A stretch of DNA of 64,000 bases, taken from assembly GCF_004363655.1 (NCBI RefSeq), contig NZ_SNZH01000006.1, positions 1-64,000 on the forward strand, in the 5' to 3' direction. Positions within the stretch are counted from its first letter, which is position 1; each line of letters opens with the position of its first letter. Below are positions 1 through 64,000 of this stretch, one piece after another. This stretch comes from Tahibacter aquaticus (lineage in GTDB: Bacteria > Pseudomonadota > Gammaproteobacteria > Xanthomonadales > Rhodanobacteraceae). Below the pieces are notes generated by a model. It did no database searches and had not been told where the DNA came from. It was given only the letters and a program-made list of their open reading frames with translations. The translations under genes and the position numbers were made by a program.

Positions 1-175
1 CTGGACGTCTGCTGTGCGCATTGCTGTTCGCTAACCCGTTATTGATGGCGCCTATCATTGTGCCTGCGGAAACTGGTTTCTCAACAGCCTGCTAGAAACG
101 GTGAGTCCGCCGCGAGGCCGGTTTTGCGGCTCGGCGCTTTTGCTGCACAGGGCCAAGCCGGTCCGCCCTTGTTTT

Positions 176-2671
176 TCAGGGTTTGCTCTCCGTTTCATGT
201 CGAGGGACTGTCGGTGACGTTGCTTTTTGCTTGTTGCCCACCGCTTTGTCGCGGAGGAAGGTAAAGAAATTTCGCGCTTTCGCTTCGCGCCACTCTGCTA
301 GCATATCCTCAATGTTATTGTTGACACCGGACAGAATTTTCGTGTTCGTTTCCGTTGCTTTGGTCGCTTCTTTCACGCTAGGCATTCCGTCTGACAGCAC
401 CTTTATCTTCTTGTCCATCTCGGCGACTGCAAGTGTCAGGGGGCGAAATATGCAGTTCGGCGAATCCGGATTTTGCTGGCATTGTTTGAGTTCCTGTACC
501 GATGCGGAGATGCGCAGCGAGGTCGTGGCCGTCGTGGGCGAACTCAATGTGTCGGCGATCTTGCCAAGTGCGGTGGCGACATCCCTGAGTGCTTTCGCGC
601 TGTCCGTCAGTGCTGTGCTGCTGTCTTTTAGCTGCAGGCCGCCGTCTTTTAGTGCGACGCTCATGTCACCGAGGGCGTTCAACCATTTCAATTCCGAAAG
701 GGCGGACAGCGAATCGGTGAGAGCTTTGGGTAGTTTGAATGTGCTTTTCGGCGTTCCTTCCATTTCCCTGTCTCGCAGTTTCCTGCCGCAGAGAGAGGCG
801 GCAGGATCTTTGGTGTAGACGAGGTAGTTTTCAAGCGGGCTCGGGCCTACAGCGACGAACCCTCTGGAGAATGCATAGACGCGAGTATTTTTCCGGCACT
901 CCACCCGGGGCGCTTCGGCGTAGGCCATCCCGCCGTAGCGGCTGGCGATCAGCCAGCCCACACAAACCCCGGCAGTGACGACGGCCAATGCGCAGAACTG
1001 GGCAATGGCGATACTTTTGCTGAACTGCATCAGCGGTGTTTTTACAGCGGAAACGTGCGGTTCGCCGCGACGGGCCTGCTTCAACCGGTTCAACGCGCGG
1101 TCGGCGTGTTTCCTGGGCACGTCTCGTGCAGCGAGGCTGGTCCAGATGACCAACAGCGCCAGTCCGAAGATGTAGGCCGGATGAAACACCAGGTCAGTCG
1201 CATCGCCCACGCCGAATACATTCCACAGCGGCTGCCTCAACAGAACGGCACCGAACAATACATAGGTAAGCGCGCCGGCGATAAACAGCATCAATGCGTG
1301 GCTGGCCGGCTTGCTCCAGTCAGCCGGCATTACCGGCAGGGCGGCGTGAGCCGCTTCAAGGCGCGTCATTTCATCGCGCAGTATGTCGCAGAGCGACAAA
1401 CCATCGGCTTGGCCATACGCACGCTGTTTTTTGTGCTTGCTTTTTGATTTTTTGTAAATTCTTATAAGTTTTATGATCGGTGATTCATTTTCCCTGAGTG
1501 TTGCCTCCAGTTGCAGAAATTGTGTCAGCTGGTTGTCTACAGCGCGAAGCGCCGACAGGGTTTTTGCGGCCTGGTCGAATCGTTTCTCGATGGCCCCGAG
1601 AATTTCGTTGCGACTGTCGCGCCATTGCTGGAACGACGTCGCCGACGACAGCGGGGCGAGGCTCATGCGTTGCGCGTGCTGGTCGAGTTCTTTGTTGGCG
1701 CGTCGCCAGCTGCCTGCGGCATTTTTGAGGTTTCTCGCTGCTTCCTCGGTATTGTCGACGGACAGCGGTCCCATCAGGTCTGCGTCGATCTCGGCTTTCT
1801 GCAGGAACTGCTTGCGCAGACGCTGTATCAAGTCGGCGAATTCCTTTTTCCTGTAGCTGCGTCGCTCGTGTTGCCGATCCAGTATTGCCCGCGCGGTGCT
1901 GCTGGCAGCCGTCGCCGATCGGTTTTCGACCGCAAGCAGGGTCTCCAGCTGGGCCCGCCAGATGACAACGGTCTTGCGAGCGTTTTCGCACTCGATTTCA
2001 GCCAGTGCAAGCTGATGCAGCGATTCACGCAAGGGCACGGCCAGGGACAGTTGCCTGAGCACGGTGTCGACCGAGTAGCGCGATTCTTTGCTCCAATCGG
2101 CGTCGATGCTGCGCAGCTCGATGGCCAGGTCTACCACCTCGTTCTGGCTGCTGACGTCGATCCAGTTTTTCAGCGCCGCAAGAAACGTTCGTGCGGCCCT
2201 CACGCTTTCTGCCCGGTTGTCCTTGTCGGTCAGAAATTTCGATGCCAGATAAATCTGCGTCTTAGCTATTTTTTCGTGGGCATCGCCGATCACGCTTGCC
2301 GCGATGTGTGGGTGGCTTTCGCCCGCGCTCGTGAGGTAAATCGATGCGGTATCCAGCTTTTTTGCCAGCAAGCCGGAATCGAGAGTGGCGGCACTTCCGT
2401 TGTTCCAATCCTGTTGGCACTGCTGCAGCGATGTCTGCAACTGTGCCCATTCGGCCGGCCCGGCTATGCCGGCCTGTGCTGGCGGAGCAGGCGCTTCGTC
2501 CAGATCGGCCTGGGCCAGTGCGGCGGCGGACTTTATTTGTGCAGCTACTTTTGCCAGCGCTTCAAGCACTACGTCCAGTTCCAGGCTCAGAGCCTTCTGC
2601 AGCAGCTTGGCAAACGATTGGGCTAGCTGCCGATTCGGCAGTGGCGCGGTGGGCGGTGAATTCTTTGGCAT
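176..2671 (-). CDS. large coiled-coil membrane protein, function unknown
   Basis: About 831 residues. I do not recognise a family. The first ~480 residues are mostly hydrophilic, charged and alpha-helical looking (many Ala/Leu/Glu/Arg heptads). A hydrophobic hairpin follows around residues 485-545 (two membrane spans separated by a short loop), then a third span near residue 590. The C-terminal ~200 residues again look like coiled coil, with repeated Leu-x-Asp-x-x-x-Ala-Leu patterns around residues 680-725. No catalytic motif or signal peptide is visible. I chose the ATG at 2671, which has GAGG just upstream; an in-frame ATG at 2719 would add 16 residues. The coding sequence uses visibly more A/T-ending codons than the neighbouring kinase gene, which suggests acquisition from elsewhere. 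It stands alone; the next gene upstream (kinase) ends about 200 bp away on the same strand. Confidence 0.75.
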   Translation of the reverse strand: MPKNSPPTAPLPNRQLAQSFAKLLQKALSLELDVVLEALAKVAAQIKSAAALAQADLDEAPAPPAQAGIAGPAEWAQLQTSLQQCQQDWNNGSAATLDSGLLAKKLDTASIYLTSAGESHPHIAASVIGDAHEKIAKTQIYLASKFLTDKDNRAESVRAARTFLAALKNWIDVSSQNEVVDLAIELRSIDADWSKESRYSVDTVLRQLSLAVPLRESLHQLALAEIECENARKTVVIWRAQLETLLAVENRSATAASSTARAILDRQHERRSYRKKEFADLIQRLRKQFLQKAEIDADLMGPLSVDNTEEAARNLKNAAGSWRRANKELDQHAQRMSLAPLSSATSFQQWRDSRNEILGAIEKRFDQAAKTLSALRAVDNQLTQFLQLEATLRENESPIIKLIRIYKKSKSKHKKQRAYGQADGLSLCDILRDEMTRLEAAHAALPVMPADWSKPASHALMLFIAGALTYVLFGAVLLRQPLWNVFGVGDATDLVFHPAYIFGLALLVIWTSLAARDVPRKHADRALNRLKQARRGEPHVSAVKTPLMQFSKSIAIAQFCALAVVTAGVCVGWLIASRYGGMAYAEAPRVECRKNTRVYAFSRGFVAVGPSPLENYLVYTKDPAASLCGRKLRDREMEGTPKSTFKLPKALTDSLSALSELKWLNALGDMSVALKDGGLQLKDSSTALTDSAKALRDVATALGKIADTLSSPTTATTSLRISASVQELKQCQQNPDSPNCIFRPLTLAVAEMDKKIKVLSDGMPSVKEATKATETNTKILSGVNNNIEDMLAEWREAKARNFFTFLRDKAVGNKQKATSPTVPRHETESKP

Positions 2672-2871
2672 GAAGGCCTCGACAGGTAGCGATGTTAGCG
2701 TCTCCGGCTGATGACGCATGCCCGGTGGCGCAATGACGAGCCTTCATCCGGTGCCGCGCTAGCGCGCTTTGTCTCAGCTTCTGCGGGGGAGGTGCCGGCG
2801 TGTACTTCGCTGGGCTGATGCTGCCATTCGCTGCATTGGCGTCACCCGCTGCAGGTGCCGCATCGTGTGAT

Positions 2872-5430
2872 TCACCGCGGCGCCGCGACCGTATCCGGTC
2901 GCGGCGTGGGCACCAGGGCTGCAAGCGTGCGCCGGGCCAGCAGCCCGCGGGCTTCGGCCTGGGCCGTGGCTGTGCTGTGTTCGACGGCAGCGGCGTAGGC
3001 CGCAGAGGGCTGCAGGCGGTTGTCGGCGAGGGCGCGGATCAGTTGCGCCACCGCGCCCAGATCGGGTTTGTCGACCAGGGGATAGCGCTCGGCCATGGCC
3101 AGGGCGCTGTCGATGCTCTTGCCTGCAGCGGCGGGCTGGTCGTGCTGCAGTTGTGCGGCCGCGAGCTTGAAGCGGATCTGATACAGCGCGTCGCTGTGTT
3201 CGCTCATGCTCGCCTCGCCGATGCGCGCTGCCGCGGCGAAGTGTTCCAGGGCTGCATTGCTGTCGCCGCGGCGTTCCAGAATCAGCGCGAGATAGTAGTG
3301 GTAGCTGGCCGTGACCGGTGCATTCTCGCCCCTCAGCGCGCGGATTTTCTGCAGGCTGGAGCGGGCTTCGTCGAGGGCGCGATCGAGTTGCCCCAGCTCG
3401 GCCAGCGCGGTCGCATGCTTGCTCAGTGATTTGGTGTAGATCAGGCTGTTTTCGCCGTACAGATGCCGGCTCATGGTCATGGTTTCCGCGGCGAGGCCGG
3501 CGGCGTCGGCGTAGTTGTCCAGGTCCAGCATGATGCTCAGCACATCGTTCAGCGTAGCCAGCAGTTCCGGATGCGTATCGCCATACAGGCTGCGGTGTTC
3601 GCTGAGCAGTTCGCGGGCGCTGGCCTGGGCTTCGTCGCGCCGGCCCAGGCGCAGCAGCACTTGCGGCAGTAGCCGCCGTGCGGCAGAGCGGGTCATCTGC
3701 GCCGCACCGGAATCGGCGGCGGCGACGGTCTGCAACAGCGCCAGCGCCTGGTCGAACTCGCCGCGGTTGATATGTACACCGGCTTCGAGTAGCCGCCATT
3801 GCAGGCGTTCGGGGGCGGTGCGCGCAGTTTCCGCATGGGTCTGCAGCGCAGCTCGCACCTGCCAGACGCGGCCGAGTTCCAGCTGTGCCTGGGCGCGGGC
3901 GGTTTCCAGTTCGAAGCGCACCTTGTCGGAGGCTTGCGGTATATCGCCTTCGATGCGCTCGATCAGGGTGAGCGCTTCGCGCGGCAGGCCCAGTTGCAGG
4001 TAGATGCGCGCGACGGCGGCGGCCAGCTGCGTGCGCGTAGCCGGCTGGTTATCCAGCGACGAGGACAAGGCGATGCTGCCGACCTGTTCGAACACTTCGC
4101 GCGCGCTGATTTCCTGGTCACGTGCTCTTGCCGGCTGCACGGCGGCGAGTGCGTCGATGATGATGTGGGTGACGTTCTCGGCGCGCTCGCGCTCGGCCTG
4201 GGCAGAAATATACTGGCGCAGCCACAGCGTACCTGCGACCGCGATCACGGCGACAAACAGCGCGCTGGTTGCCAGCGCCACGCGATGCCGGCGCAGGAAG
4301 CGGCCGGCATGGTAGAGGCGCGAACCCTGCCGTGCGGCGACGGGATAGCCGTGCAGATAGCGGTGCAGATCGGCTGCCAGTGCGTCGACGCTGGCGTATC
4401 GCGCCTGAGGATCGCGGCGCAGCGCGAACAGTGCGATGGCATCGAGGTCGGGCGCCAGCGTACGCTGCCAGGGCAGCAGCGCGGCGTTGCTGGCGGCGGC
4501 GCGCCGGCTGGGCGGGGGCGGGTCGTCCTGGCTGATGCGCTGCTCGACCTCGGTCAGGTTCAGTCCTTCCAGGTCGTACAGCGGATGGCCGCAGAGCAAT
4601 TCGTACAGCACCGTGCCCAGGCCGTAGACGTCGCAGGTGACCGTGACGGTTTCGCCGCGCAGTTGTTCCGGTGCGACATTGCGCAGCGAGAAATAGCGCT
4701 GCGCGGCATGGGTCTGCTCGATCTCGACCGAACCCAGGCGGTGCTGCAGCGGCTTGGCAATGCCGAAGTCCAGCAGCTTGGGCTGGCCGGTGTCGGTCAC
4801 CAGCACGTTGGCCGGCTTGATGTCGCGATGCACGATCAGGTTGCGGTGCGCGTAGGCCACCGCGTCGCAGAGCTGCAGGAACAGCTGCAGCCGTTCGCGC
4901 AGGCCGGTGCCGTTGTGCGCAACGTAGTCGGGCAGCGGCAGGGCCTGGACGTACTCCATCACGATATACGGCGTGCCGTCGTCCAGCTCGCCCAGGTCGT
5001 ACATGGCGGCAATGTTCGGATGTTGCAGCAGGGCCAGCACCTGGCGTTCCAGGCGCAGCCGGGCCAGGCTGCTTTCGTTCAACAGTTCGCGGTGGGCGAT
5101 CTTGATCGCCACCTGCTGGTCGATATTGCCGACAACGCGCTGCGCGCGAAACACGCTGCCCATGCCGCCTTCGCCGAGTTTTGCCGTGATGGCATAGGCA
5201 CCGACGCGATAGCCGATCCAGTCGCGTGCGGCACGGTGTGCAGCAACGAGGGCGGGTGCAGCAGTCAGCGAGGCGGTATCGGCATCCAGCTGCAGCAGCT
5301 GATGCAGCAGCTGCCGTGTCGGCGCGTCGAGATCGCTGCGTGCTTCCAGATCGGCCAGGCGCTGCGCCGGCGTCAGTTCGACCAGGATGTCGAACAGATG
5401 GCGGACTCGTTGAAAAGTGGAATTGGACAT
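2872..5430 (-). CDS. membrane-anchored serine/threonine protein kinase with TPR-like C-terminus
   Basis: 852 residues. A Hanks-type kinase domain spans roughly residues 78-365: glycine loop GEGGMGSV (86-93), VAIK lysine at 110, catalytic loop HRDIKPANVL (Asp203), DFG at 221-223 and APE at 253-255, so all catalytic residues are present. A single membrane span lies at about 383-405, followed by ~430 residues of Ala/Leu-rich helical repeats of TPR type, presumably periplasmic. The start at 5430 was chosen because the N-terminal helical segment (MSNSTFQRVRHLFDIL) resembles the usual start of this kinase-TPR group; an open frame continues 66 residues further upstream but is low-complexity. Family knowledge: in Xanthomonadales such kinases are often paired with an ECF sigma factor; none lies next to this one, so the substrate is unknown. 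Confidence 0.9.
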   Translation of the reverse strand: MSNSTFQRVRHLFDILVELTPAQRLADLEARSDLDAPTRQLLHQLLQLDADTASLTAAPALVAAHRAARDWIGYRVGAYAITAKLGEGGMGSVFRAQRVVGNIDQQVAIKIAHRELLNESSLARLRLERQVLALLQHPNIAAMYDLGELDDGTPYIVMEYVQALPLPDYVAHNGTGLRERLQLFLQLCDAVAYAHRNLIVHRDIKPANVLVTDTGQPKLLDFGIAKPLQHRLGSVEIEQTHAAQRYFSLRNVAPEQLRGETVTVTCDVYGLGTVLYELLCGHPLYDLEGLNLTEVEQRISQDDPPPPSRRAAASNAALLPWQRTLAPDLDAIALFALRRDPQARYASVDALAADLHRYLHGYPVAARQGSRLYHAGRFLRRHRVALATSALFVAVIAVAGTLWLRQYISAQAERERAENVTHIIIDALAAVQPARARDQEISAREVFEQVGSIALSSSLDNQPATRTQLAAAVARIYLQLGLPREALTLIERIEGDIPQASDKVRFELETARAQAQLELGRVWQVRAALQTHAETARTAPERLQWRLLEAGVHINRGEFDQALALLQTVAAADSGAAQMTRSAARRLLPQVLLRLGRRDEAQASARELLSEHRSLYGDTHPELLATLNDVLSIMLDLDNYADAAGLAAETMTMSRHLYGENSLIYTKSLSKHATALAELGQLDRALDEARSSLQKIRALRGENAPVTASYHYYLALILERRGDSNAALEHFAAAARIGEASMSEHSDALYQIRFKLAAAQLQHDQPAAAGKSIDSALAMAERYPLVDKPDLGAVAQLIRALADNRLQPSAAYAAAVEHSTATAQAEARGLLARRTLAALVPTPRPDTVAAPR

Positions 5431-5742
5431 AACGGCGGGTGGCGAACTCGTGGATTGCCGGTAACGCAATGTGGACAGCGCCGGGCGGCCATTGTGCCCG
5501 AAAGAAAATGGCAAAAACGAAACATGGGCCGGGGCAGGTTGCCGGGCGCATCCAGCGCGTTGAACGGGCCAAGCGGCACGGCCTGCCCCGGGCATCGAGG
5601 TGCCAGCCCGCCAGAAAGCCCACGACAAATCCCCTGTTGAACAGCGCTCGACAGCTGCGCAACTCCCCGGCGTCGGACCCGCCCCGGAAAATAGTCAACC
5701 ATCCGGTTGACAGTCGCGTGTGGCGACGGCATATTCAACCAC
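5431..5742. promoter_or_regulatory. divergent intergenic region: kinase gene / ArsR operon
   Basis: Non-coding stretch between the start of the kinase gene (minus strand) and the ArsR regulator (plus strand). Apart from two inverted repeats at its right end, listed separately as operators, I see no strong -35/-10 pair and no clear Shine-Dalgarno sequence for either gene. Confidence 0.5.
5694..5711. promoter_or_regulatory. upstream ArsR-type operator
   Basis: Inverted repeat with arms GTCAACC and GGTTGAC, centred on a 4-base core. It shares the CAACCA / TGGTTG core with the site at 5734-5751 and lies 40 bp upstream of it (centre to centre), about four helical turns, compatible with two regulator dimers on one face of the DNA. 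Binding is inferred. Confidence 0.65.
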
Positions 5743-5751
5743 ATGGTTGAA
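5734..5751. promoter_or_regulatory. ArsR-type operator overlapping the start codon
   Basis: Perfect 8-bp inverted repeat, TTCAACCA and TGGTTGAA, separated by 2 bases. The right half includes the regulator's ATG and its Val and Glu codons. This placement would let the regulator shut its own expression by covering the ribosome start and probably the promoter. The site is seen directly; autoregulation is inference from how related ArsR/SdpR-type regulators work. Confidence 0.75.
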
Positions 5752-6126
5752 GATAGCTCGCCCCAGCTCGATGCCGTATTCCACGCCTTGGCCGACCCTA
5801 CGCGCCGTTCCCTGCTGCGCCGGCTGTCGCAACAGCCGCAAAGCGTCGGTGAACTCGCGGCGCCGTTCGCGCTGACCCTGGCCGGCGTATCCAAGCACCT
5901 GAAAGTGCTGGAGGCCGCCGGCCTGGTCCAGCGCAGCGTGCAGGGCCGCACTCACTTGTGCAGCCTCGACGCGCGGCCGCTGCATGCGGGCGTGGAGTGG
6001 ATGCGCTACTACGAGCAGTTCTGGAACCAGCGGCTGGACGTGCTGCAGTCGCTGCTCGAAGCCGAAGACCGCGCGGCAGCGAAATCCGCGCGGCACTCCC
6101 CTGCAAAAAAAAGGAGAAAGCCATGA
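5743..6126 (+). CDS. ArsR-family winged-helix transcriptional regulator
   Basis: 127 residues. The N-terminus carries the typical AxFHALADPTRRSLLRRL helix, followed by a winged-helix DNA-binding segment (VGELAAPF ... GVSKHLKVLEAAGLVQR) at about residues 30-68. The metal-binding CxC motif of arsenic sensors is absent, which fits the SdpR-like subgroup that is encoded next to SRPBCC/AHSA1 proteins. The start at 5743 places the ATG within the right arm of an inverted repeat that is probably its own operator; no Shine-Dalgarno sequence is visible, so translation may be leaderless. The stop codon overlaps the ATG of the next gene (ATGA), so the two are translationally coupled. The ligand is unknown. 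Confidence 0.92.
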   Translation: MVEDSSPQLDAVFHALADPTRRSLLRRLSQQPQSVGELAAPFALTLAGVSKHLKVLEAAGLVQRSVQGRTHLCSLDARPLHAGVEWMRYYEQFWNQRLDVLQSLLEAEDRAAAKSARHSPAKKRRKP

Positions 6127-6656
6127 GCGATTACCTCGTCGCCACGACGGTCGACAGCCTGCGTGCGGAACGCCTGTTGCCCGGACCGCTGGAGCGGGTC
6201 TGGGCCTACCTGACCGATTCGCCGTTGCGCGGCCAGTGGCTGGCTGCCGGCGAGATGCAGTTGCGCGCCGGCGGCAGGGTAGAGCACATCTTCCACAATT
6301 CCGCATTGACCGGGAATGACGAGGCGCCGCCGGAGAAATACCGCGACCAGGGCTGCGAAGGGAGCATGCACGGCCGCATCACCGTCTGCGAACCCATGCA
6401 TCTGCTGGGTTATACCTGGGGCGAGGGCTTGGCCGATCCGTCCGAAGTGCGCTTCGAGCTGACACCGCGCGGCAAGAAGGTGCTATTGGTCGTCACCCAC
6501 AGCCGCCTCGGCCAGCGCGACGCCAGGCTCAGTGTCGCTGCCGGCTGGCATACCCACCTGGACATCCTTGCGGCGCGGCTGGAAGCGCGCGAACCCGAGG
6601 GCTTCTGGCGCCGGCATACGCAGCTGGAAAAAGACTACGAACAGCGGATTGCCTAG
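6123..6656 (+). CDS. SRPBCC/AHSA1-domain protein
   Basis: 177 residues forming one START-like (Bet v1/AHSA1) domain: the opening strand with ERLLPGPLERVWAYLTD, the central GGRVEHIFHN and the late strand ITVCEPMHLLGYTWGE fit this fold, which binds hydrophobic ligands in a cavity. Start is supported by AAGGAG 7 bases upstream. It overlaps the ArsR regulator by 4 bases, a common arrangement in which the regulator controls its partner. The C-terminal helix (ILAARLEAREPEGFW) closes the pocket. Enzyme activity or ligand cannot be read from the sequence. Confidence 0.9.
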   Translation: MSDYLVATTVDSLRAERLLPGPLERVWAYLTDSPLRGQWLAAGEMQLRAGGRVEHIFHNSALTGNDEAPPEKYRDQGCEGSMHGRITVCEPMHLLGYTWGEGLADPSEVRFELTPRGKKVLLVVTHSRLGQRDARLSVAAGWHTHLDILAARLEAREPEGFWRRHTQLEKDYEQRIA

Positions 6657-6741
6657 GGCGCAGTGGCGCATGGCGGGTCTCGCACGCACGACAGGCAATC
6701 GGTGTGGCGGTGTCGGTACGGTGTGGCCGCCGGGAGGGGCG

Positions 6742-6844
6742 TGCGGCGCAATTCGCTACGCTCATCGGCGCCCTGCCACGGCGCCGTCCGCTTTTCGCAG
6801 GGTGCGTTTCGTAGGGTGCGATGAGCGTCCGCGAATTGCACCGT
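6742..6844. repeat. paired inverted repeat (REP/BIME-like), copy A
   Basis: Two inverted copies of a ~33-bp unit: left arm 6742-6775 (GGCGCAATTCGCTACGCTCA inside), right arm 6811-6843 (GTAGGGTGCGATGAGCG inside). Arms are imperfect complements and would form a long hairpin. The same unit recurs at 17362-17457, 23771-23872 and 60953-61056. The copy lies in the 334-bp gap between the SRPBCC gene and the transporter gene; nothing else is evident in that gap. Confidence 0.8.
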
Positions 6845-6990
6845 CGCCATCCTCGACCTGCCAGCGTGCGCGAAGATTCCGCCCGCGCAAACCGCCTTGC
6901 TCATTGCACCCCGCGCTGCCGCCATGCACCCTTGCATGAATTCCTCCCGGAAACCTGCCCGTGGCCGCAGCGCAGCAAGAATCCCCAGCC

Positions 6991-8283
6991 ATGACAGCGG
7001 CGCAACGCCTGCGCTCGATCTTCAGCGGCTCGGTCGGCAACCTGGTCGAGTGGTACGACTGGTACGTGTATACCGCGTTCGCCCTGTACTTCGCGCCGGT
7101 GTTTTTCCCCGCCGGCGACCAGGCGGCGCAGCTGCTGAATACCGCTGCGGTGTTCGCCGTCGGTTTTCTGATGCGGCCGCTGGGCGCCTGGCTGCTGGGC
7201 GAATATGCCGACCGTCACGGCCGCAAGGCGGCGCTGGTGCTGTCGGTGCTGATGATGTGCGGCGGTTCGCTGCTGATCGCGCTGACGCCGGGCTATGCGC
7301 AGATCGGGGTGGCCGCACCGGTGCTGTTGCTGCTAGCACGGCTGTTGCAGGGCTTGAGTGTCGGCGGCGAATACGGTGCGTCGGCGACGTATCTCAGCGA
7401 AATGGCCAGCCGCGAGCATCGTGGCTTCTGGTCCAGCTTCCAGTACGTCACCCTGATCATGGGCCAGCTGCTGGCGCTGGCGGTGCTGATTCTGCTGCAG
7501 CGCTTTGTGCTGACCAGCGAACAGCTGCACGACTGGGGCTGGCGCATTCCCTTCGCCGTCGGCGCGCTGGCGGCGCTGGTTTCGCTGTACCTGCGTCGCA
7601 GCATGCTGGAGACCGAGGCGTTCCGCCAGCAGTCTGGCAGCAACCGCGCGCGCCACCGCCTGTGCGAGCTGCTGGCGCATCCGCGCGCGCTGCTGACCGT
7701 GGTTGGCCTGACCCTGGGCGGCACTTTGGCTTTTTATACCTTTTCCACCTACATGCAGAAGTATCTGGTCATCAGCGCCGGCATGAGCAAGGACACGGCG
7801 ACGGCGGTATCGGCCGCCACGCTGTTCGTGTTCATGCTGCTGCAGCCGCTGGTCGGCGCCTTGTCCGATCGCATCGGCCGGCGTCCGCTGCTGATCGCCT
7901 TCGGCGTGCTGGGCACCTTCGGCACGGTGCCCCTGTTCGGCGCGCTGGGGCCGGGCGTCAGCGCGGTCGAAGCCTTCGGTCTGATCCTGCTGGCGCTGAC
8001 GGCGATCAGCGGCTATACGGCGATCAATGCCGTGGTCAAGGCCGAGCTGTTTCCGGTGGAGATTCGTGCGCTCGGCGTCGGTCTGCCGTATGCGCTGACC
8101 GTGTCGATTTTCGGCGGCACCGCGGAAATGCTCGCCATCTGGTTCAAGACCCAGGGCATGGAGTCGGGTTACTACTGGTATGTAACGGCCTGTATTGCGC
8201 TGTCGCTGACGGTATACCTGTGCATGGACGATACGCGGCGCACCTCGCGCATCGACCGTGACGCGCTGCAGGAAAAGGCATGA
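6991..8283 (+). CDS. MFS transporter, metabolite:H+ symporter (MHS) family
   Basis: 430 residues with 12 predicted membrane spans. The opening GSVGNLVEWYDWYVY and the loop GEYADRHGRKAALVLSVLMM are hallmarks of the MHS family (KgtP, ProP, ShiA relatives), which import organic acids or related solutes with protons. LLQGLSVGGEYGAS follows before span 5. The second-half signature GALSDRIGRRPLL is also present, so the protein is complete. Start ATG at 6991 gives the usual short N-terminus; a GTG at 6961 would add 10 residues. The closest textbook relatives carry alpha-ketoglutarate or similar dicarboxylates, but the substrate cannot be assigned. The stop overlaps the ATG of the following gene by 4 bases. 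Confidence 0.9.
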   Translation: MTAAQRLRSIFSGSVGNLVEWYDWYVYTAFALYFAPVFFPAGDQAAQLLNTAAVFAVGFLMRPLGAWLLGEYADRHGRKAALVLSVLMMCGGSLLIALTPGYAQIGVAAPVLLLLARLLQGLSVGGEYGASATYLSEMASREHRGFWSSFQYVTLIMGQLLALAVLILLQRFVLTSEQLHDWGWRIPFAVGALAALVSLYLRRSMLETEAFRQQSGSNRARHRLCELLAHPRALLTVVGLTLGGTLAFYTFSTYMQKYLVISAGMSKDTATAVSAATLFVFMLLQPLVGALSDRIGRRPLLIAFGVLGTFGTVPLFGALGPGVSAVEAFGLILLALTAISGYTAINAVVKAELFPVEIRALGVGLPYALTVSIFGGTAEMLAIWFKTQGMESGYYWYVTACIALSLTVYLCMDDTRRTSRIDRDALQEKA

Positions 8284-9170
8284 AACGTGTCGCCTTCGGT
8301 TGCTTGTACGCGCTCGGCGGCTGGCTGCTGTCGGCCGTGGCGATCGTGCTGGGTCTGCGTTACGGCTACGGGCTGGGTTTTCCGCAGACGCTCGGTATAG
8401 CGGCCATGGCCGGTCTGCTGGCCTGGATTGCGCTGGCACTGCTGTTTGCGGCACTGCGCAGCCTGCGCGAGTGGTGGGCATTGCGTGCGGCGCTGGCCGG
8501 CCGTGTTCCCGCCGACGGCGCGGGCGCGGTGATCGTCGGCACCTTGCAGGCGCAGGGCGAGCTACTGCAGGCGCCGTTCGACGCTGGCGAGTGCATTGCC
8601 TATCACTATCGCGTGATCCACGACAGCGGTGCAGGGCAGCGTCACCGCACCATCAGCACGCTGTTCGACGGCGTCGGCCTGGCGCCGTGCACCATCGCCA
8701 GTGCCGCCGGCTATTTCCGCCTGCTGACGGTGCCGGAACTCGATGCGGAGAGCACCGCCAGCGGCGCTGTCGGCGAGGCTGCGGTACAGCACTACGTGCG
8801 CACGACGACCTTCCTCGACCGCCGCCAAGCAGCCGACGAATTGCTGCAGCGCTGGGACGATGCCGACGGCAGCTACCGCAGCGATGTCGGCCGCATCGCG
8901 CCGCAGGACGTCGACTGGGCGCGCTGCAGCTATGCCCTGCACGTACTGCGGGCACACACGCAGGTTTGTGTATTTGGTTACTTTTGCGCAGAACGTCGCG
9001 CGCTGGTGCCGCCACCGGCCTGGGCCGGCGCTACGCGCATCTACCGGGGTTCGGGCGAGCAGATCGCAGTGCGCCTGCGCAAGAGCGCGTGGTTCCGCCT
9101 GTGCCTGGGGCTGGCTGTCGGTGCCGGTGCCGGCGCGCTGCTGTTTGCCTTCATCTCCCACCACGTCTAG
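8280..9170 (+). CDS. membrane protein with GIDE-like domain
   Basis: 296 residues. Two membrane spans near the N-terminus (about 8-29 and 38-60), a soluble domain of ~200 residues, and a final span at about 274-293. The soluble domain opens with VGTLQAQGELLQAPFDAGECIAYHYRV, a pattern resembling the GIDE/BAM domain of MUL1-type membrane proteins; this is a tentative resemblance. No RING finger or catalytic motif is seen. The gene overlaps the transporter gene by 4 bases and is probably co-expressed with it. Its stop codon lies immediately next to the end of a decayed insertion sequence, so its C-terminus could have been shaped by that insertion. Confidence 0.75.
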   Translation: MKRVAFGCLYALGGWLLSAVAIVLGLRYGYGLGFPQTLGIAAMAGLLAWIALALLFAALRSLREWWALRAALAGRVPADGAGAVIVGTLQAQGELLQAPFDAGECIAYHYRVIHDSGAGQRHRTISTLFDGVGLAPCTIASAAGYFRLLTVPELDAESTASGAVGEAAVQHYVRTTTFLDRRQAADELLQRWDDADGSYRSDVGRIAPQDVDWARCSYALHVLRAHTQVCVFGYFCAERRALVPPPAWAGATRIYRGSGEQIAVRLRKSAWFRLCLGLAVGAGAGALLFAFISHHV

Positions 9171-9420
9171 GGCCTGTCAACACATTCGAGGCCCATCTTC
9201 GATCGACGCAAAGCCGATGAAGCCCGGGAACATGACCTGGAGCTTGTCGAATCGGGAGAACCTCCGGCGCAATCCTTTGCGCCGGCGCAACAGACGTTCA
9301 ACCGCGTTCCGTCACTGGTGAGTTCGCGGACGTATTCCCACGGGCGAACTCGCGTCTGGTTTCGCGCATGGAGTGCCGGGCACCATTAGTGTCACCACGC
9401 CCTGCGCGCCGCCAGCGACG
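9171..9420 (-). pseudogene. IS5-family transposase remnant (C-terminal end)
   Basis: On the minus strand, 9177-9310 translates to a degenerate transposase C-terminus: NAVERLL, then RRFSRFDKLQVMF, then GFIGFASI and a stop at 9177-9179. This matches the RNxVERxFxRLK...RRIxTRFDKLxxMFLGFIxFALI tail of IS5-type transposases. Further upstream, in another frame, RVRPWEYVREL matches the preceding WEYDRELYKRRN segment, so at least one frameshift has occurred. The outer end reads GGGCCTGTCAACA, similar to the end of the second remnant near 11735. The remaining bases up to 9498 show no further gene. Confidence 0.75.
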
Positions 9421-9498
9421 AGGAACACCGCCTCGCGGCTGATCAGGTTCCAGCGCTCCGCACGCATCGCCGTTCGCGAAAGGCGATGTCCTTCGCCG

Positions 9499-11241
9499 TT
9501 ATCGTGCTTTGGCGCCCCGCGCCGCGAGCGGCCGCCGCATCATCACCACGGCCAGCAGCGTGAGCAATCCGCCCAGCAGCCACTTTGCGCCTGCGGCCAG
9601 CGTGGGAATGGCGGTAGCGCCGGGCGCGCCGGTACCTGAAGTGCATTGCAGCGCAAAGGTGACCTGCGGCTCATCACCGTCGTTGGTATTGCAGGTCAGC
9701 GTGCCCGACACCGTCGTCAGCGGCGCTGCCGGCATCTGGCAGGCGACAGCGACGTTCTGCGGGGCGGCCTGCGTGACGGTCAGCGGGAACGATGCGCCGG
9801 CGCTGAAACCTGCACTGGCCGTGCAGCCGCTGACGATCAGATCGCCGCCGCCGCTATTGACGAACTGGATGGCGCCCAGCGACTGCGTCACTCCGGGCGC
9901 ACCGCCGCTGGCGGAGAGGGTGGTTCCGGCCGGCGGCGTGGTGGTCACTTCCGGCGGAAACACCGCCGTTCCGTGCAGCCGCGCGAGATAGGCCACGCTC
10001 GAACCCTCACCGCCCGCGAGCAGGTACTTGCCGTCGGCTTGAAGCGCGAGCGCGGTTGCGGGCTGGCCATCGAATGGAACATTGCGCTGACCCGCCGTGC
10101 CGAAATCCGGATCGCTGGCGCCGTTGGGCAGCAGGCTGGCGACGATCGGTGCCGTCGGCGTCGTGCTTGCGATGACGACGCGGCTGTCCCCGTCGACCAG
10201 CAGGCCCGACACCAGCGGGAGAGGCTGCCGCACGATACCGGCGTCGACGAAGCCGGCATCGACCTGGCCGGCGGCGGTGATGCGCCCGACCCTCGTCGCA
10301 TCAAACAACGAGGGGGTTATGGCGCCGGCTCCAGCAGCGATCAGCCCGAATGGCGGCTGCATGGCGATCTCGGTAACCGCGTTGTTCGGATCCCAGGAAA
10401 CCGTCGGGAATGGAACCAAAATGCCGTTGTTGCCAAAGGTCGTATCAACGGCGCCAGCGGCAGTGAAACGAATCAGTTCAGCCGTGTTGTAGGTAAACGT
10501 ACTCGATGAGGTGCCGCCGGCGACGTAGATGTTTCCGTTCCACTCCGCAACGGCATACGTCTCGTTCCGAATACGCTGGGAGTTAGCGATCTGGAGCGCA
10601 TATCCGGCGACGCCGAAACTGGTGTCGACGACCCCGGCAGAGGTCAGCTTCAGCGCCGAAATGTTCGGCCCCACCTGGGGGCCCGACACATAATAGGCGG
10701 CCACGATGCACGAAAGCAGGAAACCGCCGTCGCTGGAAACAATGATGTCGCTGATAGTCAGCCCCAGGTGGTCGGGGCCGAGTGGCGGCGTATAGATGCC
10801 ACCCGTGCCGTAACTCGGGTCGAGATTTCCGCTGGTATCAAGACGCACGACAAAGCGGCCGCCGGCAACCATCACGCGACCGCTGGAGTCCAGCGTCACC
10901 GCCTGTGCTTTGGAGGGCACCGTCGCCGGCGGCGTCACCGTGCGTACGCCGCCGTTGCCAAAACCGCTATCGAGGCTGCCGTCGCTGTTGAAGCGCGCAA
11001 CCAGCCAGTCTGTGCCGCTCATGCCCGCGGCGACGATGCGGCCGTCGGGCTGTACGAGCACATCGTTGAACCCGCCGTTGCTTACCGCGAGGCGCACGAC
11101 ACCGTCGACGCCGAAGGCAAGATCGAGGTCGGCGCGGTTGGCGTGGCTGAAGGTACTGCAGCTGGACAAGGCCAGCGCGATGATGATTTTGGCGCCGAGG
11201 GTACCGCGGCGCGAACGCGAAACAGAATGCTTAGCCGACAT
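9499..11241 (-). CDS. secreted delta-60 repeat protein with IPTL-CTERM sorting tail
   Basis: 580 residues. A signal peptide occupies the first ~35 residues (basic start, hydrophobic core, cleavage near SHA). Seven or so delta-60 repeats follow, each with the G-x-x-D-xx-F-G-xx-G pattern, for example DLDLAFGVDGVV, DSGFGNGGV, DTSFGVAG and DTTFGNNGI, which probably build a beta-propeller. Around residues 415-525 is an Ig-like/choice-of-anchor segment with conserved cysteines. The end (AIPTLAAGAKWLLGGL, a hydrophobic span, then MMRR) is an IPTL-CTERM signal, known as a substrate tail for a dedicated exosortase; no exosortase gene is in this window. It is a single gene lying between two inverted transposase remnants. 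Confidence 0.88.
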   Translation of the reverse strand: MSAKHSVSRSRRGTLGAKIIIALALSSCSTFSHANRADLDLAFGVDGVVRLAVSNGGFNDVLVQPDGRIVAAGMSGTDWLVARFNSDGSLDSGFGNGGVRTVTPPATVPSKAQAVTLDSSGRVMVAGGRFVVRLDTSGNLDPSYGTGGIYTPPLGPDHLGLTISDIIVSSDGGFLLSCIVAAYYVSGPQVGPNISALKLTSAGVVDTSFGVAGYALQIANSQRIRNETYAVAEWNGNIYVAGGTSSSTFTYNTAELIRFTAAGAVDTTFGNNGILVPFPTVSWDPNNAVTEIAMQPPFGLIAAGAGAITPSLFDATRVGRITAAGQVDAGFVDAGIVRQPLPLVSGLLVDGDSRVVIASTTPTAPIVASLLPNGASDPDFGTAGQRNVPFDGQPATALALQADGKYLLAGGEGSSVAYLARLHGTAVFPPEVTTTPPAGTTLSASGGAPGVTQSLGAIQFVNSGGGDLIVSGCTASAGFSAGASFPLTVTQAAPQNVAVACQMPAAPLTTVSGTLTCNTNDGDEPQVTFALQCTSGTGAPGATAIPTLAAGAKWLLGGLLTLLAVVMMRRPLAARGAKAR

Positions 11242-11913
11242 TAGTCATCCCCTGAAGATCACTGTGTCGGCGAAGCATAGTCCAGCTTTGTGGGCGCGGA
11301 AGCAGGGGCTGTAGCGATTAACGTGTTCTTACTGATACCTGCCGGGGCGTGCTAGCACTGTTGCTGTCGAGTACTCCCCGCGCAAAACTGCGCGCAGGGA
11401 GGAGGCGGGCAGAACACAGGGATTCATCGGGTTGCCGCGAAGGCTCGGACGGCCATAGCGTTCGGCCTTGCACTGGTTCAGGCGCATGGCGCGCCCGAAG
11501 GCAGAGAGCTGTTGCGCTGGCTGGACCGCACGCCCCTGTCCGATCCCTCTGTGGATGGCGCGGGCCTATGAAGGCAAAGAAGCGCGGCAATTGGCGCTGG
11601 ATCTCGGTTTCGTTCCGGCGGCTCCGCCGACTCAATGTATTCCGTCGGATCTTCTCTCGATTCGAGAAACGCCACGTCATGTCCCCATGCCTCATCGGCT
11701 TTGCATTGATCGCGGCTGGGTCTGGGATGTTTTAACCGGCCCTGGCCTGCAAAGCGCCGACAAGGCTTTGCCGCGACTGCATTTTTGTGGGGATTTGATC
11801 CTATCGCCAAGCGGAACGGTGACCGGCGCCGCGTTTTGCGGCGGCGGGGTTTACACGTTCGCCAATCATCACGGTAAGCTAAGGAAGTTTTAACAATCGG
11901 AGGAGTGGGGATC
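11242..11913. other. intergenic region with IS remnant and TonB-receptor leader
   Basis: This 670-bp gap holds the second decayed transposase (listed separately) and the upstream region of the TonB-dependent receptor. A possible promoter is TTTACA (11850-11855) and TAAGCT (11875-11880), with a long 19-bp spacer, so weak. GGAGG at 11899-11903 is the ribosome binding site that fixes the receptor start at 11914. Confidence 0.5.
11400..11735 (+). pseudogene. IS5-family transposase remnant, frameshifted
   Basis: Plus-strand transposase relic in two frames. One frame reads MARAYEGKEARQLALDLGF then VPAAPP, matching the MDRAYEGDxTRQLAxxLGxxPVVPP region of IS5-type transposases; another frame continues with FRRIFSRFEKRHVM and LIGFALIA before a stop at 11733-11735. 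The linking WEYD...KRRNxVERL segment is missing, so there is a deletion as well as a frameshift. Its end (TTTTAACCGGCCCTGG) resembles the outer end of the remnant at 9171. It faces the opposite way from that copy. Confidence 0.75.
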
Positions 11914-14352
11914 ATGGGGAAATCACGTTTGTGGACGGCGCTGTGGGCGGCCGGCGCATTTGGCTGCGTCAGCGTGCTGGCCGTGCCGGCGGTACGGGCC
12001 GCGGAAACGGCCGAAGCGGAAGCGGCACAGGACGGCAGCAAGGCTGGTGGCGATGCGCAGGAGCTGGAAGCGATTTCCGTCGTCGGTTCGCGCCGCTACG
12101 GACGTTCCTCGGAAGCTGAAACGCCGGTACCCGTCGATATCGTGCCGATGGAAAAGATCGCCGAGCAGAGTGCTCAATTCGATCTCGCCCAGTCGCTGCA
12201 GTTCATCGCGCCGTCGTTCAACTCCACTCGCCAGACCGGCGCCGACAATGCCGACCTGGTCGATTCGGCCATGCTGCGTGGCCTGGGCTCGGACCAGACC
12301 CTGGTCCTGCTCAACGGCAAGCGCCAGCACCAGGCGGCCATTGTGAATATTTTCGGTGCGCGCAACCGCGGCAATACCGGTACCGACTTCAATACCGTGC
12401 CGGTGCTGGCGATCGAACGCGTGGAAATTCTGCGCGATGGTGCTGCGGCGCAGTACGGTTCCGACGCGATCGCCGGCGTGATCAACATTGCACTGAAGAA
12501 GACGCCGGGCTGCGAAAGCGTGCTGGGCTTCGGCCAGTATTCCCGCGGCGACGGCGAAAACACCCTGGCTTCGGCCTATTGCGGTTTCGAACTGGCCAAC
12601 GGCGGTGCCATCGCGCTGACCGGCGAGTACCTCAAGCGCGGCCGTTCCGACCGTTCCGAGCCGCGCGGCAGCCCGCGCACCATCGGCGATACCAAGATGG
12701 ACAACCGCACCTTGTTCCTCAACGGCGAAGTGCCGCTGGGCGAGGTGGCTCATCTGTACTTCAGTGGCGGCTACCAGGACCGCTACGCCTCTTCCGGTGC
12801 GTTCGGCCGCGGCGGCATCGGCAGCGACGACATTCCGTCGCGCAACTCTGAGGCCATGTATCCGAATGGATTTGTTCCATTCATCAACGGCGACATCGAA
12901 GACCGCACCCTGATCGTCGGCGTCTGGGGCAATATCGGCCAGTGGCGTGCTGACGTGTCGCAGGCCTATGGCTACAACGAGCTGTTGAACAACATCAGCA
13001 ACACCTTGAATGCCTCCATCGCCAACGCCGACCTGCTCGGCGGCGGCCGCGGCCTCAGCCCGAACAAGTTCGATGCGGGCGGCTACGCGTTCACCCAGTA
13101 CACCACCAATGTGGATTTCTCGCGTTACCTCGACAGCGTGCTGGCCGGCACCAACGTCGCCTTCGGCCTTGAACGCCGCCGCGAGAACTATGAAATCTTC
13201 GCCGGCGAACGCGGCTCCTGGGACGACTACGACGGCCCCGGCGGCGGCAATGCCGGAAGCCAGGGCTATCCGGGCTTCCAGCCGGCGGACGAGACCGATT
13301 CCAGCCGCACCAGCTGGGCTGCCTATGCCGACGTGGAGCTGAACTGGACCGACCGCTTCATGACCGGCGTCGCCGCGCGCTTCGAGGACTACGACGATTT
13401 CGGCAAGACCACCACGGGCAAGCTGACCTCGTCGTTCCGCCTCACCGACACCTTCCTGCTGCGCGGTTCGGCCAGTACCGGTTTCCGCGCGCCGTCGCTG
13501 CAGCAGCGCGATTTCCAGTCCACCTATACCGAGTTCGTCGGCGGCGATCCGCTGGACATCCTGCTGGCGCGCAATGGCAGCGAAGTGGCCAACGCGGCCG
13601 GCATCGACCTGCTGCGGGAAGAGAAGGCCACCAGCTTCACCCTGGGCTTTGCCTGGAATCCGCTGGACAACCTCAGCGTGACCCTGGACGGCTACCGCAT
13701 CGACATCGACGATCGCGTCGTGCTGTCGGGGCAGTTCGCTGTGGACAGCCCCAGCATCAGCGACGAGCTGCGCGAACTGCTGGAAGCCGAGGGTGTCGGT
13801 GCGGCGGCGTTCTTCGCCAATGCCGTGGACACGCGCACGACCGGTATCGACCTGACCATTTCGCACAACACTGAATTGGGCGACGGCGAGCTGACCACGT
13901 ATTTCGCGCTGAACCACGGCAAGACCGAGATCACCAAGCTCAACGTGCCGCTGCCCTTGTCGTTCGAAGGCGGCGCGGACACCTTCCTGTCCGATCGCGA
14001 ACGCCGCTTCATCGAAGACGGCGCGCCCAGCACCAAGGCCACGCTGACGTTCGACTATTCCATCGGCAAGTGGGACACGATGTTCAAGATCGTGCACTTC
14101 GGTTCGCAGACCCTGGGTTCGTTCTCCGGCCCGCCGGTGTTCCTGAACTACGGTGCCAAGACCTCGGCTGATGCCAGCGTGACGTATGCGTTCACCGACA
14201 AGATCAAGGTGACCCTGGGCGCGGCGAATATCTTCGACCAGTTCCCCGACAAGCAGAATGCGGACGAAACCGACAATGGTCATATTTATGACAGCGTGCA
14301 GTTCGGTCTCAACGGCACCTCGTATTTTGCGCGCCTGGCGATGAAGTTCTAA
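11914..14352 (+). CDS. TonB-dependent outer membrane receptor
   Basis: 812 residues. A signal peptide (cleavage near VRAAETAEA) is followed by a short Ala/Glu-rich linker and the TonB box-like EAISVVGSR at about 54-62. The plug domain spans ~65-180, with MLRGLGSDQTLVLLNGKRQ and IERVEILRDGAAAQYGSDAI, then GVINIALKK, the standard plug signatures. The remaining ~630 residues are the 22-strand barrel with RGSASTGFRAPSLQQ and the terminal strand ending in aromatic Phe (YFARLAMKF). There is no N-terminal STN signalling domain, and no neighbouring regulator or periplasmic binding protein, so the imported substrate (siderophore, glycan or peptide) cannot be deduced. Start ATG 11914 has GGAGG at good spacing. 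A strong terminator follows. Confidence 0.94.
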   Translation: MGKSRLWTALWAAGAFGCVSVLAVPAVRAAETAEAEAAQDGSKAGGDAQELEAISVVGSRRYGRSSEAETPVPVDIVPMEKIAEQSAQFDLAQSLQFIAPSFNSTRQTGADNADLVDSAMLRGLGSDQTLVLLNGKRQHQAAIVNIFGARNRGNTGTDFNTVPVLAIERVEILRDGAAAQYGSDAIAGVINIALKKTPGCESVLGFGQYSRGDGENTLASAYCGFELANGGAIALTGEYLKRGRSDRSEPRGSPRTIGDTKMDNRTLFLNGEVPLGEVAHLYFSGGYQDRYASSGAFGRGGIGSDDIPSRNSEAMYPNGFVPFINGDIEDRTLIVGVWGNIGQWRADVSQAYGYNELLNNISNTLNASIANADLLGGGRGLSPNKFDAGGYAFTQYTTNVDFSRYLDSVLAGTNVAFGLERRRENYEIFAGERGSWDDYDGPGGGNAGSQGYPGFQPADETDSSRTSWAAYADVELNWTDRFMTGVAARFEDYDDFGKTTTGKLTSSFRLTDTFLLRGSASTGFRAPSLQQRDFQSTYTEFVGGDPLDILLARNGSEVANAAGIDLLREEKATSFTLGFAWNPLDNLSVTLDGYRIDIDDRVVLSGQFAVDSPSISDELRELLEAEGVGAAAFFANAVDTRTTGIDLTISHNTELGDGELTTYFALNHGKTEITKLNVPLPLSFEGGADTFLSDRERRFIEDGAPSTKATLTFDYSIGKWDTMFKIVHFGSQTLGSFSGPPVFLNYGAKTSADASVTYAFTDKIKVTLGAANIFDQFPDKQNADETDNGHIYDSVQFGLNGTSYFARLAMKF

Positions 14353-14376
14353 ACCCGCCATCGCCTCGGCGAGCGG

Positions 14377-14406
14377 AAAGCCCGCACCGTGAGGTGCGGG
14401 CTTTTT
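14377..14406 (+). terminator. rho-independent terminator after TonB receptor
   Basis: Stem AAAGCCCGCACC / GGTGCGGGCTTT with a GTGA tetraloop (GNRA type), followed by a T tract. It sits between two convergent genes and the A-run on its left side gives partial function in both directions. Confidence 0.92.
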
Positions 14407-14428
14407 CAATTGCGACTCTCGCTGCGAT

Positions 14429-16084
14429 TTACTGCACGCGCATGTCGAAGATGCCGATGGCGTTGTGCGACGGCGGCCAATCGCCCTGGTGCTGCGGCGG
14501 AGCCTGTACCTGTTCCATCGCCCATTCCACGCCGGAAATGACCATGGGATCGGGCAATTGCGACGGCTGGCCGTCGAAGGCGCCGGAGTTGGCGACGCAA
14601 GTCATCAGGCTGTAGAGGTCGATGTCGTACGCGGTGATCGAGCTGGGCGAATGACCGCTACCGACATAGGTATTAGTGAACGAGACCTGTGGCAAGCCGA
14701 GGTTACAGTTCGTATTGACCCGGGTGACATTGTTATGGTGGGTGTAGGCACCCGGGTAGTAGTACGAGTCGATCACGTTCCAGTTCCAGATCTGCGAGTT
14801 GGCGAACTTGTCGCCGAGATGCGCCTGCTTGCCCAACTGGATTTGTACAAGACGGCGGATATTGTCATTCCATCCGCTGATCCAGAACGACACCCAGGCG
14901 ACTGCGTGCGACGTGCCGTCGGTGGCGGTGACCATTTCCTTGAACGCGATTCTCGGCCGGTGCGTAGTATCGGCCAGCGTGGCGATGGCGATCGGCTTGG
15001 CATTGCCGTGCGCCGAACTGGCGCCGAACGAGATGTACGGAATGCAGACGTTGGCCTGCGTCGCATCGTGGTTGTAGAGGAGATTCGCCACTTTTCTGTT
15101 GCCGATGGCGGGGTCTGACGCTGCGGTCACGCTAGTGACCAGCACGCTCGCGCCGGGATTGCCGGCCGGTACGTTCGGCAGGCTTTGATTCGGCGGACCG
15201 GAGCCGCAGCCGGGCAGGGCGACGGTTTCGCTGTTGAGCGCCGCGACCCAGTGCGGCGCGCCCGAGCCGGCGGTATAGCCGGAGGCCGACCAGTTGGACT
15301 GCGTATACACGGGATAGCTCGGACCACCTGGTCCGCCATAGCAGTCGGCCGGTGTGGTGGCGTTGCCGACGGGCGTAGGTCCAGCCGTCACGTTCGGGAT
15401 CGTGCTGCCCACGGAGATGCACGGGCCGGTGGCAAACGACGGCGTGGCCGTCGGAAGGTCGCTGCGCCAGGCAGCCGACACGAGGCCCTGGTCCCAGAAA
15501 CCGTAGGCCTTGCTCGCCGGCGTGCTGACGGCGACGCTGTCGATCAGCGCCGTTGCATCGCCCGTGGTCTTCAGGCCTTTGATGGTGATTGTGTAGTTGC
15601 CAGTGGCAGTGACCGAGGCGAGGCGCACGGCGTAGGTTTCGTAGTAGCCGCGGGCCGGCTTGACGCGGTCGACCGTGACGCGGCCGCCAGTGGCCCCGAG
15701 CTTGAAGTTCTGCACGACGCCATTGACCAGAACCTGCAGTTCCTGGTTGTCGGGATAGCCGTTGCGCTGGGTTGCCATGAACGACAGCACGGCGCCGGGG
15801 CTCAGGGATACGGTCTGCTGCAGGCTGCCGGTATTCTGGATGAAGCCGACCTGGCGCAGCTCCGGTACTTCCGGTGCGCCTGTGGTGAAGCCGCTGTTCG
15901 GTGCGGCCAGGCCGGCCGAACCGGTGAAGGTCCAGCTGGCGCCCGATGGCGTGTAGTTGAAGACGCCGTTGGCGAGGACGGGTGTTTCGAATCCACTGTT
16001 GGACTGTGCGAACGCGGCGGTGACAGCCATGGCCAGCAGGCTGCCGACGCCAAGTCGTGCGAACGGACTGCGTAGTGATTGCAT
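14429..16084 (-). CDS. secreted protein with carbohydrate-binding-like N-terminal domain
   Basis: 551 residues. A clear signal peptide (GSLLAMAVTAAFA, cleavage near residue 26) is followed by a ~160-residue beta-rich domain opening NSGFETPVLANG and containing WTFTG, a pattern shared by jelly-roll sugar-binding-like domains found in surface proteins. The central and C-terminal parts (residues ~190-550) are rich in Asn, Tyr, His and paired cysteines, with WNWNVIDSYYYPGAYTHHNN as a striking segment; I recognise no enzyme family. No C-terminal sorting tail is visible, so it is probably periplasmic or released. It is convergent with the TonB receptor and divergent from the cyclophilin gene. Confidence 0.78.
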   Translation of the reverse strand: MQSLRSPFARLGVGSLLAMAVTAAFAQSNSGFETPVLANGVFNYTPSGASWTFTGSAGLAAPNSGFTTGAPEVPELRQVGFIQNTGSLQQTVSLSPGAVLSFMATQRNGYPDNQELQVLVNGVVQNFKLGATGGRVTVDRVKPARGYYETYAVRLASVTATGNYTITIKGLKTTGDATALIDSVAVSTPASKAYGFWDQGLVSAAWRSDLPTATPSFATGPCISVGSTIPNVTAGPTPVGNATTPADCYGGPGGPSYPVYTQSNWSASGYTAGSGAPHWVAALNSETVALPGCGSGPPNQSLPNVPAGNPGASVLVTSVTAASDPAIGNRKVANLLYNHDATQANVCIPYISFGASSAHGNAKPIAIATLADTTHRPRIAFKEMVTATDGTSHAVAWVSFWISGWNDNIRRLVQIQLGKQAHLGDKFANSQIWNWNVIDSYYYPGAYTHHNNVTRVNTNCNLGLPQVSFTNTYVGSGHSPSSITAYDIDLYSLMTCVANSGAFDGQPSQLPDPMVISGVEWAMEQVQAPPQHQGDWPPSHNAIGIFDMRVQ

Positions 16085-16391
16085 GGGTAACTCCAGGGGA
16101 TGATGGAACCTGTGCCGTCGCGGCGTGGCGGCGGCGCTCAGCGGCGCGACGCGCGGTGGCGAACGATCCGTCGCTCGCCGGTGCGGTCGCGCTTTGCTCC
16201 GCGGGGAGGCAGAGCGAAGACGACAATAGCGCCGCCCAATCTCAGGGCGCGCGCCACTGTCGAAACACCCAATGCCTGCGGTGGCAGCTCACAGGGTGCG
16301 GCGTCATTTGTTGGTGCGGCGGGAAGCGCAGCAGCCGTTGCGCGATGCGTTACGCTTGGTCGCAATGCCTTGTCCACTTGCGGAGGAATCG
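16085..16391. other. divergent intergenic region, no gene seen
   Basis: 307 bp between the starts of the secreted protein (minus) and cyclophilin (plus) genes. It must carry both promoters; I cannot point to a convincing -35/-10 pair. GGAGG at 16382-16386 is the ribosome binding site for cyclophilin. Confidence 0.4.
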
Positions 16392-17321
16392 ATGCCACAT
16401 CGTCTGTTCAGCACCATTGCCGCGGCCAGCCTGCTGTTCCTCTGCGCTCCGCACGTAGGCGCGGCAGAGAAGGAGTCCAAGCCCAAAACCATGAGCGAAG
16501 TGCTGGCCGCAAGCAAACCGGCGGACTGGCGCAAGCTCGATCCGGACAACACCGTCTATCTCGATTTCGCCGCAGGCCGCGTGCTGATCGAATTGGCCCC
16601 CGACTACGCGCCGGCGCACGTGGCGAACATCAAGACGCTGCTGCGTCAGCATTATTTCGACGGACTGGCGATCCTGCGCGTGCATGACAACTACGTCGTG
16701 CAATGGGGCGATCCGGATTCGGGCGAGAAAGAAAAGGCCCGGCCCTTCGGCGAGGCGAAGCGCTCGCTGCCCGGCGAATTTTCCCAGGCCATTGCCAGGC
16801 AGGCATTTACGCCGCTGCCCGACGGCGATGTATACGCACCGCAGGTGGGCTGGTCGAACGGTTTTCCGGTTGCACGCGATGCCAAGGCCGGGCAGACCTG
16901 GATGGCGCATTGCTATGGCATGGTCGGCGTCGGCCGCGATACCGCGTCCGACAGCGGCAACGGCGCCGAGCTGTACGTGGTGCTGGGGCATTCGCCGCGG
17001 CACCTGGACCGCAACGTTACCCTGGTCGGGCGGGTGGTGCAGGGCATGGAACTGCTGGCTGCCTTGCCGCGCGGCAGCGGTGCACTGGGTTTCTACGAGA
17101 AACCCGAGCAGCGCGTGGCGCTGAAGACGCTGCGCCTGGGCAGCGAAGTGCCCGAGGCGCAGCGCAGCAGGCTGGAACTGCTGCGTACCGACACGCCGAC
17201 GTTTACCGCGCTGGTGGAATCGCGCCGCAACCGCCACGACGACTGGTATCTGTACCAGGCCGGCAAGGTGGAACTGTGCAATGTTCCTGTGCCGGTGCGC
17301 GTGGCCGACGCCAAGCCTTGA
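16392..17321 (+). CDS. periplasmic cyclophilin-type peptidyl-prolyl isomerase
   Basis: 309 residues. A signal peptide ([20 protein letters not shown]) is followed by a cyclophilin-type domain at about residues 50-230: [20 protein letters not shown] opens the fold, [21 protein letters not shown] is the equivalent of the FHRVxxxFMxQGGD active-site strand, and [26 protein letters not shown] ends it. The arginine of the catalytic FHR motif is kept (LRV). The domain carries extra loops and a ~60-residue C-terminal extension, so it is longer than a minimal PpiA. It probably assists folding of exported proteins. Start chosen by GGAGG 5 bases upstream of the ATG. Confidence 0.88.
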
Positions 17322-17361
17322 GGCCTGGGCTGTGGCGCCGCCGCAGCACGGGCCGCCCGAT

Positions 17362-17457
17362 GGTGCCATTCGCGTTGCTCATCGCACCCTGCGATTCCCG
17401 CCAGCCGCGGACGCAAGGCGCCGCCGTAGGGCGCGATGAGCGCAGCGAATTGCGCCG
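17362..17457. repeat. paired inverted repeat (REP/BIME-like), copy B
   Basis: Left arm 17362-17391 (GTTGCTCATCGCACCCTGCG), right arm 17425-17457 (CGTAGGGCGCGATGAGCGCA then GCGAATTGCGCCGC). It fills the ~200-bp space between the convergent cyclophilin and histidine kinase genes, where no standard terminator is seen, so it may serve as one. Confidence 0.8.
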
Positions 17458-17517
17458 CAAGGTGCCGGCCCGGCGATACGCAGTATTCCTGCGCCACTCG
17501 CCAGCGGAGCTGCAGAT

Positions 17518-19944
17518 CTAGGCGACGACCGCCGTCGGCGTCGCCGCTGCTTCACCGCCCAGCAGGCGGCCGAGGTCGCGCAGCGGCATCGGCTTCCTGA
17601 CCCATTCGATGTTCCACTCCACCGGCGGCCGGTCGTGCGGGCCGTCGGGTGGCGAGGCGCTGTGGATGAGGCAGCGCGGCGGCCGGCGGCTGCCGCATTC
17701 GATGCGGATCTGGCGGATCAGGTCGATGCCGTTTTCGCCGTCGAGGTGCAGGTCGACCAGCAAGGTCTCCGGTGCGAATTCGCGCCAGATGGACAGCGCC
17801 GCGGCGATGTCGGCGGCAACGCGGTGTTCAATCCCCAACATGTCCAATTGTGCACTGAGCAGCTCGCGGATGGCGCTGTCGTCGTCGACCAGCAGTACCC
17901 GGCCGCGCACCGGCGGCGGCAGCTCCACCGTGGATTCCGGTGGCCCAGGCGGCAGCGGCAGGGTGAAGGAAAAACAGCTGCCGACGCCGGGCTGGCTTTC
18001 GATGGCCAGCTCGCCGCCCATGATCTGTACCAGCTGGTTGGCGATGGACAGGCCCAGGCCGGCGCCGCGGCGGGTGCGGCCGGCGCCGCGTTCGAACGGC
18101 TGCAGCAGGCGTTCGACCTCCTGCGCCAGGATGCCGGGGCCGGAATCGGCGATGGCGAAGCGTACCCGGCCGCCGCTCTGCGCTTCGGCATGCAGGCGGA
18201 TTTCGCCGGCGCTGGTGAACTTGACCGCGTTGCCGAGCAGGTTGACCAGCACTTGCTGCAGCCGCGCCGCGTCGCCGCAGACGCGCAGGGGCAGGTTTTC
18301 GCTGGCGACCAGCTTGAGCCGTATCGGCCGCCCGCTCAGCTCTGGCCGGTACAGGCTGGCAACCTGGTTGAGCAGCGGCGGCAGATCGAACGGCTCGTCG
18401 CGCAGGTCGACCCGGTCGAGGGCGAGGCGGGCATGGTCGAGATAGTCCTCGGCCGTGCGTACCAGGCCGGCCGAGGTGGCGCGCGCGGTTTCCAGCAGGT
18501 TGCGTGCGCGCTTGTCGTGTACGCGCTGCAGCGACAGGTCGATCAGGCCGCTGATTGCTGCAATCGGGTTGCGCACTTCGTGGGCCGCCATCGCCAGCAT
18601 GTCGGCACGCGTGCGATTGACCTGGTTGAGCGCCGTATTGAGCTGCTTGAGCCAGCGCAGGCGCAAGGTGATCAACGCGGCCAGCAGCAGGCCGACGCTG
18701 AGTGCGGCGATCAATGCCAGCGAATAGAAGCGCGCCCGCGCCTGTTCGCTGCTGCGGTCGGCTTCGGCGGCGCGCAGGTGGGCGCTCTGCAGCTCGCCGG
18801 CCTGGCGCAGACCGCGGATCTCGGCTTCGCGCGTCTGTGCGCCGTAGCGTGCATCGAGCTCGGCCACGGCGCGTTCCACTTCGCGGCTGGACAGGCGCGC
18901 GTTGAGCTGGATCAGCTCGCGCGTGGCATACAGCGCCAGCGGCAGCTGGCCGGCAGCTTCGGCCACTTCGGCCTGGGTGGCGAGCAACTGCGCGCTGATG
19001 CGGCCCAGCTCCAGCCGGCGTGCCTCGGCCAGGGCCGCGGCCAGTTCGCGCAGGGCTTCCGCGTGCTGGCCCAGGGCGGCCAGCGCCTTGGCGATATTGC
19101 GGCGCGAGGAAATCGCGTGGGCGGCCTTGCCGTTGGCCAGTTCGTAGGCCAGGGCGCGGCGCGACGCCGCCAGCGCGGTCTGTGGCTGGCCCAGGGCGAG
19201 ATACAGCGCGCCGGCGTTGTCGTCCATCATGGCGACGCCGCCTTTGCTGCCCAGCGCTTCGTAGTGCTTGCGCGCAGACAGCGCCAGCGCCAGCGCTGCG
19301 GCGGTCTCGCCGGTGGCTCCCAGCGCCCATTGCAGCAGGTTTTCGCTGCGCGCCAGGGCGTAGCGGTCGTCGAGCTGCTGCCAGGCGGTATGCGCGCGTT
19401 CGCAATACGGCCGGGCCGGGCCGGCGCGGGCGGCGGTCAGCAGTACGTCGCAGGTTTCCAGTTCGGCGACGGCGCTCCAGTACGGATGCTCCAGCCGGCG
19501 CAGGGCCAGGGTGGCGGCGTTGGCCAGGGCAAGCCCGGACTCGATGTCGTCGCCCTCCATGCGCACATGGGCGCGCACCACGTCGGCCAGGGCCATTGCA
19601 GTAGCGCTGTGCTGGTCGCGCCCCAGCGACTCCAGTTGCGCGGCGATGCGGCTGGCCTGTTCGCCGTTCAGCAGCAGCGCCGCAGTGGCCATGTCGCGCA
19701 GCAGGCTTTCGCGCTCGGCGATGCCCAGGCCGGGCCGGGACAGCAGTGCCTGGCCGCGTTCCAGCGCTTGCGCGGGCGCGTCCAGCATCAGTGGCCGCAG
19801 CGGCTGCGGCGGTGGCGCAGCGGCCAGCGTCAATTCCAGCAGCGCGCTGCAGATGGCGCTTAACACCGGCAAGCCTTGGGCGGCGGAGGCGGGGCGAGTG
19901 TCATGGCTGGCCGGCGGCAGATGGGACAAGGCAATTTTGCACAC
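17518..19944 (-). CDS. hybrid sensor histidine kinase with TPR sensor and receiver domain
   Basis: 808 residues. N-terminal hydrophobic stretch (~25-43, possible signal anchor), ~350 residues of helical TPR-like repeats (60-400), a membrane span at ~407-430, HisKA with the phospho-accepting His455 (MAAHEVRNPIAAISGLIDLS), HATPase with N box Asn572, DSGPGI and GAGLGLSI loops, then a receiver domain from ~682 with acidic residues LLVDDDS and phosphoacceptor Asp731. All key residues are intact. The protein starts with GTG and the exact start is uncertain. There is no partner response regulator or output domain nearby, so the receiver probably passes phosphate to an unlinked histidine phosphotransferase. 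The periplasmic TPR sensor suggests it detects a protein or peptide. Confidence 0.9.
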   Translation of the reverse strand: MCKIALSHLPPASHDTRPASAAQGLPVLSAICSALLELTLAAAPPPQPLRPLMLDAPAQALERGQALLSRPGLGIAERESLLRDMATAALLLNGEQASRIAAQLESLGRDQHSATAMALADVVRAHVRMEGDDIESGLALANAATLALRRLEHPYWSAVAELETCDVLLTAARAGPARPYCERAHTAWQQLDDRYALARSENLLQWALGATGETAAALALALSARKHYEALGSKGGVAMMDDNAGALYLALGQPQTALAASRRALAYELANGKAAHAISSRRNIAKALAALGQHAEALRELAAALAEARRLELGRISAQLLATQAEVAEAAGQLPLALYATRELIQLNARLSSREVERAVAELDARYGAQTREAEIRGLRQAGELQSAHLRAAEADRSSEQARARFYSLALIAALSVGLLLAALITLRLRWLKQLNTALNQVNRTRADMLAMAAHEVRNPIAAISGLIDLSLQRVHDKRARNLLETARATSAGLVRTAEDYLDHARLALDRVDLRDEPFDLPPLLNQVASLYRPELSGRPIRLKLVASENLPLRVCGDAARLQQVLVNLLGNAVKFTSAGEIRLHAEAQSGGRVRFAIADSGPGILAQEVERLLQPFERGAGRTRRGAGLGLSIANQLVQIMGGELAIESQPGVGSCFSFTLPLPPGPPESTVELPPPVRGRVLLVDDDSAIRELLSAQLDMLGIEHRVAADIAAALSIWREFAPETLLVDLHLDGENGIDLIRQIRIECGSRRPPRCLIHSASPPDGPHDRPPVEWNIEWVRKPMPLRDLGRLLGGEAAATPTAVVA

Positions 19945-20354
19945 AGCGCGGCCCAGGCCACAAACGGAAATTTTTCACGGTTGGGCGTTGGCCGGCTCCG
20001 GCAGGCGGGCGGGCGAATCGCGGGCGGCAGCGGGACGGGAGCATGCGACAGGGTGGGGACGGATCGGTCCCGTCACTATTGCACAGCTTTGCGCGGCGGC
20101 GAAGATGCTGCGGACGGCTTCGCGCCAGGCTGGCGGCGGGTTTCCCGCACCCGTGGCCTGCAGCGGACAAATCGGTAGTGGGGTCGCTAAGGAAGGACGG
20201 GGCGTGCAGGTCGCCGCTGCGGAGCGAGGCCAATAGCCGAAGCTATCGGCCGGGTGGGGCAGCAAGTCCTGCGCGGTCAGGACGCGTGAGCGGCTATCGA
20301 TTTGTCGGTTGCAGGCCACTGGCGGTGCCGCGGCACCGCAGGCAGGGGGCGGAG
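19945..20354. other. intergenic region upstream of the histidine kinase gene
   Basis: About 410 bp without a credible gene. A near-palindrome GGGACGGATCGGTCCC around 20055-20075 is the only notable motif and could be a regulatory site for the kinase gene; no clear promoter can be named. Confidence 0.35.
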
Positions 20355-20388
20355 CCTGCTGCCGGCGGCAGCGGCCGCCGGCAGCAGG
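20355..20388 (-). terminator. perfect 15-bp hairpin just after the PHA depolymerase gene
   Basis: Arms CCTGCTGCCGGCGGC (20355-20369) and GCCGCCGGCAGCAGG (20374-20388), loop of 4 bases, beginning 3 bases beyond the stop codon of the minus-strand gene. No T tract follows on that strand, so it may protect the mRNA end or aid termination instead of acting as a classical intrinsic terminator. Confidence 0.6.
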
Positions 20389-20391
20389 GTT

Positions 20392-21645
20392 TCAGGCGGG
20401 CTTGGCGTCGTGCTGGCGGATGAACTCGCGTACGTCGGGATAGACCACGTCACGCCAGCGGCGGCCGCTGAAGATGCCGTAGTGACCGGCGCCCTTCACC
20501 GTGAGATGGCGCTTGCGCTCCGCGGCAATGCCGCTGCACAGCGTGTGCGCCGCCTCGGTCTGGCCCAGGCCGGAGATATCGTCCAGTTCGCCCTCGATGG
20601 TGAACAGCGCGGTGTGGCGAATGTCGCCGGGCTTGACCCTTTCGCCGTTCACATCCCAGACGCCGCGCGGCAGCAGGTGCTGCTGGAATACGGTGGTGAT
20701 GGTGTCGAGGTAATACTCTGCCGGCATGTCCAGCACGGCGTTGTACTCGTCGTAGAACTTGCGGTGCGACTGGGCGTCTTCGAGATCGCCCTTGAGCAGG
20801 TCTTCGTAGAAATCCCAATGTGAACTCAGATGCCGGCCCGGGTTCATGGCGATGAAGCCGGTGTGCTGCAGGAAGCCCGGATAGACGCGGCGGCCGTGGC
20901 CGGGATAGTTGGCTGGCACGTCGTGGATCACGGTGTTCTGGAACCATGACAGCGGCTTGGTCGTGGCCAGGTCGTTGACCTGGGTCGGACTGCGCCGGGT
21001 ATCGATGGGACCGCCCATCATGGTCATGCTGCGCGGCGTGGTCTCGCCGTTGCTGGCCATCAGCGAGATGGCGGCGAGCACCGGTACGGTCGGCTGGCAG
21101 ACCGAGATCACGTGCAGGTTCTTCGCGCCGATATGGCGGATGAACTCCTGGATATAGGTGACGTAGTCGTGCAGATGGAACGGGCCGGCTTCCTTGGGCA
21201 CCATGCGCGCGTCGATCCAGTCGGTAATGTATACCTTGTGGTCCTGCAGCAGGGTGCGCACGGTATCGCGCAGCAAGGTGGCGTGATGGCCGGACAGCGG
21301 CGCCACGACCAGCACGACCGGATCGTCCTTGAGGTCGTCGACAGTAGCCGCGTCGTCGGTGAAGCGCTTGAAGCGGATCAGGTTGCAGAAGGGCTTCTGC
21401 AGCGCGCGGTATTCGACGATGGGTACTTCATGGCCGTGCGCGGTGACGCTGCGGATATCGAACGGCGGCTTTTCGTAGTCCTTGCCCAGCCGGTACAGCA
21501 GTTCGAAACCGGCGGCGATGCGCGGTGCGCCGGGCACTTGCGACAGCAGGGTGCTCTTGTCGCTCCAGGTTTTGGCGCCGGCCTCGGCGAAATGGACCAG
21601 GGGGCTCATGAACGAGCGTTGCAGTTCGTGCAGGTGATACAGCAT
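20392..21645 (-). CDS. phaZ: intracellular polyhydroxyalkanoate depolymerase
   Basis: 417 residues, the usual length for the intracellular PhaZ family. It releases hydroxybutyrate from stored native PHB granules. The nucleophile is the family's cysteine in HVISVCQPTVPVLAA; with the ATG at 21645 it falls at residue 183, as in the well-studied Ralstonia enzyme. No signal peptide, as expected. The C-terminal half (YYLDTITTVFQQHLLPRG ... GELDDISGLGQTEAAH) contains the conserved acidic residue region and the late GAGHYGIFSGRRWRD with the catalytic His. The start at 21645 gives the family's MLYHLHELQRSF opening; an upstream ATG is rejected. A TACAAT at 21683-21688 may be its -10 element. No PHA synthase lies nearby. 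Confidence 0.95.
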   Translation of the reverse strand: MLYHLHELQRSFMSPLVHFAEAGAKTWSDKSTLLSQVPGAPRIAAGFELLYRLGKDYEKPPFDIRSVTAHGHEVPIVEYRALQKPFCNLIRFKRFTDDAATVDDLKDDPVVLVVAPLSGHHATLLRDTVRTLLQDHKVYITDWIDARMVPKEAGPFHLHDYVTYIQEFIRHIGAKNLHVISVCQPTVPVLAAISLMASNGETTPRSMTMMGGPIDTRRSPTQVNDLATTKPLSWFQNTVIHDVPANYPGHGRRVYPGFLQHTGFIAMNPGRHLSSHWDFYEDLLKGDLEDAQSHRKFYDEYNAVLDMPAEYYLDTITTVFQQHLLPRGVWDVNGERVKPGDIRHTALFTIEGELDDISGLGQTEAAHTLCSGIAAERKRHLTVKGAGHYGIFSGRRWRDVVYPDVREFIRQHDAKPA

Positions 21646-22045
21646 GGGTACGACACCGGCTGGGGAGGGGTTACGACCGCACATTGTAGTCGTCCGCGGG
21701 GCAAGCAAGGGGCGTGCCTTTCGTAACAATTGGTCGCAATGTCGGGCAATGCGGCGCCCGGGCCAGACACCGCACGCCATGGCGCGACTCGCGGCCGGGA
21801 GCGGGGGACGGGCCATCGCTACGCGCAAGCCAAGGCCGCGGCCGGGAGATTTGCCGGCGCACTGCCACTTGTTGGGTTACCGGCCCAGAAGTGATCTGCA
21901 CTGAACGGCTGCGTATCGACTGAGCTGCTTTGCCTGCGATGGGTATGTGTCCGGCATCCGGAACGCCTGATCTTTGCGGAGAACAGGCCAGGGCCTGGCC
22001 ATGCCGGTCGCTCCCATTCCCGAACTATCCCGACGGAGAGCCGCA
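21646..22045. promoter_or_regulatory. divergent region between phaZ and subtilase genes
   Basis: 400 bp holding both promoters. On the minus strand TACAAT (21683-21688) lies ~38 bp before phaZ, without a good -35. On the plus side GGAGAG (22035-22040) is the ribosome binding site of the protease gene. No gene is visible. Confidence 0.4.
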
Positions 22046-23632
22046 ATGGCCAATGAAATGACCCAGCTGAACTACGGTGGGCGCGAGCTCACGCTGACCA
22101 AGAGCGACACACTGTTGGCGCTGCGTGCGCGTCCCGGCAAGGACAAGGAACTCGATACGCTGATCCGCGCCAGCGCCGCTGTTTCCGCCAGCCCGCAGGC
22201 GCGACTCGGCGGGTTCCGCCTACTCAGCACCGACACGCCGCTGGAAGCGACCAACGCGACACTCGACCATTTGCGTTCCGCCGCCGCGGTCGACGTGGGC
22301 TCACACGTCTTCCACACGTCGGGCGACGGTGTGCCGTTCGTCCCCACCGGCCAACTGTTCATCCGCTTCAAACCTGCAGCCAGTGTCGAGGAGCGCGACC
22401 AGCTCATCGAGAGCAACGGCCTTGCCCTGGTCGAGGCCCGCGGAGACGACGACCTGATCGCCAAAGTCACCGCACTGTCGGAAAACCCGGTGAAAGTGGC
22501 CGCAAGGCTGCAGCAGTCGGCTCTCGTCGCCGTGGCGGAACCGGAACTGTCGTCACCCGGGCAGCTCAAGCACGTGCTGATCCCCAGCGATCCCCTGCTC
22601 AACGAACAATGGCATCTGCGCAACATCGGCAAGCACCGCGGCACCAAGACCGGATTTCTGGCCGGCGCAGATGCGCGGGTGGTTGGCGCCTGGCAAGCCT
22701 GCGGGTCGCTCGGTTCGCCGGACGTCGTGGTTGCGATCATCGACGATGGCTTCGACCTGACCCACCCGGATCTGTCCACCGTCGATAAAGTGCGCGATCC
22801 CTGGGATTTCACGCGTAATTCCAAGGTCACTGCGCCCGATCCCGAGACGCAGGACTGGCATGGCACAGCCTGTGCCGGCGTAGCGACGGGCTCGGCCAAG
22901 GGCGGCAGCATTCTGGGCGCCGCGCCTGGCGCCAGCCTGATGCCGGTGCGCTGGGGCGTCGATCTGGCCGACAGCCAGATCGAGAAGTGGTTCGGCTATG
23001 TGACCAGCAAAGGCGCATCCGTGGTCAGCTGCAGCTGGGGCGCTGCGGCCAACTATTTCCCCTTGTCCACATTGGCATCGGAAGCCATTGCCAGGTGCGC
23101 CCGGAATGGCCGCAACGGCCTGGGCTGCGTGATCGTGTTCGCCTCCGGCAATGACAACCACGACGTCAACGACCCTGGCAAGAACACCCTGGACGGATTT
23201 GCCGTGCATCCTGACGTGATCGCCGTCGCCGCCTGCACCAGCAAGGACACGCGCTCGAACTATTCCAACTTCGGCAAGGAAATCTGGCTCTGTGCGCCGT
23301 CCAGCGGTGCCGGCGGCTGGGGCATTTTGACGACCGATGTCACCGGCACCTTCCAGCTCAGTGGTCAGACCACCCCGCAGGGCTATGCCGCCGGTGACTA
23401 CACCTACGACTTCGGCGGAACCTCCAGCGCCTGTCCGCTGGTAGCAGGCATCTGCGCCCTGGTGCTTTCCGTGGCGCCGACGATGAAGGCTGCCGAGGTG
23501 AAGACCTTGCTGGGCAAGACGGCGCGCAAGATCGGCAAGCCGGCCGACTACAGCAACGGCCATTCCCGGCTTTACGGCCACGGCTGTGTCAATGCCGAAG
23601 CAGCGATCAAGGCGGCAATGTTGCAAAATTGA
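22046..23632 (+). CDS. S8-family subtilisin-like serine protease without signal peptide
   Basis: 528 residues. The catalytic domain occupies ~185-528 with Asp233 (VVVAIIDDGFDLTHPD), His272 (DWHGTACAGV), oxyanion Asn369 (VFASGND) and Ser460 (GGTSSACPLVAG). An N-terminal ~170-residue region (GRELTLTKSDTLLALR ... VAVAEPELSSPG) looks like a propeptide or inhibitor domain containing two similar halves. No signal peptide or membrane span is visible, which is uncommon for this family and suggests cytoplasmic action or a non-Sec export route. The start at 22046 is supported by GGAGAG. Neighbours give no hint of a substrate; no peptide precursor or modification gene is adjacent. Confidence 0.9.
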   Translation: MANEMTQLNYGGRELTLTKSDTLLALRARPGKDKELDTLIRASAAVSASPQARLGGFRLLSTDTPLEATNATLDHLRSAAAVDVGSHVFHTSGDGVPFVPTGQLFIRFKPAASVEERDQLIESNGLALVEARGDDDLIAKVTALSENPVKVAARLQQSALVAVAEPELSSPGQLKHVLIPSDPLLNEQWHLRNIGKHRGTKTGFLAGADARVVGAWQACGSLGSPDVVVAIIDDGFDLTHPDLSTVDKVRDPWDFTRNSKVTAPDPETQDWHGTACAGVATGSAKGGSILGAAPGASLMPVRWGVDLADSQIEKWFGYVTSKGASVVSCSWGAAANYFPLSTLASEAIARCARNGRNGLGCVIVFASGNDNHDVNDPGKNTLDGFAVHPDVIAVAACTSKDTRSNYSNFGKEIWLCAPSSGAGGWGILTTDVTGTFQLSGQTTPQGYAAGDYTYDFGGTSSACPLVAGICALVLSVAPTMKAAEVKTLLGKTARKIGKPADYSNGHSRLYGHGCVNAEAAIKAAMLQN

Positions 23633-23770
23633 TATGTGACAAAAGGCCGTGGCGCAATGGGCAGGGGTGAGCCGCAGGCTCACCCTGCATCGCGCCGCAT
23701 CGGTTGCCAAAAGCCCGCGCCGGACGAATCTCGCCGCTTGCTGGAGGAATCCTTAGGCACCCGTGCATCG

Positions 23771-23872
23771 GCAGGGTGCGATGAGCGCAGCGAATGGCAG
23801 CGTCGTCCTGTGCATGCCTGCGGCCAAACCCGGCTTTTGCGGCGCGATTCGCTGCGCTCATCGCGTCCTACG
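23771..23872. repeat. paired inverted repeat (REP/BIME-like), copy C
   Basis: Left arm 23771-23802 (GCAGGGTGCGATGAGCGCAG inside), right arm 23841-23872 (GATTCGCTGCGCTCATCGCG inside). Order of the two half-units is reversed relative to copies A and B. It fills the 270-bp space between the convergent protease and HupE-like genes. Confidence 0.82.
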
Positions 23873-23903
23873 TGGATTGCGGCGGTTCGGTGTGCCGGCG
23901 CGG

Positions 23904-25037
23904 TCAGAACGGCATCAGCTTCAGATCGAGGCTGCGTTCGGCCAGCCAGCCTGCGGCGAGCAGGCCGATGGCGACCGAGCCGCCGCGCAGCACGACGGGC
24001 TGGTAGAGCAGGCTGCGGCGCAGCAGGTAGGCCAGCGGAATCAGCACGGCGACGACGGCGAGCTGGCCGAGTTCCACGCCGACGTTGAAGCCGACCAGCG
24101 ACAACGCCAGTGCGCTGCGCGGCAACTCCAGGTCGGCCAGCACGCTGGCGAAGCCGAAGCCGTGGATCAGGCCGAACGCGAAGGCGACGGTCCAGCGCCG
24201 TGCCGGCAGGAACGGCACAAGGTTGTCGACGGCTGTCAGCAGTACCGACAATGCGATGATCGATTCGGTCAGGCGTGCCGGTATCTGCACGATGCCCAGC
24301 GTGGCCAGGCTCAGCGTGACCGAATGCGCCAGCGTGAATGCCGTGACGATCTTGAGCACGGACACGGCGGCGACCGACAGGCTCGGCACCGGCTGCCAGG
24401 CGCGCCCTGCGCGGCCGAGCACGGCCGGCAGCAGCAGGGCGACCAGGAACAGCAGATGGTCGTAGCCGATGGCAATGTGGAAAATGCCGTCGCGCACGTA
24501 GCCGGCGAAAGCCTGCCAGTGCGAAGCGCCGCCGGCTTGGAAGGTCTGGCGTGGCTGCTCCCGCGACAGCACGGCGCTGAGCACCGTGGCGTCGCCCAGT
24601 TCGAGCTTGAGCAGGCCGCGGTGCTGCGCGTCGACATCGAACAGCGCGGCATAGTCGACGCTCAGTGCACCGTCGCCGGCACAGGGCGCCTGCAGCAAAA
24701 GCACGAGATAGCGGCCGTCGCTGTGCTGCTCGATCAGGTGATCGGCGATCTGCAGCGGACAGGCGGCGCCGGCCGATAGCGACAGCCGCGACTTTGCATA
24801 GCGGTCGATCTCGTCGCGGCGCGTGCGTACCTCGCCCCAGTCGATACGGTCGTCGTGATTGCGGTCCAGCTCGAATACGCTGTCCAGATCGCGCAGGGCG
24901 ATATCCCAGCGGCCGCTGAGCTGGCCCGCTTCCCGGCGCAGGCTGAGGTAGCTGTCGCTGGGTTTGTGCGCAGCAGCTGGCGCGCACAGGCCGAGCAGCA
25001 GCATCAGGCTGGCAATGCCTTTCAGCACGGCGTTCAT
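23904..25037 (-). CDS. HupE/UreJ-family membrane protein
   Basis: 377 residues. Signal peptide (LMLLLGLCAPAAAHKPSDSY) then a ~160-residue periplasmic domain, and 6-7 membrane spans from about residue 190. The membrane part has the HupE/UreJ signatures: GIFHIAIGYDHLLFLVALLL, TAFTLAHSVTLSLATLG and GLIHGFGFASVL, with conserved histidines that in related proteins are thought to bind or carry nickel/cobalt-type metals. The periplasmic DRNHDDRIDWGEV (about residues 62-74) is an EF-hand-like acidic loop. The gene starts within the stop of the upstream TPR gene (ATGA), forming the last gene of a DUF4331 - TPR - HupE-like operon. Metal transport is inference. Confidence 0.85.
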   Translation of the reverse strand: MNAVLKGIASLMLLLGLCAPAAAHKPSDSYLSLRREAGQLSGRWDIALRDLDSVFELDRNHDDRIDWGEVRTRRDEIDRYAKSRLSLSAGAACPLQIADHLIEQHSDGRYLVLLLQAPCAGDGALSVDYAALFDVDAQHRGLLKLELGDATVLSAVLSREQPRQTFQAGGASHWQAFAGYVRDGIFHIAIGYDHLLFLVALLLPAVLGRAGRAWQPVPSLSVAAVSVLKIVTAFTLAHSVTLSLATLGIVQIPARLTESIIALSVLLTAVDNLVPFLPARRWTVAFAFGLIHGFGFASVLADLELPRSALALSLVGFNVGVELGQLAVVAVLIPLAYLLRRSLLYQPVVLRGGSVAIGLLAAGWLAERSLDLKLMPF

Positions 25038-26218
25038 CGCGCAGGCACCGGGTGCAGCAGCGCATCGAGGCGGACGTCCTGCAGGCCCGACTCGGCGACC
25101 CAGCGCACGACCTCGGTGGCGGCTTCGGGCCGGCCCGCGGCGAGTGCGGCTTCGAGTGCGATGCGCGCGTCCAGCGGTTCCTTCTGCACGGCCCAGTTCT
25201 GCAGCGCGAGTTCGAGTGCCGCCGCCGGGTCTTGCGCCAGGGCGAGCCGGAAGCGAGACTCTTCGCGCCGGTGTACGTTGTCGCCGCGCTGGCGCAGTGC
25301 GTCGAAGCGTGCGGCCAGTGCATCGCTGCCGGTTTGCGCGGTGTCCGCTCCGAGCAGCCGGTCGGCCTGGGCGCGGCGCAGCAGCAGGCTGTCGATCGGC
25401 GTATCGGCAGCGATCAGCACGGTGACCTCGACCGCGCGCCGACGGTCCAGCAGGAAGTCGGCGTAGGCGGCCAGCGTATAGCTGTCGGCCGGGTCGACGG
25501 CCAGGCTTTGCCGGTACCAGCGATCGGCTTCGCCGTTGCGTCCGAGACGCTCCGCCAGCTCGGCCAGCAGGGTCAGCGCCCAGGTCCGCACCGCTGCAGG
25601 CTGTGCAGCCAGACCCTCTTGCGCGATGGTGTCTTCCAGCACGCGATAGGCTTTCGCGCCGGCGCCGGTCAGTGCGTCGACGCCGGCGCGACAGACCGTG
25701 CCGATGGCCGTGGCACCCGCACCGATGACGTGTTCGCAACTATTCGCGGCGCCGGCCAGGTCGCCGGTTGCCTGCTGCAGGCTGGCGAGGTCTAGCCAGG
25801 CCTGTGCGTGCGCGGGCTGTTCGGCGATCGCGCGGCGCAGGTCGGCCTGCGCCGCAGCGAATTCGTGGCGGTTCTGCCGGATTGCCGCGCGCAGCAGCAG
25901 CACGGGAACCGGCGCGGCTGCCTGTTCCCACCAGGCAGCGAGCGTGGCCTGCGCCTGACCCCAGAGCCGTGGATCGGAAGCGGCGCGCGCCGCGGCGATC
26001 TGCGCCTGGGCCAGGCGCACGGCGATATCGAGATTGGCCGGATCGCGCGCATGCAGCAGACGCAGCGCGCGCACGGCCGAGCTGTCGCCGCGCTGCGCAC
26101 TGCGCGGCAGGGTTTCCAGTACTTCGCTGTCGCTGCGCGGCCGGTACGGCGCGGCGGCGCTGCCGACGGCAAGGCTGCACAGCAGGATCGCGACGGCGAT
26201 GAGGAAAGATGGCGGCAT
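25034..26218 (-). CDS. secreted TPR-repeat protein
   Basis: 394 residues. A signal peptide (FLIAVAILLCSLAVGSAAA) is followed by ~370 residues of helical repeats; clear TPR-like units include NRHEFAAAQADLRRAIAEQP, HAQAWLDLASLQQATGDLAG and NGEADRWYRQSLAVDP. It is probably periplasmic and a scaffold for protein contacts. It lies 49 bp after the DUF4331 gene and overlaps the HupE-like gene by 4 bases, so the three are very likely one transcript and one function. Confidence 0.85.
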   Translation of the reverse strand: MPPSFLIAVAILLCSLAVGSAAAPYRPRSDSEVLETLPRSAQRGDSSAVRALRLLHARDPANLDIAVRLAQAQIAAARAASDPRLWGQAQATLAAWWEQAAAPVPVLLLRAAIRQNRHEFAAAQADLRRAIAEQPAHAQAWLDLASLQQATGDLAGAANSCEHVIGAGATAIGTVCRAGVDALTGAGAKAYRVLEDTIAQEGLAAQPAAVRTWALTLLAELAERLGRNGEADRWYRQSLAVDPADSYTLAAYADFLLDRRRAVEVTVLIAADTPIDSLLLRRAQADRLLGADTAQTGSDALAARFDALRQRGDNVHRREESRFRLALAQDPAAALELALQNWAVQKEPLDARIALEAALAAGRPEAATEVVRWVAESGLQDVRLDALLHPVPAR

Positions 26219-26236
26219 GATCAGGTTTCCCGGGAC

Positions 26237-26260
26237 GGGCCGCCGTCTGCGCGGCGGCCC
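26237..26260 (-). other. intercistronic hairpin between DUF4331 and TPR genes
   Basis: Perfect 9-bp stem GGGCCGCCG / CGGCGGCCC with a 6-base loop, in the 49-bp gap inside the operon. No T tract, so more likely an mRNA stability or partial read-through element that lowers expression of the two downstream membrane/TPR genes relative to DUF4331. Confidence 0.6.
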
Positions 26261-26267
26261 TGTCTGC

Positions 26268-27812
26268 TTACGGCGTGGCAGGATTGGCGGGCAGGCCGTT
26301 GCCGCCGTTCGGCGATCCGGCCAGGGGCGTGGTCAGGTAGGGGAAGGCGTTGTCGAACAGACTGTCTTCGACCAGCACGCCATCGGTATACGGCAGTGCG
26401 GCGCTGGCCGGCTTGCCCGGTCCCGGCGGCAGCAGCACACCCATGGCGACGCGCAGCTCGATGTCGACGACATCGTCGCCGGGGCGGCGGCCGTTGGGGA
26501 AGCCGGCCGGATCGCAGCCCGGATTGGACAGCGTCAGCGCACCGTCGACAAAGCAGGCCGCCGCACCCAGGCTGTTCTGCTGGCCCTTGGCCGTTGCCGG
26601 CAGGGCGGTATTGAGCCGGATCATTTCGGCGGGCACACCGTTGAGCTGCCGGTTCACGCCGGTGACGCCGGTCAGGAAGGCGGCGACCAGATCGCCGCGG
26701 GGGAATACCGGCGGCGCCTGCACGCCGGCGGCGCCGAACAGGATTTCCAGCAGGGCCGGCAGGGTCGGGTTGGTGACGTAGGTGGCGAACTGAGCGTCGT
26801 CCTTGGGCGAGCTGGCATTGAACGTGTCCTTGTCCTTCAGCCCGATCACGATTTCGTTGACCAGCGGCATGCCCAGGCGCGACACCTGCACCATGTTGCT
26901 GTTGACGATGGCCTGGGCGAGCGGATCGCTGCTGACCAGGCGCGAGCGCGGCAGGCTGGCCGAGGTCCAGGCGCCGATGACCGGATCGCCATTGGTGACG
27001 CAGGCAATCGGCAGCTCCAGCGCGAGCGAAGTGACGTTCTTGCCGGCCGTGGCGTTGGTGCCGCCGGAGCGGCTGCCGATCACGCGGCCGACGGGAATAT
27101 TGACCAGGTCGAAGATCTCGCCGAGGTTGACGCCGAAACCTTCGCGGCGCTGGCCGACGAACAGGCGGCCCGGGATCGCGCAGTTGGGAATAGTGATCGC
27201 GTACTTGTGGCTGGCCGCGTAGGCGGCGTAGTCCGGTATCGACTTGTTGCCGATGTTGTCGACGGGCTTGGCGAATTCGGTGGCGTTGTCGGCGGCGTTG
27301 CGCAGCAGCGAACCGACGGCTGTCGGCGTGCGCGGGCCGCTGATCTGGCTGACCGTGAACAGCTCGGCGTCGTTGCGTGCCGAGGAATCCATCGCGTTGA
27401 TCTGGCCAGCGTTGCGCAGCGGAATCGCGACGGCCTTGTCGCCGATCTGCAAGGCGATGTTTTTCTGTTCGTAGCGGAATTTGAAGCGATAGGTCAGGTC
27501 TTCGCGCGCGTCGCCGTTGTTGTCGATGTGGATCTCGTAGATGCCATCCGGATCCATCGTGAAATAGTTCGGTCCGCCGTAGGCGTCCTGCAGCGGCACA
27601 TAGTTCGCGATGATGGTGACGAAGTCGCTGCGGCCTGGCTCGTAGCTGCGGAACACATAGAGGTCGGTGCCGTCCATTTTTGGATATTGCGTGATGGTGG
27701 GCGCTTCGCGATGGCTCGATGCGTGCGCCATCGGCGTGACGGCGCCAAGACCGGCGGTCGCCGCGATGGCGAGCGCGAGAGTGGTGGAGCGTAGGGCGGG
27801 ATGCTGCTTCAT
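26268..27812 (-). CDS. DUF4331 secreted protein
   Basis: 514 residues. A signal peptide (ALAIAATAGLGAVTPMAHA) is followed directly by SSHREAPTITQYPKMDGTDLYVFRS, the defining opening of DUF4331 proteins, and later YFTMDPDGIYEIHIDNNGD, an acidic Asp/Asn loop that may bind calcium. Conserved GDDVVDIELRV lies near the end. The protein is beta-rich and of unknown function. Start fixed by CAGGAG 7 bases upstream of the ATG at 27812. It leads an operon with a TPR protein and a HupE/UreJ-like membrane protein; this company suggests a metal- or calcium-linked periplasmic process, but that is inference. Confidence 0.9.
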   Translation of the reverse strand: MKQHPALRSTTLALAIAATAGLGAVTPMAHASSHREAPTITQYPKMDGTDLYVFRSYEPGRSDFVTIIANYVPLQDAYGGPNYFTMDPDGIYEIHIDNNGDAREDLTYRFKFRYEQKNIALQIGDKAVAIPLRNAGQINAMDSSARNDAELFTVSQISGPRTPTAVGSLLRNAADNATEFAKPVDNIGNKSIPDYAAYAASHKYAITIPNCAIPGRLFVGQRREGFGVNLGEIFDLVNIPVGRVIGSRSGGTNATAGKNVTSLALELPIACVTNGDPVIGAWTSASLPRSRLVSSDPLAQAIVNSNMVQVSRLGMPLVNEIVIGLKDKDTFNASSPKDDAQFATYVTNPTLPALLEILFGAAGVQAPPVFPRGDLVAAFLTGVTGVNRQLNGVPAEMIRLNTALPATAKGQQNSLGAAACFVDGALTLSNPGCDPAGFPNGRRPGDDVVDIELRVAMGVLLPPGPGKPASAALPYTDGVLVEDSLFDNAFPYLTTPLAGSPNGGNGLPANPATP

Positions 27813-28272
27813 GTCAGACTCCTGGTGAATCTGTAGTGCCTGGAATTTGGCGGGAATGCCGCTGCCGGTCCTCGCCGGCAGGGCCGCAACGGCGGCACCA
27901 GAGAAGTACGCGCCACGAGCGGAAGCGGATGCAGTCGCCGTTGAAACTATTTTTTTCACATGTAAATCACGCGAAAAAGGGATTTGACTCAGGCGGCTTC
28001 GCGCAGCGCCCTGCCGGCCGCTGGGACTGCGGTGGCGCGGCATCGAGCGCTGCGGCGACAGGGACGATTACCGGCGGCGTGACGCAGGTGCGGTTGCCGC
28101 TGGCTATGCAGGCAGACGCTCCGCCGCGGTGACGCGTAGCGCGATGCCAGGCAGGACGATCCTGGCGTGGCGGGATGCGGGCGATACGGACCGACATTGC
28201 CGTTGGATGCGGGCTGCGTCGAAATCCATCGGGCTCAAGACGAATCGGGCCGCGCGGCGCGGCCGTCCGGAA
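27813..28272. other. intergenic region upstream of the DUF4331 operon
   Basis: 460 bp between DUF4331 (starts here, minus strand) and the end of rnhB. It contains an A/T-rich patch at 27946-27985 (TTTTTTTCACATGTAAATC region on the plus strand) which stands out from the GC-rich surroundings and is the best place for the operon promoter; I cannot assign a -35/-10 pair with confidence. No gene is seen. Confidence 0.4.
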
Positions 28273-28890
28273 TCAGAACAGGCCCGGTTCCAGCAGCGCA
28301 CGCACGGGTGCAAAACTGCGCCGGTGATGCGCGCAAGGGCCGATGCGGGCCAGCGATTCCAGGTGTTCCGGTGTGGGATAGCCTTTGTGCCTGGCGAAGC
28401 CGTAGCCTGGATGCAGCGCGTCCAGCGCCACCATCAGGCGGTCGCGGGCAACCTTGGCCAGGATGGAAGCGGCGCTGATCGCCGGTTCGCTCGCGTCGCC
28501 GCCGACAATGGCATGGGCCGGGCAGCGCAGCGCCTGTTTCGGCAGGCGGTTGCCGTCGATCAGTGCCAGATGGGGCTGCAACGGCAGCGCGGCCAGCGCG
28601 GCGGCCATGCCGTACATGGTGGCCTGGAAGATGTTCAGCCGGTCGATGTCGTTCACGCCGACTTCGATCACGCTGAAGGCCAGGGCGTGCTCGCGGATGC
28701 GTGGTTCCAGCAGCTCGCGCTGCGCTTCGCTCAGCTGCTTGGAGTCGTTGAGGCCGCGGATGTGCCGGGCCGGATCGAGTATCACCGCGGCCACCACGAC
28801 CGGGCCGGCCAGCGGGCCGCGGCCGGCTTCGTCGACGCCGGCGATAAAAGCGTCGGCGGGCAGGCCGGTATCGAAGCGTTTGCGTGCCAT
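28273..28890 (-). CDS. rnhB: ribonuclease HII
   Basis: 205 residues, typical length. It removes RNA primers and single ribonucleotides from DNA-RNA hybrids. Motifs: [16 protein letters not shown] (Asp/Glu of the catalytic centre), LNDSKQLS, and DGNRLP with a further acidic residue, plus [12 protein letters not shown] and HKGYPTPEH. Its ATG overlaps the stop of the upstream sulfatase gene by one base. It is the last gene of the lipid A block, as in other gammaproteobacteria (lpxA-lpxB-rnhB order). Confidence 0.96.
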
Positions 28891-30614
28891 CAGTCTTTCA
28901 GCGCGCCGAGCTTGCCGTAGACGTAGTCGTGGTACGACTCCAGCATGGCCGGGTCGGCACAGTCGAAATAGCGGCCCTGGCAGCGGTCGCGCAGCAAGGT
29001 GTTGGCTTCGTAGAAGTCGTCCTTGCGCAGGTCAGCCACGTCCAGCAGCAGCGAACCGAGGTAGATGATGTCCAGTACGTCAAAATCCACTTTTTTTCTC
29101 AGTGGAAAATTTGACTTGAGCATGTAATAGGTGACCTTGGTAGGATCGGTCACGCCCTTTGGGATGCGTTTCTGCAGCGCGTTGATGGCGCCGTCGAAGG
29201 ACGGTTGGTGGTCGCCGAAGTGCATCAGCACGGTGCGGCGGTCGCTGGCAAACAGTTTCTGTTCGAGTTCCGCCATGGCCTGCTCGGACTGTTCCAGGCG
29301 CGACAGGTAGTTGCCCAGGTTGAGGTTGAGCCAGGGATCGAGCTGCTTGGGGAACAGCGGCTTGTTGTAGGGCGAGGGCAACTGGCCCAGCGGCGTCATG
29401 TGCGGACCGTGCTGGTGCAGGGTCAGCATGAAGACGAACAGCGGCGTGCCGGGGTGGTCCTTGCGTTCCTGCGCCAGGATGCGGTCGAACACCTTGAGCA
29501 GGTCGAAGTCGGTCGATTCCCAGCCCAGGCCGTTTTCGGTGCCGTCGTAGAACTCGTCGAAACCGTAGAAATTGTAGGCATTGCGCGCGTTGATGAAGCT
29601 ACCCGACATGGGGTAGATCACCACGGTGCGGTAGCCGTTTTCCTTCAGCACCTTGGGCAGGCTGTAGGCTACGCGCGGCGCCAGGTTGAACGGTGCATAC
29701 AGGCCGGCGTTGCCGAACAGCACATGCGCCATGCTGGTGAGGAAGGCGAATTCGCTGGTCCAGGTGCCGCCGCCCCAGGTATGCACCTGCAGGTAGCCGT
29801 GCGCACGCGTGCGTTTGTCGTCCTGGAACAGCTTGCGCTTGCACAGCGGCAGTTTGCATACGCTGAGCATGGTCGGATCGAAGGTGCTTTCCTCCAGCAC
29901 GACGACGATGTCCGGACGCTGGCGCGGGTCGCCGACATTGGCGACCTGTTCGTTCCAGACCTGCCGCGTCCTGGCGCCTTGTACCAGTGCCGGCGGCTGG
30001 ATCTGGGTGGAATAGAACGAGATGAAGAAGTCGGTGAGATAGCTCTTGTCGTTCATCGCCGCCCACATGCCCTTGCCGTAGACCGGGGCGAACGGCCCCT
30101 GTACCGACAAGGCCTGCACCAGGGCATACAGACTGGCCAGGGCCGCGGCGCCGAGCACGCTGTGGCGCCAGAGCGGGCGCCAGGCCGGCAGCAGCTGCGG
30201 CCGGTCGATGCGCCAGATGCCGATCAGCGCCAGCGGCAGCAGGACCAGGCCGATAAAGCTCGCGATCAGCAGCAGCGGATAGCGCAGCACCACTTCCAGC
30301 GTGTCGGCGTTGACGAAATAGAACAGGTCCGGCGCCAGCAGCGGCGTGGTCAGGTAGGTGACCTTGAGCACGCTGCTGGCCAGCAGTACGGAAAACAGTC
30401 CGGCCGTGGCGATCAGGCTGAAGGCGACGCGGCGGGTCAGGCAAACCAGCAGCAGGCACAGGCTGCCGCTGAGTACACAAGTGTAAATTCGCTCGTCGAC
30501 GGTGCCTTCGTTCAGCGGTCCGTAGATCAGCATGGCCACGTAGGCCAGCACGGCCAGCAGGTGCAGCAGCAGGGCGCGGCGATCGAGCGGAGGGAGAAGT
30601 CGCATCACCGGCAT
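28890..30614 (-). CDS. LtaS/OpgB-like membrane sulfatase-fold phosphotransferase
   Basis: 574 residues. Five membrane spans in the first ~190 residues are followed by a periplasmic alkaline-phosphatase/sulfatase-fold domain from ~235: [14 protein letters not shown] carries the nucleophilic Thr, [20 protein letters not shown] is the mid-domain signature, [11 protein letters not shown] and [11 protein letters not shown] supply metal and substrate ligands. Family members move phosphoglycerol or phosphoethanolamine onto envelope glycans or lipids (LtaS in Gram-positives, OpgB on osmoregulated glucans, relatives on lipid A). It is inserted between lpxB and rnhB, which suggests a link to envelope lipids or glycans; the acceptor is unknown. 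An ATG at 30605 is an alternative start. Confidence 0.88.
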
Positions 30615-30686
30615 GTGCTGACGGAAGTGGCGCGCATGGTGCGGTGGGGCGGCAGACAGGTCAATGGGCGCGGCGGGCTGGTGTTG

Positions 30687-31919
30687 TCAGCCGGCGTTGT
30701 GTACCAGCTCCGCCACGGCAGCGGCGGCGCCGCGGTCGGCATCGCCGATCAGCAGCCGGTGCAGGCGTTCAAACTCGGCCACCAGGGCGACACGGCCGTT
30801 GCTGTCGGCGTACAGCGCGAGGACGGCGTCGGCCAGGGCCTGCGGCGTGCAGGCCTGCTGCAGGATTTCCGGCACCAGCTCGCGTTCGGCCAGCACGTTG
30901 GGCAGGGAAAAGCGGGTCGTGCGCAGCAGCTTGAACCAGGTGACGAGGCGGTAGGTCCAGGGCGCAACTTTGTAGGCGACGACCATGGGCCGCTTGGCCA
31001 GCATCGCTTCCAGCGCGGCCGTGCCCGAGGCGACCAGCACGATGTCGGCGGCGAGCAGCGCCTGCTGGGCCTTGCCGTCGACCAGTTCGATGCTGCCGCG
31101 GGATTCCGGATCGTCGCTGCGCAGATCGATGCCGACACTGTCGGCGACCTGCTCGAACGCCTCGCGGCAGGCGCGATTGGCCATCGGCGCGATGACTTGC
31201 AGCTGCGGAATCTGCTGCTGGCAGCGGCGTGCGGCCTGCAGAAAGTCGGCACCGAGACGGCGGATTTCGCCGAGGCGGCTGCCCGGCAGCAGGGCCAGCA
31301 CCGGCGCCTGGTCGGACAGGCCGAGATCGGCGCGGGCGGGCAGGCGCTCGCTGACCAGGGCAAAACGATCGGCCATGGGATGGCCGACGAAGCGCGCGGC
31401 AACGCCGTAGCGCTGGTAGATCGGCGGTTCCATCGGGAACAGGCACAGCACCAGGTCGGCGCTGGCGCCCATCTTCGCGGCGCGCGATTCGCGCCAGGCC
31501 CAGATCGACGGACTGACGTAGTGCACGGTGCGGATGCCGCGCTGCTTGAGTTTGCGTTCCAGCGCGAGGTTGAAATCCGGTGCGTCGATGCCGATGAATG
31601 CCGCCGGCCTGAGCGCGGCGACGCGGCGCAGCAGGTCGGCACGGATGCGCAATAGCTCGGGCAGGTGGCGCAGAACTTCGACCAGGCCCATCACGGCGAG
31701 CTTTTCCGCCGGATACCAGGCTTCCAGCCCGGCCTCGATCATGCGCGGGCCGCCGATGCCGACGAAGCGCGCCTGAGGAAAGCGTTCGCGCAGCGCCACG
31801 ATCAGGCCGGCGCCGAGCTGATCGCCGGACGCTTCGCCCGCGACCAGGGCGAACAGCACGGCCGCTGTGTCGGCCGGCGGCGCGGGGGAAGCGGCGCCGG
31901 CTTCCTGCGCGGGTTCCAC
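30687..31919 (-). CDS. lpxB: lipid-A-disaccharide synthase
   Basis: 410 residues. It joins UDP-2,3-diacylglucosamine and lipid X into the lipid A disaccharide at the inner membrane (GT19 family). Motifs: LVAGEASGDQLGAGLI at residues ~26-41, FVGIGGPRMIEAGLE, INxAPDFN-like IDAPDFNLAL, VSPSIWAWRESRAAKM, and PGSRLGEIRR. The first ~20 residues are an Ala/Pro-rich extension. It starts with GTG overlapping the lpxA stop by one base, so the two are coupled. Confidence 0.96.
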   Translation of the reverse strand: MEPAQEAGAASPAPPADTAAVLFALVAGEASGDQLGAGLIVALRERFPQARFVGIGGPRMIEAGLEAWYPAEKLAVMGLVEVLRHLPELLRIRADLLRRVAALRPAAFIGIDAPDFNLALERKLKQRGIRTVHYVSPSIWAWRESRAAKMGASADLVLCLFPMEPPIYQRYGVAARFVGHPMADRFALVSERLPARADLGLSDQAPVLALLPGSRLGEIRRLGADFLQAARRCQQQIPQLQVIAPMANRACREAFEQVADSVGIDLRSDDPESRGSIELVDGKAQQALLAADIVLVASGTAALEAMLAKRPMVVAYKVAPWTYRLVTWFKLLRTTRFSLPNVLAERELVPEILQQACTPQALADAVLALYADSNGRVALVAEFERLHRLLIGDADRGAAAAVAELVHNAG

Positions 31920-32689
31920 TAGCGCACCAGCGAACGCTGGCTGCGATCGATGAAATCCAGCATCAGCTTGACATCGGGGGCGTCCGAGGAGGCGCGGGCG
32001 AGTTCCTCGCGCGCCTCGGCCAGGGGCAGTCCCGATTTATACAATGTCTTGTAGGCGCGGCGGATGGAGAGAATGCGCTCGCTGTCGAAGCCGCGGCGCT
32101 TCAGCCCTTCGCTGTTGATGCCCTTGGGTTCGGCAAAGCTGCCAGCTACGGTCACATAGGGCGGCACGTCGCGGTTGATGATCGAACCCATCGAGGTGAA
32201 GGCATGTGCGCCGACCTGGCAGAACTGGTGCACCAGGGTGAAGCCGCCGAGGATGACCCAGTCGTCGACCGTGACATGGCCGGCCAGCGAGGCGGCGTTG
32301 GCGAAGATCACGTTGTTGCCGACGATGCAGTCGTGCGCGAGGTGCACGTAGGCCATCAGCCAATTGTCGTTGCCGATGCGGGTGACGCCGCCGCCGTCGT
32401 CGGTGCCGCGGTTGAAGGTGACGAATTCGCGGATCACGTTGCGGTCGCCGATTTCCAGCATCGAGCGCTCGCCGTGGAATTTCTTGTCCTGCGGTGCGGC
32501 GCCGATGGAGGCGAACTGCCAGATGCGGTTGTCGCGGCCGATCCTGGTCGGCCCTTCGATGACCACGTGCGGGCCTATCCAGGTGTCGTCACCGATCTCG
32601 ACGTCGGCGCCGATCACCGAATACGGGCCGATGCTGACGTTGAGTCCCAGCCGCGCAGCGGGATCGATTACAGCGGTGGGGTGGATCAT
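31919..32689 (-). CDS. lpxA: acyl-ACP--UDP-N-acetylglucosamine O-acyltransferase
   Basis: 256 residues. It catalyses the first step of lipid A synthesis. The N-terminal two thirds form a left-handed beta helix of hexapeptide repeats ([20 protein letters not shown] onward), with the catalytic His in [16 protein letters not shown] at about residue 125. The C-terminal helices include EGLKRRGF and the terminal RSQRSLVR. The start at 32689 gives the family N-terminus and overlaps the fabZ stop by one base. Confidence 0.97.
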
Positions 32690-33156
32690 CAGTCGTTGCG
32701 CTCCGCGCAGAGCAGCTCGGCTTCCGCCACGACCTTGCCGGCGACCAGGGCCTGGCACCAGAACTGGCCCATGCGCCGGATCATGCGTTTCTGCTCGACT
32801 TCCAGTACCAGCTGGTCGCCCGGGCCGACGATGCTGGAGAAGCGCGCCTTGTCCACCTTGACCAGGTAGAACAGCGGGCTGGCGCTGGGCGATTCGGCAT
32901 TGGTCAGCTGTACCAGCAGCCCCGAGGCCTGCGCCAGCGCCTCGATGATGAGTACGCCTGGCATGACCGGATGACCGGGGAAATGGCCCTGGAAGAACGG
33001 CTCGTTGATGGTGACGTTCTTCAGTGCCGTGAGGCGCTTGCCCGATTCGAACTGGGTGACGCGGTCGACCAGCAGGAAGGGATAGCGATGAGGCAGCAGG
33101 TCGAAGATGCGACCGACGTCCAGCGGCAATTGTGTGCTGGCGTTCGAATCCGTCAT
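32689..33156 (-). CDS. fabZ: 3-hydroxyacyl-ACP dehydratase FabZ
   Basis: 155 residues of hot-dog fold. Dehydrates beta-hydroxyacyl-ACP in fatty acid elongation and competes with LpxA/LpxD for the same substrate pool. [14 protein letters not shown] and the catalytic [23 protein letters not shown] (His and later Glu of the loop) are present. It lies 5 bp after lpxD and overlaps lpxA by one base. Confidence 0.97.
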
Positions 33157-33161
33157 GGAGC

Positions 33162-34184
33162 TCAATCCTTTTCTAGGGCTTTCACGCGACGCGCCAGTTC
33201 GTCCAGTCGGCGGAATCGCGCGGCATTGCGGCGCCACTGGCGGTTCTCCTGGATGGGCGTGCCCGAGGAGTATTCGCCGGCGGCATGGATGGAATGGGTG
33301 ACCAGGCTCATCGCCGTTACGGTGACCCGGTCGGCGATGTTCAAGTGGCCTAGGATACCGGCACCGCCGCCAATCAGACAGTAGCGGCCGATACGCGCGC
33401 TGCCGGCGACGGCAGAACAGCCGGCCATGGCGGTATGCGCGCCGATCACCACGTTGTGGGCAACCTGGATCTGGTTGTCCAGGCGTACGTCTTCTTCCAG
33501 CACCGTATCTTCCAGCGCACCGCGGTCGATGGTGCAGTTGGCGCCGATCTCGCAGTCGTCGCCAATGCGCACGCCGCCGAGTTGCGGCACCTTGATCCAG
33601 TGGTCGCGTTCGAAGGCCAGGCCGAAGCCGTCGGAGCCGATCACCGCCCCCGGATGCACCAGTACCCGCGCGCCCAGGCGTACGCGGGTGACCAGGGTGA
33701 CGCGGGCGACCAGGCGGCTCTGTGCACCGATGCTGCAGTCGGGTCCGACGCAGCAGCCCGGCCCGAGTACCGCGCCGGCGCCAATCTCGCTGCCGGCTTC
33801 GACGACACAGAGCGGGCCGATGCTGGCGCTGGTATCGATGCGCGCACTGGCATCGACCACGGCACTGGGGTGGATGCCGGGCGTCGCCGCGGCGATGGGT
33901 TCGAACAGCGCGGCGATGCGCGCATAGGCGACGTAGGGATCGCGCGCGATCAGCGCGGCGCCGTCGCGCAGGGACGCATCGTCGGCACGCAGCACCACCA
34001 CGCCGGCCTGCGAGGCCTGCATCTGGCTGCGGTATTGCGGATTGGACAAAAAGCTCAGCTGCTGCGGCCCGGCCAGGGCCAGGGTGGCTACGCCGGCTAC
34101 GGTCTGTTGCGCATCGCCGCGCAGTTCCAGGGCAAAACGTTCGGCCAGCTCGCCCAGCCGCCAGACCGGCGCAGGCGCCGTCAT
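33162..34184 (-). CDS. lpxD: UDP-3-O-acylglucosamine N-acyltransferase
   Basis: 340 residues. Adds the second hydroxyacyl chain in lipid A synthesis. N-terminal uridine-binding domain ([20 protein letters not shown]), then hexapeptide-repeat beta helix with [12 protein letters not shown] and [20 protein letters not shown], the standard LpxD region containing the catalytic His neighbourhood, and a short C-terminal helix ([18 protein letters not shown]). The start overlaps the skp stop by 4 bases (ATGA). Confidence 0.97.
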
Positions 34185-34711
34185 GGCTTGGCCTGGCGGT
34201 TCTGGAAATCGCGCCGCAGGCGTTCCAGTACGCGGTCGGTGATGTCGATGCGGGGATCGGCATAGACCACCGGACTGGGGACGACCAGATCCAGACCCTG
34301 TTCGCGCGCGTACTCGACCACGGTGTTGTTGATCTCCTGCCAGCTTTTGTCCAGTTCCTGGTCGCTGCGGCTCTTCAGTTCGGTCCGCAGTTCATCGCGC
34401 GTGCGCTTGAGGTTGCGCTCCAGCGCGTCGATTTCGCGTTTCTTGCTGTCGGATTCGGTCTTCTCGAGCAGCGCGCCATCGCGTTCGAAGACACGCTTCA
34501 GCTCGGCCAGGCGCGTTTCGTCCTGCTTGAGGCTGGTGTCGCGGCCGGCGAACTCGCGCTGCAGCTTGTCCCGGCCAGCCTGCACCTGCGGCGCGTTGTC
34601 CAGCAGGCGCTTCATGTCGACATAGCCGAGCTTGGCCTGGGCCAGTACCGCGAGCGGCAACAGCGCCAGCGCTGCCGCAAACCTCCATGCTGACCTGGCG
34701 TGCTGGCCCAC
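34181..34711 (-). CDS. skp: OmpH/Skp-family periplasmic chaperone
   Basis: 176 residues. Periplasmic trimeric chaperone for unfolded outer membrane proteins on their way to BamA. Signal peptide FAAALALLPLAVLAQA, mature start KLGYVDMKRLLDNAPQ, then a long Arg/Lys/Glu-rich coiled coil (residues ~45-125) and a C-terminal strand region. I chose the GTG at 34711: it has GGAG 8 bases upstream and gives a correct signal peptide; no ATG lies between it and the mature start other than inside the mature part. Confidence 0.92.
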   Translation of the reverse strand: MGQHARSAWRFAAALALLPLAVLAQAKLGYVDMKRLLDNAPQVQAGRDKLQREFAGRDTSLKQDETRLAELKRVFERDGALLEKTESDSKKREIDALERNLKRTRDELRTELKSRSDQELDKSWQEINNTVVEYAREQGLDLVVPSPVVYADPRIDITDRVLERLRRDFQNRQAKP

Positions 34712-34790
34712 GCGTATCTCCGTCGTCAAGTCGCCACGGCGGACGCCGCTGCAGCGTCCGGGGTGGCAGGCGTGATGATGCCAGTTTCGA

Positions 34791-37139
34791 TCAGAACTGA
34801 GTGCCGAAGGAGAACTGGATCGTCTCGGTCTTGTCGCCGTCCTTCTTGCGCAGCGGACGGGCAAGGTTGATGGTGATCGGACCGACCGGCGCCTGCCATT
34901 GCAGGGCAAGGCCGGCGGAGGCACGCAGTTCGTCGCTCTTGAAGTCGCCGAAGGTCTTGTACACGTTGCCCACGTCGACGAAGGCGGAGATGCGCACCGA
35001 ATCGCTTTCCTTGGCGAACGGCGTCGGCAGGATCAGCTCGGCCGAACCCAGCACCTTGAAGGCGCCGCCCAGCGGCTGGCAGTAGTCGCTGAGCGGAGTG
35101 AGGCGTTCGCACGGGCCCAGCGTGTTGTCCTCGAAGCCGCGCACGTCGCGCACGCCGCCGGCGTAGAAGTTCTCGAAGAAGGGCAGGCCGCCGATCTTCA
35201 GCGGGATCTTGACGTCGGAGTTGGGATCGTAGCGGCCGGTCGCATCGCGATAGCTGTCGCCATAGCCCAGGTTGCCCGAGACCAGGAAGGTGAACTTGTC
35301 GCTGAGCGGGAAGTAATGCGCGCCCTGGTAGTACAGCTTGAAGTATTCCAGGGTGGAACCCGGCAGGGCGATTTCCGCCGAGATCGACTGCAGGCCGCCG
35401 CGCGTCGGGGTGAAGTACTTGTTGCGCGTGTCGTGGGCCCAGGACGCGGTCAGGTTCCAGGTATGGATGGTGCGGCGGTCGAGATCGGTGATGTAGCGGA
35501 TGATGTTCGGCGGGGTATAGCCCTCGAACACGTTGATCTCGGTCTTGTTCAGGCCCAGCTGCAGCTGCACGCCGTCGGTCTCGCCGACGGGTATGCCGAC
35601 GAAGGTCGAGAAGGCTGCCGTATCGGTGGAGTAGTTGGCGATGTTGGCCTGGCTCTGGTCCAGGTTGCGCACGCTGGCGTTGTAGCCGAGGCTGATGCCC
35701 GAGTCGTTCAGGTATGGCTGCGCGTAGCTGACGTCATAGCGCTTGAGATAGGAGCTGCGCTGTACCGTCATGGCGACACGGTCGCCGGTGCCGAGGAAGT
35801 TGTTCTGCGACACCGACACCGAGGCGATCAGCTTCTGCACCTGGGAATAGCCCAGGCCGAACAGCAGGCTGCCGGAGGGCTGTTCTTCCACCGTAACCAC
35901 CATGTTGACCTGGTCTTCGGTGCCCGGAACCTTCGGCGTTTCGATTTCGACGTTCTTGAAATAGCCCAGGCGCTGCAGGCGCACCTTGGAGCGGTCGATC
36001 GCGGCCTGCGAGTACCAGGAGCCTTCGAGCTGGCGCATTTCGCGGCGCAGCACTTCGTCTTCGGTACGCACATTGCCCTTGAAGCTGACCTGGTTGACGT
36101 AGACGCGCTTGCCCGGCTCGACGAAGAAGGTCACTTCGACGGTGCGGCCTTCCTTGTCGGTCTTGGGTACTGGCGTCACTTCGGCGAAGGCATAGCCGAT
36201 GTTGGACAGCACTGCGCTCATCGCCTTGGCGCTCTGCTCCAGCTTGCGCCGGGAGAACTGCTCGCCGGCCTTGGTCTTGAGCAGGGCACGCAGGCTTTCC
36301 TCGGGCAGTACCAGGTCACCCAGCAGCTTGATGTCGCTGATCGTATACAACTCACCTTCGTGCACATTGGCGCTGACGTAGATATTGCGCTTGTCCGGGC
36401 TGATCGACACCTCGGTCGATTCGACGTTGAAGTCGGCGTAGCCGCGGTCGAGATAGTACGAGGCAAGCTTTTCCAGGTCGCCCGAGAGCTTCTCGCGCGA
36501 ATACTGATCGTTCTTGGAATACCACGAGGTCCAGTTGGTGGTGCCGGACTCGAATTCGTCGCGGATTTCCTTGTCGGTGAACACCGCGTTGCCGACCACG
36601 TTGATGTGCTTGATCTTGGACGCCTTGCCTTCCGCGATGACAATATTGATGTCGACGCGGTTGCGGTCCAGCGGGGTGACCTTGGGCGTGATCGTGACGT
36701 TGTACTTGCCGCGGTTGTGGTACTGGCGGGTCAGTTCCTGCTGTACGCGGTCCAGCTGCAGGCGGTCGAAGGTTTCGCCTTCTTCCAGGCCGATGCCCTT
36801 GAGGCCCTTGCGCAGCTCTTCTTCCTTCAGCTCCTTGTTGCCCTTGAGGGTGATCTTGGAGATGGCCGGACGCTCCTGCACCGTGACGACGAGAATCTCG
36901 CCCTGGCGCGTGAGCTGCACGTCGTTGAAGAAGCCGGTCTTGAACAGCGCGCGGATCGCTTTCTCCGCCGCGTCGGAGGTCATGCGGTCGCCTTTTTCCA
37001 CCGGCAGGTAGGTGAATACCGTGCCGGGAGCGATGCGCTGCAGGCCATCGATACGGATTTCCGAGACGACGAAGGACTCGAACGCGTGGGCCTCGGCGGC
37101 GAGGCAGGCAAGCAGGAGCAGGGCGGCGATACGCTTCAT
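34791..37139 (-). CDS. bamA: outer membrane protein assembly factor BamA
   Basis: 782 residues. Signal peptide ALLLLACLAAEAHA, five POTRA domains (~25-425) and a 16-strand Omp85 barrel. Barrel landmarks: FYAGGVRDVRGFEDNTLGP, which contains the VRGF motif of loop 6, and a terminal strand ending FGTQF with the C-terminal Phe. It inserts beta-barrel proteins into the outer membrane. The ATG at 37139 was preferred over a TTG two codons upstream. It follows rseP by 73 bp and precedes skp by 79 bp. Confidence 0.97.
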   Translation of the reverse strand: MKRIAALLLLACLAAEAHAFESFVVSEIRIDGLQRIAPGTVFTYLPVEKGDRMTSDAAEKAIRALFKTGFFNDVQLTRQGEILVVTVQERPAISKITLKGNKELKEEELRKGLKGIGLEEGETFDRLQLDRVQQELTRQYHNRGKYNVTITPKVTPLDRNRVDINIVIAEGKASKIKHINVVGNAVFTDKEIRDEFESGTTNWTSWYSKNDQYSREKLSGDLEKLASYYLDRGYADFNVESTEVSISPDKRNIYVSANVHEGELYTISDIKLLGDLVLPEESLRALLKTKAGEQFSRRKLEQSAKAMSAVLSNIGYAFAEVTPVPKTDKEGRTVEVTFFVEPGKRVYVNQVSFKGNVRTEDEVLRREMRQLEGSWYSQAAIDRSKVRLQRLGYFKNVEIETPKVPGTEDQVNMVVTVEEQPSGSLLFGLGYSQVQKLIASVSVSQNNFLGTGDRVAMTVQRSSYLKRYDVSYAQPYLNDSGISLGYNASVRNLDQSQANIANYSTDTAAFSTFVGIPVGETDGVQLQLGLNKTEINVFEGYTPPNIIRYITDLDRRTIHTWNLTASWAHDTRNKYFTPTRGGLQSISAEIALPGSTLEYFKLYYQGAHYFPLSDKFTFLVSGNLGYGDSYRDATGRYDPNSDVKIPLKIGGLPFFENFYAGGVRDVRGFEDNTLGPCERLTPLSDYCQPLGGAFKVLGSAELILPTPFAKESDSVRISAFVDVGNVYKTFGDFKSDELRASAGLALQWQAPVGPITINLARPLRKKDGDKTETIQFSFGTQF

Positions 37140-37212
37140 CGTCAATCCGTCAGGGTTTTCTTATTGGCGGCGGGCGCTTGCCGCGGTTTGTATGGATGCG
37201 CCGGAGTGTCGG

Positions 37213-38574
37213 TCAGGACAGTATCCGGTGCACGATGTCGTTGTAGAACGCTAGCCCCATCAGGGCGGCCAGCATGACCAGACCAGCGTACTGGCCGGCG
37301 ATCAGCACCTTGTCGCTGACCGGGCTGCCCTTGATCGACTCGATAAGGTAATACACGAGGTGACCGCCGTCCAAGATCGGGATGGGCAGCAGGTTCATGA
37401 TGCACAGGCTCAGTGAGATCAGGGCAAGGAAATTGAGGAAGTGGGCCGGGCCTTCGTTGGCGGTCGCATTGGCCACCGTGGCGATGGTGACCGGGCCGGA
37501 CAGGTTCTGCAGCGAGGCCGCGCCGGTGACCATGCGCTTGATCAGGCCGAAGGTCTTGGCAGTGAAGCTGGCGGTCTCATCGATGGCGGCCGGAATGGCT
37601 GCCAGCGGGCCGTAGCGCAGCAGGGCGTCGTAGGGCGGCTGCTCGTATTTGTGGCGTATGCCCATGAGCCAGGCCATCTTGCCGTCTTCGGTCTTCTCGT
37701 AGCGCGGCGTCACGCTCAGCGTCAGCGGTTTGCCCGCGCGCTCCACGACCAGCGCCAGCGCCTTGCCGGCCGCCGCGTTGCCCTGGACGGCGGCGACCAG
37801 ATCGTCCCACTTGCCGATGGGCTTGCCTTCCAGGCTGACCAAGCGGTCGTTCACCGCGACGCCGGCGGCTTCCGCCGCGCTGCCCTTGGTGATTTCGCCG
37901 GCGATGGGCGGGCCGAGCAGGAACTGCTTCGGCGTCAGGCCCACCTCGGACAGCGCGGCGCGTTCTTCCTTGCCGGCGGCAATCGTGCTCAGGTCGAGGC
38001 GGCGCACGATGCTGCTGCCGGCTGCCGTGGTCACGCTGACGTCGACCGCACTGCGGTCCATCACGTGTTCGAGCAGGGCCATCATGGCCGAGGTCCAGTT
38101 TTCGGTCTTTTCGCTGCCGACGGCGTCGATGCGGTCGCCGGCCTGGAAGCCGGCGCTGGCGGAAATGCCTTCGGCGCGGCCAATCACGGGCTGGTAGTCG
38201 GGCTTGCCGATCACGAACATGGCCCAGAACGCGAACAGGGTAAAGACAAGGTTGAACAGCGGTCCTGCGGCGACGACGCACATGCGCTGCCAGATCGGCT
38301 TGCTGGTGAAATCGCCGGCACGCTCTTCAGGCGTGACGTCGACTTCGCGCGAATCGAGGAATTTGACATAGCCGCCGAGCGGGATCGCGGCGATGCAGTA
38401 TTCGGTACCGTCCTTGCCGTAGCGGCTCCACAGCGGCTTGCCGAACCCGATTGAGAAGCGCAGCACCTTGATGCCGAAACGCCGCGCGACCCAGTAGTGG
38501 CCGAACTCGTGGAAGGTGACGAGCAGGCCCAGGGTGACCAGCAACCACCAGATCGATCCGAAGAAATTGCTCAT
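37213..38574 (-). CDS. rseP: site-2 zinc metalloprotease RseP
   Basis: 453 residues. Inner-membrane protease that cuts the anti-sigma factor RseA within the membrane during envelope stress. Zinc site HEFGH at about residues 22-26 in the first span, two PDZ domains (~115-300), and the second metal-ligand motif NLLPIPILDGGHL near residue 395-407 in the third span. Four spans in total. Start ATG at 38574, 7 bp after the dxr stop. Confidence 0.96.
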   Translation of the reverse strand: MSNFFGSIWWLLVTLGLLVTFHEFGHYWVARRFGIKVLRFSIGFGKPLWSRYGKDGTEYCIAAIPLGGYVKFLDSREVDVTPEERAGDFTSKPIWQRMCVVAAGPLFNLVFTLFAFWAMFVIGKPDYQPVIGRAEGISASAGFQAGDRIDAVGSEKTENWTSAMMALLEHVMDRSAVDVSVTTAAGSSIVRRLDLSTIAAGKEERAALSEVGLTPKQFLLGPPIAGEITKGSAAEAAGVAVNDRLVSLEGKPIGKWDDLVAAVQGNAAAGKALALVVERAGKPLTLSVTPRYEKTEDGKMAWLMGIRHKYEQPPYDALLRYGPLAAIPAAIDETASFTAKTFGLIKRMVTGAASLQNLSGPVTIATVANATANEGPAHFLNFLALISLSLCIMNLLPIPILDGGHLVYYLIESIKGSPVSDKVLIAGQYAGLVMLAALMGLAFYNDIVHRILS

Positions 38575-38581
38575 GCGGGGC

Positions 38582-39772
38582 TCAACAGTGCAGGCGGCGC
38601 ATCATACGTTGCGCCGTGTCGCGGGCGGTTAAGTCCGTCTGAATGAGTTGAGCCAGGTTGGCCACGGGTTCAGACGGGATTTTTTCCAGGCAGGACTCGA
38701 TCACTTCGGCAATCGCCAGGAACGGCAACTGCCCGTCGAGGAACGCGGCCACGGCGATTTCGTTGGCCGCGTTGAGCACCGTCGGCGCGGTGCCGCCGGC
38801 GCGCAGTGCCGCGTAGGCCAGGCCCAGGCAGCGGAACGTGTCCAGGTCGGGCGGCTGGAAATCCAGCCGGGCCAGGGCAATCAGGTCCAGGGGTTTGACC
38901 CCGGCGTCCAGCCGCTGCGGCCAGGCCAGGCCATAGCACAGCGCAGTGCGCATGTCCGGATTGCCGAGCTGAGCCAGTACCGAGCCATCGCTGTATTCGA
39001 CCAGCGAGTGCACGATGCTCTGTGGATGCACGACGACGTCGATCTGGTCCGGCGCGGCGGCGAACAGGAAGTGCGCCTCGATCACTTCCAGCCCCTTGTT
39101 CATCAGGCTGGCCGAATCGACCGAGATCTTGCGCCCCATGCGCCAGTTCGGATGGGCAACGGCCTGTGCCGGCGTGATCGCGCCGAGTTCGGCCCGGGTC
39201 TTGCCGCGGAACGGCCCGCCGGATGCGGTAAGAATGAGCTTGCGCACGCCGGCTGCAGCCAGGCTGTCCTGGCGCACCGCGGCGCGGCCGGGTAGGGCCT
39301 GGAACAGGGCGTTGTGTTCCGAGTCCACCGGCAGCAGCTCGCCGCCGCCTTCGGCCAGTGCCGCCAGCAGCAGCGGTCCGGCCATCACGATGGATTCCTT
39401 GTTGGCCAGCAGCAGGCGCTTGCCGGCGCGGGCGGCGGCCAGGGTCGATTCCAGGCCGGCGGCACCGACGATGGCGGCCACGACCGTATCGCAGAGCGAA
39501 CCGGCGGCAGCCTCGTTCAAGGCATCGCTGCCGCTGGCCGCGCGCGTGCTCAGGCCGGCGCGCAGCAGGCGCGTGCGCAGATCGGCTTCGAGGGCCGGGT
39601 CGGCGATGATGGCCAGTTCCGGCTGGAAACGCTGGCACAGCTCGGCCAGAGCTTCGACGCTGCGATGCGCCGCCAGCACGCGGGCGCGGAAGTGCTGCGG
39701 ATGGCGCGCGATCACGTCCAGCGTGCTCGCGCCGATCGAGCCGGTAGCGCCGAAGACGGCGATATTTCTCAT
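38582..39772 (-). CDS. dxr: 1-deoxy-D-xylulose 5-phosphate reductoisomerase
   Basis: 396 residues. Second enzyme of the MEP pathway for isoprenoid precursors, feeding UppS downstream. NADPH motif [17 protein letters not shown] at the N-terminus, [10 protein letters not shown], the catalytic loop [12 protein letters not shown], and [18 protein letters not shown]. Start ATG at 39772; a long upstream open frame overlaps cdsA and is not used. The gap to cdsA is 14 bp. Confidence 0.97.
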
Positions 39773-39786
39773 GTCGGGTATCGGCT

Positions 39787-40602
39787 TCAGGCGCTCAGCA
39801 GCGCCAGCCCGGCCGCCCAGACCGGCAGCGCGGCGAATACGCTGTCGAGCCGGTCGAACATGCCGCCGTGGCCAGGGAACAGATCGCCCGAATCTTTTAC
39901 ATTGGCGTGGCGCTTGATCAGGCTTTCGTACAGATCGCCGACGATGGAGGCGAGCACGGTCAGCATGGCCAATACAAAGATGCCCGCCAGGGCTACGCCA
40001 CGCATGCCCAGCAGCCAGGCGCCGATGACGCCGACCATGGCCGAAGCCACCAGCGCGCCGTAGACGCCGGCCCAGGTCTTGCCCGGACTGATGCGCGGCG
40101 CGAGCTTGGTCCTGCCCCAGCGGCTGCCGGCCAGATAGGCGCCACTGTCGGCAACCCAGACCAGCATCAGGCCGAACAGCGTCCACCAGGGGCCGTGGTC
40201 GGCGCCGGCATGCACCTGCAGCAGGCCGCACCAGGCCGGTACCACGATCAGAAAACCGGCGGCCAGCTTCAGCGCGGTGTTGTCCCGCGTCGGTGCCACG
40301 GCAAAACTGAAATGGCGCAGCCACAGGGCGGCCAGCAGCCACCAGGCCACGCCGGCAACGATCACGCCCCACCACCAGAGGCTGCCATGGCCCAGCCACA
40401 GTGCCAGCATGGCCAGTCCGTGCACAACCACCGTAACCGCGCGCGACGCGGCGTCACGCAGGCCCAGCATGCGCGTCCATTCCCATACCGCGTACAGGAA
40501 TACTGCGCCGGTGATTGCGGCAAAGATGGCCGTCGGCACGAACAGGATCAGGGCGATCGCGACCGGAGCCAGCACCAGGGCCGTGACAGTGCGCGTTTTC
40601 AT
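39787..40602 (-). CDS. cdsA: phosphatidate cytidylyltransferase
   Basis: 271 residues with about eight membrane spans. Makes CDP-diacylglycerol from phosphatidic acid and CTP at the inner membrane. The C-terminal signature is split over [30 protein letters not shown] and [28 protein letters not shown] (both read directly, with metal-binding Asp). I chose the ATG at 40602 ([10 protein letters not shown]); a GTG at 40614 would add four residues. Confidence 0.96.
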
Positions 40603-40664
40603 CGGGGAAGCCACGGGTTCAGCGCACTCCGTTCAGGTCGATCAGGGCGGGGCAGGGTTTCATC

Positions 40665-41429
40665 TCAGGCACCCGCGGCAATCTGGGCACTGGTCTTGCC
40701 GAAACGGCGCTCGCGCCCGGCGTAGTCGGCCAGGGCGGCCTCGAAGGCCTGAGTGTCGAAGTCCGGCCATAGCGTGGCCGTGAAATGGATTTCGGCGTAG
40801 GCGATCTGCCACAGCAGGAAATTGCTCACGCGCTGCTCGCCGCCGGTACGGATGAACAGGTCGACGCCGGGCTGTCCGGCCAGGCACAGGTAAGGAGCCA
40901 GGCTGTGCTCGTCGATTGCATCGGCAGCCATGGCGCCGCTCTGCACTGCCTGCGCGATGCGGCGTGCCGCCTGGGCAATATCCCAGCGGCCGCCATAGTT
41001 CACCGCGATGTTCACGTCCAGCGCCGTGTTGGCCGCGGTCCTGTCCATCGCTGCATGCATGCGGCTGGCCAGGGCCGGAGCAAAGGCCGACAGCTCGCCG
41101 ACGAAGCGGATGCGCACGCCATGGCCATGCAATTCCTCCACTTCCCGGTCCAGCGCCTTGAGGAACAGCTCCATCAATGCACTGACTTCGTCCGGTGGCC
41201 GCTGCCAGTTCTCGCTGGAAAAGGCGAACAGGGTCAGCGCGCGGATGCCGCGGCGCAGGCAGAACTCGATCGCACTGCGTACCGCCTTCTGCCCGGCGTG
41301 ATGGCCGAAGCTGCGCGGTCGCAGGCGTTTCCTGGCCCAGCGGCCGTTGCCGTCCATGACGATGGCGACATGGCGCGGCAGGCGGTTATCGGTGCTGCCC
41401 GGGATAGGCGGGGGCGTATGCGGTTCCAG
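40665..41429 (-). CDS. uppS: undecaprenyl diphosphate synthase, probable CTG start
   Basis: 254 residues from a CTG codon at 41429. The cis-prenyltransferase motif MDGNGRWARKR begins at residue 25, and the normal conserved lead-in PRHVAIV precedes it, so the first ATG (41357, within MDGN) would delete a strand of the core and the start of the diphosphate-binding loop. No ATG, GTG or TTG occurs between the frr stop and that ATG in this frame; CTG at 41427-41429 has AAGGAG 7 bases upstream (41437-41442). FSSENWQRP, RIRFVGEL, NYGGRWDI and RTGGEQRVSNFLLWQIAYAE complete the family signature. Product: C55 lipid carrier for peptidoglycan and O-antigen. The ribosome binding site overlaps the frr stop. 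Confidence 0.93.
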   Translation of the reverse strand: MEPHTPPPIPGSTDNRLPRHVAIVMDGNGRWARKRLRPRSFGHHAGQKAVRSAIEFCLRRGIRALTLFAFSSENWQRPPDEVSALMELFLKALDREVEELHGHGVRIRFVGELSAFAPALASRMHAAMDRTAANTALDVNIAVNYGGRWDIAQAARRIAQAVQSGAMAADAIDEHSLAPYLCLAGQPGVDLFIRTGGEQRVSNFLLWQIAYAEIHFTATLWPDFDTQAFEAALADYAGRERRFGKTSAQIAAGA

Positions 41430-41441
41430 AGCCGGGCTCCT

Positions 41442-41999
41442 TCAGAGCGACATCAGCTCGTCTTCCTTGGTCTTGACCACGACATCGACATCCTTGATCG
41501 CCTTGTCGGTGAGCTTCTGGATATCGTCCTCGGCCTTGCGCTCCTCGTCCTCGGTGACCTTCTTTTCCTTGAGCAGCTCTTTCACGTGCTGCATCGCGTC
41601 GCGGCGCACGTTGCGTACGGCAACCTTGGCGTCTTCGCCTTCGCCGTGCACCTGCTTGGACAGGGCCTTGCGGCGTTCTTCGGTAAGCGGGGGAAGGTTG
41701 ATGCGGATGACCAGACCGGCAGTGGTCGGGTTGAGGCCGAGGTCGGAGCCGATGATGGCCTTCTCGATCGGCTGCACCATGGTTTTTTCCCAGGGTGTGA
41801 TGGTCAGCGAGCGCGCGTCCTGCACGGCCACCGTGGCGACCTGGGACAGGGGCATGTCACTGCCGTAGTAATTCACTTTGATATGTTCGACCAGCGCCGT
41901 CGAGGCGCGGCCGGTACGCAGGCGCTGCAGGTCGTGACGCAGCGATTCGACGCACTTGGCCATGCGGGCCTGGGCGTCTTGTTTGATGTCGTTGATCAT
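41442..41999 (-). CDS. frr: ribosome recycling factor
   Basis: 185 residues, exactly the family length. It splits post-termination ribosomes with EF-G. RMAKCVESLRHDLQRLRTGRAS and DARSLTITPWEKTMVQPIEKAI are diagnostic; PPLTEERRKAL follows. The start at 41999 gives the usual MINDIKQDA. The gene is normally directly behind pyrH; here the plus-strand yebC gene lies between them, so frr needs its own promoter in the 179-bp divergent gap. uppS follows 12 bp downstream. Confidence 0.97.
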   Translation of the reverse strand: MINDIKQDAQARMAKCVESLRHDLQRLRTGRASTALVEHIKVNYYGSDMPLSQVATVAVQDARSLTITPWEKTMVQPIEKAIIGSDLGLNPTTAGLVIRINLPPLTEERRKALSKQVHGEGEDAKVAVRNVRRDAMQHVKELLKEKKVTEDEERKAEDDIQKLTDKAIKDVDVVVKTKEDELMSL

Positions 42000-42138
42000 G
42001 GCGGCGAAATCCTTAGGCCAAAACAAAGCGGCCGGAGTATAGCGTCCCGGGCGGCGCCGCGCCGCCCGGGACGGGCTGCCTGCGGGCCGGCGCGGGCGTT
42101 CGTGGCCGGCCGCTTTCCACTCGCCCCTGCGGCAAGGC

Positions 42139-42144
42139 TACAAT
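42139..42144 (+). promoter_or_regulatory. probable -10 element of yebC
   Basis: TACAAT, 35 bp upstream of the yebC ATG. A TTCCAC at 42115-42120 gives a -35 with an 18-bp spacer. Position and sequence fit sigma-70 recognition; not proven. Confidence 0.5.
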
Positions 42145-42178
42145 CCGGCCCCTTTTTCCGGCATTGCAGGTGATCGCC

Positions 42179-42898
42179 ATGGGCAGATTGATGGCTATCG
42201 AAGGGCGCAAGAACGCCCAGGACGCCCGCCGCGGCAAGATCTTCACCAAAGTGATTCGCGAACTGACCGTGGCGGCCCGCGCCGGCGGCGGTGATCCCAA
42301 GGCCAATCCGCGCCTGCGCCTGGCGATGGACAAGGGCCTGGCCGTGAACATGGCGCGCGACGTGATGGAACGCGCCATCAAGAAAGCCACCGGCGAGCTT
42401 GAAGGCGTCAGTTATGAAGAAGTGCGGTACGAAGGCTATGCGCCCGGCGGCGTCGCCGTCATCGTCGACTGCATGACCGACAACAAGGTGCGCACCGTGG
42501 CAGACGTGCGCCACGCCTTCAACAAATGCGGCGGCAACCTTGGCACCGATGGTTCGGTGTCCTTCATGTTCAAGCGCGTTGGCACCCTGAGCTACCTGCC
42601 CGGCAGCGACGAAGACGCCATCACCTCGGCTGCGATCGAGGCCGGCGCCGACGACATCGTGGTGTATCCGGACGACAAATCCATCGATGTGCTGACCAGC
42701 GCCGACAGCTTCGAGGCCGTGAAGCAGGCCATGACGGCCGCGGGCCTGGCGCCCGAGCACGCCGAAGTCGGCCTGCGCGCCGACAACGACATCGCGGTTT
42801 CCGGCGAAACCGCCCAGCAAGTGATCAAGATGATCCACATGCTGGAAGATCTCGACGATGTGCAGAGCGTGTATTCCAACGCCGACATCTCTGCATAA
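42179..42898 (+). CDS. YebC/PmpR (TACO1)-family protein
   Basis: 239 residues. [22 protein letters not shown] and [22 protein letters not shown] are the family hallmark; [27 protein letters not shown] and [17 protein letters not shown] follow. Older literature treats the family as transcriptional regulators; recent work links it to relief of ribosome stalling at proline stretches. It is on the opposite strand inside the pyrH-frr interval. Start ATG 42179 preferred over one at 42164 because it gives the family opening MGRxxxIEGRK. Confidence 0.93.
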
Positions 42899-42934
42899 AC
42901 CCCGGCGGGCGCAAAAAAAAGAACGTAGGTCGGG

Positions 42935-43079
42935 CTAAGCCGAAGGCGCACCCCGACATCGCGGTAACGCACCGGCAAAGCCCCGTGCCGAAGGAAATTT
43001 TTCGGCACGGGGCGGCATTCCTTCGGCATGAGCTTTTTGTTGCGGATGTACCTCGATGTCGGGGTGTGCCTGCGGCTTA
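42935..43079. repeat. nested palindromic element between yebC and pyrH
   Basis: Outer inverted arms 42935-42960 and 43054-43079 match at about 23 of 26 positions (GATGTCGGGGTG core). Inside is a perfect 13-bp hairpin GCCCCGTGCCGAA / TTCGGCACGGGGC (42980-42992 / 43001-43013). The segment TGCCGAAGGAA (42986-42996) can instead pair with TTCCTTCGGCA (43018-43028), which is followed by CTTTTTGTTG, so two exclusive hairpins are possible. Placed between convergent genes, it probably terminates transcription from one or both sides. Confidence 0.82.
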
Positions 43080-43102
43080 CCCCCAACGCTTACCCCACTT
43101 TT

Positions 43103-43819
43103 TCAGGTGACCAGCGTTCCCACGGCCTCGCCTTTGCAGATGCGCATGAGATTGCCGGGCACGCCCATGTCGTAGATGCGCAGCGGAATCTTGTTGTCGC
43201 GGCAGAGGGCAATCGCTGTGGTGTCCATGACCTGCAGGTTGCGCTGGATCACTTCGGTATACGTGAGGCGGTCGTAACGCTCGGCGCCGGGTTCCTTCTT
43301 CGGGTCGGCGCTATAGATGCCGTCGACCTTGGTCGCCTTGAGCAGCAGCTCCGCGCCGACTTCGATCGCGCGCAGGGCGGCGGCAGAGTCGGTGGTGAAG
43401 AACGGATTGCCAGTACCGGCTGCGAACAGCGCGATGCGGCCTTTTTCCAGATGGCGGATGGCGCGGCGGCGAATGAAGTCTTCGCACACTTCGTTGATCT
43501 TGATGGCACTCATCACGCGCGCATAGGCGCCGAGTTTTTCCACCGCATCCTGCATCGCCAGCGCGTTCATCACGGTGGCCAGCATGCCCATGTTGTCGCC
43601 GGTGACGCGGTCCATGCCGGCCTTGGCCAGGCCTTCGCCGCGGAAGATATTGCCGCCACCGATGACAACGCCGACCTGCACGCCGGCGCGCTGGACCTCG
43701 ATGATTTCCTTGGCCAGCCGGTTGAGGACTTTCGGGTCGATGCCGTAGTCGGCTTCGCCCATCAATGCTTCGCCACTGAGTTTGAGCAGGATGCGTTTGA
43801 ACTTGATGTCGCTGGGCAT
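43103..43819 (-). CDS. pyrH: UMP kinase
   Basis: 238 residues of the bacterial UMP kinase (amino acid kinase) family; makes UDP from [14 protein letters not shown] (phosphate loop), [50 protein letters not shown] and [15 protein letters not shown] are all present. The start has AAGGAG at good spacing. It is separated from tsf by about 3.8 kb of plus-strand genes, so it needs a separate promoter; a candidate -10 (TATGAT on the minus strand, 43924-43929) lies ~105 bp upstream. Confidence 0.97.
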
Positions 43820-44124
43820 ATGCTCTCCTTCACGTTTTTGACGCGACCGCGCGTCTTCGGCGTAAACGCAGCCGAATCCGTGGTCGTCGAGTACGGGGAG
43901 CCGAAAGGCTCAAAACGCGCGCGATCATACAGGAAGGCGCATTTAGCCGCCGAAAATACTGTGTTGCTGCGGCAAATGGGCGCAGCCCGCGCGTGTCTGC
44001 CGGCGGCGGTTTCCCGTGTGCAGGCCGCGATGGTTTATCGCCGGGCGTAACTTCAGCTTCACAAATCCGCACTACCGTTCCCGGCGATTCGCTTTGCGTT
44101 CGCTACGTCTTCGGGAGTGCTTCA
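43820..44124. promoter_or_regulatory. divergent region pyrH / small secreted protein
   Basis: 305 bp. On the minus strand: TATGAT at 43924-43929 as a possible pyrH -10, then a small hairpin GAGCC-GGCTC with a UUUC loop at 43900-43914 in the leader. On the plus strand CGGGAG at 44112-44117 is the ribosome binding site of the next gene. No gene seen. Confidence 0.4.
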
Positions 44125-44673
44125 ATGTTCAGCCGCCTCATTCTTGCCGGCCTTCTTCTGGCCGCCGCTGCGGCCTCCGCTCATCAGCACGGCAACGCCT
44201 CGCCGCGGCTGTCGCGCGCGCCGAAGGCGTTCGCGGTGGAGCGCGCCTTGCCGCCGCCGCCGCGCGACGTCAGCGAACTGCGTTTCGGCGACATCTTCAA
44301 ACTGCCCGCAGGGCCGCGCGGGCTGGAAGCCGGCGAGCGTCTGGCCGATCTCGACGGCAAGCGCGTGCGCCTGGTCGGCTACATGGTGCAGCAGGAGCAG
44401 TCCGGCAACGGTGCGTTTGTGCTGAGCCCGCTGCCGTTGACCCTGGGCGACGCAGACGAAGGCCTGGCCGACGATATGCCGCCGGCGGCCGTGCTGGTGG
44501 AACTGCCCGGCCAGGCGGCGCTCAGCCCGGCGCATATGCCGGGCCTGATCCAGGTTACCGGCCGCCTGCATGTGGGCCGCAGCGAATCCGAGGCATTGCC
44601 CGGACGCGTGTTTCCTGCGCGGGTCGAGCTGGACCCGCGCCTGACCAAAATCCTCGTCAGGGCAAACAAATAA
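44125..44673 (+). CDS. small secreted protein, unknown function
   Basis: 182 residues. Signal peptide LILAGLLLAAAAASA ending before HQHG. The mature part holds a predicted beta-barrel stretch (KRVRLVGYMVQQEQ ... FVLSPLPLTLGDADEGLADD ... PAAVLVELPG ... IQVTGRLHVG) that looks like an OB-fold; this is tentative and no family name can be given with confidence. The start is set by CGGGAG 8 bases upstream. It lies 61 bp before the alkaline phosphatase gene on the same strand and could be co-transcribed with it. Confidence 0.75.
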   Translation: MFSRLILAGLLLAAAAASAHQHGNASPRLSRAPKAFAVERALPPPPRDVSELRFGDIFKLPAGPRGLEAGERLADLDGKRVRLVGYMVQQEQSGNGAFVLSPLPLTLGDADEGLADDMPPAAVLVELPGQAALSPAHMPGLIQVTGRLHVGRSESEALPGRVFPARVELDPRLTKILVRANK

Positions 44674-44684
44674 TTTTGTATCTA

Positions 44685-44702
44685 ATGCGGCATATGCTGC
44701 AT
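44685..44702. promoter_or_regulatory. near-palindrome upstream of alkaline phosphatase
   Basis: 18 bp ATGCGGCATATGCTGCAT, symmetric except for one base pair per half, in the A/T-rich 61-bp gap before the phosphatase gene. It could be an operator. No PHO box (repeat of CTGTCAT) is present here, so classical phosphate control is not supported. Confidence 0.35.
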
Positions 44703-44734
44703 CCCATTTTTTCCAACCACAGCCAGGAGCGCTC

Positions 44735-46783
44735 ATGCGCATCATGTCCATCTCCCGCCTCGCCCTGGGCACTGCCCTGGCGCTGGGCTTGTCCGCCGGT
44801 GCCCAGGCGGCCACGGTTTCGCGCCTGACTCCGCCCAGCGAACTGTTCGCCTCGGGCACGTCCAATCCGGTCATCGCGCGCTTCCTGCCGGGCCAGCGCT
44901 TCGACCTGCAGGCAACGGTGCAGCCGGATGCCGGCGAAACCGTCACCAGCTTCCAGTTTCTCGTCGACGGCGTGTGGATCAATGGTCCCCTGCCGCTGGG
45001 CGGCGGCGCCGGCGATTCGCGCCTGATCCGCAACAGCCTGGTCAGCGAAACCGGTGCGGCGGAAACCTGCGTCGCCGCCGGCAAGACCACCGGTGCCGCC
45101 GGCTGCGTGCTCGTCGCCGGCCTGAACGCGAATAGCGCCGTGCTGAGCTTCCGCGCCTATTCCAACTACACCGCCGGTGTGCACGAGTTCAAAGTGGTCG
45201 CGCGCACCAGCGCCGGCAACACGATCAGCGCGACCGGCAACTTCGAAGTGGTCGGCATCACCAACGGCGGCAAGACGGCCAAGAACATCATCATCCTGCT
45301 CGGCGACGGCATGGGTGCTTCGCACCGCACTGCCGCGCGCATCATGGCCAAGGGCTATGCGCAGGGCAAGGCGCGCGACAAGCTGGCGATGGACACCTTC
45401 CCGTTCAGCGGCCAGGTGATGACGGCCTCGCTCAACTCCATCGTCACCGACTCGGCCCCGGGCATGGCCAACTACGTATCGGGCAACAAGGCCAACAACA
45501 ACGAAGAAGGCGTGTTCCCGGACGACACGCTGGCCGCGTTCGACAATCCGCGCATCGAGTATCTTTCGCAATATCTGCACATGTTGCAGGGCAAGTCGCT
45601 CGGCATCGTCACCACCGCCGACGTGTTCGACGCGACGCCGGCGGCCAATGCCGTGCACACCGCGCTGCGCGGCAACGGCACCGGCATCGTCGACCAGTTC
45701 CTGGACGAACGTAACAAGACCGGCCTGGCCGTGCTGCTGGGTGGCGGGCGCAAGTGGTTCCTGCCCAACGTCGGCGGCGCTACCAGCCCGCAGCCAAGCA
45801 ACGGCTCGCAGCGCAGCGCCAGGAACGACTACGTGCTGCCCAGCGACGTGATCAACGGCTGGGGCGTGGCACCCGGCAAGCTCGACCCGGAACGCGATCT
45901 GATCGGCGATTTCATCAGTGCCGGTTTCGCCTACGCGCCGGACAACACCGCGCTGAACCAGGCCTTCGCCCGCGGCGTGCCGGACAAGCTGCTCGGCCTG
46001 TTCGCCTATTCCAACATGAATGTGTCCTACGACAAGATTGCCGGCCGCCGCGGCAATCGCGAAGTGGTCGACGCCTTCGGCTTCCCCGACCAGCCCATGC
46101 TGGACGAAATGACCGACAAGGCGCTGCAGGTGCTGTCGCGCAATTCCAACGGCTTCGTTGCGATGATCGAAGGCGCGTCCATCGACAAGCAGGCGCACCT
46201 GATGGACACCGACCGCTGGATCCACGACGTAATGGAATTCGACCGCGCCATCGCCGTGGCCAAGCGTTTCGCCGAGAAGAATCCGGACACCATCGTCATC
46301 GTCACCGCCGACCATGAGTGTTCCGGCGCTGCCATCATCGGCGCTGCCACCGTGACGGCGGCGCAATTGGAAGCCGACAAGCTGCAGGGCAAGAACGTCG
46401 TTGGCATCTACGAAGCCGCCAAGTTCCCGCGCTACACCATGGCGGCGGACGGTTACCCGCAGACCACCAACATCGATCGCAAGATGCTGATTGGCTACGG
46501 CGCCAATGCGGATCGTTACGAAAACTGGCTGCCTAACGCCTTTCCGACCAAGGACACGCAGCAGCCGTTCCCGCCGGCACAGTCGCCGTCCAGCCCCAGC
46601 CTGCGCAACAAGGACAACGGCGTACTGATTACCGGCCAGGTAGCGGGCGACCAGGCAGCGCATACCGGCACCGACATTCCGCTGTCGGCCTTCGGCCGCG
46701 GCGCCTCCAGCTTCAGCGGCACGTTCGACAACACCGACGTGTTCTTCAAGCTGGGCCAGATTGCAGTAGGTGGCGTGGAGTAA
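44735..46783 (+). CDS. secreted alkaline phosphatase (PhoA-type fold) with N-terminal Ig-like domain
   Basis: 682 residues. Signal peptide (LGTALALGLSAGAQA), an N-terminal beta domain of about 150 residues (LFASGTSNPVIARFLPGQRF ... FEVVG) not found in plain PhoA, then the phosphatase core from ~180: IIILLGDGMG (metal Asp), nucleophile Ser in IVTDSAPGMANYVSG, MIEGASIDKQAH and VTADHECSG for the other metal ligands, and the late HTGTDIPLSAFGRG. All metal and nucleophile residues are in place. Start supported by AGGAGC 5 bases upstream. It probably recovers phosphate from organic esters outside the cell. Confidence 0.93.
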   Translation: MRIMSISRLALGTALALGLSAGAQAATVSRLTPPSELFASGTSNPVIARFLPGQRFDLQATVQPDAGETVTSFQFLVDGVWINGPLPLGGGAGDSRLIRNSLVSETGAAETCVAAGKTTGAAGCVLVAGLNANSAVLSFRAYSNYTAGVHEFKVVARTSAGNTISATGNFEVVGITNGGKTAKNIIILLGDGMGASHRTAARIMAKGYAQGKARDKLAMDTFPFSGQVMTASLNSIVTDSAPGMANYVSGNKANNNEEGVFPDDTLAAFDNPRIEYLSQYLHMLQGKSLGIVTTADVFDATPAANAVHTALRGNGTGIVDQFLDERNKTGLAVLLGGGRKWFLPNVGGATSPQPSNGSQRSARNDYVLPSDVINGWGVAPGKLDPERDLIGDFISAGFAYAPDNTALNQAFARGVPDKLLGLFAYSNMNVSYDKIAGRRGNREVVDAFGFPDQPMLDEMTDKALQVLSRNSNGFVAMIEGASIDKQAHLMDTDRWIHDVMEFDRAIAVAKRFAEKNPDTIVIVTADHECSGAAIIGAATVTAAQLEADKLQGKNVVGIYEAAKFPRYTMAADGYPQTTNIDRKMLIGYGANADRYENWLPNAFPTKDTQQPFPPAQSPSSPSLRNKDNGVLITGQVAGDQAAHTGTDIPLSAFGRGASSFSGTFDNTDVFFKLGQIAVGGVE

Positions 46784-46794
46784 TCCGCGCAGCG

Positions 46795-46810
46795 CGAACC
46801 GTGAGGTTCG
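46795..46810 (+). terminator. small hairpin after the alkaline phosphatase gene
   Basis: CGAACC / GGTTCG with a GTGA loop, 12 bp after the stop. Weak on its own; a proper terminator follows at 46838. Confidence 0.55.
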
Positions 46811-46837
46811 GGCAGTAAATCGATAGCGATAAAGGCG

Positions 46838-46865
46838 GCGCGGGCAGTGATGCCCGCGCTTTTTG
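46838..46865 (+). terminator. rho-independent terminator after alkaline phosphatase
   Basis: Perfect 9-bp GC stem GCGCGGGCA / TGCCCGCGC with GTGA tetraloop and a T5 tract. Same loop as the terminator at 14377. Confidence 0.93.
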
Positions 46866-47116
46866 TCGTTTGCGCAGGGGCAGGGCCGGGCTGAGATTTT
46901 TGTTGCGCGGCTCCCCCAACCACGTTTGGAGGAGAGGGCTAAAGCAAAAACCGGCGTGCCGCAATGCGTAAATCGTGGCCGCGGTTGTCGCTCGTGATTT
47001 GGCTTCGGTTTTGGTTTTGGGTTTGGGTTCAGATTTGACTTCGGCTTCGGCTTCGGCTTCGGCTGTTGTTGTTCTGCGAGCAGGAAGCGCGCCTACCCGG
47101 GGTTCCATATGCCGCG

Positions 47117-47221
47117 GTGAGGCCGCGTAGCGAAAAGCCCGAAGGGTCGTGGCCAGGGATGGCCACGAGTCCGCGCATGGGACAAGAATGTCTTGTGTGC
47201 GGACCGCTGTAGCGGCCTCAC
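47117..47221. repeat. multi-branched palindromic element
   Basis: A 10-bp closing stem GTGAGGCCGC (47117-47126) / GCGGCCTCAC (47212-47221) encloses at least two further hairpins: CGTGGCCA / TGGCCACG (47148-47167) and an imperfect GGACAAG/CTTGT-based stem at about 47170-47203. The layout resembles a cloverleaf, but no tRNA features (T-loop, anticodon arm, CCA) are seen. Confidence 0.65.
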
Positions 47222-47293
47222 GCGGTTTTGGGCCATGGATGGCCCAAAACTGCGGCATCTAGGGCGGTTTTCTGTTGGTTACTTCCCTTTGTC

Positions 47294-47351
47294 GGCGGTT
47301 TCAACCGGTCGATAACATCATCTGGTGATGCATCGACCGGTTGAAACCGCC
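47294..47351. repeat. perfect 20-bp inverted repeat
   Basis: GGCGGTTTCAACCGGTCGAT (47294-47313) and its exact complement (47332-47351) around an 18-base loop that itself contains CATCA/TGATG. Could form a cruciform or strong RNA hairpin. Confidence 0.85.
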
Positions 47352-47556
47352 TCCACACAAAGAGAAGTAACGAGCGCGCCGCAGGCGCGCGATACGTCTT
47401 GTATTTCAAATGCTTAGCTGAACAACGAGACTCCGCAGGCGCGATACGCCTCTAATTTCAAAGCGAAACAGAAGATCGAGCTTCCCGCAGTCGCACGACG
47501 CGCCCTTGATTCCTCAGTCGAAACCAAACCCCGCCGCTCACGCCGAATCCAGAAAA

Positions 47557-47587
47557 CAAAAAAGCCGCGGCAAGCCGCGGCTTTTTC
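47557..47587 (-). terminator. rho-independent terminator of tsf
   Basis: Stem AAAAAGCCGCGG / CCGCGGCTTTTT, loop of 4, with A/T runs on both sides, 39 bp after the tsf stop. Symmetric enough to work in both directions. Confidence 0.93.
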
Positions 47588-47625
47588 GAACCCGCCATGA
47601 CAGCGAGTCAATCCAATCTAACGAC

Positions 47626-48504
47626 TCAGGCCAGACCCGCCTGCTTCATCACTTCCGCCGCATAGTCCTCGACCACCTTCTCGATGCCTTCGCCGACCGC
47701 CAGACGCTGGAAGCCGACGATGTCTGCGCCTTCCTTCTTCAGCACGGCTTCGACGCTCAGGTCGGTGTTCAGCGCATAGGGCTGGCCGGTCAGGGTGACT
47801 TCGTTGACGATCTTGGCGATCTTGCCGCCGATGATCTTCTCCAGGATTTCGGCCGGCTTGGCCTTGTCCTTCTCGGTCATCTTGGCCAGTTCGATTTCCT
47901 TTTCCTTGGCGATGAATTCGGCCGGCACGTCGGCCGCCTTCGCGTAGGGAGGATTCATCGCAGCGATGTGCATGGCGATGCCGCGGGCCAGCTCTTCGGT
48001 GCCGCCGGTGAGTTCCACCAGCACGCCGATGCGGCCACCGTGCACGTAGCCGGCAACGGTGTTGGCGCTGTCGACCTTGGCCAGGCGACGCACCTGCACG
48101 TTTTCGCCGACCTTGGCGACCAGGGCCTGGCGCGCTTCTTCGACCGTGCCGCCGCCTTCATACGGAGCGGCTTTCAGCGCTTCCACGTCGGCTGCGCCGG
48201 TGCTCAGGGCAATCTTCGCGACGGTATTGGCGAAGTTGACGAAGTTGTCGTCCTTGCCGACGAAGTCGGTTTCGGAATTGACTTCGACCAGGGCAGCCTT
48301 GCCGCCGCTCTGCGCCAGCACGATGCGGCCTTCCGCGGCGACGCGGCCGGCCTTCTTGTCGGCCTTGGCCAGGCCCGACTTGCGCAGGTATTCCATCGCT
48401 GCGTCGATGTTGCCGGCGTTCTCGGTCAGTGCCTTCTTGCACTCCATCATGCCGGCGCCCGAGCGCTCGCGCAGTTCCTTGACCAGACTGGCGGTGATTT
48501 CCAT
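47626..48504 (-). CDS. tsf: translation elongation factor Ts
   Basis: 292 residues. Exchanges nucleotide on EF-Tu. [22 protein letters not shown] is the N-terminal UBA-like domain with the diagnostic Met-Met-Glu-Cys-Lys-Lys; [22 protein letters not shown] is the Tu-binding signature with the key Asp/Phe. Two later half-domains are present and complete. GAGG upstream of the ATG. It follows rpsB by 134 bp and ends in its own terminator, so pyrH is not in this transcript. Confidence 0.98.
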
Positions 48505-48638
48505 GTAAACCTCGATAGTTGCGGCAAGCGACGTAGACGTCGCGCCAGGAACGGGAATCTTGTTGCGGCATCACGACGTCTTCGTGACGCGGTCCGGGCG
48601 GAAGAGCGTGCTTCCGCCCGGCACTGTTGCGTTATTGC

Positions 48639-49526
48639 TTACTCGCCCGAGCCGCCGGGACGGCCGCCGCCGCCGTTGCGGCCGCGCGGTGCACCGCCCG
48701 GGCGCTGGCCCGGCTTGGCGCCCGGCTTGCCACGCGGCGGAGCCGGCTTGCGGCCACGCGGGGAATCGTCGGTCGCGGCCTTGACGTGGCCTTCGGCATC
48801 GAGTTCGACGAACTCGTCCTTGTCGCTGACGGCGGCCTGCGGTGCGGCAGCCTTGCCTTCCAGCACGGCGTCGGCAGCGGCGCGCACATACAGCTGCACA
48901 GCACGGATGGCGTCGTCGTTGCCCGGGATGGCGTAGTCGACCAGGCTCGGATCGTAGTTGGTGTCGACCACGGCCACGACCGGGATGCCGAGCTTCTTGG
49001 CTTCCTTGATCGCGATGTCTTCATGGCCGATGTCGATCACGAACAGCGCGTCCGGCAGGCGGTTCATGTTCTTGATGCCGCCCAGGGAGATGTTGAGCTT
49101 TTCCGACTCGCGCTGCAGGCCCAGCACTTCGCGCTTGACCAGACGCTCGAAACGGCCGTCGCTGGCCATGGCTTCGAGTTCCTTCAGGCGGGCGACCGAC
49201 TGCTTGACGGTGCGGAAGTTGGTCAGCGTGCCGCCGAGCCAGCGGGCCGCGACGTGCGGCATGCCGCAGCGTTCGGCTTCTTCTTTCACCGCTTCGCGCG
49301 CCGAGCGCTTGGTGCCGACGAACAGAATGGTGCCGCGGCGCTGCGCCAGGCCGGACAGGAAATTCATCGCGTCGCCGAACAGCGGCACGGTCTTTTCCAG
49401 GTTGATGATGTGGATCTTGCCGCGGGCGCCGAAGATGTACGGCGACATCTTGGGGTTCCAGTAGCGCGTCTGGTGGCCGAAATGGACGCCGGCTTCCAGC
49501 ATCTGGCGCATGGTGACTTGGGGCAT
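48639..49526 (-). CDS. rpsB: 30S ribosomal protein S2 with extended C-terminus
   Basis: 295 residues, against ~241 in E. coli. The core ([20 protein letters not shown] ... [20 protein letters not shown] ... [20 protein letters not shown]) is normal to about residue 235. Residues 253-295 are a Gly/Arg/Pro/Lys-rich tail with PRGRK, PPRGK and RGRNGGGG motifs, low-complexity and strongly basic. The start at 49526 has AGGAGC upstream; an in-frame ATG nine codons earlier is rejected. It leads the rpsB-tsf operon. Confidence 0.97.
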
Positions 49527-49877
49527 GGTGAAGCTCCTGAAAAGGGCGCGCACGAACGTTCGTGGTGTCGTACCGCGGCCCGGGGTTGTTGTCCTCCACG
49601 TTCCCCCGCGACCGACTTCTTGCGAAGCACCCCGGAGCGGTGACGGAACGTGTGTGGATTCGGCAGGATTGCCGTGTGGCGGGACTTGCTCCTCGCCTGG
49701 ATCTTCAGGCCCAACGGCCTGGGGCCGGGCAGAAAATCGGCGGAAGAATAGCCGCTTGACCCTGGCCGAGCAAGTCTTTCATTGGAGCGTGACGATTCTG
49801 CGGCATACTGCGGCGATCGACCGCCGCGCCGCGACCGGCGGCGTGTGCCGGCCGTCCGCAGACCTCCAGGGGAAACC
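49527..49877. promoter_or_regulatory. divergent region rpsB leader / ELWxxDGT gene
   Basis: 351 bp. The minus-strand leader of rpsB probably carries the S2 autoregulatory structure known from other proteobacteria, but I cannot identify it with certainty; a palindrome ACGAACGTTCGT at 49552-49563 lies close to the rpsB start. AGGGGAA at 49868-49874 is the ribosome binding site of the plus-strand gene. Confidence 0.4.
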
Positions 49878-52466
49878 ATGCGTCCGTCATATGCGTTCAT
49901 GCTGCTCGCCGGGCTGCTGCCCGCGCCGTCAGCCCCTGCAGGTACCGTGCCCGATCTTCAGCGGACTCTGGTCAAGGACATTCTTGGCCCGCAGCCGATG
50001 CGGCAGGGCTCGAGTCCCCAGCACTTCAGGACGATCGGTCCACACGTCTATTTTCAGGCCAACGCGCCAGCGACCGGCATCGAGCTGTATCGCACCGACG
50101 GTACGGCCGGAGGCCTTGAGCTGGTTGCGGATATCAACCCGGGCGCGGGTATGTCCTCGCCCTACGTCATCGGTGCAGCAGGGCAGAAGGCGATCGTGCT
50201 GGCTGGGAGTAGCAGCGGGCAGCAGTTCTGGTCGGTGTCGGCGAGCGAGCCGCTGCAGCAGCTGACCAACATTAACTGGCCGACGCCGCCGTTGTCTGGT
50301 GCCGTGTTCGAGGTCGCCCAGGTCGGTTCGCGCCTGCTCTGGACGAGCGCGTCGCCGGGGCCGCTGTGGTCCAGCGACGGCAGCGCGGCCGGAACCGGCC
50401 CGGTGGCCTTGCCCGCCCAGTTTCCGCCGGTACGCCAAGGCTGCAGCTTGCCCAACGCTGCGGTGCTGGCGGCGGAAACGGCTGCTGGCGTTGCACTGGC
50501 CAGCTCCGACGGACTGACCGCCACGTTCATTGCCGAAGCGGCCGGTGCGCGCCAGGGGCCGGAGTACTTCAACACGCTGGCCCGCTTCCGACTCGAGCTC
50601 GATTCGGTCTGCTATTTCCTGTGGGAACGCCAAAGCGGCGGCTGGACGCTGTGGCGTTCCGACGGCACGAGCGCAGGAACCCACGAATTCGCCGGTTCGG
50701 CGACGGGCATACCGTTGGGAGTGCAGACGCTGAATCAACAGCTGTACATCTTCGACCGTGTCGGCAACCAGGTGCGCCTGCAGCGCAGCTCGGCCGCGCA
50801 GCCGCAGCCGCAACTGGTGAGCAACAGCCCTGTCACCAACGGATTCGATTCGCCGATGCCGGCGCGAGTCGGCAACTATCTGGTCTTCATGGCCCGGGAG
50901 GCGATCAGCGGCGGACTGCTGCTCTTCCGCACCGACGGCACCGCTGGGGGCACGCAGCCGGTGCTGTCGACCCCGATCGGGGGCAGTTTTCACGTGCTGG
51001 GGCAGAAGGTGTTCGTGGACTTGGGCAACGCGTGGAACGCGGTCGACGTCAGCAATGGTGCGACCACGCCGATCGGCCCGTTCCTTCCCAAAATGTCTGC
51101 CGCTCTCGGCAATGTACTTATTGGCCAGGGCGAAGACGGCTATGGCACGGAAGTCTGGATCAGCGACGGTACTGCCTCCGGCACGCGACGCCTGCACGAC
51201 GTCTGGCCGGACAACCCCGATGGACTGTCGGCGTTGCGACTGCGCCGCAATTCCCAGGCGCTGGGAAACCGACTCTACTTCGTCGCAAATGAGCCGCCGG
51301 GCGGGCCTCTGAGTGCCGTCGGCGGGCTATGGCGCACGGACGGCACGGACGCCGGCACCCAGCCACTGCCGCGCAGCCTCTACAACAACCGCCTCGCCTC
51401 TGGGCCGCAGGCGCTGGGCGACGATCTGCTGTTCCAGACCTCGGGCAATTTTGCCGATCCGATCGAGGTGTTCCGCGTCAACAGCGATTTCAGCGCGGTA
51501 ACCCTGCTGCGCAGCGGCAACGTCTCGGCCTACATGCAGCCGATCGGTAATGGCGAGACGGTGGTATTCAGCTGCGGCGTCGGCGGCGCCTTCTGCGTGA
51601 TGCGCGAGTCGGACACCGCCATGACCGTGCTGAACAACGGCCCTGCCGCGCCGAATAACGTGCCGATCGGTTCGATCGGCAACGTCGCCATCTTCGCCAC
51701 GCCGACCAACGAGCTGTGGCGCAGCGATGCGACCGCACCGGGCACGTTCCGCCTGAACACGCACCGCAAGGTGGAGGAGGACAGCCGTTATGCTTCGACG
51801 GTGTTCAATGGAAAACTGTACTTTGCCAGTTGTACCTCAAGCAGCAATACCGAGTGTGGGCTGAACTTCACCGACGGCACGGTCGCCGGCACCGGCTATG
51901 TGCGGCCGCTGCCGGTGGGCGTGACCGCCGCCGCCGTGAACCTCGGCAACCGCATGCTGTTCGCGCTGACCGGACCGGGCAACACCCCGGTGCAGCTCTG
52001 GAGCAGCGACGGCAGCGACAGTGGCACCCAGATGCTGTGGTCGGAGACCAATTTCTACTGGCCCGAACTCGTGGTGGTGGACGGCTATGCCCATCTCAAT
52101 CCGGCCTGTCATACCTGCGCCACGCCGCACCTGGTCAGCGACGGCAGCGTGGCCGGCACGCATGGCCTGCCGATGCCGGCGACCCATGTGCCAGCGGCAG
52201 GTTTCCTCGCTGCGTTGCAGAACCAGGTCGTCGTGTTCAGGTGCAGCAGCGCGGCCTCGGGCACGGAACTGTGTGCCACCGATCCGGCCGGCACTGCGGT
52301 TGCCACCGTGCCCGATATCGCTCCGTATGATGCGTCGTCGTGGCCGATGGTGCTGGGACAGGTGGGCGGCACCGTGTATTTCGGGGCCAGTGACCGCCGT
52401 CACGGCTTCGAGCTGTGGCAGATGCGGATCTGGACCGACGCGCTGTTCGCCGACAGCTTCCAGTAG
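49878..52466 (+). CDS. secreted ELWxxDGT-repeat protein
   Basis: 862 residues. Signal peptide FMLLAGLLPAPSAPA. About ten copies of the ELWxxDGT-type repeat are seen, for example ELYRTDGTAGG, LWRSDGTSAGTH, LLFRTDGTAGGT, EVWISDGTASGTRRL, LWRTDGTDAGT, LWSSDGSDSGT, which likely form a large beta-propeller. The end, WTDALFADSFQ, resembles the short F-x-D/N-G/S-F-E/D/Q terminus common in secreted proteins of this bacterial order (from memory). Function unknown; probably surface or extracellular. It sits between rpsB and map, which are usually direct divergent neighbours. Confidence 0.9.
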   Translation: MRPSYAFMLLAGLLPAPSAPAGTVPDLQRTLVKDILGPQPMRQGSSPQHFRTIGPHVYFQANAPATGIELYRTDGTAGGLELVADINPGAGMSSPYVIGAAGQKAIVLAGSSSGQQFWSVSASEPLQQLTNINWPTPPLSGAVFEVAQVGSRLLWTSASPGPLWSSDGSAAGTGPVALPAQFPPVRQGCSLPNAAVLAAETAAGVALASSDGLTATFIAEAAGARQGPEYFNTLARFRLELDSVCYFLWERQSGGWTLWRSDGTSAGTHEFAGSATGIPLGVQTLNQQLYIFDRVGNQVRLQRSSAAQPQPQLVSNSPVTNGFDSPMPARVGNYLVFMAREAISGGLLLFRTDGTAGGTQPVLSTPIGGSFHVLGQKVFVDLGNAWNAVDVSNGATTPIGPFLPKMSAALGNVLIGQGEDGYGTEVWISDGTASGTRRLHDVWPDNPDGLSALRLRRNSQALGNRLYFVANEPPGGPLSAVGGLWRTDGTDAGTQPLPRSLYNNRLASGPQALGDDLLFQTSGNFADPIEVFRVNSDFSAVTLLRSGNVSAYMQPIGNGETVVFSCGVGGAFCVMRESDTAMTVLNNGPAAPNNVPIGSIGNVAIFATPTNELWRSDATAPGTFRLNTHRKVEEDSRYASTVFNGKLYFASCTSSSNTECGLNFTDGTVAGTGYVRPLPVGVTAAAVNLGNRMLFALTGPGNTPVQLWSSDGSDSGTQMLWSETNFYWPELVVVDGYAHLNPACHTCATPHLVSDGSVAGTHGLPMPATHVPAAGFLAALQNQVVVFRCSSAASGTELCATDPAGTAVATVPDIAPYDASSWPMVLGQVGGTVYFGASDRRHGFELWQMRIWTDALFADSFQ

Positions 52467-52554
52467 CGCCAGCGCCGTTGCACGGCGCGGCAGGTGCCGC
52501 TTGCCCCTGGCGAACCTGCCCCCATCTGCCGCGCAGCCCGCCCGGCGGACGGCC

Positions 52555-52563
52555 TGCTATGAT
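52555..52563 (+). promoter_or_regulatory. probable extended -10 promoter of map
   Basis: TGCTATGAT: an extended -10 (TGn then TATGAT), 45 bp before the map ATG. No good -35, which is typical of extended -10 promoters. Confidence 0.55.
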
Positions 52564-52607
52564 CCGCCCCTTTCCCGCCCGCAGGGACAGCCCCACTCGA
52601 GGAAGCC

Positions 52608-53375
52608 ATGGCCGTAACGATCAAGACTCCGGAAGACATTGCCAAGATGCGCATCGCCGGCGCACTCGCCGCCGAAGTGCTGGAAATGATTGGGCAGTAC
52701 GTCAAACCGGGCGTCTCGACCGAAGAGCTGGACAGCATCTGCCACGACCATATCGTCAAGGTGCAGCAGTCGATTCCGGCCAACCTCGGCTACAAGGGCT
52801 TTCCCAAGACCATCTGCACCTCGGTCAACCACGTCATCTGCCACGGCATTCCCGATCCGCGCAAGATCCTCAAGGACGGCGATATCGTGAATATCGACGT
52901 GACCGTGATCCGCGACGGCTTCCATGGCGATACCAGCCGCATGTACTTCGTCGGCAAGCCCGAAGTGCGTGCCCAGCGCCTGTGCACCATCGCCTTCGAA
53001 TCGATGATGCTGGGCATCCAGCAGGTCAGGCCCGGCGCCCACCTGGGCGATATCGGCCATGCCATCCAGAAGCACGCCGAAGCGGCCGGTTTCTCGGTGG
53101 TGCGCGAGTACTGCGGCCACGGCATCGGCCGGGTCTACCACGAAGAACCGCAGGTGCTGCACTACGGCAAGCCCGGTGCCGGACTGCGCCTGGAAAAGGG
53201 CATGTGCTTCACGGTCGAGCCGATGATCAACGCCGGCAAGGCCGCCACCCGCCTGATGCCCGACGGCTGGACCGTAGTCACGCGCGATCACTCGCTGTCG
53301 GCGCAGTGGGAACACACCGTCACCGTCACCGACGACGGCGTCGAGATCCTGACCCCCTGGCCTACGGCTGCCTGA
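52608..53375 (+). CDS. map: methionine aminopeptidase, type I
   Basis: 255 residues. Removes initiator methionine. Metal ligands are in VNIDVTVIRDGFHGDTSRMY (two Asp), CGHGIGRVYHEEP (His), FTVEPMI (Glu) and WEHTVTVT (Glu). Preceded by an extended -10 and AGGAAG close to the ATG. First gene of a plus-strand run to dapE. Confidence 0.97.
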   Translation: MAVTIKTPEDIAKMRIAGALAAEVLEMIGQYVKPGVSTEELDSICHDHIVKVQQSIPANLGYKGFPKTICTSVNHVICHGIPDPRKILKDGDIVNIDVTVIRDGFHGDTSRMYFVGKPEVRAQRLCTIAFESMMLGIQQVRPGAHLGDIGHAIQKHAEAAGFSVVREYCGHGIGRVYHEEPQVLHYGKPGAGLRLEKGMCFTVEPMINAGKAATRLMPDGWTVVTRDHSLSAQWEHTVTVTDDGVEILTPWPTAA

Positions 53376-53389
53376 TCGTCGTTGCACTG

Positions 53390-53417
53390 CCGCCCGGCGC
53401 CGTTGAGGACCGGGCGG
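53390..53417 (+). terminator. hairpin after map
   Basis: Stem CCGCCCGG / CCGGGCGG with a 12-base loop, 15 bp after the stop. No T tract, so at most a weak or factor-dependent terminator. Confidence 0.4.
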
Positions 53418-53514
53418 AAAGCGGCTGCAGGCCATCGCTGCGCGTCATGCGCTTGCGAGGCGAGCAATGCAGCCGGTACTGTGGATTTCGATCCCGCCCT
53501 GCCAGTGAGGCTTC

Positions 53515-56205
53515 ATGAGCGCAATCCCGGCCCGTGCACCCTTGCCGCGTCTGCCTGCGGCGGTGCCGCGTTCGGGTATTTCCGCCGAAGCGCGGCTGGC
53601 CCTGCGCCAATGGCTGGGCGACGTGGACCGCTGGTTTGCCGAGGCCTTCCGCGACGGCGTTGCCGCTGACGAGCTGGTGCGCCTGCGCGCAGGCACCCTG
53701 CAGAACCTGCTGCGGCATATCTGGACCGCCATCGTCGGCGAAGCCAGCGGCGCGGCGCTGTATGCGGTCGGCGGCTTCGGCCGCGGCGAGCAGTTTCCGC
53801 AGTCGGACATCGACCTGCTGGTACTGGTCGACAGCACGCCACAGGGCTCGCTGACCCGTTCGCTGGAAACCCTGTTCACCTGCCTGTGGGATTTCGGCCT
53901 CAAGCCTGGCCATGCGGTGCGCACGCTGCAGCAATGCCGCGATCTGGCCGCCGAGGACGCCTCGGTCTATACCAGCCTGCTCGACGGCCGCCGCATCGCC
54001 GGCAGCGAGCGCTTCGATCCGGCCTGGGATGCATTGCTGGCCGACGCGACGCTATGGCCGCGGCTGCCGTACTTGGCGGCCAAGCGCGCCGAGCAGGAAC
54101 AGCGCCATGCGCGCTACAACGATACCGCCTACAACCTCGAACCCAATCTCAAGGATGGCCCCGGCGGCCTGCGCAGCCTGCACGTGATCGGCTGGCTGGC
54201 GCGGCGCCTTTTCGGCCTGCGCGACTGGCGCGAACTGGCCGCGCAGGGGTTGCTGGGCACGGCCGAAGTGGCCGCCGTCGATGCGGCCCGGGCGGTGTTG
54301 TGGCGTACCCGTTTCGCCTTGCACCTGCTGGCGCGACGGCCGGAAGAGCGCCTGCTGTTCGACTACCAGCGCGAGCTGGCGCGGCGCCTGGGCTACGAAG
54401 ACGAACACGCGCAGAACCTCGGCGTCGAACAGTTCATGCAGGACTACTTCCGTGCCGCCATCGTGCTGGAACGCGCCAATGCGGCCTTCCTGCAGCGCTG
54501 CGAGGAAGCCCTGGCAGAACCTGTGCTGTTCGCGGCTGAACCGGTAGGCGAGCATTTCCTCGCCATCGGCGAGCGCCTCGACCTGCGCGATGCGGATCTG
54601 TTCGTGCAGCGCCCGGCGGCACTGATCGAAATCTTCATCGCGCTGGCGGAAAACCCCACGCTGAAGGGACTGCGCGCCCAGGCGCTGACGCGGCTGCAGG
54701 CGGCGGTGGAAATCCATGCCGACAGCCTGCGCGACGATGCGGCCGTGCAGGCTGCCTTCCTGCGTCTGCTGCGCCTGGGCGCGGCGGCGGTGCCGGCGCT
54801 GGCGCGCATGAGCCGGCACGGCCTGCTGGCCCAGTACCTGCCGGCGTTCGGCAAGGTGGTCGGCCGCATGCAGTACGACCTTTTCCACGTGTATACCGTG
54901 GACGAGCACACCTTGCGCGTACTGCGCATCGTGGCGCGCTTCGCCCAGGTCGACAGCAGCCGCGAATTCGCCCTGGGCCATGAGGTCTACCAGCGCGTGA
55001 GCCGGCCCGAGCTGCTACTGCTGGCAGCGCTGTTCCACGACATCGCCAAGGGCCGCGGTGGCGATCATTCGGAGCTGGGCGAGGTGGAGGCGCGCGCATT
55101 CTGCTATCGCCTGGGCCTGCCCGCGGCGGATGCGGAACTGGTCGCCTGGCTGGTGCGCTGGCATCTGCTCATGAGCGTGACCGCGCAGCGCCAGGACATC
55201 ACCGATCCGGACATCGTGCACCGCTTCGCCGTGCAAGTGGGCGAGTGGGACCGGTTGGACCTGCTCTATCTGCTGACCTGTGCCGACATCGCCGGCACCA
55301 GTCCTAAATTGTGGAATTCGTGGAAAGATAGATTATTGGCCGATCTCTACGTGGCCGCCCGCTATGTGCTGCGCGCCGGGCTTGAGCGGCCGCCGCAGAC
55401 CGCGGCGCAGGTGGCCGAATGCCAGGCCCAGGCGCTGGAGATACTGCGTGCCGACGGCGTCGGCGATGGCCGCGTGCTGGACCTGTGGGCAGGTTTTCCC
55501 GAGCAGGCCTTCCTGCGCTATCACCCGGAACAGATCGCCTGGCAGACGCGGCTGATCCTCGATGCGGACAGCGCCGACCTGCCGCTGCTGGCGATCCAGT
55601 CCGACGGTGTGCGTGGCGGCAGCGAGATCTTCGTCTACGCCGCTGATCGTGACGGCCTGTTCGCCACCGTCGCGGCCTGCCTGGACCGGCTCAACCTGTC
55701 GGTGCAGGAGGCGCGTGTGCTGACCACGGCCTCAGGCATGAGCCTGGACACCTTACTCGTACTGGATACCCAGGGCCGCGCCCTCGACGACGCGGAACGG
55801 GTGGAGCGGGTGCGCCGCGAACTGATGCGCAGCCTGCAGCAGCAGCCGTACCGGCCGCAGCTGGCAAAGCGTCCGTTGGCGCGGCCTTTGCGACATTTCC
55901 ACATGGTGCCGCGCATCGCCTTCCGTGCCGACGCGGCGACGCGGCGCACCCAGCTGTCGCTGGTCTGTTCCGACCGGCCCGGCCTGCTGGCGCTGGTGGC
56001 TCTGGTTCTGCGCGAACGCCAGGTGCGCATCCACGACGCGCGCATCGCCACCTTCGGCGAGCGCGCCGAAGATTTTTTCCAGATTACCGACCAGAACGAC
56101 CGCCCCCTGACCAGCGCAGCGGAGCAGGCCTTGTTGCAGGCCCTGCTCGCACGGCTGGATTCCAGTGCGGCAAATACCACCAAGGAGAGTCATGCAAGCA
56201 CTTGA
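53515..56205 (+). CDS. glnD: [protein-PII] uridylyltransferase / uridylyl-removing enzyme
   Basis: 896 residues. Modifies PII proteins according to glutamine level. Nucleotidyltransferase domain with [20 protein letters not shown] (~81-100), GlnD linker, HD domain with [18 protein letters not shown] (~503-520), and two ACT domains at the end ([21 protein letters not shown] and [20 protein letters not shown]). All parts intact. It follows map by 139 bp and its last 14 bases overlap dapD. Confidence 0.97.
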
Positions 56206-57016
56206 ACACCTGATCGACGCCGCCTGGGAAGGCCGTGCCGACCTGAGTCCGGCCAGCGTCGACGCCAACCTGCGCGCCGCTGTGGAGCAGGCCCTGGGCC
56301 TGCTGGAAAGCGGCGAACGCCGCGTCGCCGAACCCGATGGCAACGGCGGCTGGCAGGTCAACCAGTGGCTGAAAAAAGCCGTGCTGCTGTCGTTCCGGCT
56401 CAACCCGAACCGGGTCATGCCGGGCGAGCCAGCGCCGTACTACGACAAGGTCGACCTGCGCTTCCAGGACTTCGACGAAGCAGGTTTCCGCGAACTCGGC
56501 GCCCGCGCCGTGCCCGGCGCCATCGTGCGCCGCGGCGCACACATCGGCCGCGATGTGGTACTGATGCCGAGCTTTGTGAACATCGGCGCCTTCGTCGGTG
56601 CGGGCACCATGGTCGATACCTGGGCTACGGTCGGCTCCTGCGCGCAGATCGGTGCAGGCGTACACCTGTCCGGCGGCGCCGGCATCGGCGGCGTGCTGGA
56701 ACCACTGCAGGCCGGACCGACCATCATCGAAGACGGCTGCTTCATCGGCGCGCGTTCGGAAGTGGTCGAGGGCGTGGTGGTGGAGCGCGGCAGCGTGATC
56801 GGCATGGGTGTGTTCATCGGCCAGTCCACGCGCATCTTCAATCGCGCGACCGGCGAGATCGGCTACGGACGCGTGCCGGCGGGCAGCGTCGTCGTATCCG
56901 GTTCGTTGCCAGCGGTCGATGGCAGCCATAGCCTGTACTGCGCCGTCATCGTCAAGCAGGTCGACGAAAAGACGCGTTCCAAGACCTCGGTCAACGAACT
57001 GCTGCGAGGTGACTGA
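56192..57016 (+). CDS. dapD: 2,3,4,5-tetrahydropyridine-2,6-dicarboxylate N-succinyltransferase
   Basis: 274 residues, the standard length. Succinylase branch of lysine and meso-diaminopimelate synthesis. Hexapeptide beta helix with [40 protein letters not shown] and [21 protein letters not shown]-terminal helical part [15 protein letters not shown] and [10 protein letters not shown]. The start has AAGGAGA, and it overlaps the glnD end by 14 bases. Confidence 0.97.
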
Positions 57017-57017
57017 G

Positions 57018-57374
57018 ATGAGTGCAAAAGTGTATGGATTGGAAAAGTGCGACACCTGCAAGAAGGCGCGCAACTGGCTGCAGCGCCACGCCGTGACGCA
57101 TGATTTCGTCGACTACCGCGAACAGCGGGTGCCGGCCGATACGCTGAAGGCCTGGGCCGCCGCCGTCGGCGGCTGGGAGAAACTGGTCAACCGTTCATCG
57201 ACTACCTGGCGCAGCCTGCCCGAGACGCGCAAGACGCCGGAGAGCGCGCCGGAATGGACTTTGCTGATCAAGGAATACCCGGCCCTGGTGCGCCGGCCGG
57301 TACTGGTCACCGACGACGGCACAGTCAGCGTCGGTTTCAATGACAAGCAGTTTTCCCAGCGTTTTTCCGGTTGA
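57018..57374 (+). CDS. ArsC/Spx-family protein (YffB-like)
   Basis: 118 residues of thioredoxin-like fold. [20 protein letters not shown] has the CxxC of the YffB/Spx branch; [16 protein letters not shown] and the late RRPVLV (with a cis-Pro-type loop) and [12 protein letters not shown] complete it. In E. coli a similar gene (yffB) lies next to dapE, as here, so arsenate reduction is less likely than an unassigned redox role. It starts one base after the dapD stop and ends four bases before dapE. Confidence 0.9.
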
Positions 57375-57378
57375 CGCC

Positions 57379-58524
57379 ATGCCGCCCACGCTGTCGCCCG
57401 TACTGCAACTCACCTGCGAGCTGATTCGCCGCGCCTCGGTCACGCCGGACGATGCCGGCTGCCAGGCATTGATCGCCGCGCGGCTGGCCCAGTGTGGTTT
57501 TCGTATCGAGCACCTGCACTACGGCGAGGTCGACAACCTCTGGGCTGTGCACGGCGGCGACGGTCCGGTGCTGGCCTTTCTCGGCCATACCGACGTCGTG
57601 CCGAGCGGCCCGGCGCAGTCCTGGGCCAGCCCGCCGTTCGAGCCCAGCCTGCGCGACGGCCTGCTCTACGGCCGCGGCGCGGCCGACATGAAAGGCTCGG
57701 TCGCGGCCTTTGTGCTGGCGCTGGAGCAGTTCGTCGCGGCGCATCCGCAGCATCCGGGCAAGCTTGCCCTGCTGCTGACCAGCGACGAGGAAGGTGCGGC
57801 CAGGGACGGCGTGCGTCGCGTGGCGGAAACCTTCCGCGCCCGCGGCGAACGGCTGGACTGGTGCGTGGTCGGCGAGCCTTCCTCCAGCACGCGTCTGGGC
57901 GATGTCATCCGCGTCGGCCGGCGCGGCTCGCTGTCGGGCTATCTGCAGGTGCATGGCGTGCAAGGCCATGTCGCCTATCCGGACAAGGCGCTCAATCCTA
58001 TCCACGCGTTTGCCCCAGCCCTGGCCGAATTGGCGGCGACGCGCTGGGATGCGGGCAATGCGGATTTCCCGCCGACCACCTTCCAGGTATCCAACATTGC
58101 CGCAGGCACCGGCGCCAGCAATGTGATTCCGGGCCAGCTCGACGCCGTGTTCAATTTCCGCTTCTGTACCGAAAGCAGCGCCGACAGCCTGCGCGAACGC
58201 AGCGAGGCGATAGTGCGGCGGCACGGCCTGCAATTCGATCTGCGCTGGGATCTGTCGGGCGAACCGTTCCTGACCCGCGCCGGGCCGCTGCGCGCCGGCA
58301 CGGTGGCGGCCATTGAAAGTGTCTGCGGCATTTCAACCGAATGCAGCACGGGCGGCGGCACATCCGATGGGCGCTTCATCGCGCCGCTGGGTGCTGACGT
58401 GGTCGAGGTGGGGCCGGTCAATGCCAGCATCCACAAGCTCGACGAGCACGTCGCCGTGGCCGATCTGGAACGCTTGCCGGCGCTGTACCTGGCGATTGCC
58501 GAACGGATGCTGCTGCATGCGTAG
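57379..58524 (+). CDS. dapE: succinyl-diaminopimelate desuccinylase
   Basis: 381 residues, M20 metallopeptidase family. Metal and catalytic motifs: [13 protein letters not shown] (His, Asp), [15 protein letters not shown] (Asp), [13 protein letters not shown] (Glu-Glu), [13 protein letters not shown], and GGGTSDGRF near the end with the last His ([11 protein letters not shown]). The dimerisation lid lies at ~178-290. Start chosen at 57379; an in-frame ATG at 57340 overlaps the previous gene. Confidence 0.96.
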
Positions 58525-60487
58525 CTATCGCGCCCGCTGGCTTGCCTGGGCCGGCCTGCTGCTGGGCCTGGGCGCAGGCATTGCCCTGGCCCAGCCGGTG
58601 CCGGCGAACCCATCGCTGGCTGTGCGCGGCGGTGCCGACTCGCCGCAGAACGCGGGTACGACCACGCTCTGGTTCAACCTCGGCGCGCTGGCGCCGCTGG
58701 GACTGCAATTGGCCGGCGAATGCGGCGGCTGCGCGGCGGGCGAGGCGGTGGCGGACTATCGCGAACTGCGTTTCGCCATCGGCGCCGGCGAGCAACTGCG
58801 CTGGCGGCGCGAAGCGGGCCGTTTCGTGGCGCTGGAACGCGGTGCCGTCGCCCATCGCGGCGGGCCGCAATTGCACCTGGCCGGACGCGGCTCGCTGGAC
58901 TTGCGCGGCTTCCGCCTGCGCCAGCGCGGCGATGCACCGATCGGCCTGGAGTTGACCGATGCGCGCGGCGTAGCTTGGTTCACCCTCGATCATGCCCATG
59001 CCTATGTGGCTGCCGACGGCGCGCTGGCCTTGCGGCATATGGACCTGCGCATCGCGCCGGCACTGGCGCGCTGGCTGGGCCATGCGGAATGGAGCGGCCG
59101 CCTGGTCGGCGGCGCGCAGAGCGAAGGCGTGGCCGGTGCAGTCGTCGAGGCGCAGCCGTCGAAACAGATGGCCGTGTGCAGCGCCGAATGGCCCAGCGTC
59201 GTGGCCAAGGCCGACGTGCGCATGCTGCGCCTGGCGCTGAACTGGGAAGAGCGCGAACCCGACGGTGTGAACTCGTACCGTTGTGGACGCGACGACGGCC
59301 AGGGCGGGCATACGCGCAGCTGCACGGCCGACAGCAGCGACGGCATCGTCGTACTGGCACCGGATGCCAGCCTGCGCAACGAAGGCACGGCTTCTGTGGC
59401 CTGGCATCCGAAATTTTCCCCGCCGGCGCCGCCCTATGCCAACGACCAGCATCCTTACCTGGTCTGGAACCTGTATCGCCTTGACGCCGACGGCAGGCTT
59501 AGCCAGATCGGCGTGTCCGCGGCCAAGCACGCCTTCCACACTATCAACGCCGCCTGCGGCTGCGACGGCGGCGAGATTCTCTATCCCGGCTGCGAAGACA
59601 CCTACGGCGGCTTCAGCAACGATTTTTCCAGCGGCCTGGCGCCGCGCCACGAAATCATTCCCTACAGCGCGCGCTGGGGCCGTTGCGGTTCGCTCTACGA
59701 CAAGGACTGCAACGGCGTGATCGACGCCGACAACGGCCTGCTGCCCGACGACGCGTATACCCCGGCCAAGCGCCTGGGCGTGCGCGAGCGCGAACTGCTG
59801 CCGGCGCTGCACCCGGGCGCGCGCTGGTTCGTCGAATACTGGTACGTGGTGCGCGACGATGCCGAGCCCTGGAACAATATCGGCCTGATGGAAATCGTGC
59901 CGCGCAAGCAGCGTGGCCAGGGGAGCGATCCGAATGCCTGGATCTGGCGTTTCGACGCCGGCGATTTCCGCAACGCCAGCATGCTGCAGCGCTGGCTGGA
60001 ACTGGCCCCGGCGGGCAGCTGGACGCGCAGCAGCCTGGTGCAGACAGGGCAGGGCAGGGCCTTGCTGGGCACACGCGTCGATGCGCTGGCCGACGGCCGC
60101 TATCGCTACCAGTACCAGTTGTTCAACTTCGACCTGAGCCAGGCCGTGACCCAGGGCGCCGAGCCCAATCTGCGCATTGTGGAAAATCGCGGATTGGAAC
60201 GTTTCGGCGTCTGGGCTGATGCGACGGCCGTGCTGGAACAGCAGGATTTTGCTGCCGTCGCCGACAGCGGCGTGACCTGGCCCGCGCTGCGCAATGCCGA
60301 ACGCATCGACTGGTCGCGGGGCAGTGCGGCGGCGCTGGATTGGGGCCGTACTTTCCGCTTCAGCTTCGTCAGCGACCTGGCGCCGATGGACAGCGTCGCC
60401 CAGCTCGCGCTGGGCGAACAGATCTGGAATGCCAAGACGTTTGCGCCGCTGCGCGCCGTGGTACCACCGCGGCGCAGGCTGCCTTGA
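58517..60487 (+). CDS. secreted protein with EF-hand-like loop, unknown function
   Basis: 656 residues. The ATG lies within the end of dapE (8-base overlap) and gives a signal peptide [17 protein letters not shown]. The mature part is beta-rich with several Cys pairs ([27 protein letters not shown]). [14 protein letters not shown] at about residues 393-406 is an EF-hand/dockerin-type calcium loop (D-x-D-x-N-G-x-I-D). The middle [14 protein letters not shown] and [22 protein letters not shown] are distinctive but not recognised. No sorting tail is visible. Being coupled to dapE is unusual for an exported protein and may only reflect gene packing. Confidence 0.78.
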
Positions 60488-61497
60488 CGAGACTGGTTGC
60501 GGGTGCGTGCTACGCATGTGCCCGGGGCAAAGGTCTGGTGGGTTGCCGCAATGCCATTGTGTAAACGATGCAGCATTGTATGCATAAGATAAAATGGCGC
60601 GTCCCTGCGCCGTGAGACTTCCTGTCTGTCATGCCGATCCCTGGCACCGTGTTTGCGCGGCGTGGATTGGCCTTGCGCAAGCCAAATGTAGGCGTACGCT
60701 CGCTAGCCGGCGTTAGCTATCGGTTAGGCCGCCGGCTTTTCGCCGTGTTTAGTGCGAAATGCTTCGTAGGGCTAACAATGCTGCGAAGTGGCGTCAGTGC
60801 GGCTGCCGCGATGAGGGCGAATAGCGGCGTTGGGCGAATGGCTTGGGCGGTGCATTCAAGGTGGGGCACGCCAGCCCCGGTGCTTTTCTATTTTTCCGCC
60901 TTGGAGAAATGCCGTTGCAGGCGGTTCTGCGTCGTCTTCGGCGGCCCCGTCACGTAGGGCGCGATGAGCGAATGCGAATTGCACCGCAAGCCTCGGCCAT
61001 AGCCAATTGCCTGCCGACCGCGACGGTGCACTTCGCTGCGCTCATCGCACCCTGCGAAGCCTGCCGCCTAGCGCAGCAGCATGACAGGGCGTTGGTCCGC
61101 CCTACGCTCTCTGGCGTTCGCCGACCGGCAGTGGAGTCTCTGAAGCGGCCGCTGGTGTCGCTTTCTGACATAGCCTGCGTATGTCCCGCGGGACAAGTGC
61201 TGCGGAACCTTGCGCTGTTGCACTGCAACACCCGTATCTGTCCAGTTCCTTATGCTTCCACGGCGTAAGCTATGCTACCGTTCATATTCGTATGGCGGCA
61301 TTCTTGCTTGTCGTTCCGCAGTAGCGAGGCAAGTGCCGGACACGGCGGAAAACGTTTTCGATCCGGTCGCGCGTCTGCTTCGCGGCGCTGGCCAGACTTT
61401 GGCAGCGCGCAGGTTCGGCGGGATTGTGGGAGCAATCGACCGGGCACGAAGGCCAATCACTGGTCACGGGTTCAAGGCCTTTCTAGGGGGCGTTCGG
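60488..61497. other. 1-kb region of repeats without a credible gene
   Basis: This gap is lower in GC than its surroundings. It has an A/T-rich patch (60576-60596), attC-like boxes (GTTAGGC at 60724-60730, GGCTAACAATGC at 60770-60781, GCGTTGGGC at 60828-60836), the inverted repeat copy D and a leader before the cytochrome gene. A small open frame at 60631-60957 has no signs of selection (no recognisable motif or ribosome site). Confidence 0.5.
60953..61056. repeat. paired inverted repeat (REP/BIME-like), copy D
   Basis: Left arm 60953-60985 (CGTAGGGCGCGATGAGCGAA start), right arm 61023-61056 (TTCGCTGCGCTCATCGCACC inside). Same unit as copies A to C. Confidence 0.82.
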
Positions 61498-63405
61498 ATG
61501 GGGTGGTGGCGTATCGGGCAGGCGTTCAGAGCCTTAGGCCTGCTGGGCATGTGGACGATAGCGGCGCTAGGCGGTTCGCCGTCGGCCCGCGCACTGGACT
61601 TCACCCCGCACGGTACCCAGCCGCTGCTGCAGACGCCGCTGGAAGAGAGTTCCAATTGCCAGGGCTGCCATCGCGGCACTTCCGCGCCGCACAACAGCCT
61701 GATGCCGTTCAGCAGCTGGGCCGGCTCGATGATGGCCAATGCCACGCGCGATCCCCTGTTCTGGGCTGCGCTCGATGTGGCGAACAAGGATTTCCCCGGC
61801 GCTGGCGACTATTGCCTGCGGTGTCATACGCCGTCGGGCTGGCTGGCTGGCCGCGTGGCCAAGAAAGGCGACGGCAGCAGTCAGCCGGCCAATGGCGCCA
61901 GCGGCTGCCAGCTCAATGGCGACTACAACGACAGCGACGGCTACCAGATGGACTACGGCGGCGTCGGCTGCCATTACTGCCACCGCATGATGCCGCATGG
62001 ACCGCAGGGGCCGCAGGCACAGCCCTTCGCCATCGGCAACGGCAATACCTGGATCGACGATGCCGGCACCTGCATCACGCCCAGCGGCGACCAGTACGGC
62101 GGTCCCTGCCGGCGCGGCCCGTATGCCTATGTGAACTACAAGCTGGAGCCCCCGCACGGCTGGCAGCAGTCGCCGCTGCACGCGAGTTCCGATCTGTGCG
62201 GCACCTGCCATGACGTGTCCACGCCCGATACCGATGCCGGCCCGCTCAAGACCCTGGTGCTGGAAAACGGCACGGCGACGACGCGGCCGTTCCCGATCGA
62301 GCGCACGTATACCGAATGGAAGCGCAGCCTGTTCGCCGACCTGATCTTCCGCGACGGCATACAGGCTCCATCCGGCACGCCGGTGCTGACCAAGGCGCAG
62401 CAGTGCCAGGGCTGCCATATGCCGAACACCGACGATCCGCTGGCCCAGGCCTGCAATCTCAACCCGGAAGGGTCGCGCACGGGCAACATGCCGGTGCATA
62501 CCTTTGTCGGTGCGAATACCTGGGTGCCGGCGATGATCAAGTCGCTTTACGGCGGCAGCGGCGGCCTGAATCGCAGCGGCGATTTCGACCGCACCATTGC
62601 CTGGGCCCGCGCCCTGCTGCAGTCCAGCGCCAAGGTGACCACCACGCTGACTGCGTTCACGCCGCCGGGTCCGTCCAGCCCCGGCCAGATCGGTGTACGC
62701 GTGCGCACGACCAATCTGAGCGGCCACAAGCTGCCGACCGGCTACGCCGAGGGCCGCCGCATGTGGCTCAATGTGAAAGTGTTCACTCCTTCCAATGTGC
62801 TGGTGGCCGAGAGCGGCGCTTTCGATGCGGCCAGCGGCGTGCTGGGCGAAGACAGCCAGATCAAGATCTACGAGGCGCTGCAGGGCATCTGGGACGCGAC
62901 GCCGCCGGGCGTCTGCCGTACCGAATCCGGCGGCGTGAAGAAGTTCCATTTTGTGCTGAACAATTGCGTCGCCAAGGACAACCGCATTCCGCCGCTGGGT
63001 TTCCGCCCTGCCGCGGCCGGCGATGCCAACGGCGACGAAGTGCGCCCGGTCGGCTACAGCTATGCGGAAACCGCACCGGGGTCGGGCGAGCTGGTCAACT
63101 ACGACGACACCGCGTACACGTTCGTGCTGCCGGCCGGCACGGCCTTGCCGGTGCGTATCGAGGCGAACCTGCAGCACCAGATTTCCAGCAAGGAATACAT
63201 CGAATTCCTGCGCAACCAGGCCCAGGCGGCACCGGCTGTGCCGGCGGAGAACGTGCTGTGCAGCGGCGCGCCCGGCCGGCCCTTCAACGTAGGCCCGCAG
63301 AACCAGTCGCGGGGCGAGTTCATGTACTCGCTGTGGGCCAACCCGGCCTATGGCAAGTCCCCGCCCGAGACAGCGGCGACGGCGACGTTGATGGCAGGAA
63401 ACTGA
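61498..63405 (+). CDS. secreted multiheme c-type cytochrome
   Basis: 635 residues. A signal peptide (FRALGLLGMWTIAALGG, cleavage near SARA) is followed by LDFTPHGTQP and five CxxCH heme motifs at residues 54-58 (CQGCH), 106-110 (CLRCH), 158-162 (CHYCH), 234-238 (CGTCH) and 303-307 (CQGCH). All hemes lie in the first half; residues ~380-600 are a beta domain with no heme (RVRTTNLSGHKLPTGYAEGRR, a pattern seen in many large periplasmic cytochromes, with a conserved His). The ATG at 61498 has GGGGG 7 bases upstream. Its redox partner and substrate are unknown. A close paralogue follows. Confidence 0.9.
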   Translation: MGWWRIGQAFRALGLLGMWTIAALGGSPSARALDFTPHGTQPLLQTPLEESSNCQGCHRGTSAPHNSLMPFSSWAGSMMANATRDPLFWAALDVANKDFPGAGDYCLRCHTPSGWLAGRVAKKGDGSSQPANGASGCQLNGDYNDSDGYQMDYGGVGCHYCHRMMPHGPQGPQAQPFAIGNGNTWIDDAGTCITPSGDQYGGPCRRGPYAYVNYKLEPPHGWQQSPLHASSDLCGTCHDVSTPDTDAGPLKTLVLENGTATTRPFPIERTYTEWKRSLFADLIFRDGIQAPSGTPVLTKAQQCQGCHMPNTDDPLAQACNLNPEGSRTGNMPVHTFVGANTWVPAMIKSLYGGSGGLNRSGDFDRTIAWARALLQSSAKVTTTLTAFTPPGPSSPGQIGVRVRTTNLSGHKLPTGYAEGRRMWLNVKVFTPSNVLVAESGAFDAASGVLGEDSQIKIYEALQGIWDATPPGVCRTESGGVKKFHFVLNNCVAKDNRIPPLGFRPAAAGDANGDEVRPVGYSYAETAPGSGELVNYDDTAYTFVLPAGTALPVRIEANLQHQISSKEYIEFLRNQAQAAPAVPAENVLCSGAPGRPFNVGPQNQSRGEFMYSLWANPAYGKSPPETAATATLMAGN

Positions 63406-63510
63406 CGCGGCGTCGCGAGACGGCTGCGGCGCGGGTGAGTGCAAACACAAAGTGCAGGACGCGCTTTTTTGTTCGGTAGGGAACCGCACCGGATCAGTGG
63501 GGGTGTGCGT

Positions 63511-64000
63511 GTGGTGACGTATTTTCGAGCGGTTGTGTTGCTGGCCTGGGTCGTCGTGCTGTCTGCTTTTGCGCAACCGGCGCCGGCCGTGGATTACACG
63601 CCGCATGGCACCCAGCCCGGCCTGCTCTGGAGCATCGAGCCGGCCGATGCCTGCGAAGGCTGTCATCGCGGTTCCTCACCGCAGGACGAGGCGCTGCTGC
63701 CCTACAACGCCTGGTCCGGATCGATGAAGGCCAATGCCGGCCGCGACCCGCTGTTCTGGGCCGCGCTGGACGTGGCCAATCGCGACATTCCCGGCGTCGG
63801 CGACTTCTGCCTGCGCTGCCACGCGCCGATGGCCTGGTTCGAAGGCCGCGTCTCCAAGACCGCCACGCCGGGCCAGACAGTCAACGGCGAAAACGGCTGC
63901 ATGCTGCAGGGCAACTACGACCAGCCGGACTACAAAGGCAACGACTACGCCGGCATCAATTGCCAGTACTGCCACCGCATGATGCCGAAGGGGCCGGCCG
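63511..64000 (+). CDS. multiheme c-type cytochrome, paralogue, partial at window end
   Basis: The first 163 codons of a second cytochrome. GTG start (63511; 63505 or 63514 are alternatives), signal peptide LLAWVVVLSAFAQPAPA, then VDYTPHGTQPGLLWSIEP. Three CxxCH motifs so far: CEGCH, CLRCH, CQYCH. The order and spacing (WSGSMKANAGRDPLFWAALD, then VANRDIPGVGDFCLRCH, then NCQYCHRMMPKGP) match the upstream gene closely, so the pair arose by tandem duplication. The gene runs off the window edge. Confidence 0.88.
   Translation, partial: MVTYFRAVVLLAWVVVLSAFAQPAPAVDYTPHGTQPGLLWSIEPADACEGCHRGSSPQDEALLPYNAWSGSMKANAGRDPLFWAALDVANRDIPGVGDFCLRCHAPMAWFEGRVSKTATPGQTVNGENGCMLQGNYDQPDYKGNDYAGINCQYCHRMMPKGPA

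Follow-up and report, generated by a model that had tools for sequence, protein, structure and literature searches.

A very probable CTG start codon for the undecaprenyl-diphosphate synthase gene uppS in Tahibacter aquaticus, kept in eight genomes of its genus

According to passages of PMC11497404, CUG accounts for 0.024% of bacterial start codons and performs poorly in E. coli, with 0.86% of the output of AUG, as compared with 58.4% and 29.8% for GUG and UUG, respectively. For the gene described here, the closest proven precedent that we found is rep of the FIB replicon in F-like plasmids, in which, as in uppS, a good ribosome site precedes the CTG. According to passages of PMC11983097, most records of FIB rep annotate a GTG 14 codons downstream, a CTG-to-CTC change in the FIB replicon of pO157 abolished replicon function, and the CTG is believed to allow just as much expression as is needed. 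The two genes differ in kind: FIB rep is a plasmid replication gene whose start is experimentally proven, whereas uppS is a chromosomal single-copy enzyme gene whose CTG is known from sequence.

Conserved genes can also keep non-canonical starts. In Listeria, six conserved genes have fixed starts of this type, including infC with ATT and rnhC with ATC (from part of PMC13068326). In the eight genomes of the genus of T. aquaticus analysed here, infC appears, as read from position, to start at ATC (seven genomes) or ATA (one) after GGAGG (loci L171–L178), which is the near-cognate class expected of infC. The ATA, in L173, departs from the ATC of its relatives. Like uppS, infC is a core gene that keeps a non-canonical start across a lineage; however, its mismatch lies at the third codon position, whereas that of the uppS CTG lies at the first. 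The infC product, IF3, autoregulates its gene through start-codon discrimination, whereas we know of no feedback from UppS to initiation.

Here, we describe uppS in the same eight genomes, where it appears to start at a CTG; in T. aquaticus, the start is very probably the CTG at 41429–41427 on the minus strand. Outside the genus, ATG, GTG or TTG is available to uppS in all the matched genomes and loci analysed, whereas uppS of the genus has CTG. A search of a literature collection with few subscription journals found no published report of an uppS gene with a CTG or other non-canonical start. Since CUG starts in bacteria are known though rare, the uppS CTG is a further case of a known kind.

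The uppS frame and its product

The analysed DNA, hereafter the window, is a stretch of 64,000 nt from Tahibacter aquaticus (NZ_SNZH01000006.1). Both uppS and its CTG lie on the minus strand, directly downstream of frr, and the features of the locus are as follows.

41442..41999, minus strand: frr, ribosome recycling factor (ORF lists; Pfam RRF, 7.9e-67), directly upstream of uppS
41437..41442, minus strand: Shine–Dalgarno (SD) sequence AAGGAG, read directly; duplex −8.0 kcal/mol; its first base doubles as the final A of the frr TGA
41427..41429, minus strand: CTG, proposed start codon of uppS; CTG-GAN kept in 8/8 genomes of the genus
40665..41429, minus strand: uppS from the CTG, undecaprenyl-diphosphate synthase, 254 aa plus stop (TIGR00055, PF01255 and PDB matches)
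41355..41357, minus strand: first canonical in-frame ATG, the internal Met25 of MDGNGRW; invariant column, no SD pairing

The open frame of uppS spans 41441..40665 on the minus strand, and its first ATG, GTG or TTG is the ATG at 41357–41355, which lies within VAIVMDGNGRW. An earlier note on this DNA had stated that the frame holds none of these three codons between the frr stop (TGA, 41444–41442, minus strand) and this ATG, and that AAGGAG precedes the CTG by 7 nt. Both statements are borne out by reading the minus strand, on which AAGGAG at 41442–41437 is followed by 7 nt and then by the CTG. Started at the CTG, UppS has 254 residues, and residue 26 is the motif Asp. The mechanical ORF list gives a protein of 230 aa from ATG 41357, which is the truncation by gene finders that the same note had foreseen.

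The start of frr itself is probably the ATG at 41999, which is codon 47 of the open frame and is preceded by an SD duplex of −5.8 kcal/mol. pyrH and frr are frequent neighbours; in the window, a yebC/TACO1-family gene (42173–42898, plus strand) stands on the opposite strand between pyrH (43103–43819, minus strand) and frr. Further downstream of uppS, Pfam locates dxr and rseP, and the intervening ORF is one that we take to be cdsA-like.

The product scores 295.1 bits against TIGR00055 (cut-off 109.55) and 271.1 bits against PF01255 (cut-off 27), which places it in the UppS family by either model; fifteen narrower NCBIfam models also match it, each below its own cut-off. Its best solved relatives are PDB chains 5cqb and 1jp3 (E about 5e-88), both presumably E. 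coli UppS. In a 30-sequence alignment, the residues of the DGNGRW and RTGGE..SNFLLWQ motifs are invariant (D26, G27, N28, R30, R194, G196, G197, R200, S202 and N203). As judged from these comparisons, the protein is an ordinary full-length UppS and the start codon alone is unusual. The role of UppS is essential, and each of the eight genomes of the genus, that of the window included, has a single UppS match (G003 is 87% complete).

The CTG within and beyond the genus

One point that the earlier note had put forward for checking was whether the CTG and its ribosome site are kept in relatives. They are kept in all eight genomes of the genus, namely that of the window and seven others (L002–L008). 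In each, a CTG followed by GAN (GAA, GAT or GAC) lies 6–7 nt past GGAG, and the SD duplex before it ranges from −5.8 to −8.0 kcal/mol. Between the frr stop and the CTG there are 12 nt in the window, 13 nt in L002–L006 (five genomes) and 18 nt in L007 and L008; thus, uppS does not keep a constant frame with respect to frr, whereas the SD–CTG geometry is conserved. Six of the eight genomes (that of the window and five of the seven others) have no ATG, GTG or TTG upstream of MDGNGRW. In L007 and L008, a GTG lies three codons past the CTG, with an SD spacing of 14 as against 5 for the CTG (duplex-scan measure), and despite this long spacing it may serve as the start there.

Across columns 0–16 of the codon alignment of the genus, where the N-terminus is variable, the CTG column is the sole one that is invariant in both amino acid and codon, and the four-fold sites of uppS differ pairwise by 18–52% among the eight genomes. 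Three of the 18 CTG codons in the window gene, the start CTG included, are CTG in all eight genomes. Because two of the 17 other CTG codons are thus kept as well, a conserved CTG column among eight related genomes is by itself not strong evidence.

We compared the site with the remaining CTGs of the window. At a spacing of 4–8, as the scan measures it, 103 of 3436 CTGs (3.0%) follow an SD duplex at least as strong as −5.75 kcal/mol, the minimum in the genus being −5.8, and 14 of 3436 (0.4%) follow one that reaches −7.95, the level of the uppS CTG. A literal GGAG at −12..−5 is found for 25 of 3439 CTGs. Taken alone, the SD before the CTG is suggestive; the SD–CTG pair goes beyond chance because it is conserved in all eight genomes of the genus.

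The window also holds 30 conserved ORFs, of which 28 were scanned with Pfam (all except 25650–25955 and 63679–63999) and 24 matched. Among these 24, uppS alone has a best stretch that reaches upstream of the first canonical start, and it does so by a single residue; the TIGR00055 match to UppS begins 8 residues before ATG 41357. The Pfam criterion was used instead of a BLAST comparison of the window ORFs with relatives, since the latter did not discriminate: it flagged 14 of the 30, uppS included, as alignments of stop-to-stop frames extend past the real starts on the upstream side.

We searched 99 genomes, that of the window included, and read the upstream regions of all 96 with an uppS match; no such match was found in three of the 99 (G042, G068 and G074), which are outside the 96. 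Second, weaker homologues occur in five genomes and are outside the start-codon count. A canonical start at least five codons before the motif is missing from 6 of the 96 genomes, all six in the genus, and is present in the other 90, which comprise 88 family or order genomes outside the genus together with L007 and L008. From 593 related stretches, the best 80 were taken as loci of other organisms. All 80 likewise have canonical upstream starts, and the nearest named relatives among them are Rhodanobacter and Dokdonella; the 80-locus and 88-genome sets may share species, and L033 is incomplete at its 5′ end. Canonical starts in all the genomes and loci analysed outside the genus are as would be expected of a lineage trait. 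The proposal of the earlier note that uppS starts at the CTG is supported by these starts, together with the SD–CTG pair kept in the genus.

In 7 of the 90 genomes, TTG is the sole canonical uppS start within 30 codons of the motif (L148, L157, L159, L170, L209, L210 and L211), and in one (L139) no canonical start lies closer ahead of the motif than an ATG at a distance of 34 codons. These loci are candidates for other weak-start uppS genes in the order.

Rival starts and explanations

The ORF list starts uppS at ATG 41357, its first canonical codon, and the resulting 230-aa protein would carry the catalytic-motif Asp as residue 2. However, this form would lose H20 and A22, which are invariant in an alignment of 30 UppS sequences chosen among the loci, as well as P18 and I23, which are at least 90% conserved; the M25 column is invariant in the same alignment. 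It would also delete a β-strand (residues 20–24) predicted directly before Met25 in the AlphaFold2 model, for which the mean pLDDT is 83.0 in the best of five models and 67.8 in the worst, the pTM is 0.82 and residues 1–12 fall below a pLDDT of 50. The SD duplex before this ATG is +1.5 kcal/mol in the window and ranges from −1.7 to +1.5 kcal/mol over the eight genomes of the genus, so that the codon lacks SD pairing. Outside the genus, the 88 genomes and the 80 loci (best 80 of 593) all offer a canonical start farther upstream than this position, and a start here leaves the conserved GGAG–CTG unexplained. We therefore share the view of the earlier note that this ATG is not the true start, and regard initiation at it as very improbable. 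A different non-canonical codon near the CTG is hardly a better candidate. ATC directly precedes the CTG in four of the eight genomes (L003, L005, L006 and L008), and a further CTG, encoding the L of LPRHVAIV, stands at codon −8 in six of the eight. The codon before the CTG is nevertheless not conserved, being GCT in the window and CAC, AAC or ACC in the rest of the other four genomes, and codon −8 is CTA in L006 and TTG in L008; moreover, in the six genomes with a CTG at −8, the SD pairing ahead of that codon is weak (−2.1 to −4.0 kcal/mol). A start at either codon would be a considerable surprise.

The uppS frame is in frame with the frr stop in the window and in L007 and L008 (12 or 18 nt), as an Frr–UppS fusion through stop-codon readthrough would need, and a frameshift at the frr stop is the other route to such a protein. 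In L002–L006, however, the distance of 13 nt makes the frames differ, and no single recoding mechanism fits all eight genomes, whereas the SD–CTG spacing does. The fusion was rejected on these frame differences and is scarcely credible. Lastly, the CTG is one base away from a canonical start, as a sequencing or assembly error at this codon could make it; yet it is shared by eight separately assembled genomes with 18–52% pairwise difference at four-fold sites, by which an error is in effect refuted, making this the least probable of the explanations.

Initiation at the CTG and its possible role

The sequence itself shows the CTG, its SD, the absence of another start in the window gene and the persistence of the site in the genus. 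From these we infer that initiation actually occurs at the CTG and with methionine; output may be low and may be coupled to the translation of frr. The idea of low expression, which the earlier note had raised, rests on the CUG efficiency published for E. coli (PMC11497404). A 30S subunit, either newly bound or left from frr termination a few bases upstream, would pair with AAGGAG, and this pairing would put the CTG in the P site. The fMet-tRNA would then decode CUG with a first-position mismatch, helped by the strong SD, so that the N-terminus of UppS is presumably (f)Met-Glu-Pro. Ribosomes that have just finished with frr would perhaps assist initiation at the CUG.

A variant of the initiator tRNA in the anticodon stem, M1, lowers discrimination against CUG (a passage of PMC11497404). 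In the genus, the normal GGG/CCC initiator stem pattern was found in all eight genomes. ARAGORN assigns tRNA-Met to 8 of the 9 places with this pattern, one per genome, the ninth (L200) being a second, non-tRNA match in G000; the letters of the tRNA gene were read in one locus, L207. We take these tRNA-Met genes to be initiators, by their GGG/CCC stem. A relaxed initiator tRNA as the cause of CTG use was rejected on the normal stem pattern in the eight genomes.

We also analyzed the folding of the region around the start. In 90-nt folds, a hairpin enclosing the SD and the CTG is formed in four of the eight genomes (L002, L004, L006 and L007) and is absent from the window. Inverted repeats about the SD and its CTG were noted in 41400–41460 of the window and in L002–L008. 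In local folds, the GAGCGGA/TCCGCTC arms are complete in four of L002–L006, with L003 departing at the arm end; in L002–L006 the left arm and the frr stop overlap, and L007 has a different stem around the CTG. When the 39-nt region was compared with dinucleotide shuffles, the z value ranged from +1.4 (window) to −2.1 over the eight genomes. The 5% level is passed by L005 alone (fraction 0.020); in the window, the shuffles are more stable than the actual region. As a folding reference, 63 relatives with ATG starts have a mean of −7.5 kcal/mol (standard deviation 5.4) and 34 window ORFs a mean of −9.1 kcal/mol (standard deviation 4.9). Overall, the hairpin does not exceed the shuffles, and we do not claim that it gates the uppS start; hairpin-based coupling to frr is only a lead.

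According to PMC11081497, levels of the lipid carrier UndP are kept low. It is conceivable, although we think it doubtful, that the genus has fixed a deliberately weak CUG on its sole UppS gene as a set-point. Combined with the strong SD, which abuts the end of frr or lies near it, and in several members with a hairpin that masks the SD until a ribosome finishing frr opens it, this weak start would then cap the synthesis of the lipid carrier and tie it to the translation of frr and to the stringency of initiation (IF3).

Gene finders that use only the usual start codons would drop the first 24 residues of UppS, including a predicted core β-strand. All eight genomes examined from the genus keep CTG on this single-copy housekeeping gene, a clean natural case of a start that is invisible to ORF tools restricted to ATG, GTG and TTG. 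This feature of uppS offers a test of whether weak start codons persist because they keep the amount of an essential enzyme low.
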